DNA of 64,000 nt, from the NCBI GenBank assembly GCA_025357635.1, contig JANXOV010000042.1:62001-126000 (forward strand), in the 5' to 3' direction. Within the stretch, counting starts at the first letter, position 1, and every line of letters starts with the position of its first letter. This document shows, one piece after another, positions 1-64,000 of the stretch. The notes below the pieces were generated by a model, which worked only from the letters and a program-made list of their open reading frames with translations, was not told the origin of the DNA and did no database searches. The translations under genes and the position numbers were made by a program. The DNA comes from Pseudomonadota bacterium (GTDB lineage Bacteria; Pseudomonadota; Gammaproteobacteria; Steroidobacterales; Steroidobacteraceae).

Positions 1-791
1 TGAGCGTGGAGCGCGCGGATGCCACTCTGCTGTCGGAGTGGTGGTACGAAGAACCGTATGCGCGCTACACCGAGGCGATGGTCGAGCCTGCGCCGGAAAT
101 GATCAACGAGTGGGAGTTCTTCTGGGAAATCGCGCGGCGGCTCGGGACGCCCATCAGGACCGCCGGCGGCGATCTGCCGGCCGACCGCAAACCCTCGACC
201 TTCGAAGTCCTGGACAAGATCACGCATGGCTGCCGCGTGCCGCTGGCCCGCGTGCGGGAGCAGACTCGCGACGGCGGCAAGATATTCGACGAGGCGGTGG
301 TGCGCGTGCAGGCTGGGGCGCCGGCGGCCGACGGCCGGCTCGATCTGGCGCCCGCGGGCGTTGCCGACGAAATACGAGCGGTACGCGCGGAACCGCTGGA
401 TGCGCAGGGACGGCGCATCGATGCGGGCGCAAATTACACTCACTTGCTGGTGAGCCGGCGGACGCGGCAGTTCTTCAATTCCACCGGTCACGATCTGCCG
501 GCGTTGCGCGAACTCGGAACTGTCAACTACGCATACATGCATCCGCACGACCTCGCCGAGCTCGGCCTCGAGGACGAATGCCCGGTCGAGATCCGATCGC
601 CCAAGGCCAGCATCCGCAGCTGCGTCAAGGCAAGCCTCGACATCAAACGCGGCGTTGTTTCCATGGCGCATGGATTTGGCGCCGCCTCGACCAACCGGCT
701 GGTCGATGATGAGATCAATTTCGACCCCATCACCGGTCAATGCCGGCAGAGCGCCATTCCCGTGACCGTCACCCGCTTCGTCACCGCCTGA
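1..791 (+). CDS. Molybdopterin oxidoreductase, C-terminal part (5' truncated by window)
   Basis: The reading frame is open at the left edge, so only about the last 262 residues are seen. The final third (from about nt 435) has the form of the molybdopterin-dinucleotide-binding C-terminal domain of the DMSO-reductase/formate-dehydrogenase superfamily: a THLLVSRRTRQFFNS stretch, a DLAELGLEDECPVEIRS segment and a MAHGFG turn. Family enzymes carry out Mo- or W-dependent two-electron redox reactions. The substrate cannot be inferred because the Fe-S and catalytic N-terminal regions lie outside the window. The 3' end overlaps the convergent Cys-rich membrane protein gene by 11 nt. Confidence 0.85.
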   Translation, partial: SVERADATLLSEWWYEEPYARYTEAMVEPAPEMINEWEFFWEIARRLGTPIRTAGGDLPADRKPSTFEVLDKITHGCRVPLARVREQTRDGGKIFDEAVVRVQAGAPAADGRLDLAPAGVADEIRAVRAEPLDAQGRRIDAGANYTHLLVSRRTRQFFNSTGHDLPALRELGTVNYAYMHPHDLAELGLEDECPVEIRSPKASIRSCVKASLDIKRGVVSMAHGFGAASTNRLVDDEINFDPITGQCRQSAIPVTVTRFVTA

Positions 792-1092
792 AGCGGTGGG
801 GCTTCACACGGGACAGCGGCACATTGATCTCGGCAGGCGGCCCGGAGGAGCCGGCGGGTTTGCCGGATCCGCAATCGCCGCAACCACCGCAGCCGCCCGC
901 CACGTTCGAAGCGGCGGCCGCGTCTTTCAAACGCCTGGCCGTACCCTGCAATGGCGGAATTTTTCCGGCCACGGTACTCAAGGCAGCGAGCACTCTGGAT
1001 CGCCACGGGCGTGGCGCCATCGCAAAAAACGCGTAACTACCGGCTGCGATGATGATGCAGCCCACGATCAGCACATCCAGCGCGCTGCTCAT
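781..1092 (-). CDS. FeoB-associated Cys-rich membrane protein
   Basis: A 103-residue protein with one N-terminal membrane segment (about residues 5-25) and a Gly/Cys cluster, CGGCGDC, at residues 68-74 in a flexible Gly/Pro-rich tail. It starts 3 nt after the feoB stop and is surely co-transcribed with feoAB. Small single-span proteins with a Cys cluster are known next to feoB in many bacteria and are thought to assist ferrous iron transport or bind Fe(II); the exact role is unproved. No FeoC-type winged-helix gene is seen, so this protein takes the third position of the operon. Confidence 0.75.
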   Translation of the reverse strand: MSSALDVLIVGCIIIAAGSYAFFAMAPRPWRSRVLAALSTVAGKIPPLQGTARRLKDAAAASNVAGGCGGCGDCGSGKPAGSSGPPAEINVPLSRVKPHRFRR

Positions 1093-1095
1093 GAT

Positions 1096-2988
1096 TCAGC
1101 CCGTCAAGCTCAAGGCGATGCGGTAGGTGATGAATGATCCGAGATACGCAAGACCAAACAAATACCCGGCCATGATCAGCGGATATCTCCAGCTGTTGGT
1201 TTCACGCTTGACCGTTGCGAGCGTGGACAGGCACTGCGGCGCAAACACGTACCAAGCCAGCAGCGACAGCGCTGTAGGCAGGCTCCATGAATGGGCGATC
1301 AATGGAGTCAGTGCGCCGGCCACGTCGTTGCCGGTGGCGGACAGCGCGTACACCGTGCCGAGCGCACCGACAGCCACTTCGCGCGCGGCAAGCCCAGGCA
1401 CCAGCGCGATGGAAATCTGCCAGTTGAATCCGATGGGCGCGAACAGCACCGCAAGCCAGGCACCGATGTGTCCTGCAACGCTGTACTGAATCGCCGGGCC
1501 AGTGGCGCCGGCCGGCGGCGCCGGAAACGAACTCAGCGCCCAGAGGATCACCATCAGCGCAAGAATGATCGTTCCCACCCGCGTCAGAAAGATCTCCACG
1601 CGCTGCCACAGCCCGATTGCGAGACTGCGCAGGTTGGGCCAGTGATAGGCCGGCAATTCCAGCATCAACGGTTGCGGCGGGCTGCCGCGGCGGACTCGCT
1701 TGAGCACGTAGGCCACCGCCATCGCGGAAACCACGCTCAGCAGATACAGCACGAACAACACCAACCCTTGCAACCGCAGGGCGCCCCACACTTCACGATT
1801 CGGTATGAAAGCGCCGATGATCAGCGCATACACCGGCAGACGCGCCGAGCAGGTCATCAACGGTGCGATCATGATGGTGGTCAGACGATCGCGCGGATTT
1901 TGAATGGTGCGCGTGGCCATGATCCCGGGGATGGCGCAGGCAAAGCTCGACAGCAGTGGAATGAACGACCGGCCCGACAGTCCGACGCTGCCCATGATGC
2001 GGTCGAGCATGAACGCAGCGCGCGGCAGATAACCGGACTCCTCGAGCACGAGAATGAAGAAGAACAGGATGATGATCTGCGGCAGGAACACCAGCACGCT
2101 GCCGATGCCGGCCAGCACGCCGTCGAGCAGCAGACTCTTGAACAGGCTTTGAGGCAGCATGCCGGCGATCGCATTGCTCAATGCATTCACGCCCAGCTTG
2201 ATGGCGTCCATCGGCAGCTGCGCCCAGGCGAACACGGCTTGGAACACCAGAAACAATGTCACCGCCAAAATCAGCGGACCTGCAACCGGATGCAGCACGA
2301 TGGCATCGATGCGGTCGCTGAACGTGACGCCCTCGATACGATCCGCACCCACGAGGCGCAAAATATTCCGCACCCGCGCCTGATCGCGCTCGATGTCCGC
2401 CTCGGTTCGCACCGGCCCCGCCGCGGCTGCGGCGGGGCCGCGCACTGCGGGTGCCGGCAACTCATCGAGCAGGCGCATCAGGTCCTTGACGCCCGAGGGT
2501 TTGACGCCGACGGTTTCCACCACCGGCACCTGTAATTCTTTGGACAGCCTGGCCGCATCGATGTTGATGCCCTTGCGCTTGGCGATGTCGCTCATGTTGA
2601 GCGCGATCACCATCGGCAGGCCCAATCGCTTGAGGCTGAGCACCAGCCGCAGATTTTGACGAAGATTCGTCGCATCGGTGACGCAAACCACGAAGTCCGG
2701 GCGATCCTTCAGCGCCGTGCGGCCCATGAGCACGTCGGCCGTGACTTGTTCGTCGGGGGTCAACGGATCCAGACTGTAGGCGCCGGGCAGATCCAGGATG
2801 CGGATGCGCCGGCCGCCGGCGCCCACGAAGGTGCCCTCCTTGCGCTCCACCGTGACGCCTGCGTAATTCGCCACTTTCTGGCGGCTGCCGGTAAGCACGT
2901 TGAACAGGGCCGTCTTGCCGCAATTGGGATTGCCGACCAGGGCGACCAGCGGCGACAGGGCGGGAGCGGCAGAGAGACCGTCCATCAT
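1096..2988 (-). CDS. feoB: Ferrous iron transporter FeoB
   Basis: A 630-residue inner-membrane Fe(II) transporter with an N-terminal GTPase domain: G1 GNPNCGKT at residues 19-26, G3 DLPGA at 66-70, G4 NMSD at 131-134. Multiple hydrophobic segments with the Gate-type repeats follow (residues about 230-625). It is shorter than the 773-residue E. coli FeoB, which is common in other phyla. The start codon follows the feoA stop by 3 nt. Two adjacent Met codons (MMDG) leave the exact start ambiguous by one residue. Expression is probably iron-repressed through the Fur box upstream of feoA. Confidence 0.97.
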   Translation of the reverse strand: MMDGLSAAPALSPLVALVGNPNCGKTALFNVLTGSRQKVANYAGVTVERKEGTFVGAGGRRIRILDLPGAYSLDPLTPDEQVTADVLMGRTALKDRPDFVVCVTDATNLRQNLRLVLSLKRLGLPMVIALNMSDIAKRKGINIDAARLSKELQVPVVETVGVKPSGVKDLMRLLDELPAPAVRGPAAAAAGPVRTEADIERDQARVRNILRLVGADRIEGVTFSDRIDAIVLHPVAGPLILAVTLFLVFQAVFAWAQLPMDAIKLGVNALSNAIAGMLPQSLFKSLLLDGVLAGIGSVLVFLPQIIILFFFILVLEESGYLPRAAFMLDRIMGSVGLSGRSFIPLLSSFACAIPGIMATRTIQNPRDRLTTIMIAPLMTCSARLPVYALIIGAFIPNREVWGALRLQGLVLFVLYLLSVVSAMAVAYVLKRVRRGSPPQPLMLELPAYHWPNLRSLAIGLWQRVEIFLTRVGTIILALMVILWALSSFPAPPAGATGPAIQYSVAGHIGAWLAVLFAPIGFNWQISIALVPGLAAREVAVGALGTVYALSATGNDVAGALTPLIAHSWSLPTALSLLAWYVFAPQCLSTLATVKRETNSWRYPLIMAGYLFGLAYLGSFITYRIALSLTG

Positions 2989-2991
2989 GCG

Positions 2992-3297
2992 TCAGCCGTG
3001 AAGCGAGGGCTCCGGAGCCACGCGAATAGCGGCCGCCTCGAAGCGCCGCAGAGCGAATGTGCCGGTGCCGACGCGAACTGCAAGGGGCCCGCGCGACAGA
3101 AACCCGCGGGCGACGATGCGGACCTGCTCCCCGGGCAGAAAGCCCAATTCGGCGAGCCGCAACGCCAGTTCCGCGGAGGCGCCATCTTGTGCAGTTGCAA
3201 TATGGACGACCCGCGCAATCGCCCCCGGCTCCAAGTCCGCCAGTGAGACGCCGGGAAGTGAGCCGGTATCAACCCAAGGTTTGAGCACAGCCGCCAT
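2992..3297 (-). CDS. feoA: Ferrous iron transport protein FeoA
   Basis: A small SH3-like FeoA domain protein, about 101 residues from the Met at 3297. The pattern SLADLEPGAIARVVHI, then LRLAELGFLPGEQVRIV, then GPLAVRVGTGTFALRR is typical of FeoA, which supports FeoB activity. The frame can be extended to 3384 with other Met codons. The Met at 3297 (MAAVLKPW) is preferred because an AGG-type ribosome-binding sequence precedes it and because the longer versions would place the Fur box inside the coding region. Some FeoA proteins are as short as 75-90 residues. Confidence 0.92.
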   Translation of the reverse strand: MAAVLKPWVDTGSLPGVSLADLEPGAIARVVHIATAQDGASAELALRLAELGFLPGEQVRIVARGFLSRGPLAVRVGTGTFALRRFEAAAIRVAPEPSLHG

Positions 3298-3310
3298 TGC
3301 CTGACTGTAC

Positions 3311-3328
3311 ATGAGAATCGTTCCCATT
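3311..3328. promoter_or_regulatory. Fur box upstream of feoAB
   Basis: The sequence ATGAGAATCGTTCCCATT is an interrupted palindrome: ATGAGAA pairs with TTCCCAT, one base from the perfect TTCTCAT. This is close to the Fur half-site pattern TGAGAA-n-TTCTCA. It ends 13 nt upstream of the proposed feoA start, where Fur-Fe(II) would block the promoter. Assignment is by motif and by the iron-transport operon it precedes. Confidence 0.7.
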
Positions 3329-3389
3329 ACCATTTCGGCCACCCGTATGTCGGGAACCCTCGCGCTGGGTGCGCAATGGCTCACAGAAC

Positions 3390-5642
3390 TCAGAAACGAT
3401 AGGCGATCTTGACGAAGAACTGGTCCCCCGTGCGCTGGCTGAGAGTGCTCCGAAATTGCTGCCCAAAGCCATGGTCCTCGTCATCCCGCCCATCCTCCCC
3501 GCCGCGGCTGTACACCAAGAACAGGTCCGACAAGGGCGCCAGCTCGAAACGATACCGCACCTGAAAGCCGAGGCTCGATACGGAAAAGTCCGTAATGGGA
3601 ATGGCCGCATCAGGGACGATCTGCCGGTCGGGTCCCAGTCCGTAGGCTGAGCGCGCACGGGCGCGCGTGCCCAGCCACTGCAGCTTCACGCGCAGCTCCT
3701 GCTTGCGCCGCGGATACCAGTTCAGCTTCACGGCCGCAAGCAATTGCCGGCGCGAATAGCGGCCGAGCATCTGCGTGTCGTACCGATACACCAGCCAATC
3801 CGGACTGCTGATGTAGTCCGCATCCAAGCCCACATTCAGATCCGGCGAAAAGAAATAGGTGGGTTTGAAAATCAATTCCCACGACCAATCGCGGATGCCC
3901 TCCTGAAGGTAATTCACTTCCAGGTAATTGCGCAGCCGCGCGCCCTGATCGGCCTTCCAATAAAAGCCCAGATTGCGCTGCGTCGGATACTTAAAGGGGC
4001 CCAGCGAGGGTGCGGTCAGATCGTCGATGGCGGATGGGTACACACCCGCGTAGGCAAACACCGATCCCCAGCGACGCAACTGCCAGAAATGCGCAAATTC
4101 CGCATGGGCGGCCAACTGATCACCGTGATCGTTCTCGCGATAGCGCGCCTGGATGTACCAGTTGCTGGAGTAGATCGGGCTGGTGTCCGCATACAGGCGC
4201 TTGTGCAGCAGTGTAATGGCCTCGATCTGATGCAAAGAGTTACGCTCCATGTAACCCAGATCGTTGATGTCGAAGTTGCGATCGAACCAGACCAGCCGCA
4301 GGTACTGCTCCCAGACGCCACCCGGCGCATAAGAAGCCTGGACGGTGGAGCCGAAGCCGCTGACGCTCTGCCCGCCCCCCACGGCATCCTGTCTGATGGC
4401 CGTGCCGATGATCTGCCCGGTGAAGTTCAGCGCATCCAGCGGCAGCCATTCCCAATCCAGCGCATTCACCGCCGCGCGCCGCTGCAGCGTTGGGCGATCC
4501 ACGTACGTGCCCAGATAGCCCAGCGAAAACAGCGAGTTCTTATAGCGCGCGCGGCCGACGGCATAGTGGCGGCCCTGCGCCTCGGCCGAGTCTTTTTCGA
4601 GCGCTGCGAATGCCCCATAGTCCAACGCTCCACTGAGCCCGGTGTATTTCGCCGCGCCGATGATCTGCGATTGCGGCTCACTGCCGGCATCGGGCGCATC
4701 GCCAATGCGCCGCGTGTACACGAGGCGCCCGTTTTGCAGCGTGCGCACGTCGAACAGCGATTGACCCTCGGTAAAAAACGGCCTCTTTTCGGTGAAAAAG
4801 GTCTCGATAGGCGTGTAGTTGGCGACAAAATCATCGGCCTCCACCTGCCCGAATTCCGGATTGAGCGTGGCGGAAAACTGGTTCTCGCCATTGGGCTTCC
4901 AGAACACGTCCACGCCGCCGCGCATGCGGGTGGCATCGCGGATCAGATCGCGGTCGATGGACACATAGGGTGCCCAATTGAACGAACTCGTGGGATAGCG
5001 CGGCACGTCCACGTGCAGCATGTCCTGCACGAATGTCGGCCGGCCGGTGGACATGGGCGGAAAACTGATGGCCTGCCCCAGTTTGCGGTTGAAGGTCTGA
5101 AACCACACGCTGATATCGCGCGTGGCGGCCTGCGTCTCCGCCATGGGCGCAGCCGACCAGGGAATGAGAACCTCGGCATGCCACGCCGCATCGTCCTCGC
5201 TGACCTCGTGCAGCCAGGTCGCATCCCAATCATAGGTCTGCTGCGTCTGGTTCAACACGATGCCGTCGCGCTCGGAATTCGACAGCGACACGGTGAATTC
5301 GTAAGCCGTGCGGCCTTGCCCGGCAAAATCGACGAATATCCGCACCGAGTCTGCGTCCATGGGGTCGGCATCGCGGGGGGAGCGCCCATAGGTGCGCTGC
5401 GAACGGGGCACCTGCACGGAAACACCAAAGTACAGGCCCTCACGGCGCGCCAGCATGCGCACCCGGGTGGGATAGAGGGGTGTTTCCTGGGTGAGCGGGT
5501 CGGTCACCCGGAACTGGTTGAATTCCTGCCCCTGCGCCCACTCCGGCTCATCCAGACGGCCATCGACCTGAATCGACCAGGCCGGTGAAACCATCAGGCA
5601 CAGCAGGGCGGAAAATCCAATTTTCACGGTCTGGAAGTCCAT
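3390..5642 (-). CDS. DUF5916-type protein: CBM9-like domain plus outer-membrane beta-barrel
   Basis: A 750-residue exported protein with a signal peptide ending near residue 23 (AWS). An N-terminal carbohydrate-binding-module-9-like sandwich follows (about residues 25-215, beginning [13 protein letters not shown]). A long beta-strand-rich region of DUF5916 type makes up the rest, with [11 protein letters not shown] near residue 285. The C-terminus, FFVKIAYRF, ends in Phe as in outer-membrane barrels. The family occurs in proteobacteria and Bacteroidetes; substrates are unknown. It lies in the same direction as and just upstream of feoA, but the feo Fur box separates them, so separate transcription is likely. 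Confidence 0.8.
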
Positions 5643-5750
5643 TTCCAGGCAGACTCTGGGCCAAACCCGCGCCTTCCGTCAACGGCCTGGAGCCAAGCGC
5701 CCGGATCCCGCGCTAATATAAGTGCCGGAATAATAAAGAACGGAGCGGCC

Positions 5751-6098
5751 ATGGCGACGATTTTCGAGAAAATAATAGCCGGCGAACTGCCGGCCACTAT
5801 TCTGCACCGCGATGAGCGCGTGGTTGCTTTCACCGACATCCACCCCGTGGCGCCCACCCATATTCTGATCGTGCCCCGCAAAGTTATCGAGACAGTCGAT
5901 GACATCGCCGATGAGGACGAAGCCCTCCTCGGACACATGATCATCGTGGCGCGTGATCTGGCGCGCCAACAGGGCATTGCAAAGGACGGCTATCGCCTGA
6001 TCTTCAATTGCCGCACGCATGGCGGACAGGAGGTCTATCACCTACATTTACATTTGATCGGCGGCCGCGTGCTGGGACGGATGGTGCATCGTGACTAA
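5751..6098 (+). CDS. hinT: HIT-family purine nucleoside phosphoramidase
   Basis: A 115-residue protein with the histidine-triad signature [11 protein letters not shown] near the C-terminus and the HinT-type N-terminus [12 protein letters not shown]. HinT enzymes hydrolyse AMP-lysine and other nucleoside 5'-phosphoramidates in the cytoplasm. A GGAG ribosome-binding sequence lies 6 nt upstream of the ATG, and TAATAT at 5714-5719 is a possible -10 element without an obvious -35. The stop overlaps the start of the next gene by 8 nt, so the two are translationally coupled. Confidence 0.95.
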
Positions 6099-7194
6099 GA
6101 AAAAGCAAAAGACAGCGAACAAGAAGCCTCAGCGTAAAGTTGCGGCGGCTCGGCCCAAAAAGAAGACGGCGCCCAAGGCCAAGGCGCCGCGCACCGGGAT
6201 TGCGGCGCTCCGGCAAACGGTACCGGAAGGTTCCGCAGGGCCTGCGCTGCGCGGCCTGTATCCGCCGATCGAACCTTACCGCCACGATTTTCTGCGCGTG
6301 TCGGAGCTGCACGAGATCTACTTCGAGGAAAGCGGCAATCGCCAGGGGAAGCCGGCGATTTTCCTGCATGGTGGGCCGGGCGGCGGCGCGGACGCGCGAG
6401 CGCGGCGTTTCTTCGATCCCCGGCGCTACCGGATCATCGTGTTCGATCAGCGCGGCTGCGGGCGCAGCCGGCCGCACGCAAGTCTGGTGGAAAACACCAC
6501 CTGGCATCTGGTCGCCGACATCGAGCGGTTGCGCAAGCATCTGGGCATCGAGCGCTGGCAGGTCTTCGGCGGATCCTGGGGCAGCACGCTGGCGCTGGCG
6601 TACGCCCAGGCCCATCCCGAACGCGTCACCGAACTGGTGCTGCGCGGCATATTCTTGTTGCGGTACCAGGAGATCCGCTGGTTCTACCAATTCGGCGCCT
6701 CGGCCCTGTATCCGGAGAGCTGGGAACCGTATCGAGACCTCATTCCGCCCGAAGAGCGCGATGACTTTCTCAGTGCCTATCACAAGCGCCTGACCGGCAA
6801 CGATCAGCGGGTGGCGCTGGCGGCTGCGCGAGCCTGGTCGGTATGGGAAGGCGCCACCAGCTTCTTGCACCCGAACTTGGACAACATCAAACATGCAGGC
6901 GAGGATCACTTCGCGCTTGCGATGGCGCGCATCGAGTGCCACTACTTCGTCAATCGAGGCTTCCTGCGGCACGAGAATCAACTCATTGACGACGTGCCGA
7001 AGATTCGCCACATTCCCGCAACCATCGTGCAGGGGCGCTACGATGTGGTCTGTCCGCCGATGAGCGCCTGGGATCTGCATCGCGCCTGGCCGCAGGCGGA
7101 TCTGCGCATCGTGACGCAGGCCGGGCATTCGGCCTTCGATCCCGCCAATACGCATGAGTTGGTCGGCGCGACGGACCGCTACCGGGATCTGTAG
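6091..7194 (+). CDS. pip: Proline iminopeptidase (prolyl aminopeptidase, S33)
   Basis: A 367-residue alpha/beta hydrolase that removes N-terminal proline from peptides. Visible features are the oxyanion-hole motif HGGPGGG (residues 93-99), the nucleophile elbow GGSWGS with Ser162, a downstream YDVVCPP segment holding the acid, and catalytic His in QAGHSAFD. It starts at a GTG inside the end of hinT. The first 35 residues form a Lys/Ala/Pro-rich basic tail absent from typical Pip proteins, which begin near the [11 protein letters not shown] segment here at about residue 53. An internal start is possible, but no other good start is evident. Confidence 0.93.
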
Positions 7195-7199
7195 CGCGC

Positions 7200-7664
7200 A
7201 TGTCGGAACTGGCCACGCTGGGACTTGCGCGGGCGCACGAGGCGGATCAGATCGCGCGGATGTCGCGCGATCTGATCGAAGCGGGATTGAAATGGTCGTG
7301 GACAGCCTCTCGCGTGCGGCGGCATATCCAGGACCGCGATTCCTCGGTCATCGTGGCCCGCAGCGAGCAGCGAGTGATCGCGTTCGCCCTCATGCATTTC
7401 GGCGATGAAACCGCACACCTGAACCTGCTCGCGGTCGATCCGCAGTGGCGCCGTCAGTCCTGTGGACGGCGCCTGATGGAGTGGCTGCTCGCCAGCGCCG
7501 AGGTCGCGGGCATCAGGAAAATCAATCTGGAGTTGCGCGCCGATAACGCCTGCGCCAAGGCGTATTATGAATCCCTTGGCTTCACGGTAACGGGCCTGCG
7601 GCCCAGGTACTACGAAGGCGTGGAGACGGCGCTGACCATGTCGCACGCATTGGCCCGACGCTGA
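7200..7664 (+). CDS. GNAT N-acetyltransferase, RimI-like
   Basis: A 154-residue GNAT protein with the acetyl-CoA-binding LLAVDPQWRRQSCGRRLMEWLL segment (motif A, Arg/Gly-rich) and the motif-B pattern NACAKAYYESLGF. These match RimI-type protein N-alpha acetyltransferases, but the acceptor cannot be read from sequence. It begins 5 nt after pip and is the third gene of the hinT-pip unit. The motif A centre is RRQSCGRR rather than the usual RRxGxGxx, a modest deviation. Confidence 0.85.
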   Translation: MSELATLGLARAHEADQIARMSRDLIEAGLKWSWTASRVRRHIQDRDSSVIVARSEQRVIAFALMHFGDETAHLNLLAVDPQWRRQSCGRRLMEWLLASAEVAGIRKINLELRADNACAKAYYESLGFTVTGLRPRYYEGVETALTMSHALARR

Positions 7665-7710
7665 TTGCAGTCAAGGCGCGGTCCGCGAGATCGCGTGACC
7701 TGCACGGCCG

Positions 7711-9585
7711 CTAGGATTGCTCGAAAAGCATGCCCACCTGCGCCCGCAGCATTTCCGGCGTGGCATCGCGGGCAGACCAGGCTTGCCCGACATTGATGTC
7801 GATGCGGGCCCACAACTTGCGCGGCAGCCGCTGCCATACGGTGTTCGTACGCCGCGAGAACATCGACCCCCACAGACCCACCAGCGCCATCGGAATGACC
7901 GGCACCGGCGTTTGCGCGAGTATCCGTTTCAGACCAGGCCGGAAATCGCCGATCTTGCCGTCCGGTGTCAGACGTCCTTCGGGAAAGATGCACACCAACT
8001 CACCGTCGCGCAGCGCCTGGGCCGTTGCCGCGAATGCCCGCTCGTAGATCACCGGATCCGCCCTGGCGGAGACGATCGGAATCGCCTTCATGCCGGCGGC
8101 GATGGTCGAGATCAGCGGCGCCCGGAAAATCGCCTCGTCCATGATGAATCGGATCGGACGCCGGCACGCCGCAGACACCAGCAGCGCATCAACGAAACTG
8201 ACGTGGTTACATACCAGCAGCGCCGCACCCTGTTCCGGGAAATGCTCAGTGCCGCGCTTGCGCAGACGATACAGGGTGTGCACCAACAGCCAGGCGACGA
8301 AGCGCAGCAGGAATTCCGGTACCAGCGTGTAGATGAACACGGCGACAGCCGCGTTCATCACCGCCGCGACCAGTATCAGTTGCAGCACCGACAGGCCGGC
8401 GGCAAGACCCAGCGCACCCAGCAATGCGGCCGCCACCATGAACAGCGCATTGAGAATGCTGTTGGCGCCGATGATGCGCGCCAGGGCCTCGGGCCGCGCG
8501 CGCTGTTGCACCATGGCATTCAGCGGTACCACGAAAAAGCCGCCGAACACGCCGATGGCGGTCAGATCGAACAGCGTACGCCAGGCGCCGGGAAGCGCCA
8601 GGAATGCGGTCAAGCTCAATTGCGCGGCCGGATCCGGATGAGGGGATGCCAATGCCCAATCAATCGCGAAGAGGCTGAGCCCGATCGACCCGAACGGCAC
8701 GAGGCCGATTTCCACCTGCCGTCCCGACAGACGCTCGCACAGCAGCGATCCGATTCCCACGCCCACGGAAAACATCACCAGCGTGAGCGTGACCAGCGAA
8801 CCGCCGCCATGCAACACCGTCCTGCAATACAAGGGCAACTGCACCAGCACCAGGGCGCCGTAGAACCAGAACCACGACAATCCCAGCACCGACAAGAATA
8901 CCGTGCGTGATTCGCGGGCGGCGCGAATGTTGCCGATGCTCGAAGCCCACAGATTCCAGTCCAGCGGTTGATCCGGCGCCACCGGCGCCGCACGTGGCAT
9001 GGCCAGACTGACCGCGAATCCGACTACCGCGATGGCGAACAGTGAATAGACGATCATGTGCAGATCGCCGTGCGCCGCCAGCACGCCGGCGGCCAGGGTG
9101 CCGAGAAGAATCGCCAGAAAAGTTCCCATCTCCAGCAGCGCATTGCCGCCGACGAGTTCCGCGGCGCCGAGAACCTGCGGCAGCAGGCCATACTTGGCGG
9201 GCGCAAAGAACGTGGAATGCAGTCCCATCATGAACAAGGCGCTCAGCAGCAGCGGCAGATGATGGGTCAGAAATCCGGCACCGGCCAGCGCCATGATGCC
9301 GATCTCCGCGGCCTTCACAGTTTTGATGACGCGGGTCTTGTCGAAGCGTTCTGACAGCTGTCCGGCAATGCCGGAAAACAGAACGAACGGCAGTATGAAC
9401 AGACCGCTGGCAAGGTTGGCCAGCATTTCCGGCTGCAGCGAACTCCACACACTGGCCTGATAGGTAACCAGCACAATGAGCGCGTTCTTGAATACATTGT
9501 CGTTGAAGGCGCCGAGCGCCTGCGTGAGGAAGAACGGCAGGAAGCGGCGTTCGCGCAGCAAGCCGAATTGATTGGGCTCGCTCAT
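7711..9585 (-). CDS. LplT-like MFS transporter fused to PlsC-like acyltransferase
   Basis: About 624 residues. Residues 1-400 form an MFS lysophospholipid-transporter-like domain with about 12 membrane segments (FLTQALGAFNDN at the start). A 1-acylglycerol-3-phosphate acyltransferase domain follows, with NHVSFVD (the HX4D box) and FPEGRLTPDG. Known relatives couple lysophospholipid flipping to re-acylation; the acyl-ACP ligase domain of the full three-domain Aas-type fusion is missing. The Met at 9585 is chosen over upstream codons because homology begins there and the extra 18 residues overlap the previous gene. It starts 14 nt downstream of the four-helix protein and may be read from the same promoter. 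Confidence 0.9.
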   Translation of the reverse strand: MSEPNQFGLLRERRFLPFFLTQALGAFNDNVFKNALIVLVTYQASVWSSLQPEMLANLASGLFILPFVLFSGIAGQLSERFDKTRVIKTVKAAEIGIMALAGAGFLTHHLPLLLSALFMMGLHSTFFAPAKYGLLPQVLGAAELVGGNALLEMGTFLAILLGTLAAGVLAAHGDLHMIVYSLFAIAVVGFAVSLAMPRAAPVAPDQPLDWNLWASSIGNIRAARESRTVFLSVLGLSWFWFYGALVLVQLPLYCRTVLHGGGSLVTLTLVMFSVGVGIGSLLCERLSGRQVEIGLVPFGSIGLSLFAIDWALASPHPDPAAQLSLTAFLALPGAWRTLFDLTAIGVFGGFFVVPLNAMVQQRARPEALARIIGANSILNALFMVAAALLGALGLAAGLSVLQLILVAAVMNAAVAVFIYTLVPEFLLRFVAWLLVHTLYRLRKRGTEHFPEQGAALLVCNHVSFVDALLVSAACRRPIRFIMDEAIFRAPLISTIAAGMKAIPIVSARADPVIYERAFAATAQALRDGELVCIFPEGRLTPDGKIGDFRPGLKRILAQTPVPVIPMALVGLWGSMFSRRTNTVWQRLPRKLWARIDINVGQAWSARDATPEMLRAQVGMLFEQS

Positions 9586-9599
9586 TCTCGATTCAGCGC

Positions 9600-10052
9600 T
9601 CACGCATCGTCGGCGGGCTTGCGGCGGCCGAAAAACCAATGCTCAAGCAGCAGCAGCGCAAACATCACGCCGACCACCTCGTGCGCCAGCGCGGTGGCCG
9701 CTTGCGCATCCGCCCGGGTGAGAAAGAACAGCGCGAAGCCCGACACCACCAGCACGGTCAGCGCGGCGGCAAACGAGCCGCCGCTGACGCGGCGCTTCCC
9801 GGTCCGCCATTGCACGCAGGAGTGCCGCGCTGCAGCCCATCCGATCAGGTACAGAACAGGGACCGAGACAACACCATGCATGAGAAGCAGCGGTGCCTGC
9901 CACGCATGCGGCACGGTGCCAAACTCGCCCTGCTCAGAAAAAAAGACATTCAAGATCAGCCACCACACTCCTGAAACCCACAGAACGGCAAACGCGGCAT
10001 ACAGCGCGTAGCGCTCGGAATTGGGCATGGCGCGGCCGCCAACCGGCAGCAT
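9600..10052 (-). CDS. Four-helix membrane protein with paired histidines, putative cytochrome b-like
   Basis: A 150-residue protein with four predicted membrane helices (about residues 14-36, 50-73, 92-112, 120-141). His49 and His59 lie in helix 2, and His124 and His138 in helix 4. Two His-bearing helices with these spacings resemble small b-type cytochromes that hold haem between helices. Family membership is not certain. The start overlaps the stop of the FMN-binding protein gene (TGATG), so the two are translationally coupled. Given its neighbours, it could pass electrons across the membrane to the FMN protein. A start at residue 9 (MPNSERY) is also possible. Confidence 0.55.
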   Translation of the reverse strand: MLPVGGRAMPNSERYALYAAFAVLWVSGVWWLILNVFFSEQGEFGTVPHAWQAPLLLMHGVVSVPVLYLIGWAAARHSCVQWRTGKRRVSGGSFAAALTVLVVSGFALFFLTRADAQAATALAHEVVGVMFALLLLEHWFFGRRKPADDA

Positions 10053-10606
10053 CACGGCGCCGCCGCCGGACGCAGCGCGGTCTGCCACAGCGCCGCAAGC
10101 CAGCGCACGCCCTGCGTCACGTGCTCGCAGGACAGCGTCGCGCCTGCGATGTTCTTGATGTCGGTGCGGAACTGCAGTTGCTCCAGTCCGGCGCGGCGCG
10201 CGAACTGTGCACGCCAGTTGCGATTGCGGATTTCACCGCCATGACTTTCCCGGTAGGAGAGGATTTCGACCGTCGTAAGAGCGCCATCGGCACCAACCCC
10301 CACGGCATAGGTGATCAGATTCTGGCGTCCTATGACCTCGTCCAGAAAGAAATGCCCGATCGCAGCGCCCCCGCCCTGTGCCGACCAGATCTGCAGGCGG
10401 CCACGTGCCGGCTGCGGACCGGCCAACGCACCGATGGACTGCCGCTGCGAGTCACTCAACGTCACGAGGACGGGCGTAAACCGGTCGGCCTGCGGGAAAA
10501 TCGCATGTTGCGCGGCCTCGAGCGACAGGTAGTCGGCGGCGATGACCGGCGGCGCCGGCAGCATTCCAGCGAGCGCAATGCCCGGCATTAGAAATCGTGT
10601 ATCCAC
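10052..10606 (-). CDS. Exported FMN-binding-domain protein (covalent flavin carrier candidate)
   Basis: A 184-residue protein with a signal peptide (residues 1-24, cleavage near VIAA) and an FMN_bind-type C-terminal half ending DIKNIAGATLSCEHVT. In NqrC/RnfG-type domains the last Thr of an S/T-G-A-T motif receives FMN by phosphoester bond from ApbE. Here the motif is AGATLS, so Thr157 is the candidate acceptor, with Ala in place of the first Ser/Thr. It starts at a GTG overlapping the porin stop (TAGTG). A divergent apbE gene in the same locus supports flavinylation. Confidence 0.8.
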   Translation of the reverse strand: MDTRFLMPGIALAGMLPAPPVIAADYLSLEAAQHAIFPQADRFTPVLVTLSDSQRQSIGALAGPQPARGRLQIWSAQGGGAAIGHFFLDEVIGRQNLITYAVGVGADGALTTVEILSYRESHGGEIRNRNWRAQFARRAGLEQLQFRTDIKNIAGATLSCEHVTQGVRWLAALWQTALRPAAAP

Positions 10607-11916
10607 TAAAACTGATAGCCCAGCCCCAGATCGTAGCGATTATCGCCGGAACGATCACGGAAGTTGAGATAATCGGCCTTGAGAACCACGCCGGGGGCGA
10701 TCATCCAGTTCACCCCGCCGGTGAACACCTCGCTGTCATCGGGACTCGCCGGCGTCAGCCCGATGCCAAGGTCAGCGTACGAAGCACCCGTGTTGAAGCG
10801 CTCATATCTCAAGAACGGGGTCAGCGCCCAGTTGCCGCGATCGATGGCGCGGTAAGCAGCCTCTGCGTACCAGCCGAAAAAGGATTGCGGTATGGGCGAT
10901 GGGTTGCCCACGGTGAGCAGATTGGCCGCTGCCGTGTTGCTGATATGCCCGCGGGCATACAAGGTGGAAAGCTCCCATCGGCCCGGCGTCCAGCGTCCAT
11001 GCCCCTCCCACAAGGTCACGCGCGCGCGGCCGGCCGCGGATTGTCCCTGCGACGCACCGCCGCTGAAAATAGAGCCGCCGACCTTCAAACCCGGCAGACC
11101 GGTGTAATTGAGAGCCGCAAAACCCGACAGGTCATCGGCGGATGCCAGCGACAGTTCCTGATGGATGGCGCCGAGCGGAGATTCGCGGCCTTCGCCCGAG
11201 GAGGCATCCCATTTGTTGAGATTAAAGCCAGTGGTCAATCCAACGCTCCAGTTCAATCCGGCATCGGTGGAGCCCAACAGCTGCACGCCGCCTTCGCGCC
11301 AGGTTGTGGGGATGATCGCGGTTTCAATCGAGTTTCTGAACACACCGTAATAGCGGGTGGGTTCATGATTTTCATTCAGCATTCCACTGGGCACGAGAAA
11401 CAACCCGATCTTGGCGAACAGGTGGTCGTTGAAGCGCCGCTCGATGTAGGCCTGCTCGATCTCCACCTCGCCCGGATCCGAGGCGGAGCTGACGGCGTGT
11501 TCGATTTCGATTTCACTCGCCAGTCTCGTGTTCTCGTCGAATTGATAGCCGATGCCGACCACGAAGCGCGCAAGGTCGGCGGTTGTCCGGGCGGAGTCCG
11601 CCGTGGGGTGAGAGTAGTTGAGTTCGCCATAGCCAAAGAAACTGGGGCCGCCGACGCTGCTGACGAAGCCGGCCGGTGCCGATGCGCCCGCCAGTTCGGC
11701 CGCGGCTGCCGGCTGAGCATTGCCCGTCGCGGCAATCGCCTGTGCCTGCGCGTTCTGCTGAGCCTTCAGTTGCGCCAGCTCCGCTCTTACCGCATCAAGT
11801 TGCTCGGCCAGCGCCTGCACTCTGGCTTCAAGGTCCTGCGAGCTGGCGGCATGTGATATCCCGATGCCCGACAAGAGAAACAGAACCGACAAGATGCGAC
11901 TCGCGTAACCGCGCAT
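10606..11916 (-). CDS. Outer-membrane porin with N-terminal coiled coil
   Basis: A 436-residue protein with a clear signal peptide (residues 1-24, ending SHAA). A short coiled coil comes next (about residues 27-58, with regularly spaced Leu/Val and Ala), then beta-strand-rich sequence ending in the aromatic YQF. This resembles trimeric OprO/OprP-type or related porins. The start at 11916 is chosen because AGAGGT lies about 6 nt upstream and the signal peptide begins there. The promoter region holds a near-consensus Fur box, so iron limitation probably induces it. Substrate is unknown; a role in ferric compound uptake or reduction is inferred from context. Confidence 0.82.
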   Translation of the reverse strand: MRGYASRILSVLFLLSGIGISHAASSQDLEARVQALAEQLDAVRAELAQLKAQQNAQAQAIAATGNAQPAAAAELAGASAPAGFVSSVGGPSFFGYGELNYSHPTADSARTTADLARFVVGIGYQFDENTRLASEIEIEHAVSSASDPGEVEIEQAYIERRFNDHLFAKIGLFLVPSGMLNENHEPTRYYGVFRNSIETAIIPTTWREGGVQLLGSTDAGLNWSVGLTTGFNLNKWDASSGEGRESPLGAIHQELSLASADDLSGFAALNYTGLPGLKVGGSIFSGGASQGQSAAGRARVTLWEGHGRWTPGRWELSTLYARGHISNTAAANLLTVGNPSPIPQSFFGWYAEAAYRAIDRGNWALTPFLRYERFNTGASYADLGIGLTPASPDDSEVFTGGVNWMIAPGVVLKADYLNFRDRSGDNRYDLGLGYQF

Positions 11917-11981
11917 AAAATGACCTCTGGAAGATTCTGATTGCTGAAATTTCATGGCGCCGTTAGGATGGTTTAGATACG

Positions 11982-12000
11982 AATGAGAATGATTATCAAT
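11982..12000. promoter_or_regulatory. Fur box between porin and apbE
   Basis: AATGAGAATGATTATCAAT matches the 19-bp Fur consensus (GATAATGATAATCATTATC) at most positions, including the central AATGATTATC core. It lies 66 nt upstream of the porin start and 43 nt upstream of the apbE start, so one site can control both divergent units. Confidence 0.85.
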
Positions 12001-12042
12001 TAGTTTCGTATTCTGGTCAACCCGATCACCGAAGGACTGTCG

Positions 12043-12840
12043 TTGGCGCTGAAAGTGCAACAATCCATCCGCATGACCCGTTTAAGGCCCGCCCTGGGGA
12101 CATTCGTGGCATTCGAGGCGGACGCGGCGTCCCAGAACGCAGCCGAGGCAGCCATCAACGCGGCGGCGGCCGCCATTGTGAGGGTCGAGGCATTGCTGCA
12201 CCCGACTCGACCCGGCAGCGATCTTTGGGCCCTGGCCTGCTCGGCAGCGCATGTCGAGGTCGCCGTCGATCCCTGGACCTACGAGTTGCTGGAATTGAGC
12301 CAATTGCTGCACCGGCTATCCGGGGGCGTCTTCGACCCCTGCCTGCCCAAAGCGCTCGGCCGCATGCGCGACGTGGAATTGCGGGCGCCACACCGGGTCA
12401 TCACTCATGCGGCCGTGAGCATCGACCTGGGCGGCATCGCCAAGGGGTTTGCGGTCGACCGGGCCATCGAGGCCATGCGCCGGATGGGATGCACAAGCGC
12501 ACTGGTGAACGCCGGCGGAGATCTGCGCGTCGACGGCCTTCGCAGCCACGAAATCTCCTGCCGCCTCCCCTCGGGCGAGTGCCAGACGCTGACGCTCAGC
12601 GGCGTTGCGCTCGCGGTCTCGCGTCTCGAGGCCGAGGACCGACCACCCGAGCATCAAGGCTACTATCGGCACGATGGTGACCACACCGCGGCTTGCGCAG
12701 CGGCAATGGCCTCAACCGCCGCCGCCATCCTCGCGCCATCGGCGGCTGTGGCCGATGCGCTGACCAAGTGCGCACTGCTGTGCACGCCACAGGCCTGCAG
12801 CGGTATCCTGAATCACTTCAACGCCCGCCGGTTGTTTTAG
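12043..12840 (+). CDS. apbE: FAD:protein FMN transferase ApbE
   Basis: A 265-residue ApbE-family enzyme, which splits FAD and attaches FMN to Thr of target proteins in a Mg-dependent reaction. Visible motifs are ALGTFVAFEA at the N-terminus, DLGGIAKGFAVDRA, VNAGGDLRV and the late metal-site segment ADALTKCALL. The TTG start is preferred because AAGGA lies 7 nt upstream; the ATG 30 nt later has no ribosome-binding sequence. No signal peptide or lipobox is visible, although many ApbE proteins are exported. Its likely substrate is the divergently encoded FMN-binding protein. Confidence 0.93.
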   Translation: MALKVQQSIRMTRLRPALGTFVAFEADAASQNAAEAAINAAAAAIVRVEALLHPTRPGSDLWALACSAAHVEVAVDPWTYELLELSQLLHRLSGGVFDPCLPKALGRMRDVELRAPHRVITHAAVSIDLGGIAKGFAVDRAIEAMRRMGCTSALVNAGGDLRVDGLRSHEISCRLPSGECQTLTLSGVALAVSRLEAEDRPPEHQGYYRHDGDHTAACAAAMASTAAAILAPSAAVADALTKCALLCTPQACSGILNHFNARRLF

Positions 12841-13730
12841 CGCGAGCCGGCCATCGCTGCGCCGCCGCTCACGAATTGCCGTATTTCGCTCACCACCGGC
12901 GCGCGGCCACGCGCCGGGGCGCTCATCGCAGCCACCGTGTCGGCATGCTTCAATTTTGGAAAAATGCGCAACGTGACAACGACGCCTTTGCCCGTGAGCG
13001 CGGCGGCGAGATTACGTGAATTCTTGGGCCACACGGTCTCATCCGCCTCGCCATGCAGGAGCAGCATGGGCGGGGCACCGGCGCGCACGAAATTGATGGG
13101 CTGACTCAACGGATACAGTTCAGGGGGACCGAACATGTCGCGCGTGTCCTCTTCGGTGAAGGGCAGGAAATCATAGGGGCCGGACAAACCGATCACGCCC
13201 GCGACCGGCATGTCGGACTTGCCAACGGATGCAAGAAATCGCTGGTCCAGCGCGAGCAGCGCCGCCATCTGCGCGCCGGCCGAATGCCCCATGAAATATA
13301 AACGCGTCGGGTCAACGCCGTAGTCGGCGGCGTGATCCGAGACCCAGGCCGCCGCCTGCGCAGCGTCTTGCATGAAGCCGGGCATTTTCACCTGCGGGTA
13401 GTGCCGGTAGTTCGGCAGCACCGCGACATAACCCAGCTCGCACAGTGCCGCGGCGACGAAACGGTAGTCCGACTTGTCACCAAAACTCCAGCGCCCGCCG
13501 TGCCAGAACACGACCACGGGCGCGCCCGGCAGCGCGTGGTCGGGCTTGTACACATCAAGCCGCTGCTGCGGATCCGCACCGTACGGGATATCGGTCATGC
13601 GGCTGTAATCGCCGAAGTACGCCGGTACGTTGGCGGCGACGAACCCCAGCTGTACGCAACCGCTCAGCACGAGGCTCATCGAAACCATGCCCGCCAGCCG
13701 GCGGCAGAAACGGTTGAAATTCAAGAGCAC
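12837..13730 (-). CDS. Alpha/beta-hydrolase lipoprotein, BD-FAE/carboxylesterase-like
   Basis: A 297-residue predicted lipoprotein with lipobox LSGC (Cys at about residue 25). The hydrolase fold shows the oxyanion motif HGGRW, nucleophile elbow GHSAGAQ, and a late HGEADETVWP segment with catalytic Asp. Catalytic His is probably in LKHADT. It resembles bifunctional feruloyl/acetyl-xylan esterase-type and HSL-like esterases; the substrate is unknown. It begins 1 nt after the HExxH gene and ends convergently with apbE (4-nt overlap). Confidence 0.8.
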   Translation of the reverse strand: MLLNFNRFCRRLAGMVSMSLVLSGCVQLGFVAANVPAYFGDYSRMTDIPYGADPQQRLDVYKPDHALPGAPVVVFWHGGRWSFGDKSDYRFVAAALCELGYVAVLPNYRHYPQVKMPGFMQDAAQAAAWVSDHAADYGVDPTRLYFMGHSAGAQMAALLALDQRFLASVGKSDMPVAGVIGLSGPYDFLPFTEEDTRDMFGPPELYPLSQPINFVRAGAPPMLLLHGEADETVWPKNSRNLAAALTGKGVVVTLRIFPKLKHADTVAAMSAPARGRAPVVSEIRQFVSGGAAMAGSR

Positions 13731-13731
13731 C

Positions 13732-14214
13732 TCACTGGCAGCATTGGAAGGTCAAGTGTCCGGTCTGATCGAGAATGTGGCGGTGGATGAGCCAAAGGCG
13801 CGCATCGTCCGCATCGAAGTTGAACCACTGCGCCGTGCTGCCGAGGCGGAAACTGTAGCCCCAATCATCCATGTCGCGATACATCCGCTCGCGCGGACAG
13901 GACTTCAACGCATCGCCCAGGAGCACCTGTAAATAGCAGACGGCGGACTCCTCGGCCGTGCCGCCCTGCGCATTGGTATGCAACAGCGCGCGCCGTTCGG
14001 GGCTCATGCACACGAAATGCGCCGCCTCGTGCAGCACCGAGTGCAGCGGCGTATCGAGCCGCGCGTACAGACGATCCTCAATCAACCCGGCCTCGCGCTC
14101 ACCCCAGTAGGAACCCGGAATGACTTCCTGCGCCGCCACCAGCCGCAGCTGCAGGCCGTAGCGGTCGAGCAGACCGTGGACGGCGAGTCGATCGATGTGC
14201 TGCAGCAGAAGCAC
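13732..14214 (-). CDS. Putative zinc-metalloprotease-like protein (HExxH)
   Basis: A 160-residue protein with HEAAHFVCM, an HExxH zinc-binding motif, followed by conserved-looking acidic residues (TAEESAVCYLQ) that could give a third ligand. No signal peptide is evident, so a cytoplasmic location is likely. I do not recognise a named family. It sits directly after lptE, in the place where holA is found in many gammaproteobacteria, and is part of the same transcription unit. Confidence 0.6.
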   Translation of the reverse strand: MLLLQHIDRLAVHGLLDRYGLQLRLVAAQEVIPGSYWGEREAGLIEDRLYARLDTPLHSVLHEAAHFVCMSPERRALLHTNAQGGTAEESAVCYLQVLLGDALKSCPRERMYRDMDDWGYSFRLGSTAQWFNFDADDARLWLIHRHILDQTGHLTFQCCQ

Positions 14215-14224
14215 GTCCGTCTGC

Positions 14225-14758
14225 TCAAGGCGACTTCAGACTCGCCAAACGCCGCGACGCGATCGCCGCCAGCTCGCGCGCCATCTGCATGCGCAGCACG
14301 TCTTCTTCGTGTTCCTTGGCAAGAAGTGCATTTTCATCGAAGCTGTAATCGCGCGTCAGGCTCAATGTCTGCGGCGCCAGCAATTCCTTCTCCGCAGTGC
14401 GCACGCCGATGGTGACGGAATAGGTGAGTTCGTACTCGGTGGGAATGTTGCGCGCCGACACCGACAGCACACGCCGCTGCACCTCGTCGCGCGTCACTTC
14501 GATCGTGGCGCTGGCCGAGACGCTGCTCGTCTGCAAACTCGCGCCCGAATCGAGCAGACGCCGCTCGAAGGCGCGCGAGAAGTCCGTGTACGAATCCTGC
14601 AGCACCAGATAGGGCTTGGACATCACGGGCGGCAGAGGCTCGCTGCCTGCCAGACGGAAGCCGCACCCGCCGGCCGTTGCGAGCGCCGCGGCCAACGCGG
14701 CGGTCAGCGGCACGGTGAAACGCAGCGCATCCCGCCGCACTTCAGCCCACCACCACAT
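14225..14758 (-). CDS. lptE: LPS-assembly lipoprotein LptE
   Basis: A 177-residue outer-membrane lipoprotein with a lipobox-like TAGGC (lipidated Cys at about residue 32) followed by GFRLAG, the usual LptE start of the mature protein. LptE plugs the LptD barrel and helps deliver LPS to the cell surface. The gene overlaps the 3' end of leuS by 17 nt, the standard leuS-lptE arrangement. Confidence 0.9.
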
Positions 14759-17354
14759 TGACGAGTTTGCCGGGAACCACGATGACCTTGCGCACCGTCA
14801 TGGCCGCCACAAACTTCTGCACGTTCGCATCCGCCAGTGCTGCGGCGCGCACCTGCGCCTCATCGGCGGACGGGGGCACCGCGATGCGGCCACGCAGTTT
14901 GCCGTTGACCTGCACGACGATTTCCAGCATCGACTGCTTGAGCGCCTCCGCGTCAGCCTGCGGCCAGCGTTCATCGATGATGGCGCGCGCGTGACCCAGC
15001 GCGTGCCACAACGCATGCGTGGCATGAGGAACGATGGGCGAGAGGCACAGCACGGCAGTTTCGAGCGCTTCCTGCGCCACCGATCGGCCCTGCGCACTCG
15101 CATCCTCGAACTTCGCCAGCGCATTCAGCAGCTCCATGACCGCGGCGATTGCCGTGTTGAAGGTGCGCCGGCGCGCAAAGTCGTCGGTCACTTTGGCCAA
15201 GGTCTGATGCGTCTGGCGCCGCAGTGTGCGCTGCGCCTCGGTCAGCGCCACCGCATCGAGCTTGCCCGGTATGCCTGCGCTCACATGCGTATGCACCGCT
15301 TTCCACAGCCGCTTCATGAAGCGGAAAGAACCCTGCACGCCCTCATCCGACCATTCCAGCGTCTGCTCCGGCGGCGCTGCGAACATCGTAAACAGCCGTG
15401 CCGTGTCCGCGCCGAACTGCTCCACCAGAGCCTGCGGGTCCACGCCGTTGTTCTTGGACTTGGACATGGTGACGATGCCGCCGGACTCCACCGGGAGCTG
15501 ATCGGCGCGCAGCACAGCGCCGGTACGCGCGCCGCCGGCATCCGTGGTCACATCCACATCGGCGGGATTGAAGTATTCGACCCGTCCCGAGGCCGGCTTG
15601 CGGAAGAACACCTCATTCAACACCATGCCCTGGGTGAACAGGTTGGCGAAGGGTTCGCGCAGCGACACCACTTTCAGATCGTTCATTGCGCGCACCCAGA
15701 AGCGCGAATACAGCAGATGCAGGATGGCGTGTTCGATGCCGCCGATGTACTGATCGACGGGGAGCCAGTAGTCGCTGCGTTGATCCACCATCGCCCGGGC
15801 ATTGCCGGGGCTGGCAAAGCGCAGGAAATACCAGCTCGAATCCACGAAGGTGTCCATGGTGTCGGTCTCGCGGCGCGCAGGCCCCTGGCAGCGGGGACAC
15901 CGGCATTCGAGAAACGCCGCATTCCTGGCCAGCGGATTGCCGCTGCCGTCCGGCACCAGGTCCGGCGGCAGCAGCACGGGCAACTGATCGTCCGGCACCG
16001 GCACGTCGCCGCAAGCGGCACAATGCACGATGGGAATCGGGCACCCCCAATATCGCTGGCGCGAAATGCCCCAGTCGCGCAGCCTCCAGGTCGTCTGCTT
16101 CTCGCCGAGATTCTTGCGGCTCAGATCCGCGGTGATCGCCTCCACAGCCGCAGCGAACTGCAGTCCATCGTACGATCCGGAGTTGTAGCAGCGACCGTAA
16201 TCCCCGTACCAGGGCTGCCATTGCGCAGTGGAAAATTCGCGCTGATCCACGGCGATGACCGGCACGATGGGCAGTGAGTATTTTTGCGCAAACTCGAAGT
16301 CGCGTTCATCGTGCGCCGGCACGCCCATGACCGCACCCTCGCCATAGGTCATGAGCACATAGTTGCCCACCCACACCGGCACGGGCGCGCCGCTGAGCGG
16401 GTGCTCGACGAACAGATCTGTCGGCATGCCCTTTTTTTCCTGGATCGCCAGATCCGCCTCGGTGGCAGCGCCGCGCCGGCATTCCTCCAGAAACGCGGCG
16501 AGCGCCGGATCGGTCCGCGCCGCGTGCAGCGCCAGGGGATGCTCGGCGGCCACGGCGCAGAAAGTCACGCCCATGATGGTGTCGACGCGCGTGGTGAAGG
16601 CGCGCAACACTTTGCGCTCTCCCGCCAGCTCATACGGGAATCCAACGTTCACGCCGACACTCTTGCCGATCCAGTTCGCCTGCATGGTGCGCACGCGATC
16701 CGGCCAGCCCTGCATGTCATCCAGCGCGCTCAACAGATCTTGCGCGTAGCGGGTGATGCCGAGGTAATACATCGGTATGTCGCGCTTTTCCACCAACGCG
16801 CCGGTGCGCCAGCCGCGGCCGTCGATGACCTGTTCATTCGCCAGCACGGTTTTATCCACCGGGTCCCAGTTCACCACGCCGGCTTTCTTGTAGGCGATGC
16901 CGGCTTCGAGCATGCGCAGGAAGAACCATTGATTCCAGCGGTAGTATTCCGGCTCACAGGTGGCCAGTTCGCGGCTCCAATCCAGGGCAAAGCCCAGCAC
17001 CTTGAGCTGGCTCTTCATGGTGTCGATATTGGCCCGCGTCCACTTCGCCGGTGGCACGCCATTGGCCATGGCGGCGTTTTCAGCCGGCAAACCGAACGCG
17101 TCCCAGCCCATCGGCTGCAGCACGTTCTTGCCGTTCATGCGCATGAAGCGCGACAGCACGTCGCCGATGGTGTAGTTGCGCACATGGCCCATGTGCAGCC
17201 GCCCGCTCGGGTACGGGAACATGGACAGGCAATAGTATTTCTCTCGCGCCGGATCTTCCGCCGCCTCGAAGCAGCGGTTCTCGTTCCAATAGCGTTGCGC
17301 ATCGGCCTCGATGGCCGCGGGTTCATAGCGTTCTTGCATGGTCGTATTGTGCAT
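14742..17354 (-). CDS. leuS: Leucyl-tRNA synthetase
   Basis: An 870-residue class I synthetase that charges tRNA-Leu. HMGH (the HIGH signature) occurs in [15 protein letters not shown] near residue 50 and MSKSKNNG (KMSKS) near residue 620. The connective-peptide editing domain lies between, with a T-rich segment (TTRVDT). Length matches the bacterial family (about 860). Two Met codons, residues 1 and 6, are possible starts; neither has a strong ribosome-binding sequence. It starts 9 nt after lnt. Confidence 0.98.
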
Positions 17355-17363
17355 AAAAAAGGA

Positions 17364-18893
17364 CTACATCATCCGCCGCCGGCGCCACAGCGCCAAGACC
17401 AGCAGGCCGGCCGCGCCGAGCAGTATGGGGTAGTTTCCAAAGCGGGCATACGGGGTCAGTCCCGACAAGGGCACCACATCCGCCCGCAGCACGCCCGGAG
17501 TGAATTGCGGCAATCGCCCCACGAGCTGGCCGCGCGGTCCGATGACCGCGGTGATGCCGTCGTTGGCGGCGCGGATCAAATAGCGCTCGGCCTCCATGGC
17601 GCGCATGCGCGCGATCTGCAGATGCTGATGCGGCGCGGTCGAATCCCCGTACCAGGCGTTGTTGGTGACATTGACCAGCAGCGTGGCTTCACGCAGCACG
17701 CCGCGCTGCTCGCTGCCATACGCGTCCTCGTAGCAGATGGTCAGCCCCAGCGGCTGACCCGCCGCCCGCAATATCGGCTGATTTTCAGCGCCCGGCCACA
17801 TGTCGGTATACGGCAGACTCATCAGCCGCATCCAGGAGCGGATGAAGGCGGGAACCGGAAAGAACTCGCCAAAGGGCACCAGCCGGCGTTTGTAATACCA
17901 GCCTTCGCCCGCATCGCTCATGACCAGCAGGCCATTGCGGTAGTGATCCGTATCGGGTTCATAGCGCAGCAGCCCGATGGCGAAATCGGCGCCATGGCGC
18001 CTGCCCGCGGCCCGCAGCGCCTGCAGGTAATCGCCCAGGTCGTTTGCCAGAATCGGCAGCGCCGCTTCCGGCCAGACGATGAGCCGCGCACCCCAGGCTT
18101 GCTCAGCGGTCAAGTGCGAGTACTTGACCACCGTTGCTTCGCGATTCTCGTTCTGCCATTTTTCGTCCTGCGGCACGGCGCCCTGAACCACCGCCACCGG
18201 CAGCGCAGCCGCAGCGGGCCGGGTGTAGTTGACCTGCCGCAGCGCCAGCGGCAGCGTGAACAGCACCAGGGCCAGACAGGCGGCAATCCACCGCTGCCGC
18301 GCGCTCGTCGAGGGTTGCAGCGCCACATCGAGCGCGACGGCGAGGAAGGCGGCGATCCACGACAAACCGTACACACCCAGCACCGGCGCAAAGCGGGCCA
18401 GCGGAGAATCGGTGAAGGCATAGCCCAGCGCCAGCCAGGGGAAGCCGCTCAGCGCCCAGCCTCGCACCCATTCCAACAGCATCCACAGACCCGGCAATAC
18501 CAGCCAATGACGGGTTGCGCCGGGCTTGAGCCAGAACCGATTGGCGATGTAGCACAGCAGGGCCGAGTACACCGCCATGATGGCGACCAGTGCGGCCTGC
18601 AATACAAGCGTCAACCAGATGGGCGCCTGCCCGAACTTGTGAATGCTGGTGTACAGCCAGTAGGTGCCGAACGAAAACAAACCGGTGGCGAAGGCGGCGC
18701 CGATTGCGGCAGCACGACGCGGCGGGATGCCGCGGATCAACGCGAACAGCGCCGCGGGCGCAAGGATGGCCAGCGGCCAGAACTCAAAAGGAGCGAATGC
18801 GAGGTTAAGAACGGCTCCCGCGGCAAAAGCGGCGAGGACCTTCCACCGTGACGTCAACGCCGGGGCGCCCACTGCGCCCGAGGACGCGCTCAA
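17364..18893 (-). CDS. lnt: Apolipoprotein N-acyltransferase
   Basis: A 509-residue inner-membrane enzyme that adds the third acyl chain to lipoproteins. About six membrane helices precede the periplasmic nitrilase domain. The catalytic triad is visible as Glu in LIVWPEAALP, Lys in YKRRLVPFGEF and Cys in LTICYEDAYG. A last hydrophobic segment precedes the basic end LWRRRRMM. It overlaps corC by 4 nt. Confidence 0.97.
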   Translation of the reverse strand: MSASSGAVGAPALTSRWKVLAAFAAGAVLNLAFAPFEFWPLAILAPAALFALIRGIPPRRAAAIGAAFATGLFSFGTYWLYTSIHKFGQAPIWLTLVLQAALVAIMAVYSALLCYIANRFWLKPGATRHWLVLPGLWMLLEWVRGWALSGFPWLALGYAFTDSPLARFAPVLGVYGLSWIAAFLAVALDVALQPSTSARQRWIAACLALVLFTLPLALRQVNYTRPAAAALPVAVVQGAVPQDEKWQNENREATVVKYSHLTAEQAWGARLIVWPEAALPILANDLGDYLQALRAAGRRHGADFAIGLLRYEPDTDHYRNGLLVMSDAGEGWYYKRRLVPFGEFFPVPAFIRSWMRLMSLPYTDMWPGAENQPILRAAGQPLGLTICYEDAYGSEQRGVLREATLLVNVTNNAWYGDSTAPHQHLQIARMRAMEAERYLIRAANDGITAVIGPRGQLVGRLPQFTPGVLRADVVPLSGLTPYARFGNYPILLGAAGLLVLALWRRRRMM

Positions 18894-19759
18894 GAATCAG
18901 ACTCGTCTGCCGCCCGCTGTTTCACATCGCTGGAAGTCGACACGCGTAGCGAATCGATGCGGCGGCGGTCGGCGCGCAGCACCCGGAATTCCAATTGCCC
19001 GATCAGAATGGCTTCTCCGCGGCGCGGCAGCCGGCCGAATTCCTGCATGATCAAGCCGCCGATGGTGTCGAATTCTTCATCGGAGAAAGCAGTCGTGAAG
19101 TACTCGTTGAACTCCGCGATCGGAGTCAGCGCATGCACGGTGAACTGCCGCTCGCCCTCACGGCGGATCATCTGGTCATCGTCCTCGTCATGCTCGTCAT
19201 CGATCTCACCGACAATCTGCTCGATGACGTCTTCTATGGTGACCAGCCCGGCAACACCGCCGTACTCATCCACGACGATCGCAATGTGATTGCGGCTGCG
19301 GCGAAACTCCTTCAGCAGAACGTTCAAGCGTTTGCTCTCGGGAACGAACGTCACGGGGCGCATGTATTCGCGGATCTCGAAGGAATCCGAACCCTCCTGC
19401 TGCAGACGCAGCAGGTCCTTGGCGAGCAGCACGCCCACCACCTGGTCGCGATCATCGCCGATGACCGGGAAACGCGAGTGCCCGGACTCCACCACCAGCT
19501 GGAGCAGTTTGCCGGGGGATTCGTCGCGCTCCACCACCACCATTTGCGAGCGGGGAACCATGATGTCGCGAACCTGCATCTCGGCCACGGCGAGCACGCC
19601 TTCGAGCATGACCAACGCATCCCCGTCGAACAGTCCACGCTCCCTTGCGGCGCGCAAATCCTCGATCAACTCGCCAAGGTCGCGCGCTTCGCCCGACATC
19701 GACTGGGTAATCCGCTTCAACCAGCGGCCGGTGCTGCCGCTTTCAGGCTGTTCAGGCAT
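18890..19759 (-). CDS. corC: CorC/YbeX-type CBS-domain protein
   Basis: A 289-residue cytoplasmic protein with two CBS domains (beginning VRDIMVPRSQM at about residue 62) and a C-terminal CorC_HlyC transporter-associated domain (FNEYFTTAFSDEEFDTIGG). It lacks the membrane DUF21 domain, as E. coli CorC does. The family is linked to Mg/Co efflux and membrane integrity. It lies in the conserved ybeZ-ybeY-ybeX-lnt order. Confidence 0.95.
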   Translation of the reverse strand: MPEQPESGSTGRWLKRITQSMSGEARDLGELIEDLRAARERGLFDGDALVMLEGVLAVAEMQVRDIMVPRSQMVVVERDESPGKLLQLVVESGHSRFPVIGDDRDQVVGVLLAKDLLRLQQEGSDSFEIREYMRPVTFVPESKRLNVLLKEFRRSRNHIAIVVDEYGGVAGLVTIEDVIEQIVGEIDDEHDEDDDQMIRREGERQFTVHALTPIAEFNEYFTTAFSDEEFDTIGGLIMQEFGRLPRRGEAILIGQLEFRVLRADRRRIDSLRVSTSSDVKQRAADESDS

Positions 19760-19773
19760 GGGGGTGAAGGATA

Positions 19774-20253
19774 CTAGAATCGGCCGCAGGGGTCAGAAAA
19801 TCCCAAGGTTTCAAGGATTTGCGTTTCCGTCGATTCCATCCGGCGGGCCTGGCGCGGGTTGTGATGATCCATGCCCAGCAGATGTAAAACCCCGTGGATG
19901 GTGATATGCGCCCAGTGCGCCGCCGGGCGCTTGTTCTGAATCCGCGCCTCCCGTGCGAGCACCGGGGCGCAGATGAGGATTTCCCCCAGAAAGCGCTCGC
20001 CGTTGGGGAGATTTCCGGCGCCTGCAAAAGACAGGACGTTGGTGGGACTGTCCTTGCCGCGATAGCGCCTATTGAGAGCGTGGCTGCGCCGGCTCCCCAC
20101 CACCTGCACCGACACGACCAGCGGCCCGTCGGCGCGCAGCGACGATGCGCCGCGCCGCAACGCAGCCTCAGCCCATCCGTATAGCAGCGCCCGCGAGGGA
20201 ACCCAGGGCTTGCGCGCTGCGAACCGGACCTCGATGCGATGCGCGGCGCTCAC
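19774..20253 (-). CDS. ybeY: Endoribonuclease YbeY
   Basis: A 159-residue zinc RNase acting in 16S rRNA maturation and ribosome quality control. The metal-binding motif HGVLHLLGMDHH (HGxLHLxGxDH) is intact near residue 123, and NRRYRGKDSPTNVLSF is the conserved upstream signature. The start overlaps the phoH stop by 4 nt. Confidence 0.97.
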   Translation of the reverse strand: MSAAHRIEVRFAARKPWVPSRALLYGWAEAALRRGASSLRADGPLVVSVQVVGSRRSHALNRRYRGKDSPTNVLSFAGAGNLPNGERFLGEILICAPVLAREARIQNKRPAAHWAHITIHGVLHLLGMDHHNPRQARRMESTETQILETLGFSDPCGRF

Positions 20254-21242
20254 GTACCGCCGGAGTAGTTCTGATCATCCGAGGTGCGCGACTCGTAGGC
20301 CTGCACGATGCGCTGCACCAGCGGATGACGCACCACGTCCTTGGAGGTGAACATGGAAAATGCGATGCCCTGCACGCCGCGCAATATGTCGATCACCGTG
20401 CGCAGCCCGGATTGCTTGGAGTTGGGCAGATCGACCTGCGTGATGTCGCCGGTCACCACGGCCTTGGAGCCGAATCCGATGCGCGTGAGAAACATTTTCA
20501 TCTGCTCATTGGTGCTGTTCTGGGCTTCGTCGAGAATGACGAAGGAATCGTTGAGCGAGCGGCCGCGCATGAATGCCAGTGGCGCCACCTCGATGACGTT
20601 GCGCTCGATCAGGCGCACGACGCGCTCGAATCCGAGCATTTCGTACAAGGCGTCGTACATCGGGCGCAGATACGGATCCACCTTTTGCGACAGATCACCG
20701 GGCAGAAAACCCAGGCGTTCGCCCGCCTCCACCGCGGGCCGCACCAACACAATGCGGCGCACCTTGTCCGATTGCAGCGCCTCCACCGCGCATGCCACCG
20801 CAAGATAGGTTTTGCCCGTACCTGCGGGTCCGATGCCGAAGGTCAGATCATGCGTGCGGATATTGGTCAGATACTCGGTCTGGTTCGCGCCGCGGGCGCG
20901 CAATGCACCGCGCGCCGTGCGTACCTTGAGCTCGTCGGGCTTTGGTTCCGCCGACGAATCCTGACTGTCCATGCCAAGTTCCTGCAAGGCAAGGTGCACT
21001 TGCTCCGCGTCGATGGGTTCGCGCTCGGAGCGCGCATACAGGCCGTTGAGCACTGTCGCGGCGCGCTCCGTGGCAAGGGCCGGCCCGACCAGTTGAAACC
21101 GGTTGCCGCGGCGCTTGATGTCAACGCCCAAACGCGACTCGATCAACCGCAGATGCTCATCCAGGGGACCGCACAATTCGATCAGCCGCGCATTTTCCCC
21201 GGGCTGCAAAACCAGATCGCGGGTTGTCAGATTGGCGTTCAA
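20250..21242 (-). CDS. ybeZ: PhoH-like ATPase YbeZ
   Basis: A 330-residue PhoH-family protein with Walker [12 protein letters not shown], Walker [10 protein letters not shown] and a [16 protein letters not shown] segment, all typical of YbeZ. An N-terminal KH-like stretch (residues about 15-75) precedes the ATPase. YbeZ partners with YbeY in rRNA processing. The start overlaps miaB by 4 nt. Confidence 0.95.
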
Positions 21243-22585
21243 GCGGACCGCGGCTGTGCAAGCTCGAGCAGCCGGCCGCGCAGGGAGTTGGGCATCGCCT
21301 GCGTGATCAATACGTCGGCAAACTGATTGATCAGCGAGGCCGGTCCGTCGAAATTCACCCAGCGACTGTTCTCGGTGCGCCCGGCCAGTTGCGCGGCATT
21401 GCGCTTGGACGGCCGCTGCACCAGCACCCGCTGCGAACTGCCCACCATGCGCTCGGATATGGCGCGCGCCTGCGCATTGAGCTGCTCCTGCAGGCAGGCC
21501 AGGCGCTGCTGCTTGACGAGCTGCGGCACCTCGTCGGGGAGCGAAGCGGCCGGCGTTCCAGGTCTGCGGCTATAGAGAAACGAAAACGACTGGTCGAAGC
21601 CGGCCTCAGCCACCAACTGCTGCGTGGCGGCGAAATCCGCGTCGCTCTCCCCCGGAAAGCCGACGATGATGTCGGTGGAAATGCAGATGCCGGGACGCAC
21701 CGCACGAAGCTTGCGAAGTTTCTGTTTGTACTCAAGCACGGTGTGGCCGCGCTTCATCGCCGCCAGGATGCGGTCGGACCCGCTCTGCACCGGCAGGTGC
21801 AGGAAGTCGGCCAGCTTGGGTACATTCGCGTACGCCTCGATCAGGCTGTCGTTGAAATCCAGCGGATGCGAGGTGGTGAAACGGATGCGCTCGATGCCCT
21901 CGATCTGCGCAACGCAGTGAATCAGGATGGCAAGATCGGCGCCCGTGCCATCCGCCATGAGTCCGGCGTAGGCATTCACATTCTGACCGAGCAAGGTGAT
22001 CTCACGAACGCCCAGCCGCGCAAGCTGCCGGACTTCCTCGAGCACTTGATCAAAGCCGCGGCTGATTTCCTCCCCGCGCGTGTAGGGAACCACACAGAAC
22101 GTGCAGTACTTGCTGCAGCCTTCCATGATCGACACATAGGCGGAGGCGCCGCTGGCGCGCGCAGCCGGCAGCGAGTCGAATTTTTCGATCTCCGGAAATG
22201 AGATATCCACCTGCGCCCGGCCGCTCTTGCGCAGACCTTTGAGCATGTCGGGAAGTCGATGCAGGGTTTGGGGACCAAACACGAGATCCACGAACGGAGC
22301 GCGCGCGGTGATGCCCTCGCCATCCTGCGAGGCCACACAACCGCCCACGCCGATGATCAGGTGCGGGCGCGCCTGCTTGAACAGACGCCATTCCCCCAAC
22401 AGCGAGAACACCTTCTCCTGCGCCTTTTCGCGCACCGAGCAGGTGTTGACCAGCAGCACGTCGGCCGAGGCGGCATCATCGGTCAGGGTCATTCCTTCGG
22501 CAGCCGCCAGCACGTCCCGCATCTTGTCGGAATCGTACTCGTTCATCTGGCAGCCAAAAGTCTTTATGTACAAACGTGCAGGCAT
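21239..22585 (-). CDS. miaB: tRNA-2-methylthio-N6-dimethylallyladenosine synthase MiaB
   Basis: A 448-residue radical-SAM methylthiotransferase. The UPF0004 domain has the three auxiliary-cluster cysteines ([28 protein letters not shown]). The radical-SAM motif CSKYCTFC is near residue 155, and a C-terminal TRAM domain follows. It modifies A37 of tRNAs reading UNN codons. It heads the long minus-strand operon and is divergent from def with a 40-nt gap. Confidence 0.97.
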
Positions 22586-22625
22586 AGGCGAATCGCGTCG
22601 GGCTGGCTTAAGATCGCCATTCTAT

Positions 22626-23159
22626 ATGGCTATACGCGACGTTCTCAAAATGGGTGATCCGAGGCTGCTGGCCGTATCCGAACCGGTGCGCCGGTTCAAC
22701 ACCCCTGACCTTGCAGCCCTGCTTACCGACATGCAGGACACGATGCAGCATTTGAGCGGTGCGGGCCTCGCAGCGCCGCAGATCGGCGTAAACCTGCGAG
22801 TTGTCATATTCGGCGTTGCGCAAAATCCGCGCTACCCGGAGGCCGAAATGGTGCCTTTTACCGTGCTGATCAACCCGGTTCTGACACCCATCGGCTCCGA
22901 ACTCGAAGAGGGCTGGGAAGGCTGCCTGTCGGTGCCCAGCATGCGTGGCCTCGTGCCGCGATACCGCGAACTGCAGTACACCGGCGTGGACGACACCGGG
23001 CAGCGCATCGATCGGCGCGTCAGCGGGTTCCACGCCCGCGTCGTTCAGCATGAGACGGATCACCTCGATGGCATCCTGTATCCGCGGCGCATCCGCGACT
23101 TGACACAATTCGGGTTCAATGAGGCGTTGTTTCCGGGGGAAGACCTGCAAGACGACTAG
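22626..23159 (+). CDS. def: Peptide deformylase
   Basis: A 177-residue metalloenzyme that removes formyl from nascent N-terminal Met. All three family motifs are present: [15 protein letters not shown] and HETDH. The ATG at 22626 gives the usual [14 protein letters not shown] start; the frame can be read further upstream only through the opposite strand of miaB. It is not followed by fmt, its usual partner in many genomes. Confidence 0.97.
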
Positions 23160-23184
23160 GCGGCAGCGCAGGCTCCGGTGCCCG

Positions 23185-23655
23185 TCAGAATGGGATGTCG
23201 TCGTCGAAATCTTCCTTGCCGCCGCCAGCCGGCGCAGGCGCCTGATCGTAGTCATCGCGAGGCGGCGCCGCGCTCATGGAAGCACCGCCGCGCTCAGCTC
23301 CCCCGCCGGCGCCGCCGGCGCGGCCGCCAAGCATCTGCATATTGTCGGCGATGATTTCGGTCGTATAGCGCTCGTTGCCCTGTTTGTCCTGCCACTTGCG
23401 TGTGCGCAGCTTGCCCTCGACGAAGACCTGCGAACCCTTGCGCAGATATTCGGCGGCGACTTCACCCAGCCGCCCGAACAAGGCGATGCTATGCCACTCG
23501 GTGCGCTCTTGTTGCGCGCCGGAGGCCTTGTCTTTCCACGACTCGCTGGTGGCGATGCGAATGTTGGTGACCGACATGCCGCTGGGCATGGAACGGGTTT
23601 CAGGATCCGCACCCAGGTTGCCGACCAGAATGACTTTGTTGACGCCGCGAGCCAT
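23185..23655 (-). CDS. ssb: Single-stranded DNA-binding protein
   Basis: A 156-residue protein with the OB fold ([18 protein letters not shown] at the start). A Gly-rich linker follows from about residue 115, and the acidic C-terminal tip DFDDDIPF recruits repair and replication partners. AGGAG lies 7 nt before the ATG. TACAAT, about 40 nt upstream, is a possible -10 element. Confidence 0.98.
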
Positions 23656-23705
23656 CGTGCACTCCTACCAATTCGTTGATTCGATGTGAAGATTGTACCT
23701 TAGAA

Positions 23706-23726
23706 AGGCGCAGCCAGAGGGCGCCT
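23706..23726 (-). terminator. Weak intrinsic terminator after the MFS gene
   Basis: On the minus strand AGGCGC and GCGCCT can pair across a 9-nt loop and are followed by TTTCT. The hairpin overlaps the stop codon of the MFS gene and lies upstream of ssb, so it could separate the two transcripts. Confidence 0.4.
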
Positions 23727-24919
23727 CAGACGTCGCGTTCATGCAGATACAGAAGGCACGACAGCCAGATCGCCACGACCGCCGCGGCAGCGGCGAACAC
23801 GGCGCCGATTCCGAATCCTGCATTGAGCAACAACCCCGCCAGCGTGCCGCCCACACCGGCACCGATGAATTGCGCCGTTGCAAAAATGCCCATGGCGGCG
23901 CCGCGCGAGGATGGGTCTGCCACGAGGGACAGACGCGCCGGCAGCTGCGCCTCGAGGAAATTGAAGGCGCCAAAAAACGCCGTCAAGCCCACGTAATACC
24001 CACTCACCCTGCCCGCCGCCACGAACATCCAAAACAGTGCCAGCGACAGCATCAGAACGCCCAACTGCGTGATGCGCCTGGGGTTTTCGGATTTCTCGAA
24101 AAGGCGCAACAAAGGCACGGTGATCAGCAGCGAGATCATGAACACCACGGCATACACGCGCCAGTGCACGGCGACGTCCAGATGCAGGGAATCTTTGAGA
24201 ATCTGCGGCACCGCGACGAAGGTGGCGGTGAGTGAAAAGTGCACGCTGAAGATGCCGGTATAGGTCAGCAGCAGCGGCGTTTTCCACAACGCAGGCGTGA
24301 GCGCCGAATCGCGCAGGGAACGCTTCGCCGCCGGTGGTTCGGGCACACAGTACAGCGCGGCCATGGACGCCACGCCCAGGGCCGCCATGCAGGTAAAAAT
24401 GCCGTTGATGCCGAACGCGCCGTCCAGGGCCGGTCCCGCCAGCAACGAGATGATGAAGCACACCCCGATGCTGATGCCGATGACGGCCATGGCGCGGGTC
24501 CGCACCTGCGGCCGCGTCAGATCGGCCACCAGCGCCGTCACGGCAGAGGAAATCGCGCCGGCGCCCTGCAGGATCCGCGCGGCGATGACGCCGCTGACCG
24601 TATGCGTGAACATGCCCACAATCGACCCCAGTATGAACAGGATCAAACCGCCGGCGATGACGGGCCGGCGGCCAATGCGATCGGACAGCCGGCCGGCGGG
24701 AATCTGCAGCAAACCCTGCGTCAGGGCATAGGCGCCAACCGCAAAGCCGGCCAGCCGCTGCGACCCTCCCGGCAAGGATCGGACATACAGATCCAGCACA
24801 GGCAGCAGAAGAAACAGTCCCAGGATGCGCGTCGCGTAAATGCCGGTCAGCGCGGCCGTCGCGCGCCGCTCCGCGGGCAGCATCTGCAGCTTGAGTGGGG
24901 TTTCGACTTGCGCCGTCAT
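23726..24919 (-). CDS. MFS transporter (YajR-like drug/efflux family)
   Basis: About 397 residues with some 11-12 hydrophobic segments. The MFS signature between helices 2 and 3 is [13 protein letters not shown]. The position between ssb and uvrA is common in pseudomonads and relatives. The Met at 24919 ([10 protein letters not shown]) is chosen because codons further upstream run into the uvrA coding start on the opposite strand. The substrate cannot be inferred. Confidence 0.9.
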
Positions 24920-24934
24920 TCGCAACTGCCCGTT

Positions 24935-24964
24935 TTGCGCCGCTATTGACGCGGCGAGTATAGT
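24935..24964 (+). promoter_or_regulatory. Candidate sigma-70 promoter of uvrA
   Basis: TTGCGC (24935-24940) and TATAGT (24959-24964) are separated by 18 nt. Transcription would start close to 24971, leaving a 5' leader of only a few bases. This agrees with the lack of a clear ribosome-binding sequence before the uvrA ATG. No LexA-type CTG-N10-CAG site is visible. Confidence 0.35.
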
Positions 24965-24974
24965 AACCGGTTCA

Positions 24975-27848
<2,874 letters not shown>

Positions 27849-28695
27849 TCCAGCATTTTGCAGAGCTGATCGACGCCCTGCAGAATCCGCGGCGTCATGC
27901 GGTTGAGCAGATCAGGCTCGATGAGGTAGATACGGCCTGTGCGCGCCGCCGTCAGGCCCGAGAATCGCTCCCAGGCCTGCGCCTGGCGGGCGCCTTCGGC
28001 GCCGGTCGCGGCCACGACGATGACGTCCGGATTACGCGCCAGAACGCCTTCGGTATCCACCACCGGCGCAAGCCCCTTCAGCTCGGAAAAGATGTTCTGT
28101 GCCCCGCACAGATTCAGCACTTCATTGACCACGTGCTTGCCCGTCAGTGTGTACAAGGGGCGGTCCCAGACCTGGTAGAAGACCTTGAGCGATGTGCGAT
28201 GGGCATAGCGGTCGCGCAACTGCTGCAGATCGGCGTGAAACCGGGCCGCGACCTCGCGCGCCAATTCCGGCGTACCGCCCAGGCCTCCGAATTCGATCAG
28301 TGCGGCTTCGATGTCGGCAAGACTGCGCTGTTCAGTCCCATGCAGATTCAATCCAAGCTGCCGCAACTGTTCCTGCTGCCGCATCGGCGTGCCGCTTTTC
28401 CAGTACACGACAAGATCCGGCCTCAGTGCCACCAGCCGCTCCACGTCGATTGCAAACACGTCGGCCACGCGCTCGATGCGCCGGGCCTCATGTGGAAAAT
28501 TGCTGTAGGCATCCACCCCGATCAGCCGGCCGCCCGCTCCCACCGCAAAAAACAACTCGGTGATGTGCGGGCTCAGGCTCACGATCCGCATCGCAGCAGG
28601 GTGCGACGGATTCGCCGCGGTTGCGCCCGCCGCGAGCAGCAATGCGCATGCTGCGGCCGCCGCTGAGAAGCGCTGTAGCGCCACAAGGCCGCGCG

Positions 28696-29925
28696 ATGCA
28701 TAATCCGCGGCCACAGGGGGATGGTCCATTGTTTCAAGATCTCAATGCGTTGCCCGAAGATTCGATTCTAGGGCTGATGGGCAAGTTTCGTGCGGATTTA
28801 TCCCGCGATAAAGTCGATCTGGGCGTGGGCGTGTTTCGCGATGAGGCGGGCAACACGCCGGTGCTGGAATGCGTGCGCCGCGCCGAAGCGCAGATCCTGC
28901 GCGACCAGACCACCAAGTCCTATGTTGCGCCCGCGGGCCGCGCGGAGTTCAACGCGCTGGTGCAATCGTTGGTGCTGGGTGACCAGCATCCCGTCATCGC
29001 CGGCAACCGCTCGCGCACGGTGCAATCGCCGGGGGGATGCGGCGCGTTGCGGCTGGGGGCGGAGTTGATCAAGGCGGCAGCTGCGCAAAGCGTTGTTCAG
29101 GTCAGCGATCCGACCTGGGGAAATCACCTGCCGCTGCTGGGCGGCGCGGGTCTGAAGCTGCAGCGCTATCCCTACTACGATGCCGCCACGCATCAGCTCA
29201 AGTTCGACGCGATGATGGAGGCTTTGGAGCGCTGCAATCCCGGCGATGTGGTCCTGCTGCACGCCTGCTGCCACAACCCGTCCGGCGCAGATCTTTCGCC
29301 GCCGCAGTGGGGTGCCGTGCTGTCGTTGCTTCAACGGCGCCGGCTGGTGCCTTTTCTCGACCTTGCCTATCAGGGCTTTGGCGAGGGCCGCGACGCGGAC
29401 GCTTACGGCGTGCGGTTGCTGAGCGGTGAGCTGCCCGAAGCACTCGTCGCCGTTTCTTTTTCGAAGAATTTCGGACTTTACCGCGAACGAGTCGGCGCCT
29501 TGATCGCCATCGGCGGCGATCCGGCGAAAGCCGATGCCATGCAAAGCCACATGCTGCAGATCGCGCGCAGCATCTACTCCATGCCGCCGGATCACGGCGC
29601 CGCGGTGGTCGCAGGCATTCTGAGCGATGCAGCGCAGCGGCAGCTGTGGGAAGCGGAACTGGGACAGATGCGCGGCCGCATTCAGTCAATGCGCAGACTG
29701 CTCGCCGCGACGCTGCGGCAGAAGTCAGGCTCCGGCCGGTTCGATTTCATACAAACGCAGCACGGCATGTTTTCACTGCTGGGCATACCGGCGCCGCTGG
29801 TATTGCGGCTGCGCGAGCAGCATCACGTTTACATGGTGCCCGATGGCCGCATGAACATCGCCGGGGTCACGCCGCAGAATGTCGGTTACCTGGCCGAATC
29901 GATCCTCGCTGTTCTCAACCCTTGA
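28696..29925 (+). CDS. Class I aromatic/aspartate aminotransferase
   Basis: About 409 residues of PLP-dependent fold type I. The pyridoxal lysine is in VSFSKNFGLYRERVGA. HNPSGADLSPPQW, DLAYQGFGEG and the C-terminal Arg region (MVPDGRMNIAG) match the TyrB/AspC family. The ATG at 28696 has AAGG about 7 nt upstream. Substrate preference between aromatic and dicarboxylic amino acids cannot be decided by eye. The 3' end overlaps the convergent HDOD gene by 11 nt. Confidence 0.93.
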   Translation: MHNPRPQGDGPLFQDLNALPEDSILGLMGKFRADLSRDKVDLGVGVFRDEAGNTPVLECVRRAEAQILRDQTTKSYVAPAGRAEFNALVQSLVLGDQHPVIAGNRSRTVQSPGGCGALRLGAELIKAAAAQSVVQVSDPTWGNHLPLLGGAGLKLQRYPYYDAATHQLKFDAMMEALERCNPGDVVLLHACCHNPSGADLSPPQWGAVLSLLQRRRLVPFLDLAYQGFGEGRDADAYGVRLLSGELPEALVAVSFSKNFGLYRERVGALIAIGGDPAKADAMQSHMLQIARSIYSMPPDHGAAVVAGILSDAAQRQLWEAELGQMRGRIQSMRRLLAATLRQKSGSGRFDFIQTQHGMFSLLGIPAPLVLRLREQHHVYMVPDGRMNIAGVTPQNVGYLAESILAVLNP

Positions 29926-30799
29926 GCGCCGAGCGCAGGCTGGTGATCTCAACGGCTGATTCGCGCATGATGTCCGCGGCTTTTTCCGCCCGCAGGCGCA
30001 GGCGGTCGATGACGGGTGAATCCTGCATCGCCACCGCAAGCCCCGCCGGATCGCTGGCAAAGGACGCCATGAGAATCGCCGCCGCGATGACATCGCTCAG
30101 ATCCGGCAGATTGTCGGATTCGCGGCTCAGGTCGTCCTGGACCGAAATGGCTTCAGACATCGATTCCGGGAATTCCCAATTTTCCAGGATGGCCTTGCCG
30201 ATGGCCGCGTGCCAGTCGCGGATCACGTCGTTCATGACCTGCGGATGCATGAACAACATCGGATGTTTCTCCGCGCGGGTGACGATGTAGAGTTTGCCGA
30301 TGCCGTGCAGCAGGCCGGCCAGCATGGCCTCGTCGGGGTTGAGCTTGGTGAGCTTCGCGGCCAGCACGAACGACAGAGCGGCCACATGCGTGCTGGCCTC
30401 CCACAAATCATCCAGAAACTGCTCCAGGCCTTTCAGCTTGCTGGCGCTGCGGATCTGCGCCATCGCGAAAGAGATTGCGGCGCTGCGGACCATGTTGTGA
30501 CCCATGCGATTCACGGCCGTGCGCAAATCCGTGACCTGCTTGCCGGAACGATTGAGCATGGCGGAATTGGACATTTTCAAGAGCCGTGCCGCCAATGCAG
30601 GCTCGGACCCGACGATGCGGACCACCTGGTCCACCGTCGAGGTTTCATCAGCCAGTGCGCGCCGCACGCGCACCGCGACGTCTGGAAAGGAGGGCAATTC
30701 AACCCGGCCACCGGACAACTCAACCGACAAGGATCGAACGAAATCAAATGCGGCGGATTGCGCCGACTCACCGGACTGGCTTGCTGCCCCCACGCTCAT
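29915..30799 (-). CDS. HDOD-domain signalling protein
   Basis: A 294-residue protein whose HDOD domain runs from LPSFPDVAVRVRRAL to the LLHGIGKLYIV segment, with further helices to the end. HDOD proteins are HD-related domains lacking phosphodiesterase activity and usually act in regulation. The Met at 30799 (MSVGAAS) is preferred; upstream codons give only a TTG start. It follows the small periplasmic protein gene in the same direction. Confidence 0.85.
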   Translation of the reverse strand: MSVGAASQSGESAQSAAFDFVRSLSVELSGGRVELPSFPDVAVRVRRALADETSTVDQVVRIVGSEPALAARLLKMSNSAMLNRSGKQVTDLRTAVNRMGHNMVRSAAISFAMAQIRSASKLKGLEQFLDDLWEASTHVAALSFVLAAKLTKLNPDEAMLAGLLHGIGKLYIVTRAEKHPMLFMHPQVMNDVIRDWHAAIGKAILENWEFPESMSEAISVQDDLSRESDNLPDLSDVIAAAILMASFASDPAGLAVAMQDSPVIDRLRLRAEKAADIMRESAVEITSLRSALKG

Positions 30800-30919
30800 A
30801 GATCTGGTCCATTCATTGGCCACGACAATGCCTAGTATTCGGCAGTTCTTTGCGCAACTTGAACGACTGGGCAGCGGGGGCGGCAATGGCAGAAAGCTGG
30901 AGCCGGCGCACCGGAAATA

Positions 30920-31441
30920 TCACTGAATCCGGGCCACCGTCACATTCCTGCCTTGACCCACATGCGACACTCGATACGCGCCCAGGACCATCCGCTGGAT
31001 CATGACCTCGTCCCCCGCGCTGAACTCCAGCGCCCAATCCGCTTCCTTGGTAACCCAGACCTGTCCATTGTCCATGGTCAGCCGGAACAGGCCGCCGGCC
31101 AGACTCTCGGATTTGGCCAATTTGTAATTGAGCCGTTTGGGAAGGCCCGACTGGGCTGCTTTTTCCGCTGGCAGCTGGCCGCGATCGCCAAACCCGGCGA
31201 CCGGGTCCCGCGTCACGGCAGCCCCCACAGCAGTGGCAGCAGTCATCGACACGGCAGGTGAGACGGACTGCGCCACCGCGCCTGGACTCGGCGCCGTCGA
31301 GGCTGCGAAAGCGGCATCGAAACATGCCAGCCGCCCGGCGCCGTCGGCAATCCGCGTACAGGCGCGAGCGCGGGAAACCTCGTCGGCGCTCACGCCGGCC
31401 GCTGCAAACACCAGGGCCAGAGCCCAATACCGACCCCTCAT
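30920..31441 (-). CDS. Periplasmic protein of unknown function
   Basis: A 173-residue protein with a signal peptide (residues 1-19, ending VSA). A short motif, ACTRIADGAGRLACFDAAF, follows; this paired-Cys pattern (C-x-I-x-D-x-x-RLxCxD) starts many exported proteobacterial proteins. The second half is a small beta-rich domain (NGQVWVTKEADWALEFSAGDEVMI). Its start overlaps the stop of the upstream acetyltransferase (ATGA). Function not recognised. Confidence 0.75.
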   Translation of the reverse strand: MRGRYWALALVFAAAGVSADEVSRARACTRIADGAGRLACFDAAFAASTAPSPGAVAQSVSPAVSMTAATAVGAAVTRDPVAGFGDRGQLPAEKAAQSGLPKRLNYKLAKSESLAGGLFRLTMDNGQVWVTKEADWALEFSAGDEVMIQRMVLGAYRVSHVGQGRNVTVARIQ

Positions 31442-31974
31442 GAAGCCTTGCCCGGGGCCGCCTTCACCGCCGCACGGGTCTTGAAGCGCTGACGGATCTC
31501 ACCATTGCGAACCCGCTCTTGATAGTGGCCGGAGGTATAGGAACTCAATACACCCCGCCAGAATGCGATCGCCGTGGGATTGCGGTCATATTCGATGATC
31601 TCCCACTCACCGGAAAATCGATCGAAAATGAGCGTTGCCGCGTCGCGGCCGATTCCGACGCGCCGGTGTGGCCGGCGGATGAAAAACTCAGACAACAGAT
31701 GATCGGCCGCCTTCTCGCCGCTGCCGGCAATGCGCGGCCGCGTCACCAGGGCGAAACCGACGCTTTCGCTGCCTTTCAAAATGACGAGCGGATGCGATTG
31801 ATCGTTCGCAAACCAATTTGCGAAAATCTCATCGTTGCGGGGGACGTCTTCGATCATCACCGGGAATACGCCGGTGTTCAGTTGAGACAGGTCTTCCAGA
31901 TACTCGCCGTAGATTTTTTCAATCCACAGGCGGTCTTTGGGCGAGTGCTTGCAGTCGCGAATGCTGACCAGCAT
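31438..31974 (-). CDS. GNAT-like acetyltransferase
   Basis: A 178-residue protein with a GNAT-type core: LVILKGSESVGFALV, then LSEFFIRRPHRRVGIGRDAATLIFDRF (acetyl-CoA-binding RRVGIG) and NPTAIAFWRGVL. The acceptor is unknown. The Met at 31974 is chosen because GGAG lies about 7 nt upstream; an earlier Met at 32004 lies inside the terminator of the preceding lipoprotein gene. Confidence 0.78.
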   Translation of the reverse strand: MLVSIRDCKHSPKDRLWIEKIYGEYLEDLSQLNTGVFPVMIEDVPRNDEIFANWFANDQSHPLVILKGSESVGFALVTRPRIAGSGEKAADHLLSEFFIRRPHRRVGIGRDAATLIFDRFSGEWEIIEYDRNPTAIAFWRGVLSSYTSGHYQERVRNGEIRQRFKTRAAVKAAPGKAS

Positions 31975-31993
31975 GAGACCGCTCCAAACAATA

Positions 31994-32042
31994 TGAAAAT
32001 ACACAGCCCGGGCAAGCTGGCCGTATGGCAGCCTGCCCGGGC
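31994..32042 (-). terminator. Intrinsic terminator of the Ala-rich lipoprotein gene
   Basis: Perfect 9-bp arms GCCCGGGCA (32006-32014) and TGCCCGGGC (32034-32042) enclose a 19-nt loop. On the minus strand they are followed by a T-rich run (TGTGTATTTTC). It lies 28 nt beyond the lipoprotein stop. Confidence 0.75.
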
Positions 32043-32070
32043 ATGTGCAATCAGCGGTCGAAGTGTTTTA

Positions 32071-32358
32071 TTACTTCGGCGCGTCGGCAGGCTTCATCGC
32101 ACTGGACGCGGCGTCCTTAGCGGCAGAAGCTGCATCTTTGGCGGCGTCAGCAGCAGCACCAGCGGCGGTGCCAGCGGCGTCGGCAGCAGCACCAGCGGCA
32201 GCAGCGGCGTCAGCGGCAGGAGCCATGGCAGCAGGAGCAGCCGGTTCAGCGGCAGGAGCCATGGCTTCCGGCGCAGCAGCCGGAGGTGCCTCAGTTTTGG
32301 CGCAGCCACCCAGCACGAGTGCAGCAACGAAAGCGCTTAGAGCAAGTTTGGTCTTCAT
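32071..32358 (-). CDS. Small Ala-rich lipoprotein
   Basis: A 95-residue predicted lipoprotein with lipobox VLGGC (Cys19). The mature part is Ala/Pro/Asp/Lys only: a Pro-Ala-rich linker with two copies of AMAPAA, then a helix-forming stretch with AAKDAAS repeats. It has its own promoter region and a strong terminator, so it is a single-gene unit. Such proteins may act as periplasmic spacers; no specific function is assigned. Two exact 20-bp direct repeats (32210-32229 and 32246-32265) lie in the linker-coding DNA. Confidence 0.8.
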   Translation of the reverse strand: MKTKLALSAFVAALVLGGCAKTEAPPAAAPEAMAPAAEPAAPAAMAPAADAAAAAGAAADAAGTAAGAAADAAKDAASAAKDAASSAMKPADAPK

Positions 32359-32398
32359 CTATCGATACCCCAGGAAAATTTAAGGATTAGAAACAACC

Positions 32399-32418
32399 AA
32401 GGCAAACTAGTTTGTCTT
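32399..32418. promoter_or_regulatory. 20-bp near-perfect palindrome, candidate operator
   Basis: AAGGCAAAC-TA-GTTTGTCTT is an inverted repeat with one G-T mismatch. It lies 41 nt upstream of the lipoprotein start and upstream of the pepQ promoter, so a dimeric regulator could act on either gene. A perfect ATCGCG-GAA-CGCGAT hairpin followed by TTTT lies next to it (32432-32449). Confidence 0.4.
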
Positions 32419-32458
32419 AGAAAATACCCAGATCGCGGAACGCGATTTTAGAGGGTTT

Positions 32459-32467
32459 TGCTATAAT
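32459..32467 (+). promoter_or_regulatory. Extended -10 promoter for pepQ leader
   Basis: TGCTATAAT fits an extended -10 element (TGnTATAAT). No good -35 is present at the expected distance, which extended -10 promoters tolerate. The predicted start near 32474 leaves a leader of about 175 nt before pepQ. Confidence 0.5.
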
Positions 32468-32471
32468 TTCA

Positions 32472-32648
32472 AACCTGTTTCGCAGGTTATTTACAGTTTA
32501 TTGTCACCTCTAGTAGACGCCTTTAACGCACGCAAAGCCGATTCGGGTTAAGGGGCGACCCACTCTGGGTCACTCTTTACCGCGGCCTTACGTCGTTTGA
32601 CATCTGACTGCCTGCCCCTGTGGCATTGACCTCCCTAGGAATATCCAA
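32472..32648 (+). ncRNA. Structured 5' leader or small RNA upstream of pepQ
   Basis: No open reading frame of note is present. A hairpin AACCTG/CAGGTT (32472-32488) begins the predicted transcript. A second, larger hairpin at 32546-32581 has a perfect inner stem GACCCA-CTC-TGGGTC and an outer stem GGTTAAGG with CTCTTTACC. The region could be a regulatory leader of pepQ or an independent small RNA. No known family was matched with confidence. Confidence 0.35.
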
Positions 32649-33977
32649 GTGACCATCGATCGATTGGATGAGTTATACCCTCCGCACCTTCAGGCGGTGA
32701 TGAAACGCACCGATTCGGCCCTGGCGGCCGCCGGATTCGATGCGCTGGTGATTCATGCCGGCGCGCCCATCACGCTGTTCCTGGATGATCACGACTACCC
32801 CTTCAAGACCAACCCCCATTTCAAGGCATGGGTGCCACTGCCGAATCATCCGCATTGCGTGTTGATCTACCGGCCTGGCGCCAAGCCCACGGTGCTGTTC
32901 CATCGGCCCGAGGACTACTGGCACAAGCCGCCCGACCTTCCCGTCGGCACCTGGACGCGCGAAATCGAGTTGATCACCATCGCCACGCACGACGAGGCGG
33001 CCCAGCATTGGCGGCGGGTGGGGCGTGCCGCGCTGATCGGTCCGCCGGCCGTGTTCGGCGACGCGGCCCCCGCCAGCGTCAATCCGGCCGACCTGCTGAC
33101 GCGCCTGCATTTCGACCGCGCCGTGAAGACCGGGTACGAACTGGAATGCATGCGGCGCGCCAGCGAGTTGGGGGCGCGCGGTCACCGCGCCGCGCTGAGA
33201 GCCTTTCGCGCCGGGGCGTCAGAATATGAAGTCCATATGCGCTTCCTCGAAGCCTGCGCACAGAGAGAAGAGGAAATGCCCTACAACAACATCGTCGCGT
33301 ACAACGAGAACGCGGCGGTGCTGCACTATCAACACCTGGCTCGCAGCGCGCCGGCAGACTTGCGTTCGTTCCTGATCGATGCGGGCGCGCAGTACCGCGG
33401 CTACGCCTGCGATATCACGCGCACCCATGCAGCCGGGCCAGGCCGGTTTGCGGATCTGATCGCGCGCATGGATGATGCGCAGCAGACCATGTGCGCCCTG
33501 ATCCGCAGCGGAACCGACTATCGCGAGGTTCATCTGAGCGCCCATCGCATCATCGGCGATGTGCTGCACGATGCCGGCATTCTTAAAGTGGGCGGTCAAA
33601 GCGCCCTGGAGTCCGGCGCCACCAGCGTTTTCTTTCCGCACGGGATCGGTCACCTCTTGGGACTGCAGGTTCACGACGTCGGCGGCGTGATGGCGGACGC
33701 TGCCGGCCATGAGCGCGCTCGTCCCGAGGGACACCCCTATTTGCGGCTGACCCGCATGCTGGAGCCGGGCGTGGTCGTTACCGTCGAACCGGGCGTCTAC
33801 TGGATCGACTCGCTGCTCAAGACGGCGGCGGCGGATTCGCGGCGCCCGCTCATCGATTGGGAGCTGGTCGATCAACTCCGGCCGTTCGGCGGAATCCGCA
33901 TCGAGGATGACGTGGCCGCCACGGCGGCAGACCCTGAAAACCTCACGCGCAACGCATTTGTAAGAATTGAGGCGTAG
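32649..33977 (+). CDS. pepQ: Xaa-Pro dipeptidase (M24)
   Basis: A 442-residue pita-bread metallopeptidase that splits Xaa-Pro dipeptides. Metal ligands appear in order: Asp in SFLIDAGAQY, Asp in CDITRTH, His in FFPHGIGHLLGLQVHD, Glu in VEPGVYW and Glu in IRIEDDV. The length equals E. coli PepQ (443). It starts at a GTG with an AGGA-type sequence upstream. The GT4 glycosyltransferase gene follows after 11 nt. Confidence 0.95.
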   Translation: MTIDRLDELYPPHLQAVMKRTDSALAAAGFDALVIHAGAPITLFLDDHDYPFKTNPHFKAWVPLPNHPHCVLIYRPGAKPTVLFHRPEDYWHKPPDLPVGTWTREIELITIATHDEAAQHWRRVGRAALIGPPAVFGDAAPASVNPADLLTRLHFDRAVKTGYELECMRRASELGARGHRAALRAFRAGASEYEVHMRFLEACAQREEEMPYNNIVAYNENAAVLHYQHLARSAPADLRSFLIDAGAQYRGYACDITRTHAAGPGRFADLIARMDDAQQTMCALIRSGTDYREVHLSAHRIIGDVLHDAGILKVGGQSALESGATSVFFPHGIGHLLGLQVHDVGGVMADAAGHERARPEGHPYLRLTRMLEPGVVVTVEPGVYWIDSLLKTAAADSRRPLIDWELVDQLRPFGGIRIEDDVAATAADPENLTRNAFVRIEA

Positions 33978-33988
33978 GCTCCGATCCG

Positions 33989-35155
33989 GTGCGCATCCTG
34001 AAGGTTTCGGACGTTTATTTTCCACGCGTCAATGGCGTATCCACCTCCATCGAAACCTTTCGCTCCGATCTGCTTGCCCTGGGCCATGAGGTCTTCCTGA
34101 CGGCGCCCGCCTACACAGCGGCGGCGGACGCGGATACCAGGATCACGCGTGTCACTTCCCGGCCCGTGCCCATGGACCCGGAAGATCGAATCATGAACTG
34201 GAAGGCACTGAACTCGGCCGTGAGCCGGACCGGTGGTGAGGCCGTGGACGTCATCCATATTCATACTCCCTTTCTCGCCCACTACGCCGGACTTCGTCTC
34301 GCGCGCGCCCGCCGCATTCCGGTCATCGCCACCTATCACACCTTGTTTGAAGAGTATCTGCATCACTATGTGCCGCTGCTGCCGCGGCGGCTGGGGCGCG
34401 GTGTCGCTCGGCGATTCAGCCGCTCGCAATGCAATCAACTCGACGCCATCGTGGCACCGTCTCGCGCGATGCGCGATGCGCTGCTGGCGTACGGCGTGAG
34501 CAAACGGATCGAGGTGCTGCCCACCGGTCTGCCCGCGGAGCGCTTTCGCCCCGGAGACGGCATGGCATTCCGGCAACGGCACGGCATCGCCGCTGACCGG
34601 CCACTGCTGCTGTTCGTCGGCCGCGCCGCGCATGAAAAGAACATCGGATTTCTGATCCGCATGATGCCCTCCGTCCTGCGGCAGCATCCGGATGCGCTGC
34701 TGCTGGTCGCCGGAGAAGGCCCGGCATTGAATTCGCTGCAAGCACTCGCGGTTCATACAGGCGCGGCCAGCTCCATTCGCTTCATGGGCTATTTCAATCG
34801 CGACACCGAATTGCAGGACTGTTATCGCGCAGCCGATATCTTCGTGTTTGCATCACTCACCGAAACACAGGGCCTGGTCCTGTTGGAAGCCATGGCACAG
34901 GGCGTGCCGGTGGTTGCCATTGCGCGCATGGGGACGGTTGACATCCTGGCGCCGGAATTGGGCTGCCTGCATGCGCCAGAACAGATCGAGGGTTTCGCGG
35001 CCATCGTCGCCGGGTTGCTCGGCAACACGCAGAAGCGAAGGCTGATGGGAGTCGAAGCACGTGACTACGCGCAGCGCTGCTGGTCATCGCGCGTTCAGGC
35101 ACAGCGTCTGGTGGAACTGTATTCCAGTTTGAGAAGCGGCGCGGCGCCAGATTGA
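33989..35155 (+). CDS. GT4 family glycosyltransferase
   Basis: A 388-residue GT-B enzyme. The N-terminal DVYFPRVNGVSTSIETF is the loop motif of GT4 enzymes such as mannosyl- and glucosyl-diacylglycerol synthases. The C-terminal ETQGLVLLEAMAQGVPVVA contains the EX7E retaining motif. It uses a nucleotide-sugar donor at the cytoplasmic side; acceptor unknown, a glycolipid is plausible. The start is GTG (VRILKVSDVYF). Confidence 0.87.
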   Translation: MRILKVSDVYFPRVNGVSTSIETFRSDLLALGHEVFLTAPAYTAAADADTRITRVTSRPVPMDPEDRIMNWKALNSAVSRTGGEAVDVIHIHTPFLAHYAGLRLARARRIPVIATYHTLFEEYLHHYVPLLPRRLGRGVARRFSRSQCNQLDAIVAPSRAMRDALLAYGVSKRIEVLPTGLPAERFRPGDGMAFRQRHGIAADRPLLLFVGRAAHEKNIGFLIRMMPSVLRQHPDALLLVAGEGPALNSLQALAVHTGAASSIRFMGYFNRDTELQDCYRAADIFVFASLTETQGLVLLEAMAQGVPVVAIARMGTVDILAPELGCLHAPEQIEGFAAIVAGLLGNTQKRRLMGVEARDYAQRCWSSRVQAQRLVELYSSLRSGAAPD

Positions 35156-35206
35156 TTCATGCGCGCCCGAATGGGTGCCGGGCTGCCAGGCCGGCCGCTT
35201 TTCCCG

Positions 35207-35237
35207 GCGCTTGCGGCGCGCAATTCGCCGCAAGCGC
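35207..35237. terminator. Inverted repeat between convergent genes, possible bidirectional terminator
   Basis: Perfect 12-bp arms GCGCTTGCGGCG and CGCCGCAAGCGC with a 7-nt loop lie between the glycosyltransferase and mscL 3' ends. No T-run follows on either strand, so it may be a Rho-dependent or weak terminator. Confidence 0.5.
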
Positions 35238-35259
35238 AACTCTTCACCTGCCCGCGGCC

Positions 35260-35652
35260 TCAGCGCTTGCGCAATGCGTCGCGAATCTCCTCGAGCAGAA
35301 CTTCCTGACGCGGCGGCGCGCCGGGAGCTGCGGCGACCGGCGGCTTCTTCAGATTGTTGATGGCGCGCAACGCCAGAAACAGCACGAACGCGATGATCAC
35401 GAAGTCGAACACCGATTGCAGAAACACGCCGTATTTGAGCAGCACCGCGGCGCCCGCCGGGTCCTTGCCCAGATCCACCGCGAGCGTGGCGAAATTGACG
35501 CCTCCCATGGCCTTGCCCAGGATCGGCATCAGCACATCGGCCACCATCGACGAAACGATCTTGCCGAACGCGCCGCCAACGATGACGCCAACGGCCAGAT
35601 CGACCACGTTGCCCTTCATTGCAAATTCCTTGAACTCAGCTGCCAAACCCAT
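35260..35652 (-). CDS. mscL: Large-conductance mechanosensitive channel MscL
   Basis: A 130-residue inner-membrane channel with N-terminal [27 protein letters not shown] (TM1 with the pore-lining GxxxG) and a second helix, [19 protein letters not shown]. It opens under membrane tension to release osmolytes. AAGGAG stands just upstream of the ATG. Confidence 0.97.
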
Positions 35653-35756
35653 CTTCGTTCTCCTTGTTACAAACGGATCGGGCGTGAGGGTACGTTAATC
35701 TTTTGCCTTCGCAAAATGATTTTGCTCGCCGGCGCTTTCGCTTGGATTTCCAGGAT

Positions 35757-35941
35757 CGTTCTGTAGTGCCGGATGTCCATTGTTTGCGCGTGGGCGCGCG
35801 GTGAAGGCACCTCGCCGGCGCGGAGGGTCGCTAGCGCGTAGGGCCTTGCGGGCGAGTCAACCCTGGCGCTCAGCGCGACCCGCGCGCCGGCGAGGCCGCG
35901 CTTGACACGCGCAAACAATGGACATCCGGCACTACAGAACG
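35757..35941. repeat. 185-bp nested palindromic element with perfect 36-bp terminal inverted repeats
   Basis: The arms 35757-35792 and 35906-35941 are exact reverse complements over 36 bp (outer ends CGTTCTGTAGTGCCGGATGT and its complement). Inside, a second 13-bp pair, CCTCGCCGGCGCG (35810-35822) and CGCGCCGGCGAGG (35883-35895), and a third pair, GGGTCGC/GCGACCC, nest symmetrically around a centre near 35850. No convincing gene is encoded. The form fits a MITE or other small mobile palindrome, or a very long folded RNA. No target-site duplication was recognised. Together with the terminator it accounts for most of the 411-nt gap between mscL and rplQ. Confidence 0.8.
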
Positions 35942-35996
35942 TCTCGGGTAGCACACGTACGTGCTCAATCAGATTGAGTCGGCTGGGTAGTTCGCG

Positions 35997-36028
35997 AAAA
36001 AAAGGCGCGATGTGATCGCGCCCTTTTT
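35997..36028 (-). terminator. Intrinsic terminator of the ribosomal protein operon
   Basis: Stem GGCGCGA / TCGCGCC (36004-36010 and 36016-36022) with a 5-nt loop is flanked by A7 on one side and CTTTTT on the other, so it can work in both directions. On the minus strand it follows the rplQ stop at 36064 by about 40 nt. Confidence 0.85.
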
Positions 36029-36063
36029 ATCCTTGCAGGCTGCTTTTGGCGGCCGTCGCCGGG

Positions 36064-36549
36064 TCAGGCGGCGGCTTTCTTTCGCTTAGGCTTCGGGGCC
36101 GCTTCCGCCTCGGGGGCGTCAGCTTTTGGGGCAGCCTTTTTCTTGGCCTTCGGTTTGGCCTTGCCTTCTTCGGCGGGGGCTTCGACCTTGACGGGGCCAT
36201 CGACCAGTTGCACCAGTGCCATGCCGGCAGTGTCGCCGGGGCGCATTTCCATTTTCAGGATGCGGGTGTAGCCGCCAGCGCGCGCCTTGAAGCGAGGTCC
36301 GATATCGTCGAACAACTTGTCCACGATGCCCACGTCGCGCAGTCGCGAATAGGCCAGGCGGCGATTCGCCAGCGTATCGGCTTTGGCCAGAGTGATCAGT
36401 GGCTCGACGACCTTGCGCAATTCCTTGGCCTTGGGGACCGTGGTGCGGATCGTTTCGTGACGCAGGATCGAGGTTGCCATGTTGCGCAACATCGCGTGGC
36501 GGTGGGAGGTGCTGCGGGAGAGCTGCCGCCCGGTATTTCTATGACGCAT
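36064..36549 (-). CDS. rplQ: 50S ribosomal protein L17
   Basis: A 161-residue protein starting [20 protein letters not shown], the family signature. A Lys/Ala/Pro-rich tail from about residue 125 extends it beyond the 127 residues of E. coli L17. Last gene of the operon, 13 nt after rpoA. Confidence 0.97.
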
Positions 36550-36562
36550 GTATTTGAGACCT

Positions 36563-37567
36563 TCAGACGCCGTCGCGCTCGTCGTCGCGCTTCAACCCGG
36601 GCGGCGGCCAGTTGTCCACTCGCATGCCCAGCGTCAAGCCGTGGCTTTCCAGCACTTCTTTGATCTCGGTCAGCGACTTCTTGCCCAGGTTCGGCGTGCG
36701 CAGCAGCTCCACTTCGGTACGCTGCACCAGATCGCCGATGTAATGGATGTTCTCTGCCTTCAGGCAGTTGGCGCTGCGAACCGTGAGTTCAAGCTCGTCC
36801 ACGGGGCGCAGCAGAATCGGGTCGAACTGCGTTTCGGTCGACTTGGAAACCGACTCGTCCTGACCCTGCAGGTCGACGAACACGGACAGCTGGTCCTTCA
36901 GGATGCCGCCGGCACGACGGATCGCCTCTTCAGGATCGATGGTGCCGTTGGTTTCGATGTCCAGAATCAGCTTGTCCAGGTCGGTACGCTGCTCTACGCG
37001 CGCGCTTTCCACGTTGTACGTGACCTTGCGCACCGGGCTGAACGAGGCATCGAGCTGCAGACGGCCGATGGGGCGCGACTGCTCTTCGAACGCCGCGCGC
37101 TGCACGGCGGGACGATAGCCGCGCCCGCGCTCGACCTTGAGCGACATGCTCAGCTCTCCCGCCTTCGTGAGGTTGGCGATGACCAGATCGGGATTGAGAA
37201 TCTCAAGGTCGTGATCGCCGGCGATGTCGCCCGCGGTCACAGGGCCTGGACCCTTCTTGTGCAGACGGACTTCGGCGACGTCGCGCGAGTGCATGCGGAT
37301 CGCCACTGCCTTGAGGTTGAGCAGGATGTCCACCACGTCTTCCTGCACGCCTTCGATGGCCGTGTACTCGTGCAGCACACCGTCGATCTCGACTTCGGTG
37401 ATGGCAGCGCCGGGAAGTGAGGACAGCAGCACGCGCCGCAGGGCGTTGCCCAGCGTGTGCCCAAAGCCGCGCTCAAACGGTTCAATCACGATGCGAGCGT
37501 GCCGCGGAGACAGCGGCTGCACCTTGACGACACGGGGCTTCAAAAACTCGTTGATCGAACCCTGCAT
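36563..37567 (-). CDS. rpoA: RNA polymerase alpha subunit
   Basis: A 334-residue protein. The N-terminal assembly domain starts [12 protein letters not shown]; the C-terminal domain has [14 protein letters not shown], which holds the Arg and Asn that contact UP-element DNA. The Met at 37567 is chosen over the one 21 nt upstream because AGGTGAT lies at the right distance and homology begins there. Confidence 0.98.
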
Positions 37568-37626
37568 GGATATCACCTGCTTTTGCAAATCGCTTAATGA
37601 GCCGACACCCGGCGCATCTGAAAACG

Positions 37627-38250
37627 TTACTTCGAATACAACTCGACGACGAGGCTTTCGTTGATGTCAGGCAGGATCTCCTGGCGATCCGGTACCGACT
37701 TCAAAATGCCGGACATTTTCTTATCGTCGACCTCGACCCAATCGGGGAAACCGACCTGCGTGGCGATGGCCAACGCGGCCTGCACGCGAGTCTGCTTCTT
37801 GGCCTTCTCGCGCAGCGCGACGACATCGCCGGCCTTGCACTGATAGGAGGCAATATTCACCAGCTGTTCGTTCACGGCCACGGCCTTGTGGCTGACCAGC
37901 TGACGCGCTTCGGCGCGCGTGCACGCAAACCCCATGCGGTAGACGACGTTGTCCAGCCGACACTCGAGCATCTGCAGGAGCGACTCGCCGGTGGCGCCGG
38001 GACGACCCGCCGCCTTCTGATAGTAATTGCGGAACTGGCGCTCGAGCACGCCGTACATGCGGCGCAGCTTCTGCTTCTCGCGCAACTGCATTCCGTATTC
38101 GGACAAACGCTGCTTGCGTTCGCTCTTGACACCGCCGGGCGGCACTTCGAGCTTGCACTTGGATTCCAGAGGTTTCACCCCGCTCTTCAGGAACAGATCG
38201 GTTCCTTCACGGCGGGACAACTTGCACTTCGGGCCTAGGTATTTTGCCAT
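37627..38250 (-). CDS. rpsD: 30S ribosomal protein S4
   Basis: A 207-residue 16S-binding assembly initiator. [19 protein letters not shown] is the usual start, and an S4 RNA-binding domain is seen at [25 protein letters not shown]. In E. coli S4 represses its own operon; whether that holds here is unknown. Confidence 0.98.
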
Positions 38251-38270
38251 CTGATGATAAACCTTGCGAT

Positions 38271-38693
38271 TTAGACGCGACGCTTTTTGGGCGGGCGGCA
38301 GCCGTTATGGGGGATCGGCGTGACGTCTTCGATATTGGTGATTTTCAGTCCGCAGCCATTCAATGCACGCACCGCCGACTCACGGCCCGGACCGGGCCCC
38401 ATGACGCGCACTTCGACGTTCTTCACGCCATGCTCCTGAGCGGCATTGCCCGCGCGCTCAGCGGCGACCTGCGCGGCGAACGGCGTGGACTTGCGCGAGC
38501 CACGAAAACCGCATCCGCCCGAGGTCGCCCAAGACAACGTGTTGCCCTGGCGATCGGTGATGGTGATGATGGTGTTGTTGAACGAGGCATGCACGTGGGC
38601 GATCGCATCAAGAACGTTCTTGCGAACCTTCTTGCGAATAGGCTTGCCGGCCTTGTCTTTGCCCTGCGCGGAATCTTGCTTGTTATCAGCCAT
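38271..38693 (-). CDS. rpsK: 30S ribosomal protein S11
   Basis: A 140-residue platform protein. The core [18 protein letters not shown] and C-terminal [10 protein letters not shown] are typical. A short Lys-rich N-terminal extension is present. It lies between rpsM and rpsD. Confidence 0.98.
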
Positions 38694-38711
38694 TGATTGT
38701 CTCGTTTACCT

Positions 38712-39092
38712 TTACACTTTTCCAGGAGGAGCGTTCATCTTCACCGCCTGCTTGCGCGGGCCTTTGCGCGTGCGCGCATTGGTGCGCGTGCGCTGGCCGC
38801 GCAGCGGCAGACCCTTGCGATGCCGGATGCCGCGATAGCAGCCCAGGTCCATGAGGCGCTTGATGTTCATGGACACTTCGCGTCGCAGGTCGCCTTCGAC
38901 CGCGAACTTGGCGACCTGTGAACGCAACGATGCAACTTCCGCATCCGTCAGGTCCTTGACCTTGACGTTGTACTTCACGCCCGCCGCATCGCAGATGCTC
39001 GCAGCGCGAGTGTCGCCGATGCCGAAAATGTGGGTCAGACCGATGACGACATGCTTGTTCATCGGGATGTTGATGCCGGCAATACGCGCCAT
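38712..39092 (-). CDS. rpsM: 30S ribosomal protein S13
   Basis: A 126-residue head protein starting [20 protein letters not shown]. The basic tail [11 protein letters not shown]-like end ([14 protein letters not shown]) reaches the P-site tRNA. It follows rpmJ after 79 nt. Confidence 0.98.
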
Positions 39093-39171
39093 TAATTTCT
39101 CCGCTAAAGCCGCGCGAAAAAGCGCGCCAGTTTACACAAAAATGCCTGCCCGATCAAATCAGTCACCGCGA

Positions 39172-39285
39172 CTACCCTTGCCGCTGCTTGTGGCGGGGAT
39201 CTGCGCAAATGATGTAGACAACGCCGCGGCGGCGCACGACCTTGCAGTTCTTACAAATCTTCTTGACCGAGGGCCGTACCTTCAT
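39172..39285 (-). CDS. rpmJ: 50S ribosomal protein L36
   Basis: A 37-residue protein read on the minus strand, starting [20 protein letters not shown] and ending DPRHKQRQG. The zinc-ribbon ligands CxxC, C and H are all present, so it is the zinc-binding form. Its ATG overlaps the secY stop (ATGA). Confidence 0.96.
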
Positions 39286-40634
39286 TTCTTACTCCCGATT
39301 CCCCGCAGGCTCGCTTTTTTCATCAAGCCTTCGTATTGATGCGACATGAGATGCGATTGCGTCTGCGCCACGAAATCCATGACGCCGACCACGATGATCA
39401 GCAACGAGGTGCCGCCGAACTGAAACGGGATGCTCGGATTGACCATGCGGATGATCTCCGGCAACAGACAGACGGCCATGATGTACAGGCCGCCCCACAG
39501 CGTCAGCCGCGAAAGCACCTTGTCCAGATACTCGCCCGTCTGCTGGCCGGGCCGGATGCCGGGAATGAACGCGCCGGCCTTTTTCAGGTTTTCAGCCGTG
39601 TCGCGCGCGTCGTAGACCAGCGCCACGTAGAAAAACGCGAAGCCGATGATCAGAAAGGCGAACAGGATGACGTGCAGCGGCTGGCCGTAGTTGAGGGCGG
39701 CCGCGACTTTTTGCAATCCCCGCTGCCAGACATTTGGATTGGGGCTGTTGCCGAAGAATTGCGCGATCGTCGCCGGGAACACCAGCAAGCTGGAGGCGAA
39801 GATCGGCGGAATGACGCCGGCCATGTTGAGCTTGAAGGGCAGATGCGTGCTCTGGCCCTGCATCATGCGCCGGCCGACCTGGCGCTTGGCGTAGTTGACC
39901 TGAATCTTTCGCTGGGCGCGCTCCACGAACACGCAGAACAGCGTGACCAGCACAACGACCACCACGATCAGCAACACGACCAGAGGGTTCATTTCGCCGG
40001 AGCGGACCATTTCCAGCGTGTTGCCAATGGCGCGCGGCAGCCCCGCAACGATGCCCGCAACGATGATCATCGTGATGCCGTTGCCGATGCCGCGCTCGGT
40101 GATCTGCTCACCCAGCCACATCAGGAACAGCGTGCCGGTGGTGATGGACAAGGTCGCCACGATCAGGAACTGCGGTCCGGGATTGGGGACCAGATTGCCG
40201 CCGGAGTGCTGGATGGCCAGCGCTGCGCCGAAACCCTGGAAGGCAGCGAGCCCCACCGTGCCGTAGCGCGTGTACTGCATGAGTTTGCGCCGGCCGGACT
40301 CGCCCTCTTTGCGGATCTGCGCCCAGGACGGCACCACCATGGACATCATCTGGATGATGATCGAGGCCGTGATGTAGGGCATGACGTTCAGCGCCAGGAT
40401 GCTGAAACGCTGCAGCGCGCCGCCGGAAAACATGTTGAAAATGCCGAGCAGCGTGCCCTGCTGAGTGGAGAAGAACGCGGCGAACTTGGCCGCGTCGATG
40501 CCGGGCACCGGTATGAAGGTGCCGATCCGGTACACCACCAGGGCGCCCAGCAAGAACCACAGCCGCTTGCGCATCTCTGCGAAGCGAGTCATGTCGCCTA
40601 ATGCTGCCGTCGCGCTGGGTGTCGTGGTTGCCAC
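39282..40634 (-). CDS. secY: Protein translocase subunit SecY
   Basis: A 450-residue channel of the Sec translocon with ten membrane helices. Recognisable parts are [26 protein letters not shown] at the start, [15 protein letters not shown] (the plug/TM2 region) and the cytoplasmic loop [20 protein letters not shown]. It lies between rplO and rpmJ, the canonical place. Confidence 0.98.
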
Positions 40635-40654
40635 TGGTGTTCTTTGCCTGAAAC

Positions 40655-41098
40655 TTAAGCGTCGAGCCGGCCGCCGGCCGCTTCGATGGCGATCTTCGCG
40701 CCCTTGGTTGCCGTGATCACCTTGTCTTTGACCGTGTAGGCCTTGGACAGTTTTCCCGACAGGATGATTTTCACGCGCTCGGTCGCGGCCGGAACCAGGT
40801 TCGCGCCGATCAGACCCTTGAGCGTCACTTCATCGCCCTTCACGCGCATCAGATCGCTGAGCGTCAGTTCGGCGCGCGTGCGCTTGATGGCGGAGCGGAA
40901 ACCAACCTTGGGCAGCCGGCGCTGCAGCGGCATCTGGCCGCCTTCGAAGCCGACCTTGTGATAGCCACCCTTGCGGGCGCGCTGACCTTTGACACCCCGG
41001 CCGCAGGTCTTTCCCTGGCCGGCCGATGCACCGCGTCCGACGCGCAGGTGTTCGCGCTTGGAACCGGCCGCCGGTTTGATGAGGTTCAATCGCATCAT
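40655..41098 (-). CDS. rplO: 50S ribosomal protein L15
   Basis: A 147-residue protein with the Gly/Lys-rich [21 protein letters not shown] segment near the N-terminus and a globular C-terminal half. The start overlaps rpmD by 4 nt. The frame runs from [13 protein letters not shown]. Confidence 0.97.
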
Positions 41099-41280
41099 AC
41101 TTTTTCCACCTTCAACAAATGGCTGGCCCTGGTCACCATGCCACGGTTCGACGGCGTATCGGCAACCTCGACGCTTTGCCGGATGCGGCGCAGCCCAAGC
41201 CCGCGCGCGGAGTTCGCGATATCGCTCAGTTGATGGGCCAGGCTCTTGAGGAGCGTCACCCGGATTTTCTGATTCGCCAT
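41095..41280 (-). CDS. rpmD: 50S ribosomal protein L30
   Basis: A 61-residue protein. IRVTLLKSLAHQLSDIANSARGLGLRRIRQSVE is the L30 ferredoxin-like fold. The length equals the bacterial family. It sits 6 nt after rpsE. Confidence 0.97.
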   Translation of the reverse strand: MANQKIRVTLLKSLAHQLSDIANSARGLGLRRIRQSVEVADTPSNRGMVTRASHLLKVEKV

Positions 41281-41286
41281 GATTCG

Positions 41287-41793
41287 TTACCCTGTGATCT
41301 CTTCGACGCTCTTGCCGCGCTTGGCGGCGAAGTCATCGGGCGAGCGCAGCTTGGCGAGTGCATCCATGGTGGCGCGAACGACATTGATCGGATTGCGCGA
41401 CCCATAACTCTTGGCCAGCACATTGCGCACCCCGGCGCACTCGAACACCGCGCGCATGCCGCCGCCGGCAATGACGCCCGTTCCGTCGGCGGCCGGCTGC
41501 ATGTAAACCCGTGTGGTCCCATGCTTGCCTTTGACTGCGTAGAACAGCGTATCGTTCTTCAGCGACACGTTGACCAGGCTCTTGCGGGCCTGCTGCATGG
41601 CCTTGGAAATGGCCACCGGCACTTCGCGCGCCTTGCCGTAACCGAAACCGACACGGCCGGCTCCGTCACCCACCACCGTGAGTGCGGTGAAGCCGAACTG
41701 CTTGCCGCCCTTGACCACCTTAGCCACGCGATTGACCGCGACGAGCTTTTCGAGCAGGTCGTCGCCGGACACCGGTTTTTCAACTCTTGCCAT
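41287..41793 (-). CDS. rpsE: 30S ribosomal protein S5
   Basis: A 168-residue protein with DsRBD-like N-terminal part ([20 protein letters not shown]) and C-terminal domain ([19 protein letters not shown]). Mutations in its loop affect decoding fidelity in other bacteria. Followed closely by rpmD. Confidence 0.98.
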
Positions 41794-41811
41794 AGCGCCT
41801 TGATGCTCCTG

Positions 41812-42171
41812 TTAAAACTCTAAGCCCGCTTCACGTGCAGCTTCGGCGAGTGCCTTGACACGGCCGTGATACATGAAGCCGGAACGGTCGAAAGCAACCT
41901 TGGTGATGCCCTTGGCCTTGGCGCGTTCAGCGATGACACGCCCGACGACCTTGGCCGCTTCGATGTTGCCGGTGGACTTGAGGTCGCCGCGCACATCTTT
42001 TTGAAGTGTCGACGCAGCCACCAGCACCTTGTCGCCACCGGATTCGAAAATCTGCGCATAGATGTGCTGCGGCGTGCGATGCACCGACAAGCGTACAGCG
42101 GCGAGCTCTTTGATCTTGACCCGAGCACGGCGGGCGCGGCGCTGGCGGATGTCCTTCTTGTGCAATTTCAT
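41812..42171 (-). CDS. rplR: 50S ribosomal protein L18
   Basis: A 119-residue 5S-rRNA-binding protein. The basic N-terminus ([19 protein letters not shown]) and the C-terminal [25 protein letters not shown] are typical. Spacing to rpsE is 18 nt. Confidence 0.97.
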
Positions 42172-42175
42172 GTGC

Positions 42176-42706
42176 TTACTTCTTCTTCGCTTCTTTCAGC
42201 GAAATCTTCTCATCCGAATACTTCACGCCTTTGCCCTTGTAGGGTTCGGGCGGCCGAAAGCCGCGGATCTCGGAGGCTATCTGGCCGACGCGCTGCCGGT
42301 CCACGCCCTTGACGAGGATTTCAGTCTGCGTCGGCGTCTCGATGGTGATGCCCTCGGGAATCGCGTACACGATGGCGTGCGAAAACCCCAGAGTCAGGTT
42401 CAGGTTCTTCGCCTGCACCGCGGCGCGGTAGCCGACACCCACGAGTTCGAGCTTCTTTTCGTAGCCCTTGCTCACGCCGGTGACCATGTTGGCCAGGTGC
42501 GCGCGTGCGGATCCGGCCAGAGCCTGGGCTCCTTCCGTCGTGCCGGGCTCAACTTCCAGATGCTTGTCCTTCTGGACCACTTTGATGCCGTGCCTGAGCG
42601 CCAGCGTCAGCGAGCCCTTGGCACCTTTGACGGTCACCGCGTCGGCGGCAATCGTGGCGCTCACGCCTTGCGGCAGATCGACCGGTTTTTTTGCAACTCG
42701 AGACAT
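42176..42706 (-). CDS. rplF: 50S ribosomal protein L6
   Basis: A 176-residue protein made of two duplicated L6 folds. [15 protein letters not shown] opens it and the [16 protein letters not shown] segment closes the second domain, which contacts the sarcin-ricin region. Confidence 0.97.
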
Positions 42707-42716
42707 GGCTTGACCT

Positions 42717-43112
42717 TTACTGAACTACGAAGAGCACTTCGCCGCCGGTGCCGGCTGCGCGCGCTTGCTTGTCCGTCATCACGCCGTGCGGCGTGGAAAC
42801 GATGGCGACGCCGAGTCCGCCCAACACCTTGGGCAGCTCATCCTTGCCGCGATAGATGCGCAGGCCGGGCCGGCTGACACGCTCGATGCGGTCGATGACG
42901 GGACGGCCGTCGTGGTATTTCAAATCCACCGACACCGTGCTCTTGCCACCCTCGCTTTGCGTCGCGAAACCGGCAATGTAACCTTCGTCCTTGAGCACGC
43001 TGAGGATGGCGAGCTTCAACTTCGAGGCTCCCATGCCAACCGTGGGCTTTCCCGCGGACTGTGCATTGCGGATGCGGGTGAGAAGATCGGCGATTGGATC
43101 GGTCATGCTCAT
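42717..43112 (-). CDS. rpsH: 30S ribosomal protein S8
   Basis: A 131-residue protein with [20 protein letters not shown] at the start and [21 protein letters not shown] near the end. In E. coli S8 represses the spc operon by binding near rplE. Confidence 0.97.
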
Positions 43113-43122
43113 AGTGCGCGCC

Positions 43123-43428
43123 TCACCAGCTGGCCTTGGTCAAACCGGGAATCTCGCCGCGATGGGCGGCCTCGCGCAGCTTCGTGCGCGCCAATCCAAA
43201 CTTGCGGTAAACCCCGCGCGGACGTCCCGTGATGGCGCAGCGGCGACGCTGACGGGTCGGGCTGGCATCGCGCGGCAGCTGCTGCAGCTTCGTCTGCGAA
43301 TGCACCCGCACATCGGCGTTGGTTTTCGGATTGCGGATCGTTTCCTTGAGTTCGGCGCGCAAGGCGGCGTACTTTTTCGCAATCTTCACGCGCTTCTTTT
43401 CACGCATGATCATGTTGGTCTTTGCCAT
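43123..43428 (-). CDS. rpsN: 30S ribosomal protein S14, zinc-free form
   Basis: A 101-residue protein. It ends [12 protein letters not shown] and has only one Cys in the core ([19 protein letters not shown]), so it is the long, zinc-independent form usual in proteobacteria. Confidence 0.97.
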
Positions 43429-43439
43429 TCGTCTCTATC

Positions 43440-43979
43440 CTACTTTCGGAACGGAAAGTTGAAAGCTTCCAACAGCGCACGACCATGTTTGTCGTCCGCC
43501 GCGGTCGTGGAAATGGTGATGTCCATGCCACGGATCTGATCGATTTGATCGTATTGAATCTCGGGAAAAATGATCTGCTCTTTGACGCCGAGGCTGTAGT
43601 TGCCGCGGCCGTCGAAGGAGCGCCCGCTGATGCCGCGAAAATCGCGGATTCGCGGGATGGCGATGCTCACCAGCCGGTCCAGGAATTCGTACATGCGCGC
43701 GCCGCGCAGCGTCACCTTGCAACCGATCGCCTGGCCGTCGCGCACCTTGAAGGTCGCCACGGATTTCTTCGCCTTGGTCACCGCAGGCTTTTGCCCGCTG
43801 ATCTTGGTCAGATCGCCGACAGCGGCATCCATGACCTTCTTGTCGGCCACGGCTTCGCCGACCCCCATGTTGATGGTGATCTTGGTGATCCGCGGGACCT
43901 GCATCGTGTTTGCCAGACCCAGGGACTTCTTGAGTTCGGGGACGATCGTGTCCCGGAATTTCTGTTGTAACCTTGCCAT
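43440..43979 (-). CDS. rplE: 50S ribosomal protein L5
   Basis: A 179-residue 5S-rRNA-binding protein. The Met at 43979 begins [18 protein letters not shown]; further upstream codons in this frame belong to the rplX region and are ignored. The conserved [17 protein letters not shown] segment is present. Confidence 0.97.
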
Positions 43980-44001
43980 GATTGATATCACCCGACGCCG
44001 T

Positions 44002-44319
44002 TCAGACGTCCACCACTTCTTTGTTCGATTTGAAAATGCGCACTTTCTTGCCGCTCGCGAGCGTCTTGAAACCCACCCGGCCACCCTTCTTCGTCGCAGG
44101 GTTGAACACCAGCACATTGGAGATGTGCAACGGCGCTTCGCGCTCGACGATGCCGCCCTGAACGCCGGCCTGCGGATTGGGCTTCTGATGCTTCTTGATC
44201 ATGTTCAGGCCCTCCACGCGCAGGCGGTCATCCGCCAGCACTTCGATCACCGCGCCGCGGCGGCCCTTGTTGCGTCCGGTGATGACGATCACCTGGTCGC
44301 CTTTGCGTATCTTGTTCAT
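44002..44319 (-). CDS. rplX: 50S ribosomal protein L24
   Basis: A 105-residue KOW-domain protein: [20 protein letters not shown] is the KOW motif. It initiates 50S assembly near the tunnel exit. Confidence 0.97.
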
Positions 44320-44346
44320 ATTGCAGATTCTCTTTGCCGAACTCTC

Positions 44347-44715
44347 TCAAAGCACTTCAGGAGCCAGGGAAATGATCTTCATGAACTGCGCATTGCGCAG
44401 CTCGCGCGTCACCGGTCCGAAAATACGCGTGCCGATCGGCTCGAGCTTGTTGGTCAGCAGCACGGCTGCGTTCGTGTCGAAGCGGATCAGAGAACCATCC
44501 GCGCGCCGCACGCCGCTGCGGGTGCGCACCACGACGGCGTCGTAGACCTCGCCCTTCTTGACCTTGCCGCGGGGGATCGCGTCTTTGACGCTCACCTTGA
44601 TGACATCGCCGATGGCGGCATAGCGGCGCTTGGAGCCGCCAAGCACCTTGATGCACATCAGCCGCTTGGCGCCGCTGTTGTCGGCCACGTTCAACATACT
44701 TTGTAGCTGGATCAT
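44347..44715 (-). CDS. rplN: 50S ribosomal protein L14
   Basis: A 122-residue protein starting [36 protein letters not shown] at the end is typical. Length equals the family (122-123). Confidence 0.98.
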
Positions 44716-44724
44716 GGCGTTTCC

Positions 44725-45012
44725 TTATTCGGCCGTCGCACGTTCTACGATGCGCACGAGGGTCCATGACTTGCGGCGAGACATCGGGCGGCAGGGCTTG
44801 ATCGTCACGGTGTCGCCTTCCTTGCTTTCGCCGTTCGCATCGTGGGCCAGAAGCTTGGTCGTGCGGCGGATGAACTTGCCGTACATTTCGTGCTTGACCA
44901 GACGCTCCACGGAGACCGCGATGGTCTTGTGCATCTTCGTGCTGACCACCTTGCCGGTGAGCAGACGCTGTCCGGGAACGGTCTTTTCAGAAGCCTGAGA
45001 TTCGGCGGTCAT
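44725..45012 (-). CDS. rpsQ: 30S ribosomal protein S17
   Basis: A 95-residue OB-fold protein: [34 protein letters not shown] is the recognisable core. Its start codon shares one base with the rpmC stop. Confidence 0.97.
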
Positions 45013-45266
45013 TACACGGCTCCCTTGCCGGACCGGGAGGTTCCGGCCGTTGTTTTCGCTTGTTTTGAAGGCACTGCAACCGGCCGGGCGGCGACGAGCG
45101 CAGTCTTTACGCGCGCAATGTTCTTGCGCACCTTCGCAAACTGATCGGGCTTCGCGGCCTGACCGGTCGCCCGCGCCATGCGCAAGTTGAACTGTTCACG
45201 GCGCAGCTTGAGCAGATCCTCGTTGAGCGCCGCGGCGTTTTTTGCCCGCAAGTCTTTACCCTTCAT
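45012..45266 (-). CDS. rpmC: 50S ribosomal protein L29
   Basis: An 84-residue two-helix protein ([31 protein letters not shown]). It is longer than the usual 63 residues because of a C-terminal Lys/Ala/Gly tail of about 20 residues. The start shares one base with the rplP stop. Confidence 0.95.
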
Positions 45267-45679
45267 CAGCGCACCTGTCGCTTAACAAATGCCGTGGAAA
45301 CCGACAGCTTGGCAGCCGCCAGACGGAAGGCTTCGCGCGCGATAGTCTCGCTGATGCCTTCCATTTCGAACAAAACCTTGCCGGGCAACACTTTGGCGAT
45401 CCAGTATTCCACGTTGCCCTTGCCGCTGCCCATGCGAACTTCGAGCGGCTTCTGGGTGATCGGCACGTCGGGGAACACGCGGATCCAGATTCGTCCGCCG
45501 CGCTTCACGTAACGGGAAATCGCGCGGCGGGCCGCCTCGATCTCGCGCGCCGTCATGCGGCAGCGATCCGTGGCCTTGAGGCCGAACTCGCCGAACGCCA
45601 CGGAATTGCCGCGCTGCGCGCTGCCGCCCAGACGCCCTTTGAACTGTTTGCGGAACTTGGTCCGCTTCGGTTGCATCAT
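45266..45679 (-). CDS. rplP: 50S ribosomal protein L16
   Basis: A 137-residue protein, starting [16 protein letters not shown] where most relatives have MLQPKRTK. It lies near the A-site tRNA and 5S region. [22 protein letters not shown] is the conserved core. Confidence 0.98.
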
Positions 45680-45694
45680 GTTCGCTTACCCGTA

Positions 45695-46420
45695 TCAACC
45701 GGCCGCTGGGGCAGGAGCTGGCGCGGCGGCTTCGGGAGCCTTCGCGGCTTCGGCTTCGGCGTCCGTCATGCCCAAATCAGGCTGATCAAACACTTCGCCC
45801 TTGAAAATCCAGACCTTGATGCCGATGACGCCGTAGGTGGTCTGCGCTTCGGCCAGACCGTAATCGATGTCCGCGCGGAACGTGTGCAGTGGCACGCGGC
45901 CTTCGCGATTGGTCTCGGTGCGCGCGATTTCCGATCCGTTCAAGCGGCCGGAGATGCGCACCTTGATGCCCAGAGCGCCTGAACGCATCGTGTTGGTCAC
46001 GGCGCGCTTCATCGCGCGGCGGAACATCACACGCTTCTCGAGTTGCTGGCCAATGCCTTCCGCCACGAGCTGCGCATCCAGCTCCGGCTTGCGAATTTCG
46101 GCGATGTTGATGCGCACGTCCTGCATGGTCATGCCCAGCATCTTGGCAACCTGGTTGCGCAGTTTTTCGATGTCCTCGCCCTTCTTGCCGATCACGATGC
46201 CCGGACGGGCCGTGTGGATCGTGATGTTGGCGCGGCGCGCAGCGCGCTCGATGTGAATGCGGCTCACCGAGGCGTCGGCGAGCTTCTTTTTCAGCAGCGT
46301 TCGCACCAGATGATCGGCATGTATGTTCGCGGCGAAGTTCTTCGTGTGGGCGTACCACTTCGAGGACCACTCGCGCGTAATGCCGAGGCGGATGCCTATC
46401 GGATTAACTTTTTGACCCAT
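45695..46420 (-). CDS. rpsC: 30S ribosomal protein S3
   Basis: A 241-residue protein with the KH domain ([21 protein letters not shown]) and C-terminal S3 domain. The tail from about residue 222 is Ala/Pro/Glu-rich and probably disordered. It forms part of the mRNA entry helicase. Confidence 0.98.
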
Positions 46421-46426
46421 TAGCTG

Positions 46427-46765
46427 TCAGCCTTTGCCGTCGGACACTTGAACCAGGATATGACTGTTGCGCTTGGCGATGCGCACGCCGCGCCCCTTGG
46501 CGCGCGCTTGAAAGCGCTTGAGCATCGGCGCCGCATCGACTTCGATCCGCGTCACTTTGAGCTCATCGACATCGGCGTTGAAATTGTTGTAGGCGTTCGC
46601 GATGGCTGAATCCAACACTTTCAAAACGATGCGCGCGCCTTTTTGCGGCATGAACTTCAAGGTGTTCACCGCAAGCGTAGCGGACTTGCCGCGGATCACG
46701 TCGACAACCAGGCGGCATTTCTGCGGGGAAATGCGCGCATACCTTAATATGGCTTTGGTCTGCAT
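46427..46765 (-). CDS. rplV: 50S ribosomal protein L22
   Basis: A 112-residue protein whose hairpin loop (APMLKRFQARAKGRGVRIAKR) lines the exit tunnel, the classic macrolide-resistance site. Two nt separate it from rpsS. Confidence 0.97.
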   Translation of the reverse strand: MQTKAILRYARISPQKCRLVVDVIRGKSATLAVNTLKFMPQKGARIVLKVLDSAIANAYNNFNADVDELKVTRIEVDAAPMLKRFQARAKGRGVRIAKRNSHILVQVSDGKG

Positions 46766-46767
46766 GC

Positions 46768-47049
46768 TTACTCCGAGGACGACACTTTCTTATCGCCCGA
46801 ATGCGCCTTGAAGGTGCGCGTCGGAGCAAACTCGCCCAGCTTGTGGCCGACCATGTTTTCAGACACGAGCACCGGCACGTGCAGACGTCCGTTGTGCACG
46901 GCGATGGTCAGACCCACCATGTCGGGGATCACCATGGAGCGACGCGACCAGGTTTTGATGGGACGCCGGTCGTTCTTCTGACTGGCAACCGCCACTTTCT
47001 TGGCAAGGTGCAAATCCACAAACGGGCCTTTCTTTAAGGAACGGGGCAC
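46768..47049 (-). CDS. rpsS: 30S ribosomal protein S19
   Basis: A 93-residue head protein: [19 protein letters not shown] at the start and [21 protein letters not shown] near the end. Contacts S13. Confidence 0.98.
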
Positions 47050-47065
47050 TTACGCTACTCCTGCA

Positions 47066-47893
47066 CTATTTCTTGCGGCGCTGGACGATCATGCCGTCCG
47101 TGCGCTTGTTGCGACGAGTCTTCTTGCCCTTGGTCTGCAAGCCCCAAGGACTGACCGGATGCGGGTTGCCCTGCCCGGATTTGCCTTCACCACCACCGTG
47201 CGGGTGATCCACTGGATTCATCACCACGCCGCGCACCGTCGGACGCACGCCCAGCCAGCGCACCGCGCCGGCCTTGCCGAAGACACGCAGGTTGTGCTCG
47301 TCATTGCCGACCTCGCCGATGGTTGCGCGGCAGTCGACGTGAATCTTGCGCATTTCACCGGACTTCAGGCGAACCGTGCCGTACATGCCTTCACGCGCGG
47401 CAAACTGCGCGGAACCGCCGGCGCTGCGCACCAGCTGGCCGCCGCGGCCGACTTTCAACTCGATGTTGTGAATGGTGCTGCCGACCGGGATGTGCCGCAG
47501 CGGCATCGCATTGCCCGGCTTGATCGGCGCATCGGAGCCGGAGCGGATTTCATCACCGGCCTTCACGCCCTTGGGCGCCAGGATGTAGCGGCGCTCGCCG
47601 TCCTTGTAGAGCACCAGCGCCAGATGCGCGGTGCGGTTCGGATCGTATTCCAGGCGCTCCACAACGCCCGGCACGCCATCCTTGTCACGCTTGAAGTCGA
47701 TGATGCGATAGCGCTGCTTGTGCCCACCGCCGATATGACGGGTGGTCTGCCGGCCGAAATTGTTGCGCGCACCGGTGCGGTTCTTCTTCTCGGTCAGTGA
47801 AGCCAGCGGTCCGCCCTTATGCAGATGCGAGCGATCGATCTTGACAACGAAGCGCGTGCCCGGCGAGGTCGGCTTCATTTTGATGAGTGCCAT
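47066..47893 (-). CDS. rplB: 50S ribosomal protein L2
   Basis: A 275-residue protein needed for subunit joining and peptidyl transfer. The conserved [17 protein letters not shown] loop contains the His implicated in activity. Size agrees with E. coli L2 (273). Confidence 0.98.
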
Positions 47894-47903
47894 GTGCCTG
47901 TCC

Positions 47904-48203
47904 TTACTTCGCGGTGCCAGTAAAGTCGATGCTCTGCCCGGCGACGAGACGCACGTATGCCTTCTTGAAGCCTGTCCGCTTGCCCGGCAAATTCTTGAAG
48001 CGGCGGGTCTTGCCCGGGCGGTTCAACAGATTCACGTTCATCACCTTGACCTCAAACATCATTTCCACCGCGGCCTTGACGTCGGATTTGGTCGCGTCGT
48101 CGATGACGCGGAAGACGTATTGGTTGGCCTTCTCAGCCACCGTCGCGCTCTTTTCCGATACGTGCGGCTGAATCAGCACGTTGATCAACCGTTCCTTATT
48201 CAT
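47904..48203 (-). CDS. rplW: 50S ribosomal protein L23
   Basis: A 99-residue tunnel-exit protein, docking site for trigger factor and SRP. The Met at 48203 ([19 protein letters not shown]) is chosen over the one 12 nt upstream because it matches the family start and limits overlap with rplD to 8 nt. Confidence 0.96.
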
Positions 48204-48819
48204 GAGTTGCCCCAAGACGTTGTTCCAGTAACTTGAGGGCGCCGACGGTTGCGATGACCTTGTCGTGCTTGATCAGGCTCAAAGGATCCAGCGAAGACAC
48301 CGCCATCACCTCGACGTGCGGCAGATTTCGCGCCGCCAGAAAAAGCTTTTCTTCAAAGGCCTCGACCAGAATCAGGGCCTTGCTCAGACCCAACTCGGCG
48401 AGCTTGCTCACCAGCATCCGGGTCTTGGGCGCGGCGAGTTCGATGGACTGCACCGCCACCAGGCGGCCCTGGCGAACCAGTTCCGACACCATGGACTGCA
48501 TCGCGGCCCGATACATTTTGCGGTTCACTTTCTGCGAGAAGTCGCGCGGCTTGGCAGCGAATGCGCGGCCGCCGCCGACCCAGATCGGGCTGCGGATGGA
48601 ACCCGAACGCGCCTGGCCCGTGCCCTTCTGGCTCCACGGCTTCTTGCCGCCGCCGCGAACTTCGGCGCGCGTTTTCTGCGCCTTCGTTCCAGAACGGCCG
48701 GCCGCCATATAGGCCGTCACGACCTGATGGACCAGCGCTTCATTGTATGCACGGCCGAATGATTCATCTGAGAGCTGGATATCGCTCGCAGGCTGCGCAT
48801 TTTTTAACTCGAGCTTCAT
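48196..48819 (-). CDS. rplD: 50S ribosomal protein L4
   Basis: A 207-residue protein from the Met at 48819 ([13 protein letters not shown]). An AAGAG ribosome-binding sequence is better placed for this Met than for the one 9 nt upstream. The extended tunnel loop ([20 protein letters not shown]) is clear. In E. coli L4 represses the S10 operon through its leader. Confidence 0.97.
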
Positions 48820-48851
48820 GGACGTCATCTCTTAAAAGTTAGACCGCAGCG

Positions 48852-49598
48852 TTACTTCTTGTCGGACTTGGACGCGCTGGGCTTGCCCGCGGCGGCGCCC
48901 GGCTTACCCGGTGCGGCGGCGACCTTGTTTGGCATCAGCTTGTTGCGGCGCATCTGGCCCTTGGCCTTGACCGACGGACGCACCACGACCCGGCCGCCTT
49001 CCGCGCCCGGCACCGCGCCGGAGATCAGCAGCAGGTTGCGCGGCAGATCGACCAGGACGATTTTTAGATTTTCGATGGTGCGAACATCGACGCCCATGTG
49101 GCCCGACATGCGCTTGCCCTTGAACACACGGCCCGGCGTCTGCCGCTGACCGATGGAACCAGGAGAACGGTGCGAGACCGAATTACCGTGCGTCTTGCGG
49201 CCGCCTTTGAAATTGTGCCGCTTCATGGTGCCGGCAAAGCCCTTGCCCACCGTCGTACCGGTGACATCGACCACTTGCCCGGCGCTGAAGATGTCGACTC
49301 TTAATTCGGCGCCCGTCGCGAGGTTCTCGCCTTCGCCCTTGGCCAGCCGGAATTCACCCGAGGTGGAGCCGGCCGCAACATTCGCTTTTGCGAAATGACC
49401 CGCCTGGGCCTTTGTGACACGCGATGCGCGACGCGACCCTACCGTGATCTGCACAGCCGAGTACCCGTCCGTCTTATCGGTTTTGATTTGCGCTACCCGA
49501 TTGGGTAACGCTTCGATGACCGTTACGGGAACGGCAACGCCGGCGTCATTGAAAACGCGGGTCATGCCGCATTTGCGGCCAACCAGACCAATTGTCAT
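48852..49598 (-). CDS. rplC: 50S ribosomal protein L3
   Basis: A 248-residue protein. [16 protein letters not shown] opens the frame, and the loop [20 protein letters not shown] carries the Gln usually methylated by PrmB. A Lys/Ala/Gly tail extends the C-terminus. This is the first gene of the cluster here; GAGG lies 8 nt upstream of the ATG. No rpsJ precedes it. Confidence 0.97.
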
Positions 49599-49743
49599 TC
49601 CTCTATCCTCACACCGCGAAAGCTTCGATTGGCCCTCGCTGTCGTTACACCAGCCGGCGGTCTGGACACCGCGACCCCAGCACCCTTGAAGCGGATGACT
49701 GGCGTCGGCGCCCACGCGTTCCGACCTGAAAAATGGAGCGCGG

Positions 49744-49771
49744 AGTATACGCGAGAGTTGGGTCAGGTCAA
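49744..49771 (-). promoter_or_regulatory. Promoter of the rplC ribosomal operon
   Basis: On the minus strand TTGACC (49771-49766) and TATACT (49749-49744) are separated by 16 nt, a strong sigma-70 arrangement. Transcription would begin near 49737 and give a leader of about 140 nt before rplC. The leader contains short hairpins such as GCGGT-GTCCAG-ACCGC; whether it responds to L4 is unknown. Confidence 0.75.
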
Positions 49772-49850
49772 ATCCGAAACGTCAGCGGGGCGGGAGCCGG
49801 CGACGGAGCCGGTACGCATATTGCGACGCAGCATCCCTGGATGTCTGTTC

Positions 49851-49879
49851 TTGACGATTTGTAAATCTTTCGTTATACC
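49851..49879 (+). promoter_or_regulatory. Promoter of the TonB receptor/aga operon
   Basis: TTGACG (49851-49856), 17 nt, TATACC (49874-49879): a near-consensus sigma-70 promoter. The predicted start is near 49886, and AAGGGG precedes the GTG start of the receptor gene. The -10 element overlaps the inverted repeat described next, as expected for repression. Confidence 0.75.
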
Positions 49880-49925
49880 TTGATTTGTCTTTATTCTCGT
49901 TCAAAAAACTGCTAAACGAAAGATT
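49864..49925. promoter_or_regulatory. Candidate AgaR/DeoR-type operator
   Basis: AATCTTTCGTT (49864-49874) and its exact complement AACGAAAGATT (49915-49925) flank the start region, 40 nt apart. Between them TCTTTATTCTCGTT repeats a similar pattern. Known AgaR and related DeoR-family operators contain repeated CTTTC/TTTCGTTT elements, and a DeoR-family regulator gene lies at the end of this operon. Assignment is by motif and context. Confidence 0.6.
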
Positions 49926-49949
49926 CAGCGATCCAAGGGGACTTAAATC

Positions 49950-52754
49950 GTGCGCAAACAAACGACTCTGGCAGGCCTCGCAGGCATCCTCGCCTCCGCC
50001 GCCACCGCATTAGCCGCAGAGCCCGCGGCATCCGCCGCCAGCGATCAATTGCAGGAAATCGTGGTCACCGGCATTCGCGCCAGCCTCGGGCGGGCGCTGG
50101 ATATGAAACGTGACGCGGCGACCATCATCGATTCCATTTCGGCTGAAGAACTGGGCAAGTTTCCCAGCCGCAACGTGGCCGATGCACTGATCAACATTCC
50201 CGGCATCACCGTGGAGAGAACCTCTGGCGGCGAAGGCCAGAACATCACCATCCGCGGCCTGGGCGGTGATTTCAACATCACCACGCTCAACGGACGGATT
50301 CTGGCCACGGAAGACACGGGGCGGGAGTTCCGATTCGACGTCTTGCCATCTGAGATGATCAGCGGTACCGACGTCTACAAGGCGGTTCAAGCCCAGAACC
50401 TGGAGGGCAGCCTCGGCGGCTCGGTGGATCTTCGCTCCGCGCGCCCCTTCGATTTCAAGGGGCTGCATGTCGGCGGATCGGTGGAAGGCGAATACGGCGA
50501 TCTGCCCAAAAAGTGGGGTAAGCGTTATAGCGGCGTCATCAGCAACACTTTCATGGATGACCGCCTGGGCGCGCTGCTGGTCGTGTCGTACTCCAAGCGC
50601 GACACGCGCACCGACAATCTGCACGAAATCTCAACGACTTCGGGCACCGAAACGGATTGGAACACCGACTTCAACAACAACGGCGTCATCGACACCGATG
50701 GCAAGCCGTATTATTTCCCGCAGTTCTACAGCACCGGCGCCATCCTGAGCCAGCACGAGCGGCTGGGCGTATCGGGTGCGTTCCAATTCAAGATCACCGA
50801 TCGCGCCCTGCTGACCATCGACGCGCTGCACACGCGCTACGATGCCTCGCAGCAGAACTACGCAAGCTCCAATCACATCACGCCGCGTGAGGATCAGAGC
50901 CCGGCCACGCTGGCGGATCCCGCAGCCCTAAAATGGATCCCCGGCACGGTCCGCGCCGATGCGAATGGCGTGATCACCAATTTCGACATGAACAATCTCA
51001 CCGCCGAGGTGTTGGACGATGAGGTGGCCCGCGTCGTCAAAACCGATTTGTTCGGGGCCAACCTCAAATGGGATGCCACCGATTCGCTGCACATCATCGC
51101 AGATGCTTATTTGTCGCAATCCAAGCGCGACAGCGGCGGCCAGAACCGCTTCGTGGTGGCGGGCATCCCCGGCGCGGACGCAACCTTCGCCGCGCGAGAC
51201 AACGGCCTGCCCGACCTTGCCATCACGCTGCCCGGCAGCCGTTCGCTGGATCAGGCCACCAACGATGACTACCGCGCGCACTACATCGGCATCGGCGGCG
51301 ACAATCTTAAAGACCGCATCGTCGGCGGCAAGCTGGATTTCAAGCTGGACCTGGACCGCGGTTTCTCCAAGGCGCTCAAATTCGGCGTGAACCTCACCGA
51401 TCGTACCAAGAAGAGCGAGGTCATCGACAACAACGACACGGCCTGCAACTTCTGCGGCTATCCGTTCAGCTTCGGCCAGATCGGCGCCAATGTCATCCAG
51501 CCGCCGGCGATCGACAATCTGCTGGGTGATCTGCCGGGGAATTTTCCGCGCCACTTTGCCACCTTTGACATCGATACCTATCTGGCCTCGCTGTCGCGTG
51601 CCGAGAACAATCCGAACGTGCTCACGTACTGCCCGGATCCGGCCAACGGCTGCCCGCCGGCGCAGTACCCCACCGGATACGCCACCCAGATTCTCAAGCC
51701 CGATCTGCCCGTATCCTTCCAGGTCAAGGAGAAGACCACCTCGGCCTACATCCAGGGCGAGTTTGCCGGCGAACGCTGGCGCGCCGATGCGGGCCTGCGA
51801 CTGGTGCACACCAAGGTCACCTCCACCGGCTACTCGGTGGAACTCGCACCCGGCTTGATCAAGATTCCGGGCGCCTCGGCGGACTACATCGTGAACCTCA
51901 CCGACCCGGTTCCGGTGAGCGGCGGCGGCAGCTACACCAAGGCGCTGCCGGCGGTGAATTTCGCCTATGACCTGCGGCCCGATCTGCGCCTGCGGCTGGC
52001 GGCATCGAAGGTGATTTCCCGGCCTTCGCTGTTCCAACTGAGCACGTCGGTGGACTGGAGCAACTGGTCCTCGGGCTCCTTCATCACCTACCACGCTGGC
52101 AACCCGGACCTGAAGCCCACCGAGGCCAATCAATTCGATGCCTCGCTCGAATGGTACGTGTCGCCCCGCTCCTACCTAGCCGCGGCGGTGTTCTACAAGA
52201 AGGTGAAGAATTTCGTGCGTGATTTCGTGCCTGTCACCAAGACCTACACCGACTCGCAGACCGGTGTCACCGTCACCTACGATGACGTGCAGGTGTTGAA
52301 CGGCAACAGCGGCAAGGTCCGCGGCGCGGAAATTGGCGGGCAGTATCTGTTCGAGAACGGCCTGGGTGTGGTTGCCAACCTCACCGCCACCACCTCCAGC
52401 TCCGAAGTCGACGGCGTGAGCGGCAAGCTGCCCGGCGTCATCCCGCATTCGTACAATGTGAAGCTGCTGTACGAAAAACACGGCTGGAGCAATCAGCTGT
52501 CCTACAGCTACGCATCATCGTTCACGCACGATCTGGACTCGCCCTATGTCGCGGGACTGCCCATCGTCTCGGATGCCTACAAGGAGCTGTCGGCCACCAT
52601 CAGCTACGAGATCGGATCGCACGTCACGGTGTTCGTCGAAGGCACGAACCTGTTGAAGAACGCCGATGCGCGCTTCTCAACCTTCCGCAACGTGCCTGCC
52701 TATTACGAGGCTTGGGGGCGCGCCTACTTCGTCGGCGTGCGCGCGCGGTTGTGA
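49950..52754 (+). CDS. TonB-dependent receptor, probably for an amino-sugar glycan
   Basis: A 934-residue outer-membrane receptor. Signal peptide (residues 1-23, ending ALAA), a TonB-box-like LQEIVVTG at 34-41, a plug domain (EELGKFPSRNVADALINIPGITVER, then ITIRGLGGDFNITTLNGR) and a long beta-barrel with the family's NPDLKPTEANQFDASLEWY segment. It is of the IroE/CirA-like long TonB receptor type common in Xanthomonas and Caulobacter for sugars. It starts at GTG and heads a five-gene operon. Ligand (GalNAc or glycopeptide) is inferred from the downstream genes. Confidence 0.93.
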   Translation: MRKQTTLAGLAGILASAATALAAEPAASAASDQLQEIVVTGIRASLGRALDMKRDAATIIDSISAEELGKFPSRNVADALINIPGITVERTSGGEGQNITIRGLGGDFNITTLNGRILATEDTGREFRFDVLPSEMISGTDVYKAVQAQNLEGSLGGSVDLRSARPFDFKGLHVGGSVEGEYGDLPKKWGKRYSGVISNTFMDDRLGALLVVSYSKRDTRTDNLHEISTTSGTETDWNTDFNNNGVIDTDGKPYYFPQFYSTGAILSQHERLGVSGAFQFKITDRALLTIDALHTRYDASQQNYASSNHITPREDQSPATLADPAALKWIPGTVRADANGVITNFDMNNLTAEVLDDEVARVVKTDLFGANLKWDATDSLHIIADAYLSQSKRDSGGQNRFVVAGIPGADATFAARDNGLPDLAITLPGSRSLDQATNDDYRAHYIGIGGDNLKDRIVGGKLDFKLDLDRGFSKALKFGVNLTDRTKKSEVIDNNDTACNFCGYPFSFGQIGANVIQPPAIDNLLGDLPGNFPRHFATFDIDTYLASLSRAENNPNVLTYCPDPANGCPPAQYPTGYATQILKPDLPVSFQVKEKTTSAYIQGEFAGERWRADAGLRLVHTKVTSTGYSVELAPGLIKIPGASADYIVNLTDPVPVSGGGSYTKALPAVNFAYDLRPDLRLRLAASKVISRPSLFQLSTSVDWSNWSSGSFITYHAGNPDLKPTEANQFDASLEWYVSPRSYLAAAVFYKKVKNFVRDFVPVTKTYTDSQTGVTVTYDDVQVLNGNSGKVRGAEIGGQYLFENGLGVVANLTATTSSSEVDGVSGKLPGVIPHSYNVKLLYEKHGWSNQLSYSYASSFTHDLDSPYVAGLPIVSDAYKELSATISYEIGSHVTVFVEGTNLLKNADARFSTFRNVPAYYEAWGRAYFVGVRARL

Positions 52755-52776
52755 TCCTCAACGGAACCGCGTTCGC

Positions 52777-53670
52777 ATGAACGGCAAGCCCTGGCTCACC
52801 TACGCCCTGGTAACCACCGTGTTCTGGGGCGTGTGGGGCGCATTCGCAGGCGTACCGGCGCAGAACGGCTTCCCGGAAACGCTCACCTACTGCGTATGGG
52901 CGTTGACCATGATTCCGCCCGCGCTGTTCGCGCTGCGCAAAGCGGGCTGGAATCTGCAATGCGACGGCAAGTCAATTTTTCTCGGCTCGCTGGTGGGCCT
53001 GCTAGGGGCCGGTGGACAGATGCTTCTGTTCAAGGCGCTGCAATCCGGGCCGCCCTACCTGATCTTCCCGCTGATCGCACTGTCGCCGGTGATCACCATC
53101 GTGCTGTCGATGCTGGTGTTGAAGGAGCGCGTGCGCAAGCTGGGCGCCATCGGCATCCTGCTTGCGCTGCTGTCGCTGCCGCTGTTCGACTATTCGCCTG
53201 GGCACGAGCATGCAAGCTTTGCAGCCGTTTGGTTCGTGTATGCGCTGATCATCCTGGCAAGCTGGGGCGTGCAAGCCTTTTTCATGCGCTTCGCCAATCG
53301 CAGCATGACGGCCGAAAGCATCTTCTTCTACATGATGCTGACCGGTCTGCTGCTGATTCCCTTCGCACTCAGGCTCACCGATTTCTCGCAGCCCATCAAC
53401 TATGGCGCCGGCGGCCCGTGGCTGGCGGCAGCGGTGCAGACATTGAACTCCATCGGCGCGCTCACGCTGGTGTACGCCTTCCGCCATGGCCGCGCCATTG
53501 TTGTTTCACCGCTGGCCAACGCCGGCGCGCCGTTGATCACGGCAATCATTTCACTGATCCTTGTGGGTGTCGTGCCGCAGCCGCTGAAAGTGGCGGGCAT
53601 CGTGCTCGCCTTCTTTGCCGCATCGCTGCTCGCCATCGAACCCGAAGACGTTGCGCCTGCGACAGCATGA
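52777..53670 (+). CDS. DMT-superfamily (EamA-like) permease
   Basis: A 297-residue membrane protein with about ten helices in two homologous halves, the drug/metabolite transporter pattern. The second half contains SPLANAGAPLITAIISLIL. It begins 22 nt after the receptor gene and 19 nt before agaZ ends the spacing. In this position it probably imports the amino sugar across the inner membrane in place of a PTS; direct substrate evidence is absent. Confidence 0.82.
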   Translation: MNGKPWLTYALVTTVFWGVWGAFAGVPAQNGFPETLTYCVWALTMIPPALFALRKAGWNLQCDGKSIFLGSLVGLLGAGGQMLLFKALQSGPPYLIFPLIALSPVITIVLSMLVLKERVRKLGAIGILLALLSLPLFDYSPGHEHASFAAVWFVYALIILASWGVQAFFMRFANRSMTAESIFFYMMLTGLLLIPFALRLTDFSQPINYGAGGPWLAAAVQTLNSIGALTLVYAFRHGRAIVVSPLANAGAPLITAIISLILVGVVPQPLKVAGIVLAFFAASLLAIEPEDVAPATA

Positions 53671-53689
53671 GCCGGCAGAGAGCATCCGC

Positions 53690-54973
53690 ATGAACTTCGT
53701 TCTCGACGCCGTGCGTCGTCACAAGCAAGGCGGCGGCGGCGTATTTTCGGTGTGCTCGGCGCACCCACTGGTCATCGAAGCCGCGCTGCGGCACGCTCGC
53801 GAGCGCGGCGGCTGTGCGTTGATCGAAGCCACGTCCAATCAGGTCGATCAGAACGGCGGCTACACCGGGATGAAGCCCAGGGATTTCGCCGCCTACATCC
53901 ATGCGATTGCAGCCAATGCCGGCCTGCCGGCCGGGCGTGTGCTGCTTGGCGGGGATCACCTCGGCCCCAACACCTGGCAACATCTGCACGCCAATGAAGC
54001 CATGGCCCATGCGACCGTACTGGTGCAGCAATACGTCGAGGCCGGGTTTCGCAAAATCCACCTGGACTGTTCCATGGCATGCGCCGGTGATCCGGCGCCG
54101 CTGGGCGATGAGATCATCGCGCGGCGCGCGGCGCAGCTGGCCGCGGCGGCTGAGGCCGCGTGGCGCAACAGCGGCGGCGAACCGCCCATTTACATCGTCG
54201 GCTCCGAGGTGCCGGTGCCCGGCGGTGCGCACGAAACACTGAATGAGCTGGCCGTCACCACGCCCGAAGCGGCCGCGGCCACCATCGCCGCCCATCAGCG
54301 CGCCTTCGATGCACTGGGAATCGCAGAGGCCTGGCCGCGCGTCATCGGCCTGGTGGTGCAACCGGGCGTGGAGTTCGATCATCACACGGTCATCGACTAC
54401 GCACCGGCGGCCGCCGCGCGGCTGAGCCGGCATATCGAGCAGTATCCCACCATGGTGTACGAGGCTCACTCGACCGACTATCAGACCACCGCCGCACTGC
54501 GCTGCCTGGTGCGCGATCACTTCGCCATTCTCAAAGTGGGACCCGGCCTGAGCTTCGCGATGCGCGAGGCGCTATGGGCTTTGGACCGCATCGAATCCGA
54601 GTGGCTTGGCGCGGACGTCGGCGCGGGACTCAAAGCCACGGTGCTTGAGGCCATGCGGCGCGATCCCCGCCACTGGATCAAATATTACTCCGACCGCAGT
54701 CCCGAGCAGTTGCTGCTCGACCAGCAGTACAGCCTGAGTGACCGCATCCGCTACTACTGGCCCGTGCCTGAGGTGCAAGCCGCACTGACGCGGCTGCTCG
54801 CCAATCTGCAGGCTTCCCCGCCGCCACTGGCCCTGGTGAGTCAGTACATGCCGGAAGAATACGAAGCAGTGCGCAGCGCAGGACTGGCTTTGAACGGCCG
54901 GGACCTGATTCTGCATCGCATCGGGCGCGTGCTGAATGGCTATGCCGGCGCCTGCGCATCGGGTGCCGCATGA
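53690..54973 (+). CDS. agaZ: Tagatose-bisphosphate aldolase accessory subunit AgaZ/KbaZ/GatZ family
   Basis: A 427-residue protein. CALIEATSNQVDQNGGYTGM and LLGGDHLGPNTWQHL are the signatures of the GatZ/KbaZ/AgaZ family. These proteins stabilise and activate the class II tagatose-1,6-bisphosphate aldolase (KbaY/GatY/AgaY); older annotations call them tagatose-6-phosphate kinases. No catalytic aldolase gene is seen in the window. The stop overlaps agaS (ATGA). Confidence 0.9.
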   Translation: MNFVLDAVRRHKQGGGGVFSVCSAHPLVIEAALRHARERGGCALIEATSNQVDQNGGYTGMKPRDFAAYIHAIAANAGLPAGRVLLGGDHLGPNTWQHLHANEAMAHATVLVQQYVEAGFRKIHLDCSMACAGDPAPLGDEIIARRAAQLAAAAEAAWRNSGGEPPIYIVGSEVPVPGGAHETLNELAVTTPEAAAATIAAHQRAFDALGIAEAWPRVIGLVVQPGVEFDHHTVIDYAPAAAARLSRHIEQYPTMVYEAHSTDYQTTAALRCLVRDHFAILKVGPGLSFAMREALWALDRIESEWLGADVGAGLKATVLEAMRRDPRHWIKYYSDRSPEQLLLDQQYSLSDRIRYYWPVPEVQAALTRLLANLQASPPPLALVSQYMPEEYEAVRSAGLALNGRDLILHRIGRVLNGYAGACASGAA

Positions 54974-56127
54974 ACGGGCAGCACCTGGGCATCGGCGAAG
55001 CGGAACTGGAGCGCCGGCGCGCCCTGTGGACGGCGCGCGAAATCCAACAGCAGCCGCGGGCCTGGCGCCGCACCCAGGATATGCTGCGCGGTCAGGCCGC
55101 CCCCATCGAGGCTTTCCTGAAGCCGCTGATGGCGATAGACACGCTGCGCATCATTCTGACCGGCGCAGGCTCCTCCGCCTACATCGGCGAATGTCTCGCG
55201 CCACAACTGTCGCGAACGCTGAACCGGCGCGTCGAAGCCATCGCCACCACGGATCTGGTCAGCGGTCCGCGCGACTATCTGCAGCGCCAGCTGCCCACGC
55301 TGCTGGTATCGTTCGGCCGCTCCGGCAACAGCCCTGAGAGCATCGCCGCAGCGCAAGCCGCCGAGCAGCTGGTCGAGAACTGCCATCAACTCATCATCAC
55401 CTGCAACGCGCAAGGGCAGCTGTACCGCCGCGCCGCCGTCGATCCCCACAGCCTGCCGCTGCTGCTGCCCGAGGAGACGCACGACCGCAGCTTCGCCATG
55501 ACCTCGAGCTTCAGCGCCATGCTGCTTGCGGGCAGGCTCGCCCTGTCCGGTCCGATGACCGGCGACCCCGTGGCGCCACTGATGGCGGCCGGCGAGCGCG
55601 TGCTGTCGCAATACGCGCCGGCCTTGCGGGAACTGGCGGCGCGGCAGCACGCGCGCGTGGTGTTCCTTGGAAGCAAGGGGCTGCAGGGGCTGGCTCGGGA
55701 AGCGTCGCTGAAACTGATGGAATTGACCGACGGCGAGGTGGTGACGCTGGCCGACTCGCCGCTGGGATTCCGGCATGGCCCCAAGACCATCATCCATGCG
55801 GACACGCTGGTGTTCGTGTTCCTGTCGAACGATCAGCTGACCCGCCGCTACGATCTGGATCTGGCGCGCGAACTGCGCCGCGATGCGCGCGCCAACCGCA
55901 TCATCACCATCGGCGCTCAGCCCGATCCGGACTGCCCGTCGCAGGATCATCTGCTGCTGCCGGAACTGGCGTTGGTCAACGACAGCGAACTGATGCCCGC
56001 GTTTGTGATGTTCGCGCAAATTTACGCCTTCCACCGCGCGTTGTGCCTGGCCAACTCTCCGGACAGCCCCAGCGCCAGCGGCACAGTGAACCGCGTGGTA
56101 CAAGGCGTTACCATTCATTCCTTTTGA
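54970..56127 (+). CDS. agaS: SIS-domain galactosamine-6-phosphate deaminase/isomerase AgaS
   Basis: A 385-residue protein with two SIS domains: ILTGAGSSAYIGE and VSFGRSGNSPES in the first, VFLGSKGLQGLAREASLKLMELTDGEV in the second. It resembles the glucosamine-synthase isomerase half without the glutaminase. AgaS converts galactosamine-6-phosphate to tagatose-6-phosphate and ammonia. Neighbouring AgaZ and kinase genes favour AgaS over other SIS proteins. Confidence 0.9.
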   Translation: MNGQHLGIGEAELERRRALWTAREIQQQPRAWRRTQDMLRGQAAPIEAFLKPLMAIDTLRIILTGAGSSAYIGECLAPQLSRTLNRRVEAIATTDLVSGPRDYLQRQLPTLLVSFGRSGNSPESIAAAQAAEQLVENCHQLIITCNAQGQLYRRAAVDPHSLPLLLPEETHDRSFAMTSSFSAMLLAGRLALSGPMTGDPVAPLMAAGERVLSQYAPALRELAARQHARVVFLGSKGLQGLAREASLKLMELTDGEVVTLADSPLGFRHGPKTIIHADTLVFVFLSNDQLTRRYDLDLARELRRDARANRIITIGAQPDPDCPSQDHLLLPELALVNDSELMPAFVMFAQIYAFHRALCLANSPDSPSASGTVNRVVQGVTIHSF

Positions 56128-56142
56128 CGCAAAGGGCAGCCC

Positions 56143-57108
56143 ATGTTCCTGGGAGTCGACGGTGGCGGCAGCAAGACCGAGTTCGTGCTGCTCGATGCAG
56201 ACGGGCGGTTGCTCGCCCGGCACCAGCAAACCGGCAGCTATTACATCCAGGTGGGCATGGACGAGGTGCGGCGCGTCGTGATGCACGGCACCGGCGAGGT
56301 GTTGCGCGAAGCCGGCGCAGCGCCCTCTGGCGTCACATTCGCGTTCTTCGGCCTGCCGGCGCACGGTGAAGATCAGGAGCACACCGCCACGCTCGATGAG
56401 TTGCCGCGCGCCATTCTGGCGGCGGATCGCTATCGCTGCGGCAACGACATGATCTGCGGCTGGGCCGGCTCACTGGGCTGCCGCGAGGGCATCAATGTCG
56501 TGGCCGGCACCGGCTCCATCTGCTACGGCGAACGCGCCGGCCGCAGCGCGCGCTGCGGCGGCTGGGGCGAACTGTTCAGCGATGAAGGCTCCGCGTACTG
56601 GATCGCCCGCGAAGGACTCGCCCTGTTTTCGAAAATGAGCGACGGCCGGCTTCCGCGTGGCCCGCTGCACGCGCTGCTGGTCAAGCAGCTGACGCTCATT
56701 GAGGACTTGTATCTCACCGATCTGATCTACAACGGCTGGAAGCAGGAGCGCAACCGGATCGCGGCGCTGTCGCAATGGGTCAAGGACGCGGCGGATGCCG
56801 GAGATGAAACGGCGCGCGATGTGTTCCGGCGCGCCGGCATCGAGCTGGCGGCGCTGATCGGCGCCACGCGCCGCAAGCTTGGCTTCGACGAATCCGCACC
56901 GGTGCCCGTCTCGTACTCCGGCGGCGCCTTCAATGCCGGCGGCTGGCTGCTGGAGCCGATGATGGGGGCATTGCACGGCGACTACGCGCACTATGCGCTG
57001 CAACGCCCGCGATTCTCGCCCGCCATCGGCGCCGCTTTGTATGCGGCGCGCTGCGCCGGCACGGCATTCGGGGAGCCGGCGCTGCGCAGGCTGGAGCAGG
57101 ATTCGTAG
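56143..57108 (+). CDS. BadF/BadG-family amino-sugar kinase (AgaK/GlcNAc-kinase-like)
   Basis: A 321-residue actin-fold kinase: FLGVDGGGSKTEFVLLDADG (phosphate-1), NVVAGTGSICYG (phosphate-2) and GGWGELFSDEGSAYWIAREGL, the signature of N-acetylglucosamine kinase-like proteins. In non-PTS GalNAc pathways such a kinase makes GalNAc-6-phosphate. It starts 15 nt after agaS and ends 7 nt from the convergent regulator. Confidence 0.85.
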   Translation: MFLGVDGGGSKTEFVLLDADGRLLARHQQTGSYYIQVGMDEVRRVVMHGTGEVLREAGAAPSGVTFAFFGLPAHGEDQEHTATLDELPRAILAADRYRCGNDMICGWAGSLGCREGINVVAGTGSICYGERAGRSARCGGWGELFSDEGSAYWIAREGLALFSKMSDGRLPRGPLHALLVKQLTLIEDLYLTDLIYNGWKQERNRIAALSQWVKDAADAGDETARDVFRRAGIELAALIGATRRKLGFDESAPVPVSYSGGAFNAGGWLLEPMMGALHGDYAHYALQRPRFSPAIGAALYAARCAGTAFGEPALRRLEQDS

Positions 57109-57115
57109 CGGCGGG

Positions 57116-57892
57116 CTACAGCGGCACGCGGATCACATCGACGCCGATGTCCGTGAGCGCTGCGAGCACATCGCGCGCGATGCGTTCATCCGTGATCAAT
57201 TTGTCGATGCGCGAGGGCTCCAGGATCCGGTGCAGGCAGACTTTGCCGAACTTTGAGGAATCCATCACCACGATGATCTCGGCGGCGGCTTCGCACATCA
57301 TGCGATTCAACACCGCCTCGGGCTCGAAATGCGTGCTGACGCCCTTGGCCAGATCAAAGCCATCGACACCCAGGAACAACTTGTCCACCGACAGATCGCG
57401 CATCCCATGCTCGGCCTGCGACCCATACAGCGACATGTTCTTGCGCCGCAGGGCGCCGCCCAGCATGAGCAGGTTGATCTTTTCGTGCGCGGCAATCTCA
57501 TTCGCGATGGCCAAATCGTTGGTCAGAACGGTCAGCTCCATTTCCTTGGGAAGGTGCACGGCGATCTGCAGCGTGGTGGTGCCGGAATCCAGCACAATGG
57601 CATCGCCCACCGCCACCATCGCTGCCGCCATCTTGCCGATGGCGGCCTTCTCAGCCGCGAAGCGCTGCCGCTTGGTCTCCAGCGCCGCTTCGGGCGCGGA
57701 GGTTTGTCGTTCGCGCAACACCGCGCCGCCATAGGCGCGGGCCGCCATGCCGATGCGCGCAAGAAAGCCCAGGTCCTGGCGGATGGTCTGCGTGGAAACC
57801 TGGAATAGTTGCGACAGCGCGTTGACCTGAACGCTGCCCTGCTCACGCAGCAGGGTGAGGATTTTTTCGCGGCGTTTACTGGTGTCACGCAT
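57116..57892 (-). CDS. DeoR-family transcriptional regulator, AgaR-like
   Basis: A 258-residue regulator from the Met at 57892 (MRDTSKRREKILTLL). A winged HTH covers residues about 5-55 (VNALSQLFQVSTQTIRQDLGFL). A DeoRC sugar-phosphate sensor domain follows (DAIVLDSGTTTLQIA, LTVLTNDLAIANEI). It is convergent with the kinase gene. It probably represses the receptor operon until a phosphorylated amino sugar accumulates, acting on the TTTCGTT-type operator at 49864-49925. Confidence 0.88.
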   Translation of the reverse strand: MRDTSKRREKILTLLREQGSVQVNALSQLFQVSTQTIRQDLGFLARIGMAARAYGGAVLRERQTSAPEAALETKRQRFAAEKAAIGKMAAAMVAVGDAIVLDSGTTTLQIAVHLPKEMELTVLTNDLAIANEIAAHEKINLLMLGGALRRKNMSLYGSQAEHGMRDLSVDKLFLGVDGFDLAKGVSTHFEPEAVLNRMMCEAAAEIIVVMDSSKFGKVCLHRILEPSRIDKLITDERIARDVLAALTDIGVDVIRVPL

Positions 57893-57991
57893 GGGCGGGG
57901 CAGTATTGCCAAGAACGGCCGGCGAAAGCAACCGCGCACTGCGCTAACATTGAGCCTCAAGCCTCGCCATTGAGATCAAGGGGAATTCCAC

Positions 57992-59302
57992 ATGAACCTG
58001 TCTGCCACCGCGCCCAAGATGGCGCTCGCGTTGCTGGGACTGCTGAGCGCTGCGTTGCACGCCGCCGACGCGCCGGCCGCCAGGCCCGAAGAATCGGGAT
58101 TCTCGGCGCAACGCATCGCCGCCATCGATCACTTTTATGAACAGCAAGTGCAGCACGGCGACATGGCCGGGATGGTGCTGCTGATTGCCCGACACGGCAG
58201 GATCGTGCATCAGAGCGCGATCGGTTATGCGGATCTGGTGACCCGCAAGCCGCTGACGACCGATGCGCTGTACCGCTGGTACTCCATGACCAAGCCGCTC
58301 ACCTCCACGGCATTGATGATGCTGTACGAACAAGGCCGCTTTCAGCTGCAGGACCCGGTCTCGAAGTACCTGCCGGAATTCGCCACCCTGCGCGTGCTGC
58401 GCAAGCCCGACGGCCCGCTCACCGACACGGTGCCGTTGGAGCGGGTGCTCACCGTTCAGGACGTGATGCGGCATACGGCCGGGTTCACCCATGGACTGGG
58501 CGCAGATGCCTACGAGTTATCGTATAACGACGCCGGCGTGTTCGGCGTGGACGTGACGCTGTCGGAGATGATGAAAAAACTCGCCGCCATTCCGCTGCAC
58601 CGGCAGCCGGGCACCGCGTTCGAGTACGGCGTAGGCCCCGACATTCAGGCACGACTGGTGGAGGTGCTGTCCGGGCTGCCCTTCGATGAGTATCTGCGGC
58701 GCAATCTGTTCGAACCACTCAAGATGAAGGACAGCGGGTTCTATGCCGCGGGCGATTCCGCCAAGCGCCTGGTGCCGGTGTCCTGGTGGAACAAGCAGGG
58801 AAAGCTTGTTCCGCTGGACGGGCCGCATGGCCATCCCGACGGCGGCTTTCTCGTACAGCCCTGGTCGGTGAACAGCTATACGGTGAATCACCTGCGCAAG
58901 GGCGGCAGCTTTGGCCTCATCGGCACGGCCGAGGACTACTGGCGCTTCGCGCAGATGATGGCCAATGGCGGACAACTCGACGGCATCCGCATCCTGAGTC
59001 CGCGCACGGTGGCCTACATGACGCGCGATCACCTGGGCAGCATCGAAATGCCCGCCGACAGCGGCGGCAGCAGCGGCATGGGATTTGGTCTGGGCTTCGC
59101 GGTGATCAAGGACCCGGCCATCGCCGGCGAGATGAGCTCGGTGGGCACGTACACCTGGGCCGGCGCAGCCGCGACCTATTTCTGGGTCGATCCCAAGGAA
59201 GACCTGGTGGTGGTGGCGCTGACCCAGCTCATGGAGGCGCCGGCAGCGGAGCCGCTGTGGAGACAGCTGCGTGCGCTGGTGTACTCAGCGCTGATCGACT
59301 GA
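57992..59302 (+). CDS. Secreted serine hydrolase, beta-lactamase class C/esterase fold
   Basis: A 436-residue protein with a signal peptide (residues 1-25, ending LHAA). The SxxK motif SMTK is at residues 98-101, and a Tyr motif occurs in AFEYGVGPD. Such proteins are esterases, D-Ala carboxypeptidase-like enzymes or cyclic-peptide hydrolases rather than true beta-lactamases as a rule. TAACAT, about 40 nt upstream, may be its -10. The gene lies between the regulator and the GH36 gene; its 3' end overlaps the latter by 18 nt, convergently. Confidence 0.85.
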   Translation: MNLSATAPKMALALLGLLSAALHAADAPAARPEESGFSAQRIAAIDHFYEQQVQHGDMAGMVLLIARHGRIVHQSAIGYADLVTRKPLTTDALYRWYSMTKPLTSTALMMLYEQGRFQLQDPVSKYLPEFATLRVLRKPDGPLTDTVPLERVLTVQDVMRHTAGFTHGLGADAYELSYNDAGVFGVDVTLSEMMKKLAAIPLHRQPGTAFEYGVGPDIQARLVEVLSGLPFDEYLRRNLFEPLKMKDSGFYAAGDSAKRLVPVSWWNKQGKLVPLDGPHGHPDGGFLVQPWSVNSYTVNHLRKGGSFGLIGTAEDYWRFAQMMANGGQLDGIRILSPRTVAYMTRDHLGSIEMPADSGGSSGMGFGLGFAVIKDPAIAGEMSSVGTYTWAGAAATYFWVDPKEDLVVVALTQLMEAPAAEPLWRQLRALVYSALID

Positions 59303-61300
59303 ACGCGACGCTTCAAGCAGCAAGGACTGCTTGAAGCGCGCCGGCAAGCGCGCGGTCGGGCCTTGCACCAGACCCAGATCGGCGCCGCGCACATAGTCCC
59401 GGATCCGGTAACGATGCGGCCCGAGTCCACGCAACTCCAGTGCGCCATCGAAGGCATCGGCGAAGAAAGCGTAATAAACCTTGCCGTCCTTGCGCACCAC
59501 ATGGGCCTCAGGCCTGTCAAAACCGATGTCGTACAAGCCGCCGGCGTACTCGCCTTCCGACAGGCGCGTGCGCTCGTAGATGCGCGTCCACTGCGCCCAC
59601 AGCCGCTCGCGATGGGGCGTGAGCAACAACTTCGGGTCCTTCTCACCGGACGCGTCGCGCCAGGCAAAGTTGCTTCCGATGACTCCGCCCACGCCGACGG
59701 TGGAGGCGAAGTCTTCGCCGTTGTGGCTCATTTCCACGTGATCGCCGAAAAAGGCGATGCCATCGCCGGCGATGGCCTTGAGCGACTTGGCCTTGCTGCG
59801 CACCTGCCAGGAGCTTTCCGGGTCCGCCGCCACCATCATGTTCAAGTAAGGCAGCGTGTAGATCGAATAGCCCGTCCCGCAGGGACAGATTTCGATCAGC
59901 GCACCGGGCTTGGCGGATTGAGCGGCATCCCACACGCTCTTGAAGAACGCCGGCACGCCCTCGGCGGAGTCCGTGGGCTGCGCATGATGATGCGCCGGGT
60001 TGTGGCAGGGTGGCGCAGCGTTCAAATGCTGGCCGTCGATCTTCAATCCGTCGAAACCCCACTCCAGCAACGCCTTGCGCACGAACGCCGCCGCGTCCTG
60101 CCGCACCGGCTCGTAGGCCGGACACAGGTAGTCCGAGTCCCACCAGGTCACGGTGCGCGTGGAAAGATCGGGATTGCGCAGCAGCCAGTCGGCATGCGCA
60201 TGATGCAAGCGTGAATCCGGGTGCGCCGCCAGTGGCGACCACCACAGCTGCGCCTTCATGCCCTTGGCATGAATCCGCCGCACCAGTGCTTGCATGTCCG
60301 CATCGCCGCGCGGGAACTTGGCAGGCAGCGGCGTCCAGTCGCCAATGGCCACCTGCCAGCCATCGTCCAGCACCGCCCACTTGAATCCGAGCCGCTTGGC
60401 CACCGGCAGGGTTTCGAACACCTGATCGGGTGTGAACTTGCGGCCGTAGCCCCAGGCGCACCACAGCGGATCGAAGGCACTCTTGGGTGACTGCCCAAAT
60501 TTCAATCCGAGTGATTGCATGGTCTGACTGTAGGCGCGCAACGTGTCGAAATAGTCGCCACGGTGCACGGCGAGGAAACTGCGCACCGTGGACAGGCTCG
60601 CTCCCGGCGCCAGTTCCTGGGGCTCATCGTTGCGCAGCGCCACCTCCACCGCACCATCGGCGCGGCGCTCGAGCGGCAGGGAAATTTGCTTGGGCACGAG
60701 TTCAACATGACCGATTGCAATGCCCGCATCCGCCCGCCACACGTCCAGAAGCGGCGTGCCACCACCGTAATCCGAATCGTTCATGCCCAGAAAATTGCCG
60801 CGCTTGAATCCGGCGGTCACCGGCAAGATCCAGTCGGGGCGCTTTTCGAAGGAGGCGCTTTGATAGGACCAGAAGGCCGGCTCCTTCGCGGCGGAAGGCG
60901 CATCGAACCGGTAATGCTGATCGACGTAGCCGCGCACGTGCAACGGTGCGTTGCCCGTATTGGTATAGCGCGTCCGCACGAACAAAAAATGCGGCCGCAA
61001 TGGGTAGGCGGCGATCTCGATCTGCCGCTGGAGCCCGGCCGAATGACTTTGAATGAGGGTGCGGGTGCCGGTGCCCAGCGCATCGGTGAGAGGTTCAGCG
61101 CGCTGCGAATCGAAGCTGAAATCGCGCTGCTCGCCCGCATCGGTGATCAGAAATGCGGCCGGCTCGAACCCTCCGAGGGGCTTGTCGCCGGCGAGCGTGG
61201 ACACGACGCGGCTGTACAGGCGGGCGTCATACTCCATCCGGATGCCATCGCCCTGCACGCCGAGGGCCGCAGACAGAACGGCGGCGGCAACGCTCAGCAT
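59285..61300 (-). CDS. Exported GH36-like alpha-galactosidase/alpha-N-acetylgalactosaminidase
   Basis: A 671-residue protein from the Met at 61300, with a hydrophobic export signal. The (beta/alpha)8 region has FKWAVLDDGWQ, GMKAQLWWSPLAAHPDS and the catalytic-nucleophile strand GLKIDGQ with Asp near residue 422. A candidate acid/base segment is FFGDHVEMSHNGED. This fits clan GH-D (GH27/GH36 type) retaining alpha-galactosidases. In the aga context, cleavage of alpha-GalNAc is the more likely role. The upstream in-frame codons overlap the M49 gene and are not used. Confidence 0.8.
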   Translation of the reverse strand: MLSVAAAVLSAALGVQGDGIRMEYDARLYSRVVSTLAGDKPLGGFEPAAFLITDAGEQRDFSFDSQRAEPLTDALGTGTRTLIQSHSAGLQRQIEIAAYPLRPHFLFVRTRYTNTGNAPLHVRGYVDQHYRFDAPSAAKEPAFWSYQSASFEKRPDWILPVTAGFKRGNFLGMNDSDYGGGTPLLDVWRADAGIAIGHVELVPKQISLPLERRADGAVEVALRNDEPQELAPGASLSTVRSFLAVHRGDYFDTLRAYSQTMQSLGLKFGQSPKSAFDPLWCAWGYGRKFTPDQVFETLPVAKRLGFKWAVLDDGWQVAIGDWTPLPAKFPRGDADMQALVRRIHAKGMKAQLWWSPLAAHPDSRLHHAHADWLLRNPDLSTRTVTWWDSDYLCPAYEPVRQDAAAFVRKALLEWGFDGLKIDGQHLNAAPPCHNPAHHHAQPTDSAEGVPAFFKSVWDAAQSAKPGALIEICPCGTGYSIYTLPYLNMMVAADPESSWQVRSKAKSLKAIAGDGIAFFGDHVEMSHNGEDFASTVGVGGVIGSNFAWRDASGEKDPKLLLTPHRERLWAQWTRIYERTRLSEGEYAGGLYDIGFDRPEAHVVRKDGKVYYAFFADAFDGALELRGLGPHRYRIRDYVRGADLGLVQGPTARLPARFKQSLLLEASRSVDQR

Positions 61301-61340
61301 GCCGGCTTGCCTTTCGGCGCAAGAGAGCTTGCCCGCTGCG

Positions 61341-63005
61341 TCATTGCGCCAGCAGCGCCTCAGCCGTGACGAACCGCGGCCGGATATCCACGGGCAATCC
61401 TTTGAGCCGATCCAGCGCCGCCGCAACCTGCGGCCGGATCACCATCATTTTTTCACTCAGCGCTTTGGCACGCGCATAATCGCCGGCGGCCTGAATGGAC
61501 ATGATCTCGCGCGTCAGGCCCGCCACCGCCGCCTTGATCTTGCTGAAATTGACGGCGAACGTGCCGTCCTTCTCGGCGCGCACCGCACCGGCATCGAGCA
61601 GGTAATTCAATTGCAACGCCATGCCCTTGGCATGCGCCTCGGCCAGGCCAAAGCGCAGTGTGCGGAAGGCCGAGGCCAGGAAGGTGACGTAGGTGGCGCG
61701 CTCCTCGTTCTTGGGCAGCACGCCATCATTCATCAATTGCTGCAGGGCCCACAGGCCGGAGATGTCAGCCTTGGCTTCCTCCAGCGGAGCGTTCAACTCT
61801 TTCAACTCCTGCCGCACGGTGCTCTGGCGGCCCTGCACGCTGATGGTCTGCGGTCCCAGGCCATGCATCAGTTCGTGCATGAGAATGTGAGTGAAGAATG
61901 GCTCGAACGACACCAGCGGCTGATCGCCCGGTGCCAGGGTAAGTTTGGAAGCCGGCAGCAGCACGTAGTCGAACTTGGCATGCTGAAAGTTCTTCAGCAT
62001 GACCCGCTTGGAGCCCTTGGCTGCCACCACGCGTTCGTCATTCGGCAGATTGAAGGCCGCGGTCTGCACGCCATGATTGCCATCCCCCGCCGTGTAAACC
62101 ACATTCACCACCCGGATGGGCGACGCCCCGCCGAGCTTGGAACGGTATTTCGCATCGATGGGCAGGCGGTCCTGCAAGCTCTGCAGCTTCGAGCCGAAAC
62201 GCGCCAGCTTCTCACTCTCCTGCGCGTCGTTCACCGCGATGAAGGCCTCGAACGCGGCCTTGTAGTTGAACCAGCCATCCTCGTACACCTCGTAGGGGCC
62301 GATGGTGGGCTCGATGCTGGCATCCAGGTCCATCCACGCCATGTCACTTGAATAGTAATCATTGGAGGCGAACGCGTCGGCGCGCTTCAACAAGAAATCC
62401 TTCAAGCGGGGTTGGGCGGTCTTGGCCGCCGCCTCGCGCAGCCAATGAGCGGCACGCTGCAGCTCACCCTGATATTCCAAGCTATACGGGACGGCCACAA
62501 ACTGGCCGGCAGCGTCGCGGCGGATGGTGGTGAAGAAACCGGTAGCGGCTTCACGCTGAGCTGCCGGCAACGCATCGAACCAGGACTGCAGCTGCACCTT
62601 GCTGGCATCGGCGGGATAGAAGTTTGCCGCATCGGGCTTCGCACCCACGCCGGGCAGAAAGGCCTGATCGTGATCAAGACCCGACCAAGGTCCCTTGTTG
62701 AGCACGAAGTAGTCCAATCGCGCCCGACCCAAGCCTGTCGAATCCAAACTCAGCTCCAGCAACAGCGAGGCATTGTCCGCAGAGACCTGTCGAAGAAACA
62801 CCGCATCGATGAGGCGTGCGGCCCGCACCATATCTGCCAAGGCGGCGCGTTCGTTCGCAGGCAACGGACTCAGATCGACATTGATATCCACCGGCGCAAA
62901 TCTGGCGCTCATGGTCGCAAGATCAGCCGCGTCCGGCGAATCCGCCGCCAATGCTGGGACGGCGCGAAGCCACAGGAGACACAGGAGACACAGACTTCGA
63001 AACAT
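61341..63005 (-). CDS. Exported M49 (dipeptidyl-peptidase III-like) metallopeptidase
   Basis: A 554-residue protein with a signal peptide (residues 1-21, ending ALAA). The zinc motif is HELMH at 377-381 and the third-ligand motif EEAKAD at 409-414, matching the M49 EExRAE box. Upstream, IGPYEVYEDGWFNYKAAFEAF is also M49-like. Classical DPP III has HExxGH with three residues between the His residues; this protein has HExxH, as some bacterial relatives do. It lies 17 nt after the M28 gene and 40 nt before the GH36 gene, one operon. Confidence 0.82.
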   Translation of the reverse strand: MFRSLCLLCLLWLRAVPALAADSPDAADLATMSARFAPVDINVDLSPLPANERAALADMVRAARLIDAVFLRQVSADNASLLLELSLDSTGLGRARLDYFVLNKGPWSGLDHDQAFLPGVGAKPDAANFYPADASKVQLQSWFDALPAAQREAATGFFTTIRRDAAGQFVAVPYSLEYQGELQRAAHWLREAAAKTAQPRLKDFLLKRADAFASNDYYSSDMAWMDLDASIEPTIGPYEVYEDGWFNYKAAFEAFIAVNDAQESEKLARFGSKLQSLQDRLPIDAKYRSKLGGASPIRVVNVVYTAGDGNHGVQTAAFNLPNDERVVAAKGSKRVMLKNFQHAKFDYVLLPASKLTLAPGDQPLVSFEPFFTHILMHELMHGLGPQTISVQGRQSTVRQELKELNAPLEEAKADISGLWALQQLMNDGVLPKNEERATYVTFLASAFRTLRFGLAEAHAKGMALQLNYLLDAGAVRAEKDGTFAVNFSKIKAAVAGLTREIMSIQAAGDYARAKALSEKMMVIRPQVAAALDRLKGLPVDIRPRFVTAEALLAQ

Positions 63006-63022
63006 AGAATCCCTAAATGTGA

Positions 63023-64000
63023 TCAGTCGGTCTCTGCATCATCGTCATCGTCCGCGTCGTCATGGGCGAAGGGACTGGTGTCAACGGGCTGGCGCGGCAC
63101 CGGCGCACGCGGCAGCGCCTGTTGACGCTCCGCTGACAGCCACAGCATCGAAGCGAGAATCACCGCAGACTGCTTCAGGTCGTCCATCTGCAGGTGATCG
63201 TAGCTGTCCAGGCTGCTGTGATGAATGCGCGTATCGTAGTCGAGCGGGTCCTGCACGAACTGAAACCCGGGAATGCCCACCTGCTGCATGAACACGTGGT
63301 CGGTGCCGGACGTGTGCTGCGCTGACACCACCGTGGCGCCCATGCTCGCGAAAGGCTCCAACCACTCGCGAAAAATCGGCACCACGGCCGGATTGCCTTC
63401 CGCGTAGATGCCGCGCACCTTGCCCGAGCCGTTGTCGATGTTGAAGTAAGCGGCGATGTCCTCATGGCCTGGCAGCGGCGTGATGGGCCAGCGCAGATTC
63501 CAAAGGTAATAGGGATTGATCCCGGCCTTATCAGGGTCCTTCAGCGGCGGGCGGGTCGCGAAGTGGCGTTCGACGTAGGCCATGGAACCACCCAGCGCCT
63601 GCTCCTCTGCCGACCACAGCGCGAATCGGATCGTGCGCCGGGGCTTGAGTCCAAGCTTCGCCAGAATGCGAGCCGCCTCCATCACCGCGACACTGCCCGC
63701 GCCATTGTCGGCCGCGCCGTCGGCGGCGACCCAGCTGTCGAGGTGCGCCCCGGCCATGACGTAGCCGGCCTTGCGATCACGACCCGGAATCTCGGCGATG
63801 ATGTTGTAGGCGTTGTGGTCCTCATCGTGGAAATGCAGGACGCTGTTCAACTCGACCGTGGGGTCGGCGCCGGCCTTTGCCAGGCGTGCCAGCTTGCGGT
63901 AGTCCTCGGCAGCGACCTCGAAGCCCGGCAGGAGCGGCGTGCGACCCACCTCATAGCTGTAACCTTCGCCGTGCAGCAATCCGCCGTCGCGATAGGATTC
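63023..64000 (-). CDS. M28 family aminopeptidase (5' end beyond the window)
   Basis: The frame is open at the right edge, so about 326 C-terminal residues are seen. Co-catalytic zinc ligands lie in GAHLDSWVAADGAADNGAG, SAEEQALGGS, YFNIDNGSGK and HHSSLDSYDH, the M28 set. The edge sequence (YRDGGLLHGEGYSYEVGRTPLLPG) resembles the end of a protease-associated domain, as in exported carboxy-/aminopeptidase Q-like proteins. The C-terminus is a run of Asp residues. It is the first gene of the M28-M49-GH36 operon within view. Confidence 0.9.
   Translation of the reverse strand, partial: ESYRDGGLLHGEGYSYEVGRTPLLPGFEVAAEDYRKLARLAKAGADPTVELNSVLHFHDEDHNAYNIIAEIPGRDRKAGYVMAGAHLDSWVAADGAADNGAGSVAVMEAARILAKLGLKPRRTIRFALWSAEEQALGGSMAYVERHFATRPPLKDPDKAGINPYYLWNLRWPITPLPGHEDIAAYFNIDNGSGKVRGIYAEGNPAVVPIFREWLEPFASMGATVVSAQHTSGTDHVFMQQVGIPGFQFVQDPLDYDTRIHHSSLDSYDHLQMDDLKQSAVILASMLWLSAERQQALPRAPVPRQPVDTSPFAHDDADDDDDAETD

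Follow-up and report, generated by a model that had tools for sequence, protein, structure and literature searches.

Conserved stems are the feature by which most palindromic repeats of bacteria are recognised. In the SLS families conservation lies in the stems, which are found again in each copy, and the REP, BIME and REPIN elements are believed to travel as hairpins of single-stranded DNA. The SLS families, which include ERIC, NEMIS/Correia, YPAL, RPE, Bor-1 and others, are bacterial stem-loop repeats (PMC2267715), and the attC sites of integrons are recognised via extrahelical bases of the folded strand (PMC3053210). The hairpin described here lies at positions 35757-35941 of a 64,000-nucleotide stretch of DNA (the window) from a genome of the Steroidobacteraceae (G000; 4.29 Mb in 182 contigs, 100% complete). 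Contigs of this genome are given C numbers, C28 being that of the window.

The window hairpin is 185 bp long and non-coding. Its arms (35757-35792 and 35906-35941) are 36 nt each, 100% complementary and separated by a 113-nt spacer, and two further pairs are nested inside them, at 35793-35801/35880-35888 (9 nt) and 35810-35822/35883-35895 (13 nt). A perfect 36-nt inverted pair at such short spacing is far beyond chance. An earlier note, made from the letters of the window, had described a palindrome with perfect 36-nt ends and two nested inner pairs, and recomputing the coordinates and complementarity gave the same structure. The note also held that the element could fold into one long hairpin, which agrees with the folding energies of the 185 nt, at −93 kcal/mol (z −15.0) as single-strand DNA and −145.9 and −143.5 kcal/mol (z −13.9 and −15.0) for the RNA of the two strands, so that z is about −14 to −15 on both strands and no DNA or RNA shuffle matched the fold. 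The neighbouring genes, identified with NCBIfam, encode MscL (35260-35652, minus strand) and L17/RplQ (36064-36549, minus strand), and a terminator-like hairpin on the rplQ side (35998-36028) is a structure separate from the 185-bp element. No plausible gene was found inside the element, which lies between mscL and the rplQ-side terminator, as had been proposed.

A BLAST search of the window element against its own genome returned further sites that match in the inner part only, and a covariance model (R1) found nine solid copies in G000 (E 1e-23 to 4e-7), so the search for further copies suggested in the earlier note revealed a dispersed element, here family 1. The copies are on C28 (the window), C129 (two, C129a and C129b), C115, C136, C159, C120 (two, C120a and C120b) and C5. 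With nine copies and a shared stem-loop, family 1 falls in the broad class of SLS-type dispersed intergenic repeats. Full-length copies measure 185-198 bp and are uniform in architecture, and C120a, at 160 bp, has lost part of the core. In the window copy the private part of each arm is limited to its outer ~29 nt, and the sequence inward from 35786 is that of the repeat family, which corrects the earlier note. A weaker R1 match is a broken core on C83 (E 0.024) with an adjoining transposase-like gene. This copy is cut after 50 nt of core (L049:170-2166) and is intact on C129 (L043:1-180). Because C129 has its first ~102 bases in common with C83, the two records are, judged from their sequence, probably one locus with and without an insertion sequence. 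The shared ~102 bp also suggests a mixed population or a duplicated site.

We aligned seven full cores in a common orientation (alignment A1, 129 columns). The consensus fold, derived with RNAalifold and an explicit pair count, contains 36 pairs with 99.6% of cells paired, and 16 of the 36 pairs show double compensatory changes. None of 500 shuffles reached this covariation, and when pairing partners were slid by 1-3 columns as a control, only 26-52% of cells were paired. The test of covariance is strong evidence that the fold of the core is conserved. From the outside inwards, a copy consists of an arm of 29-36 nt that is T-rich near the core, GCGCGTGGGCGCGCGG facing CCGCGCTTACACGCGC, a bulge TAAAGGCA, an inner stem that varies between copies but is paired, GCTAGCGC and GCGCTCAGCGC as further boxes, and a loop that is variable. 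On average, copies are 85% identical to one another in the boxes, 50% in the inner stem, 47% in the loop and 32% in the outer arms, and within each copy 9-10 of 10 inner-stem positions are paired. The parts of the window copy are as follows.

35757-35785 (29 nt), plus strand: left outer arm, private to the window copy and T-rich beside the core; perfect complement of 35913-35941, found elsewhere in the genome only as its own partner arm and different in all other copies.
35786-35912 (127 nt), plus strand: conserved family core, with nine solid genome copies by BLAST and covariance model and 113 bits in the window.
35786-35801, plus strand: conserved box GCGCGTGGGCGCGCGG, which pairs with 35896-35912 (helix 1); near invariant in A1.
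35802-35809, plus strand: conserved one-sided bulge TGAAGGCA (family form TAAAGGCA), unpaired in the consensus fold on one side only.
35810-35822, plus strand: 5′ side of the inner stem (helix 2), varying between copies with compensating changes; 13 of 22 pairs with double compensatory changes.
35830-35837, plus strand: invariant box GCTAGCGC below the apical loop (invariant columns in A1).
35838-35865, plus strand: apical loop, 47% identity between copies in the copy alignment.
35866-35876, plus strand: conserved box GCGCTCAGCGC opposite GCTAGCGC, from A1.
35883-35895, plus strand: 3′ side of the inner stem, 100% complementary to 35810-35822.
35896-35912, plus strand: conserved box CCGCGCTTGACACGCGC, from A1 and the consensus fold.
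35913-35941, plus strand: right outer arm, private to the window copy; perfect complement of the left arm.

The outer arms are complementary within seven of the nine copies and perfectly so in five (C28, C115, C120a, C120b and C5). They are decayed in C159 and C136, and in C129a and C129b they show no significant complementarity. Arm sequences were found nowhere else in G000, and with no further copies in this genome the idea that the arms are spacers copied from other genome positions was rejected. Between copies, 9 of 36 pairs of arms resemble each other at p ≤ 0.05 against shuffles, in a loose GGAyCCGArTT...TTTT pattern, and this weak common motif could reflect common descent or a target preference. 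The earlier note took perfect arms to imply recent insertion or active maintenance; with perfect arms in five copies and decayed arms in others, youth fits better than continuous maintenance.

Family 1 appears to be confined to its source genome. A DNA search found none in 59 relatives, and in covariance model searches, which for sets of more than 40 genomes used stricter filters that may miss weak relatives, there was none in 150 genomes of the taxonomic family and G000 was the sole positive among 396 genomes of the order. Further afield, the motif GCGCGTRGGCGCGCN{1,4}AAGGCA gave 19 scattered GC-rich matches in 84,980 named genomes, none scoring as family 1, and only five GC-repetitive matches in viral contigs; phages gave no match, and a 31-bp Cupriavidus match among plasmids was set aside because it is not a comparable hairpin. 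The same-genus comparison is with one genome only (G001, 82% complete), which retains the gene order at the C115, C159 and C120a sites and is missing the hairpin at all three. For the window copy itself, the matching G001 contig stops inside rplQ, so the comparison is of the three other sites. The proposal of recent acquisition in the earlier note is thus supported by 395 negative genomes of the order and three syntenic sites without the hairpin, and the contrary pattern that it named, a lone copy kept in every relative, is not what was found. At C115 and C159, G000 is also longer than G001 by about 190 bp next to the hairpin, and with respect to the core the extra DNA lies on the same side at both sites; these stretches (L044:2913-3107 and L046:7418-7607) have no obvious mutual similarity.

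We propose that the window hairpin is a copy of a genome-specific, non-coding, non-autonomous repeat of about 185-198 bp that spreads, or recently spread, as a folded single strand, with its arms equalised at copying, and we give this reading a probability of roughly one half. A putative enzyme acting in trans would read the folded hairpin via the bulge and the loop-proximal boxes, and because recognition would run through these elements, the stem sequence would be free to drift while pairing holds. The arms would turn identical when a copy is made, one arm templating the other in the folded strand, either through fold-back synthesis or through repair of a hairpin intermediate, and would decay after insertion, as in C159 and C136. 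Copies are predicted to settle almost only between convergent gene ends, the place of least harm. Several observations count against this mobile hairpin. Target duplications and conserved termini are lacking, and neither an excision product nor polymorphism within the species was seen. In C129b, moreover, the core is intact and complementary arms are absent, so the arms are not always present.

That copy also fits the strongest competing explanation, in which the mobile unit is the 127-bp core alone; at or after insertion its hairpin would prime fold-back synthesis, about 30 nt of one flank would be copied to the opposite side, and the arms would be an inverted target duplication. The arms are private to their locus and unique in the genome, as this would predict, and the core has a history common to the copies that the arms do not share (in C129a and C136 the loops are 93% identical and the arms 38%). 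We nevertheless find this doubtful. The arms are uniform in length (29-36 nt beyond the core), unlike the product of random template switching, and they have a weak common motif. At the C120a locus, empty in G001, there is no significant arm similarity (p about 0.26); a left arm native to that site looked plausible by eye and was rejected on this value. A further argument comes from a second family of hairpins in the same genome, whose arms are partly conserved and the element's own.

Family 2 was found by scanning stretches for long-arm hairpins. It measures about 225-235 bp and often consists of two hairpins in opposite (head-to-head) orientation, at C159:14445-15037 (L046), C56:8240-8473 (L050:6241-6474), C7 (L106), C121 (L107), C1 (L108), C182 (L109) and C145 (L110), some of these copies lying at contig ends, where individual arms may be mis-joined. 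The core is well conserved and contains two inner hairpins, and the outer arms, which are not the same in different copies, covary, with double changes in 26 of 68 pairs. These arms diverge fast yet are partly conserved, and they clearly belong to the element; element-owned arms are therefore preferred for family 1 too. A partial relative of family 2 is present in G001 (L112). On C7, a transposon body between two family 2 hairpins was considered and rejected, as only ordinary genes lie there, and at L110:700-2240 a family 2 hairpin is interrupted by some 1.4 kb of DNA, probably an insertion sequence, that is bounded by short inverted ends (GGACGCCCC/GGGGCGTCC). In the 468 kb of G000 scanned for arms of at least 20, all hairpins belong to family 1 or 2, bar two fold-backs at contig ends. 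Roughly 290 kb within these, picked regardless of hairpins (L114-L133), contained no long-arm hairpin, and neither did 224 kb of G001. As to how such arms arise, we tentatively suggest that either core insertion leads, through fold-back synthesis, to a fixed-length (about 30 nt) inverted flank duplication, or the element is a hairpin transposon in which, at each transposition, one arm is made anew on the template of its partner. In both cases, if true, the mechanism of transposition would leave an inverted signature in place of a direct one.

The genomic surroundings bear on a structured RNA or 3′-end element, such as a bidirectional transcription barrier, an RNase III substrate or an mRNA stabiliser, that was amplified in the species. 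All family 1 copies are intergenic, and about seven of nine are flanked by convergent gene ends and two by tandem genes, as read from open reading frames and flanks without curated annotation, an excess of convergent sites with a binomial p of about 0.001-0.01 (assumed background 25-35%). The hairpin ends are often about 12-35 bp from stop codons, and the strong covarying fold would fit a structured RNA as well. While these features suit such an element, several others make it unlikely. Orientation relative to neighbouring genes is not fixed (antisense at C28, sense at C120b). The window hairpin is not an intrinsic terminator in the sense of a GC-rich stem followed by a U-run, as no U-run comes after the stem and the T-run sits within it, beside the core, and rplQ has its own terminator-like hairpin. 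There is no clear strand bias, with 8 GT against 1 AC in the core stems, five of the GT being one conserved position, and the decayed arms lean the opposite way, with 6 AC against 1 GT. An Rfam search of the element found no family at the gathering cut-off, and the best matches were far below it; one of these, to MIR918, is the chance match expected of any long hairpin. Nor do known RNAs of such kinds need 30-nt arms that pair perfectly with no constraint on their sequence.

Integron attC sites, or derivatives of them, moved by an integrase of G000 are a very improbable source of the hairpins. A bona fide integron integrase gene is present at C62:233-1210 (L159; 448 bits, cut-off 265), at a contig end and convergent with ychF, and the attI/cassette side of this integron was probably lost to the assembly break. 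Like family 1, attC sites conserve structure over sequence, and they are recognised through extrahelical bases (PMC3053210). The box pair RYYYAAC ... GTTRRRY is absent from all 17 hairpins of families 1 and 2, however, the copies are isolated between core genes outside a cassette array, and there is no family 1 copy in the first 20 kb beside the integrase. Least credible of all is an assembly or library artefact, since, although two contig ends carry perfect fold-backs of 39 and 57 nt (L047:17664-17849, in a coding region, and L111:1921-2201) that are probably chimeras of this kind, the copies are internal to their contigs, with ordinary flanking sequence to left and right and gene order conserved in the relative, and a core recurring nine times with compensatory changes is beyond any artefact.

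The preferred reading, a repeat that spreads as a folded single strand, matters for what two families in one genome have in common, namely that the fold and the unpaired boxes are kept and the stem sequence is renewed. Arms that match within copies and not between them would be the footprint of one arm serving as template for its partner. Confirmation would mean that genome sequence records directly either fold-back DNA synthesis or single strands moving while folded, and would point to a putative enzyme that reads the shape of DNA or RNA.

Among known systems, family 1 resembles MITEs in being short and gene-free, with inverted repeats, several copies and a lineage-private distribution, but the copies have no conserved terminal inverted repeat in common and no target duplication was found at the five perfect copies (C28, C115, C120a, C120b and C5), which speaks against the MITE suggested in the earlier note. 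No element with matching ends was encountered, although ends that are not conserved offer no query for one. The REP-like element also suggested there fares no better. Family 1 shares with REP/BIME/REPIN and their TnpA_REP (RAYT) a palindromic, extragenic and non-autonomous nature, but it is far longer, and no GTAG- or CGTC-tagged REP unit was seen in the copies aligned in A1. The Y1 transposase (PF01797) is absent from the 100%-complete G000, in a search that detected its controls, so mobilisation from G000 by REP/RAYT or IS200/IS605 is unlikely. The third suggestion, an attC-like element, is lost as to membership, because an integrase is present but no copy has the box pair; family 1 is without R′′/R′ boxes, 185-198 bp long and outside a cassette array. 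With stems that vary, a structure that is kept and an IntI gene in the genome, it may by analogy still work in an attC-like way. Like the SLS families, family 1 is short, non-coding, intergenic, dispersed and confined to a lineage (to species or genus in SLS), with the whole element forming one long stem-loop. In contrast to them, its stems, chiefly the outer arms, are not alike from one copy to another, and conservation is limited to the unpaired boxes and the core's base. By the tests run, family 1 matches no known element and is best filed with the stem-loop repeats of bacteria, as a variant whose arms show an unusual pattern.
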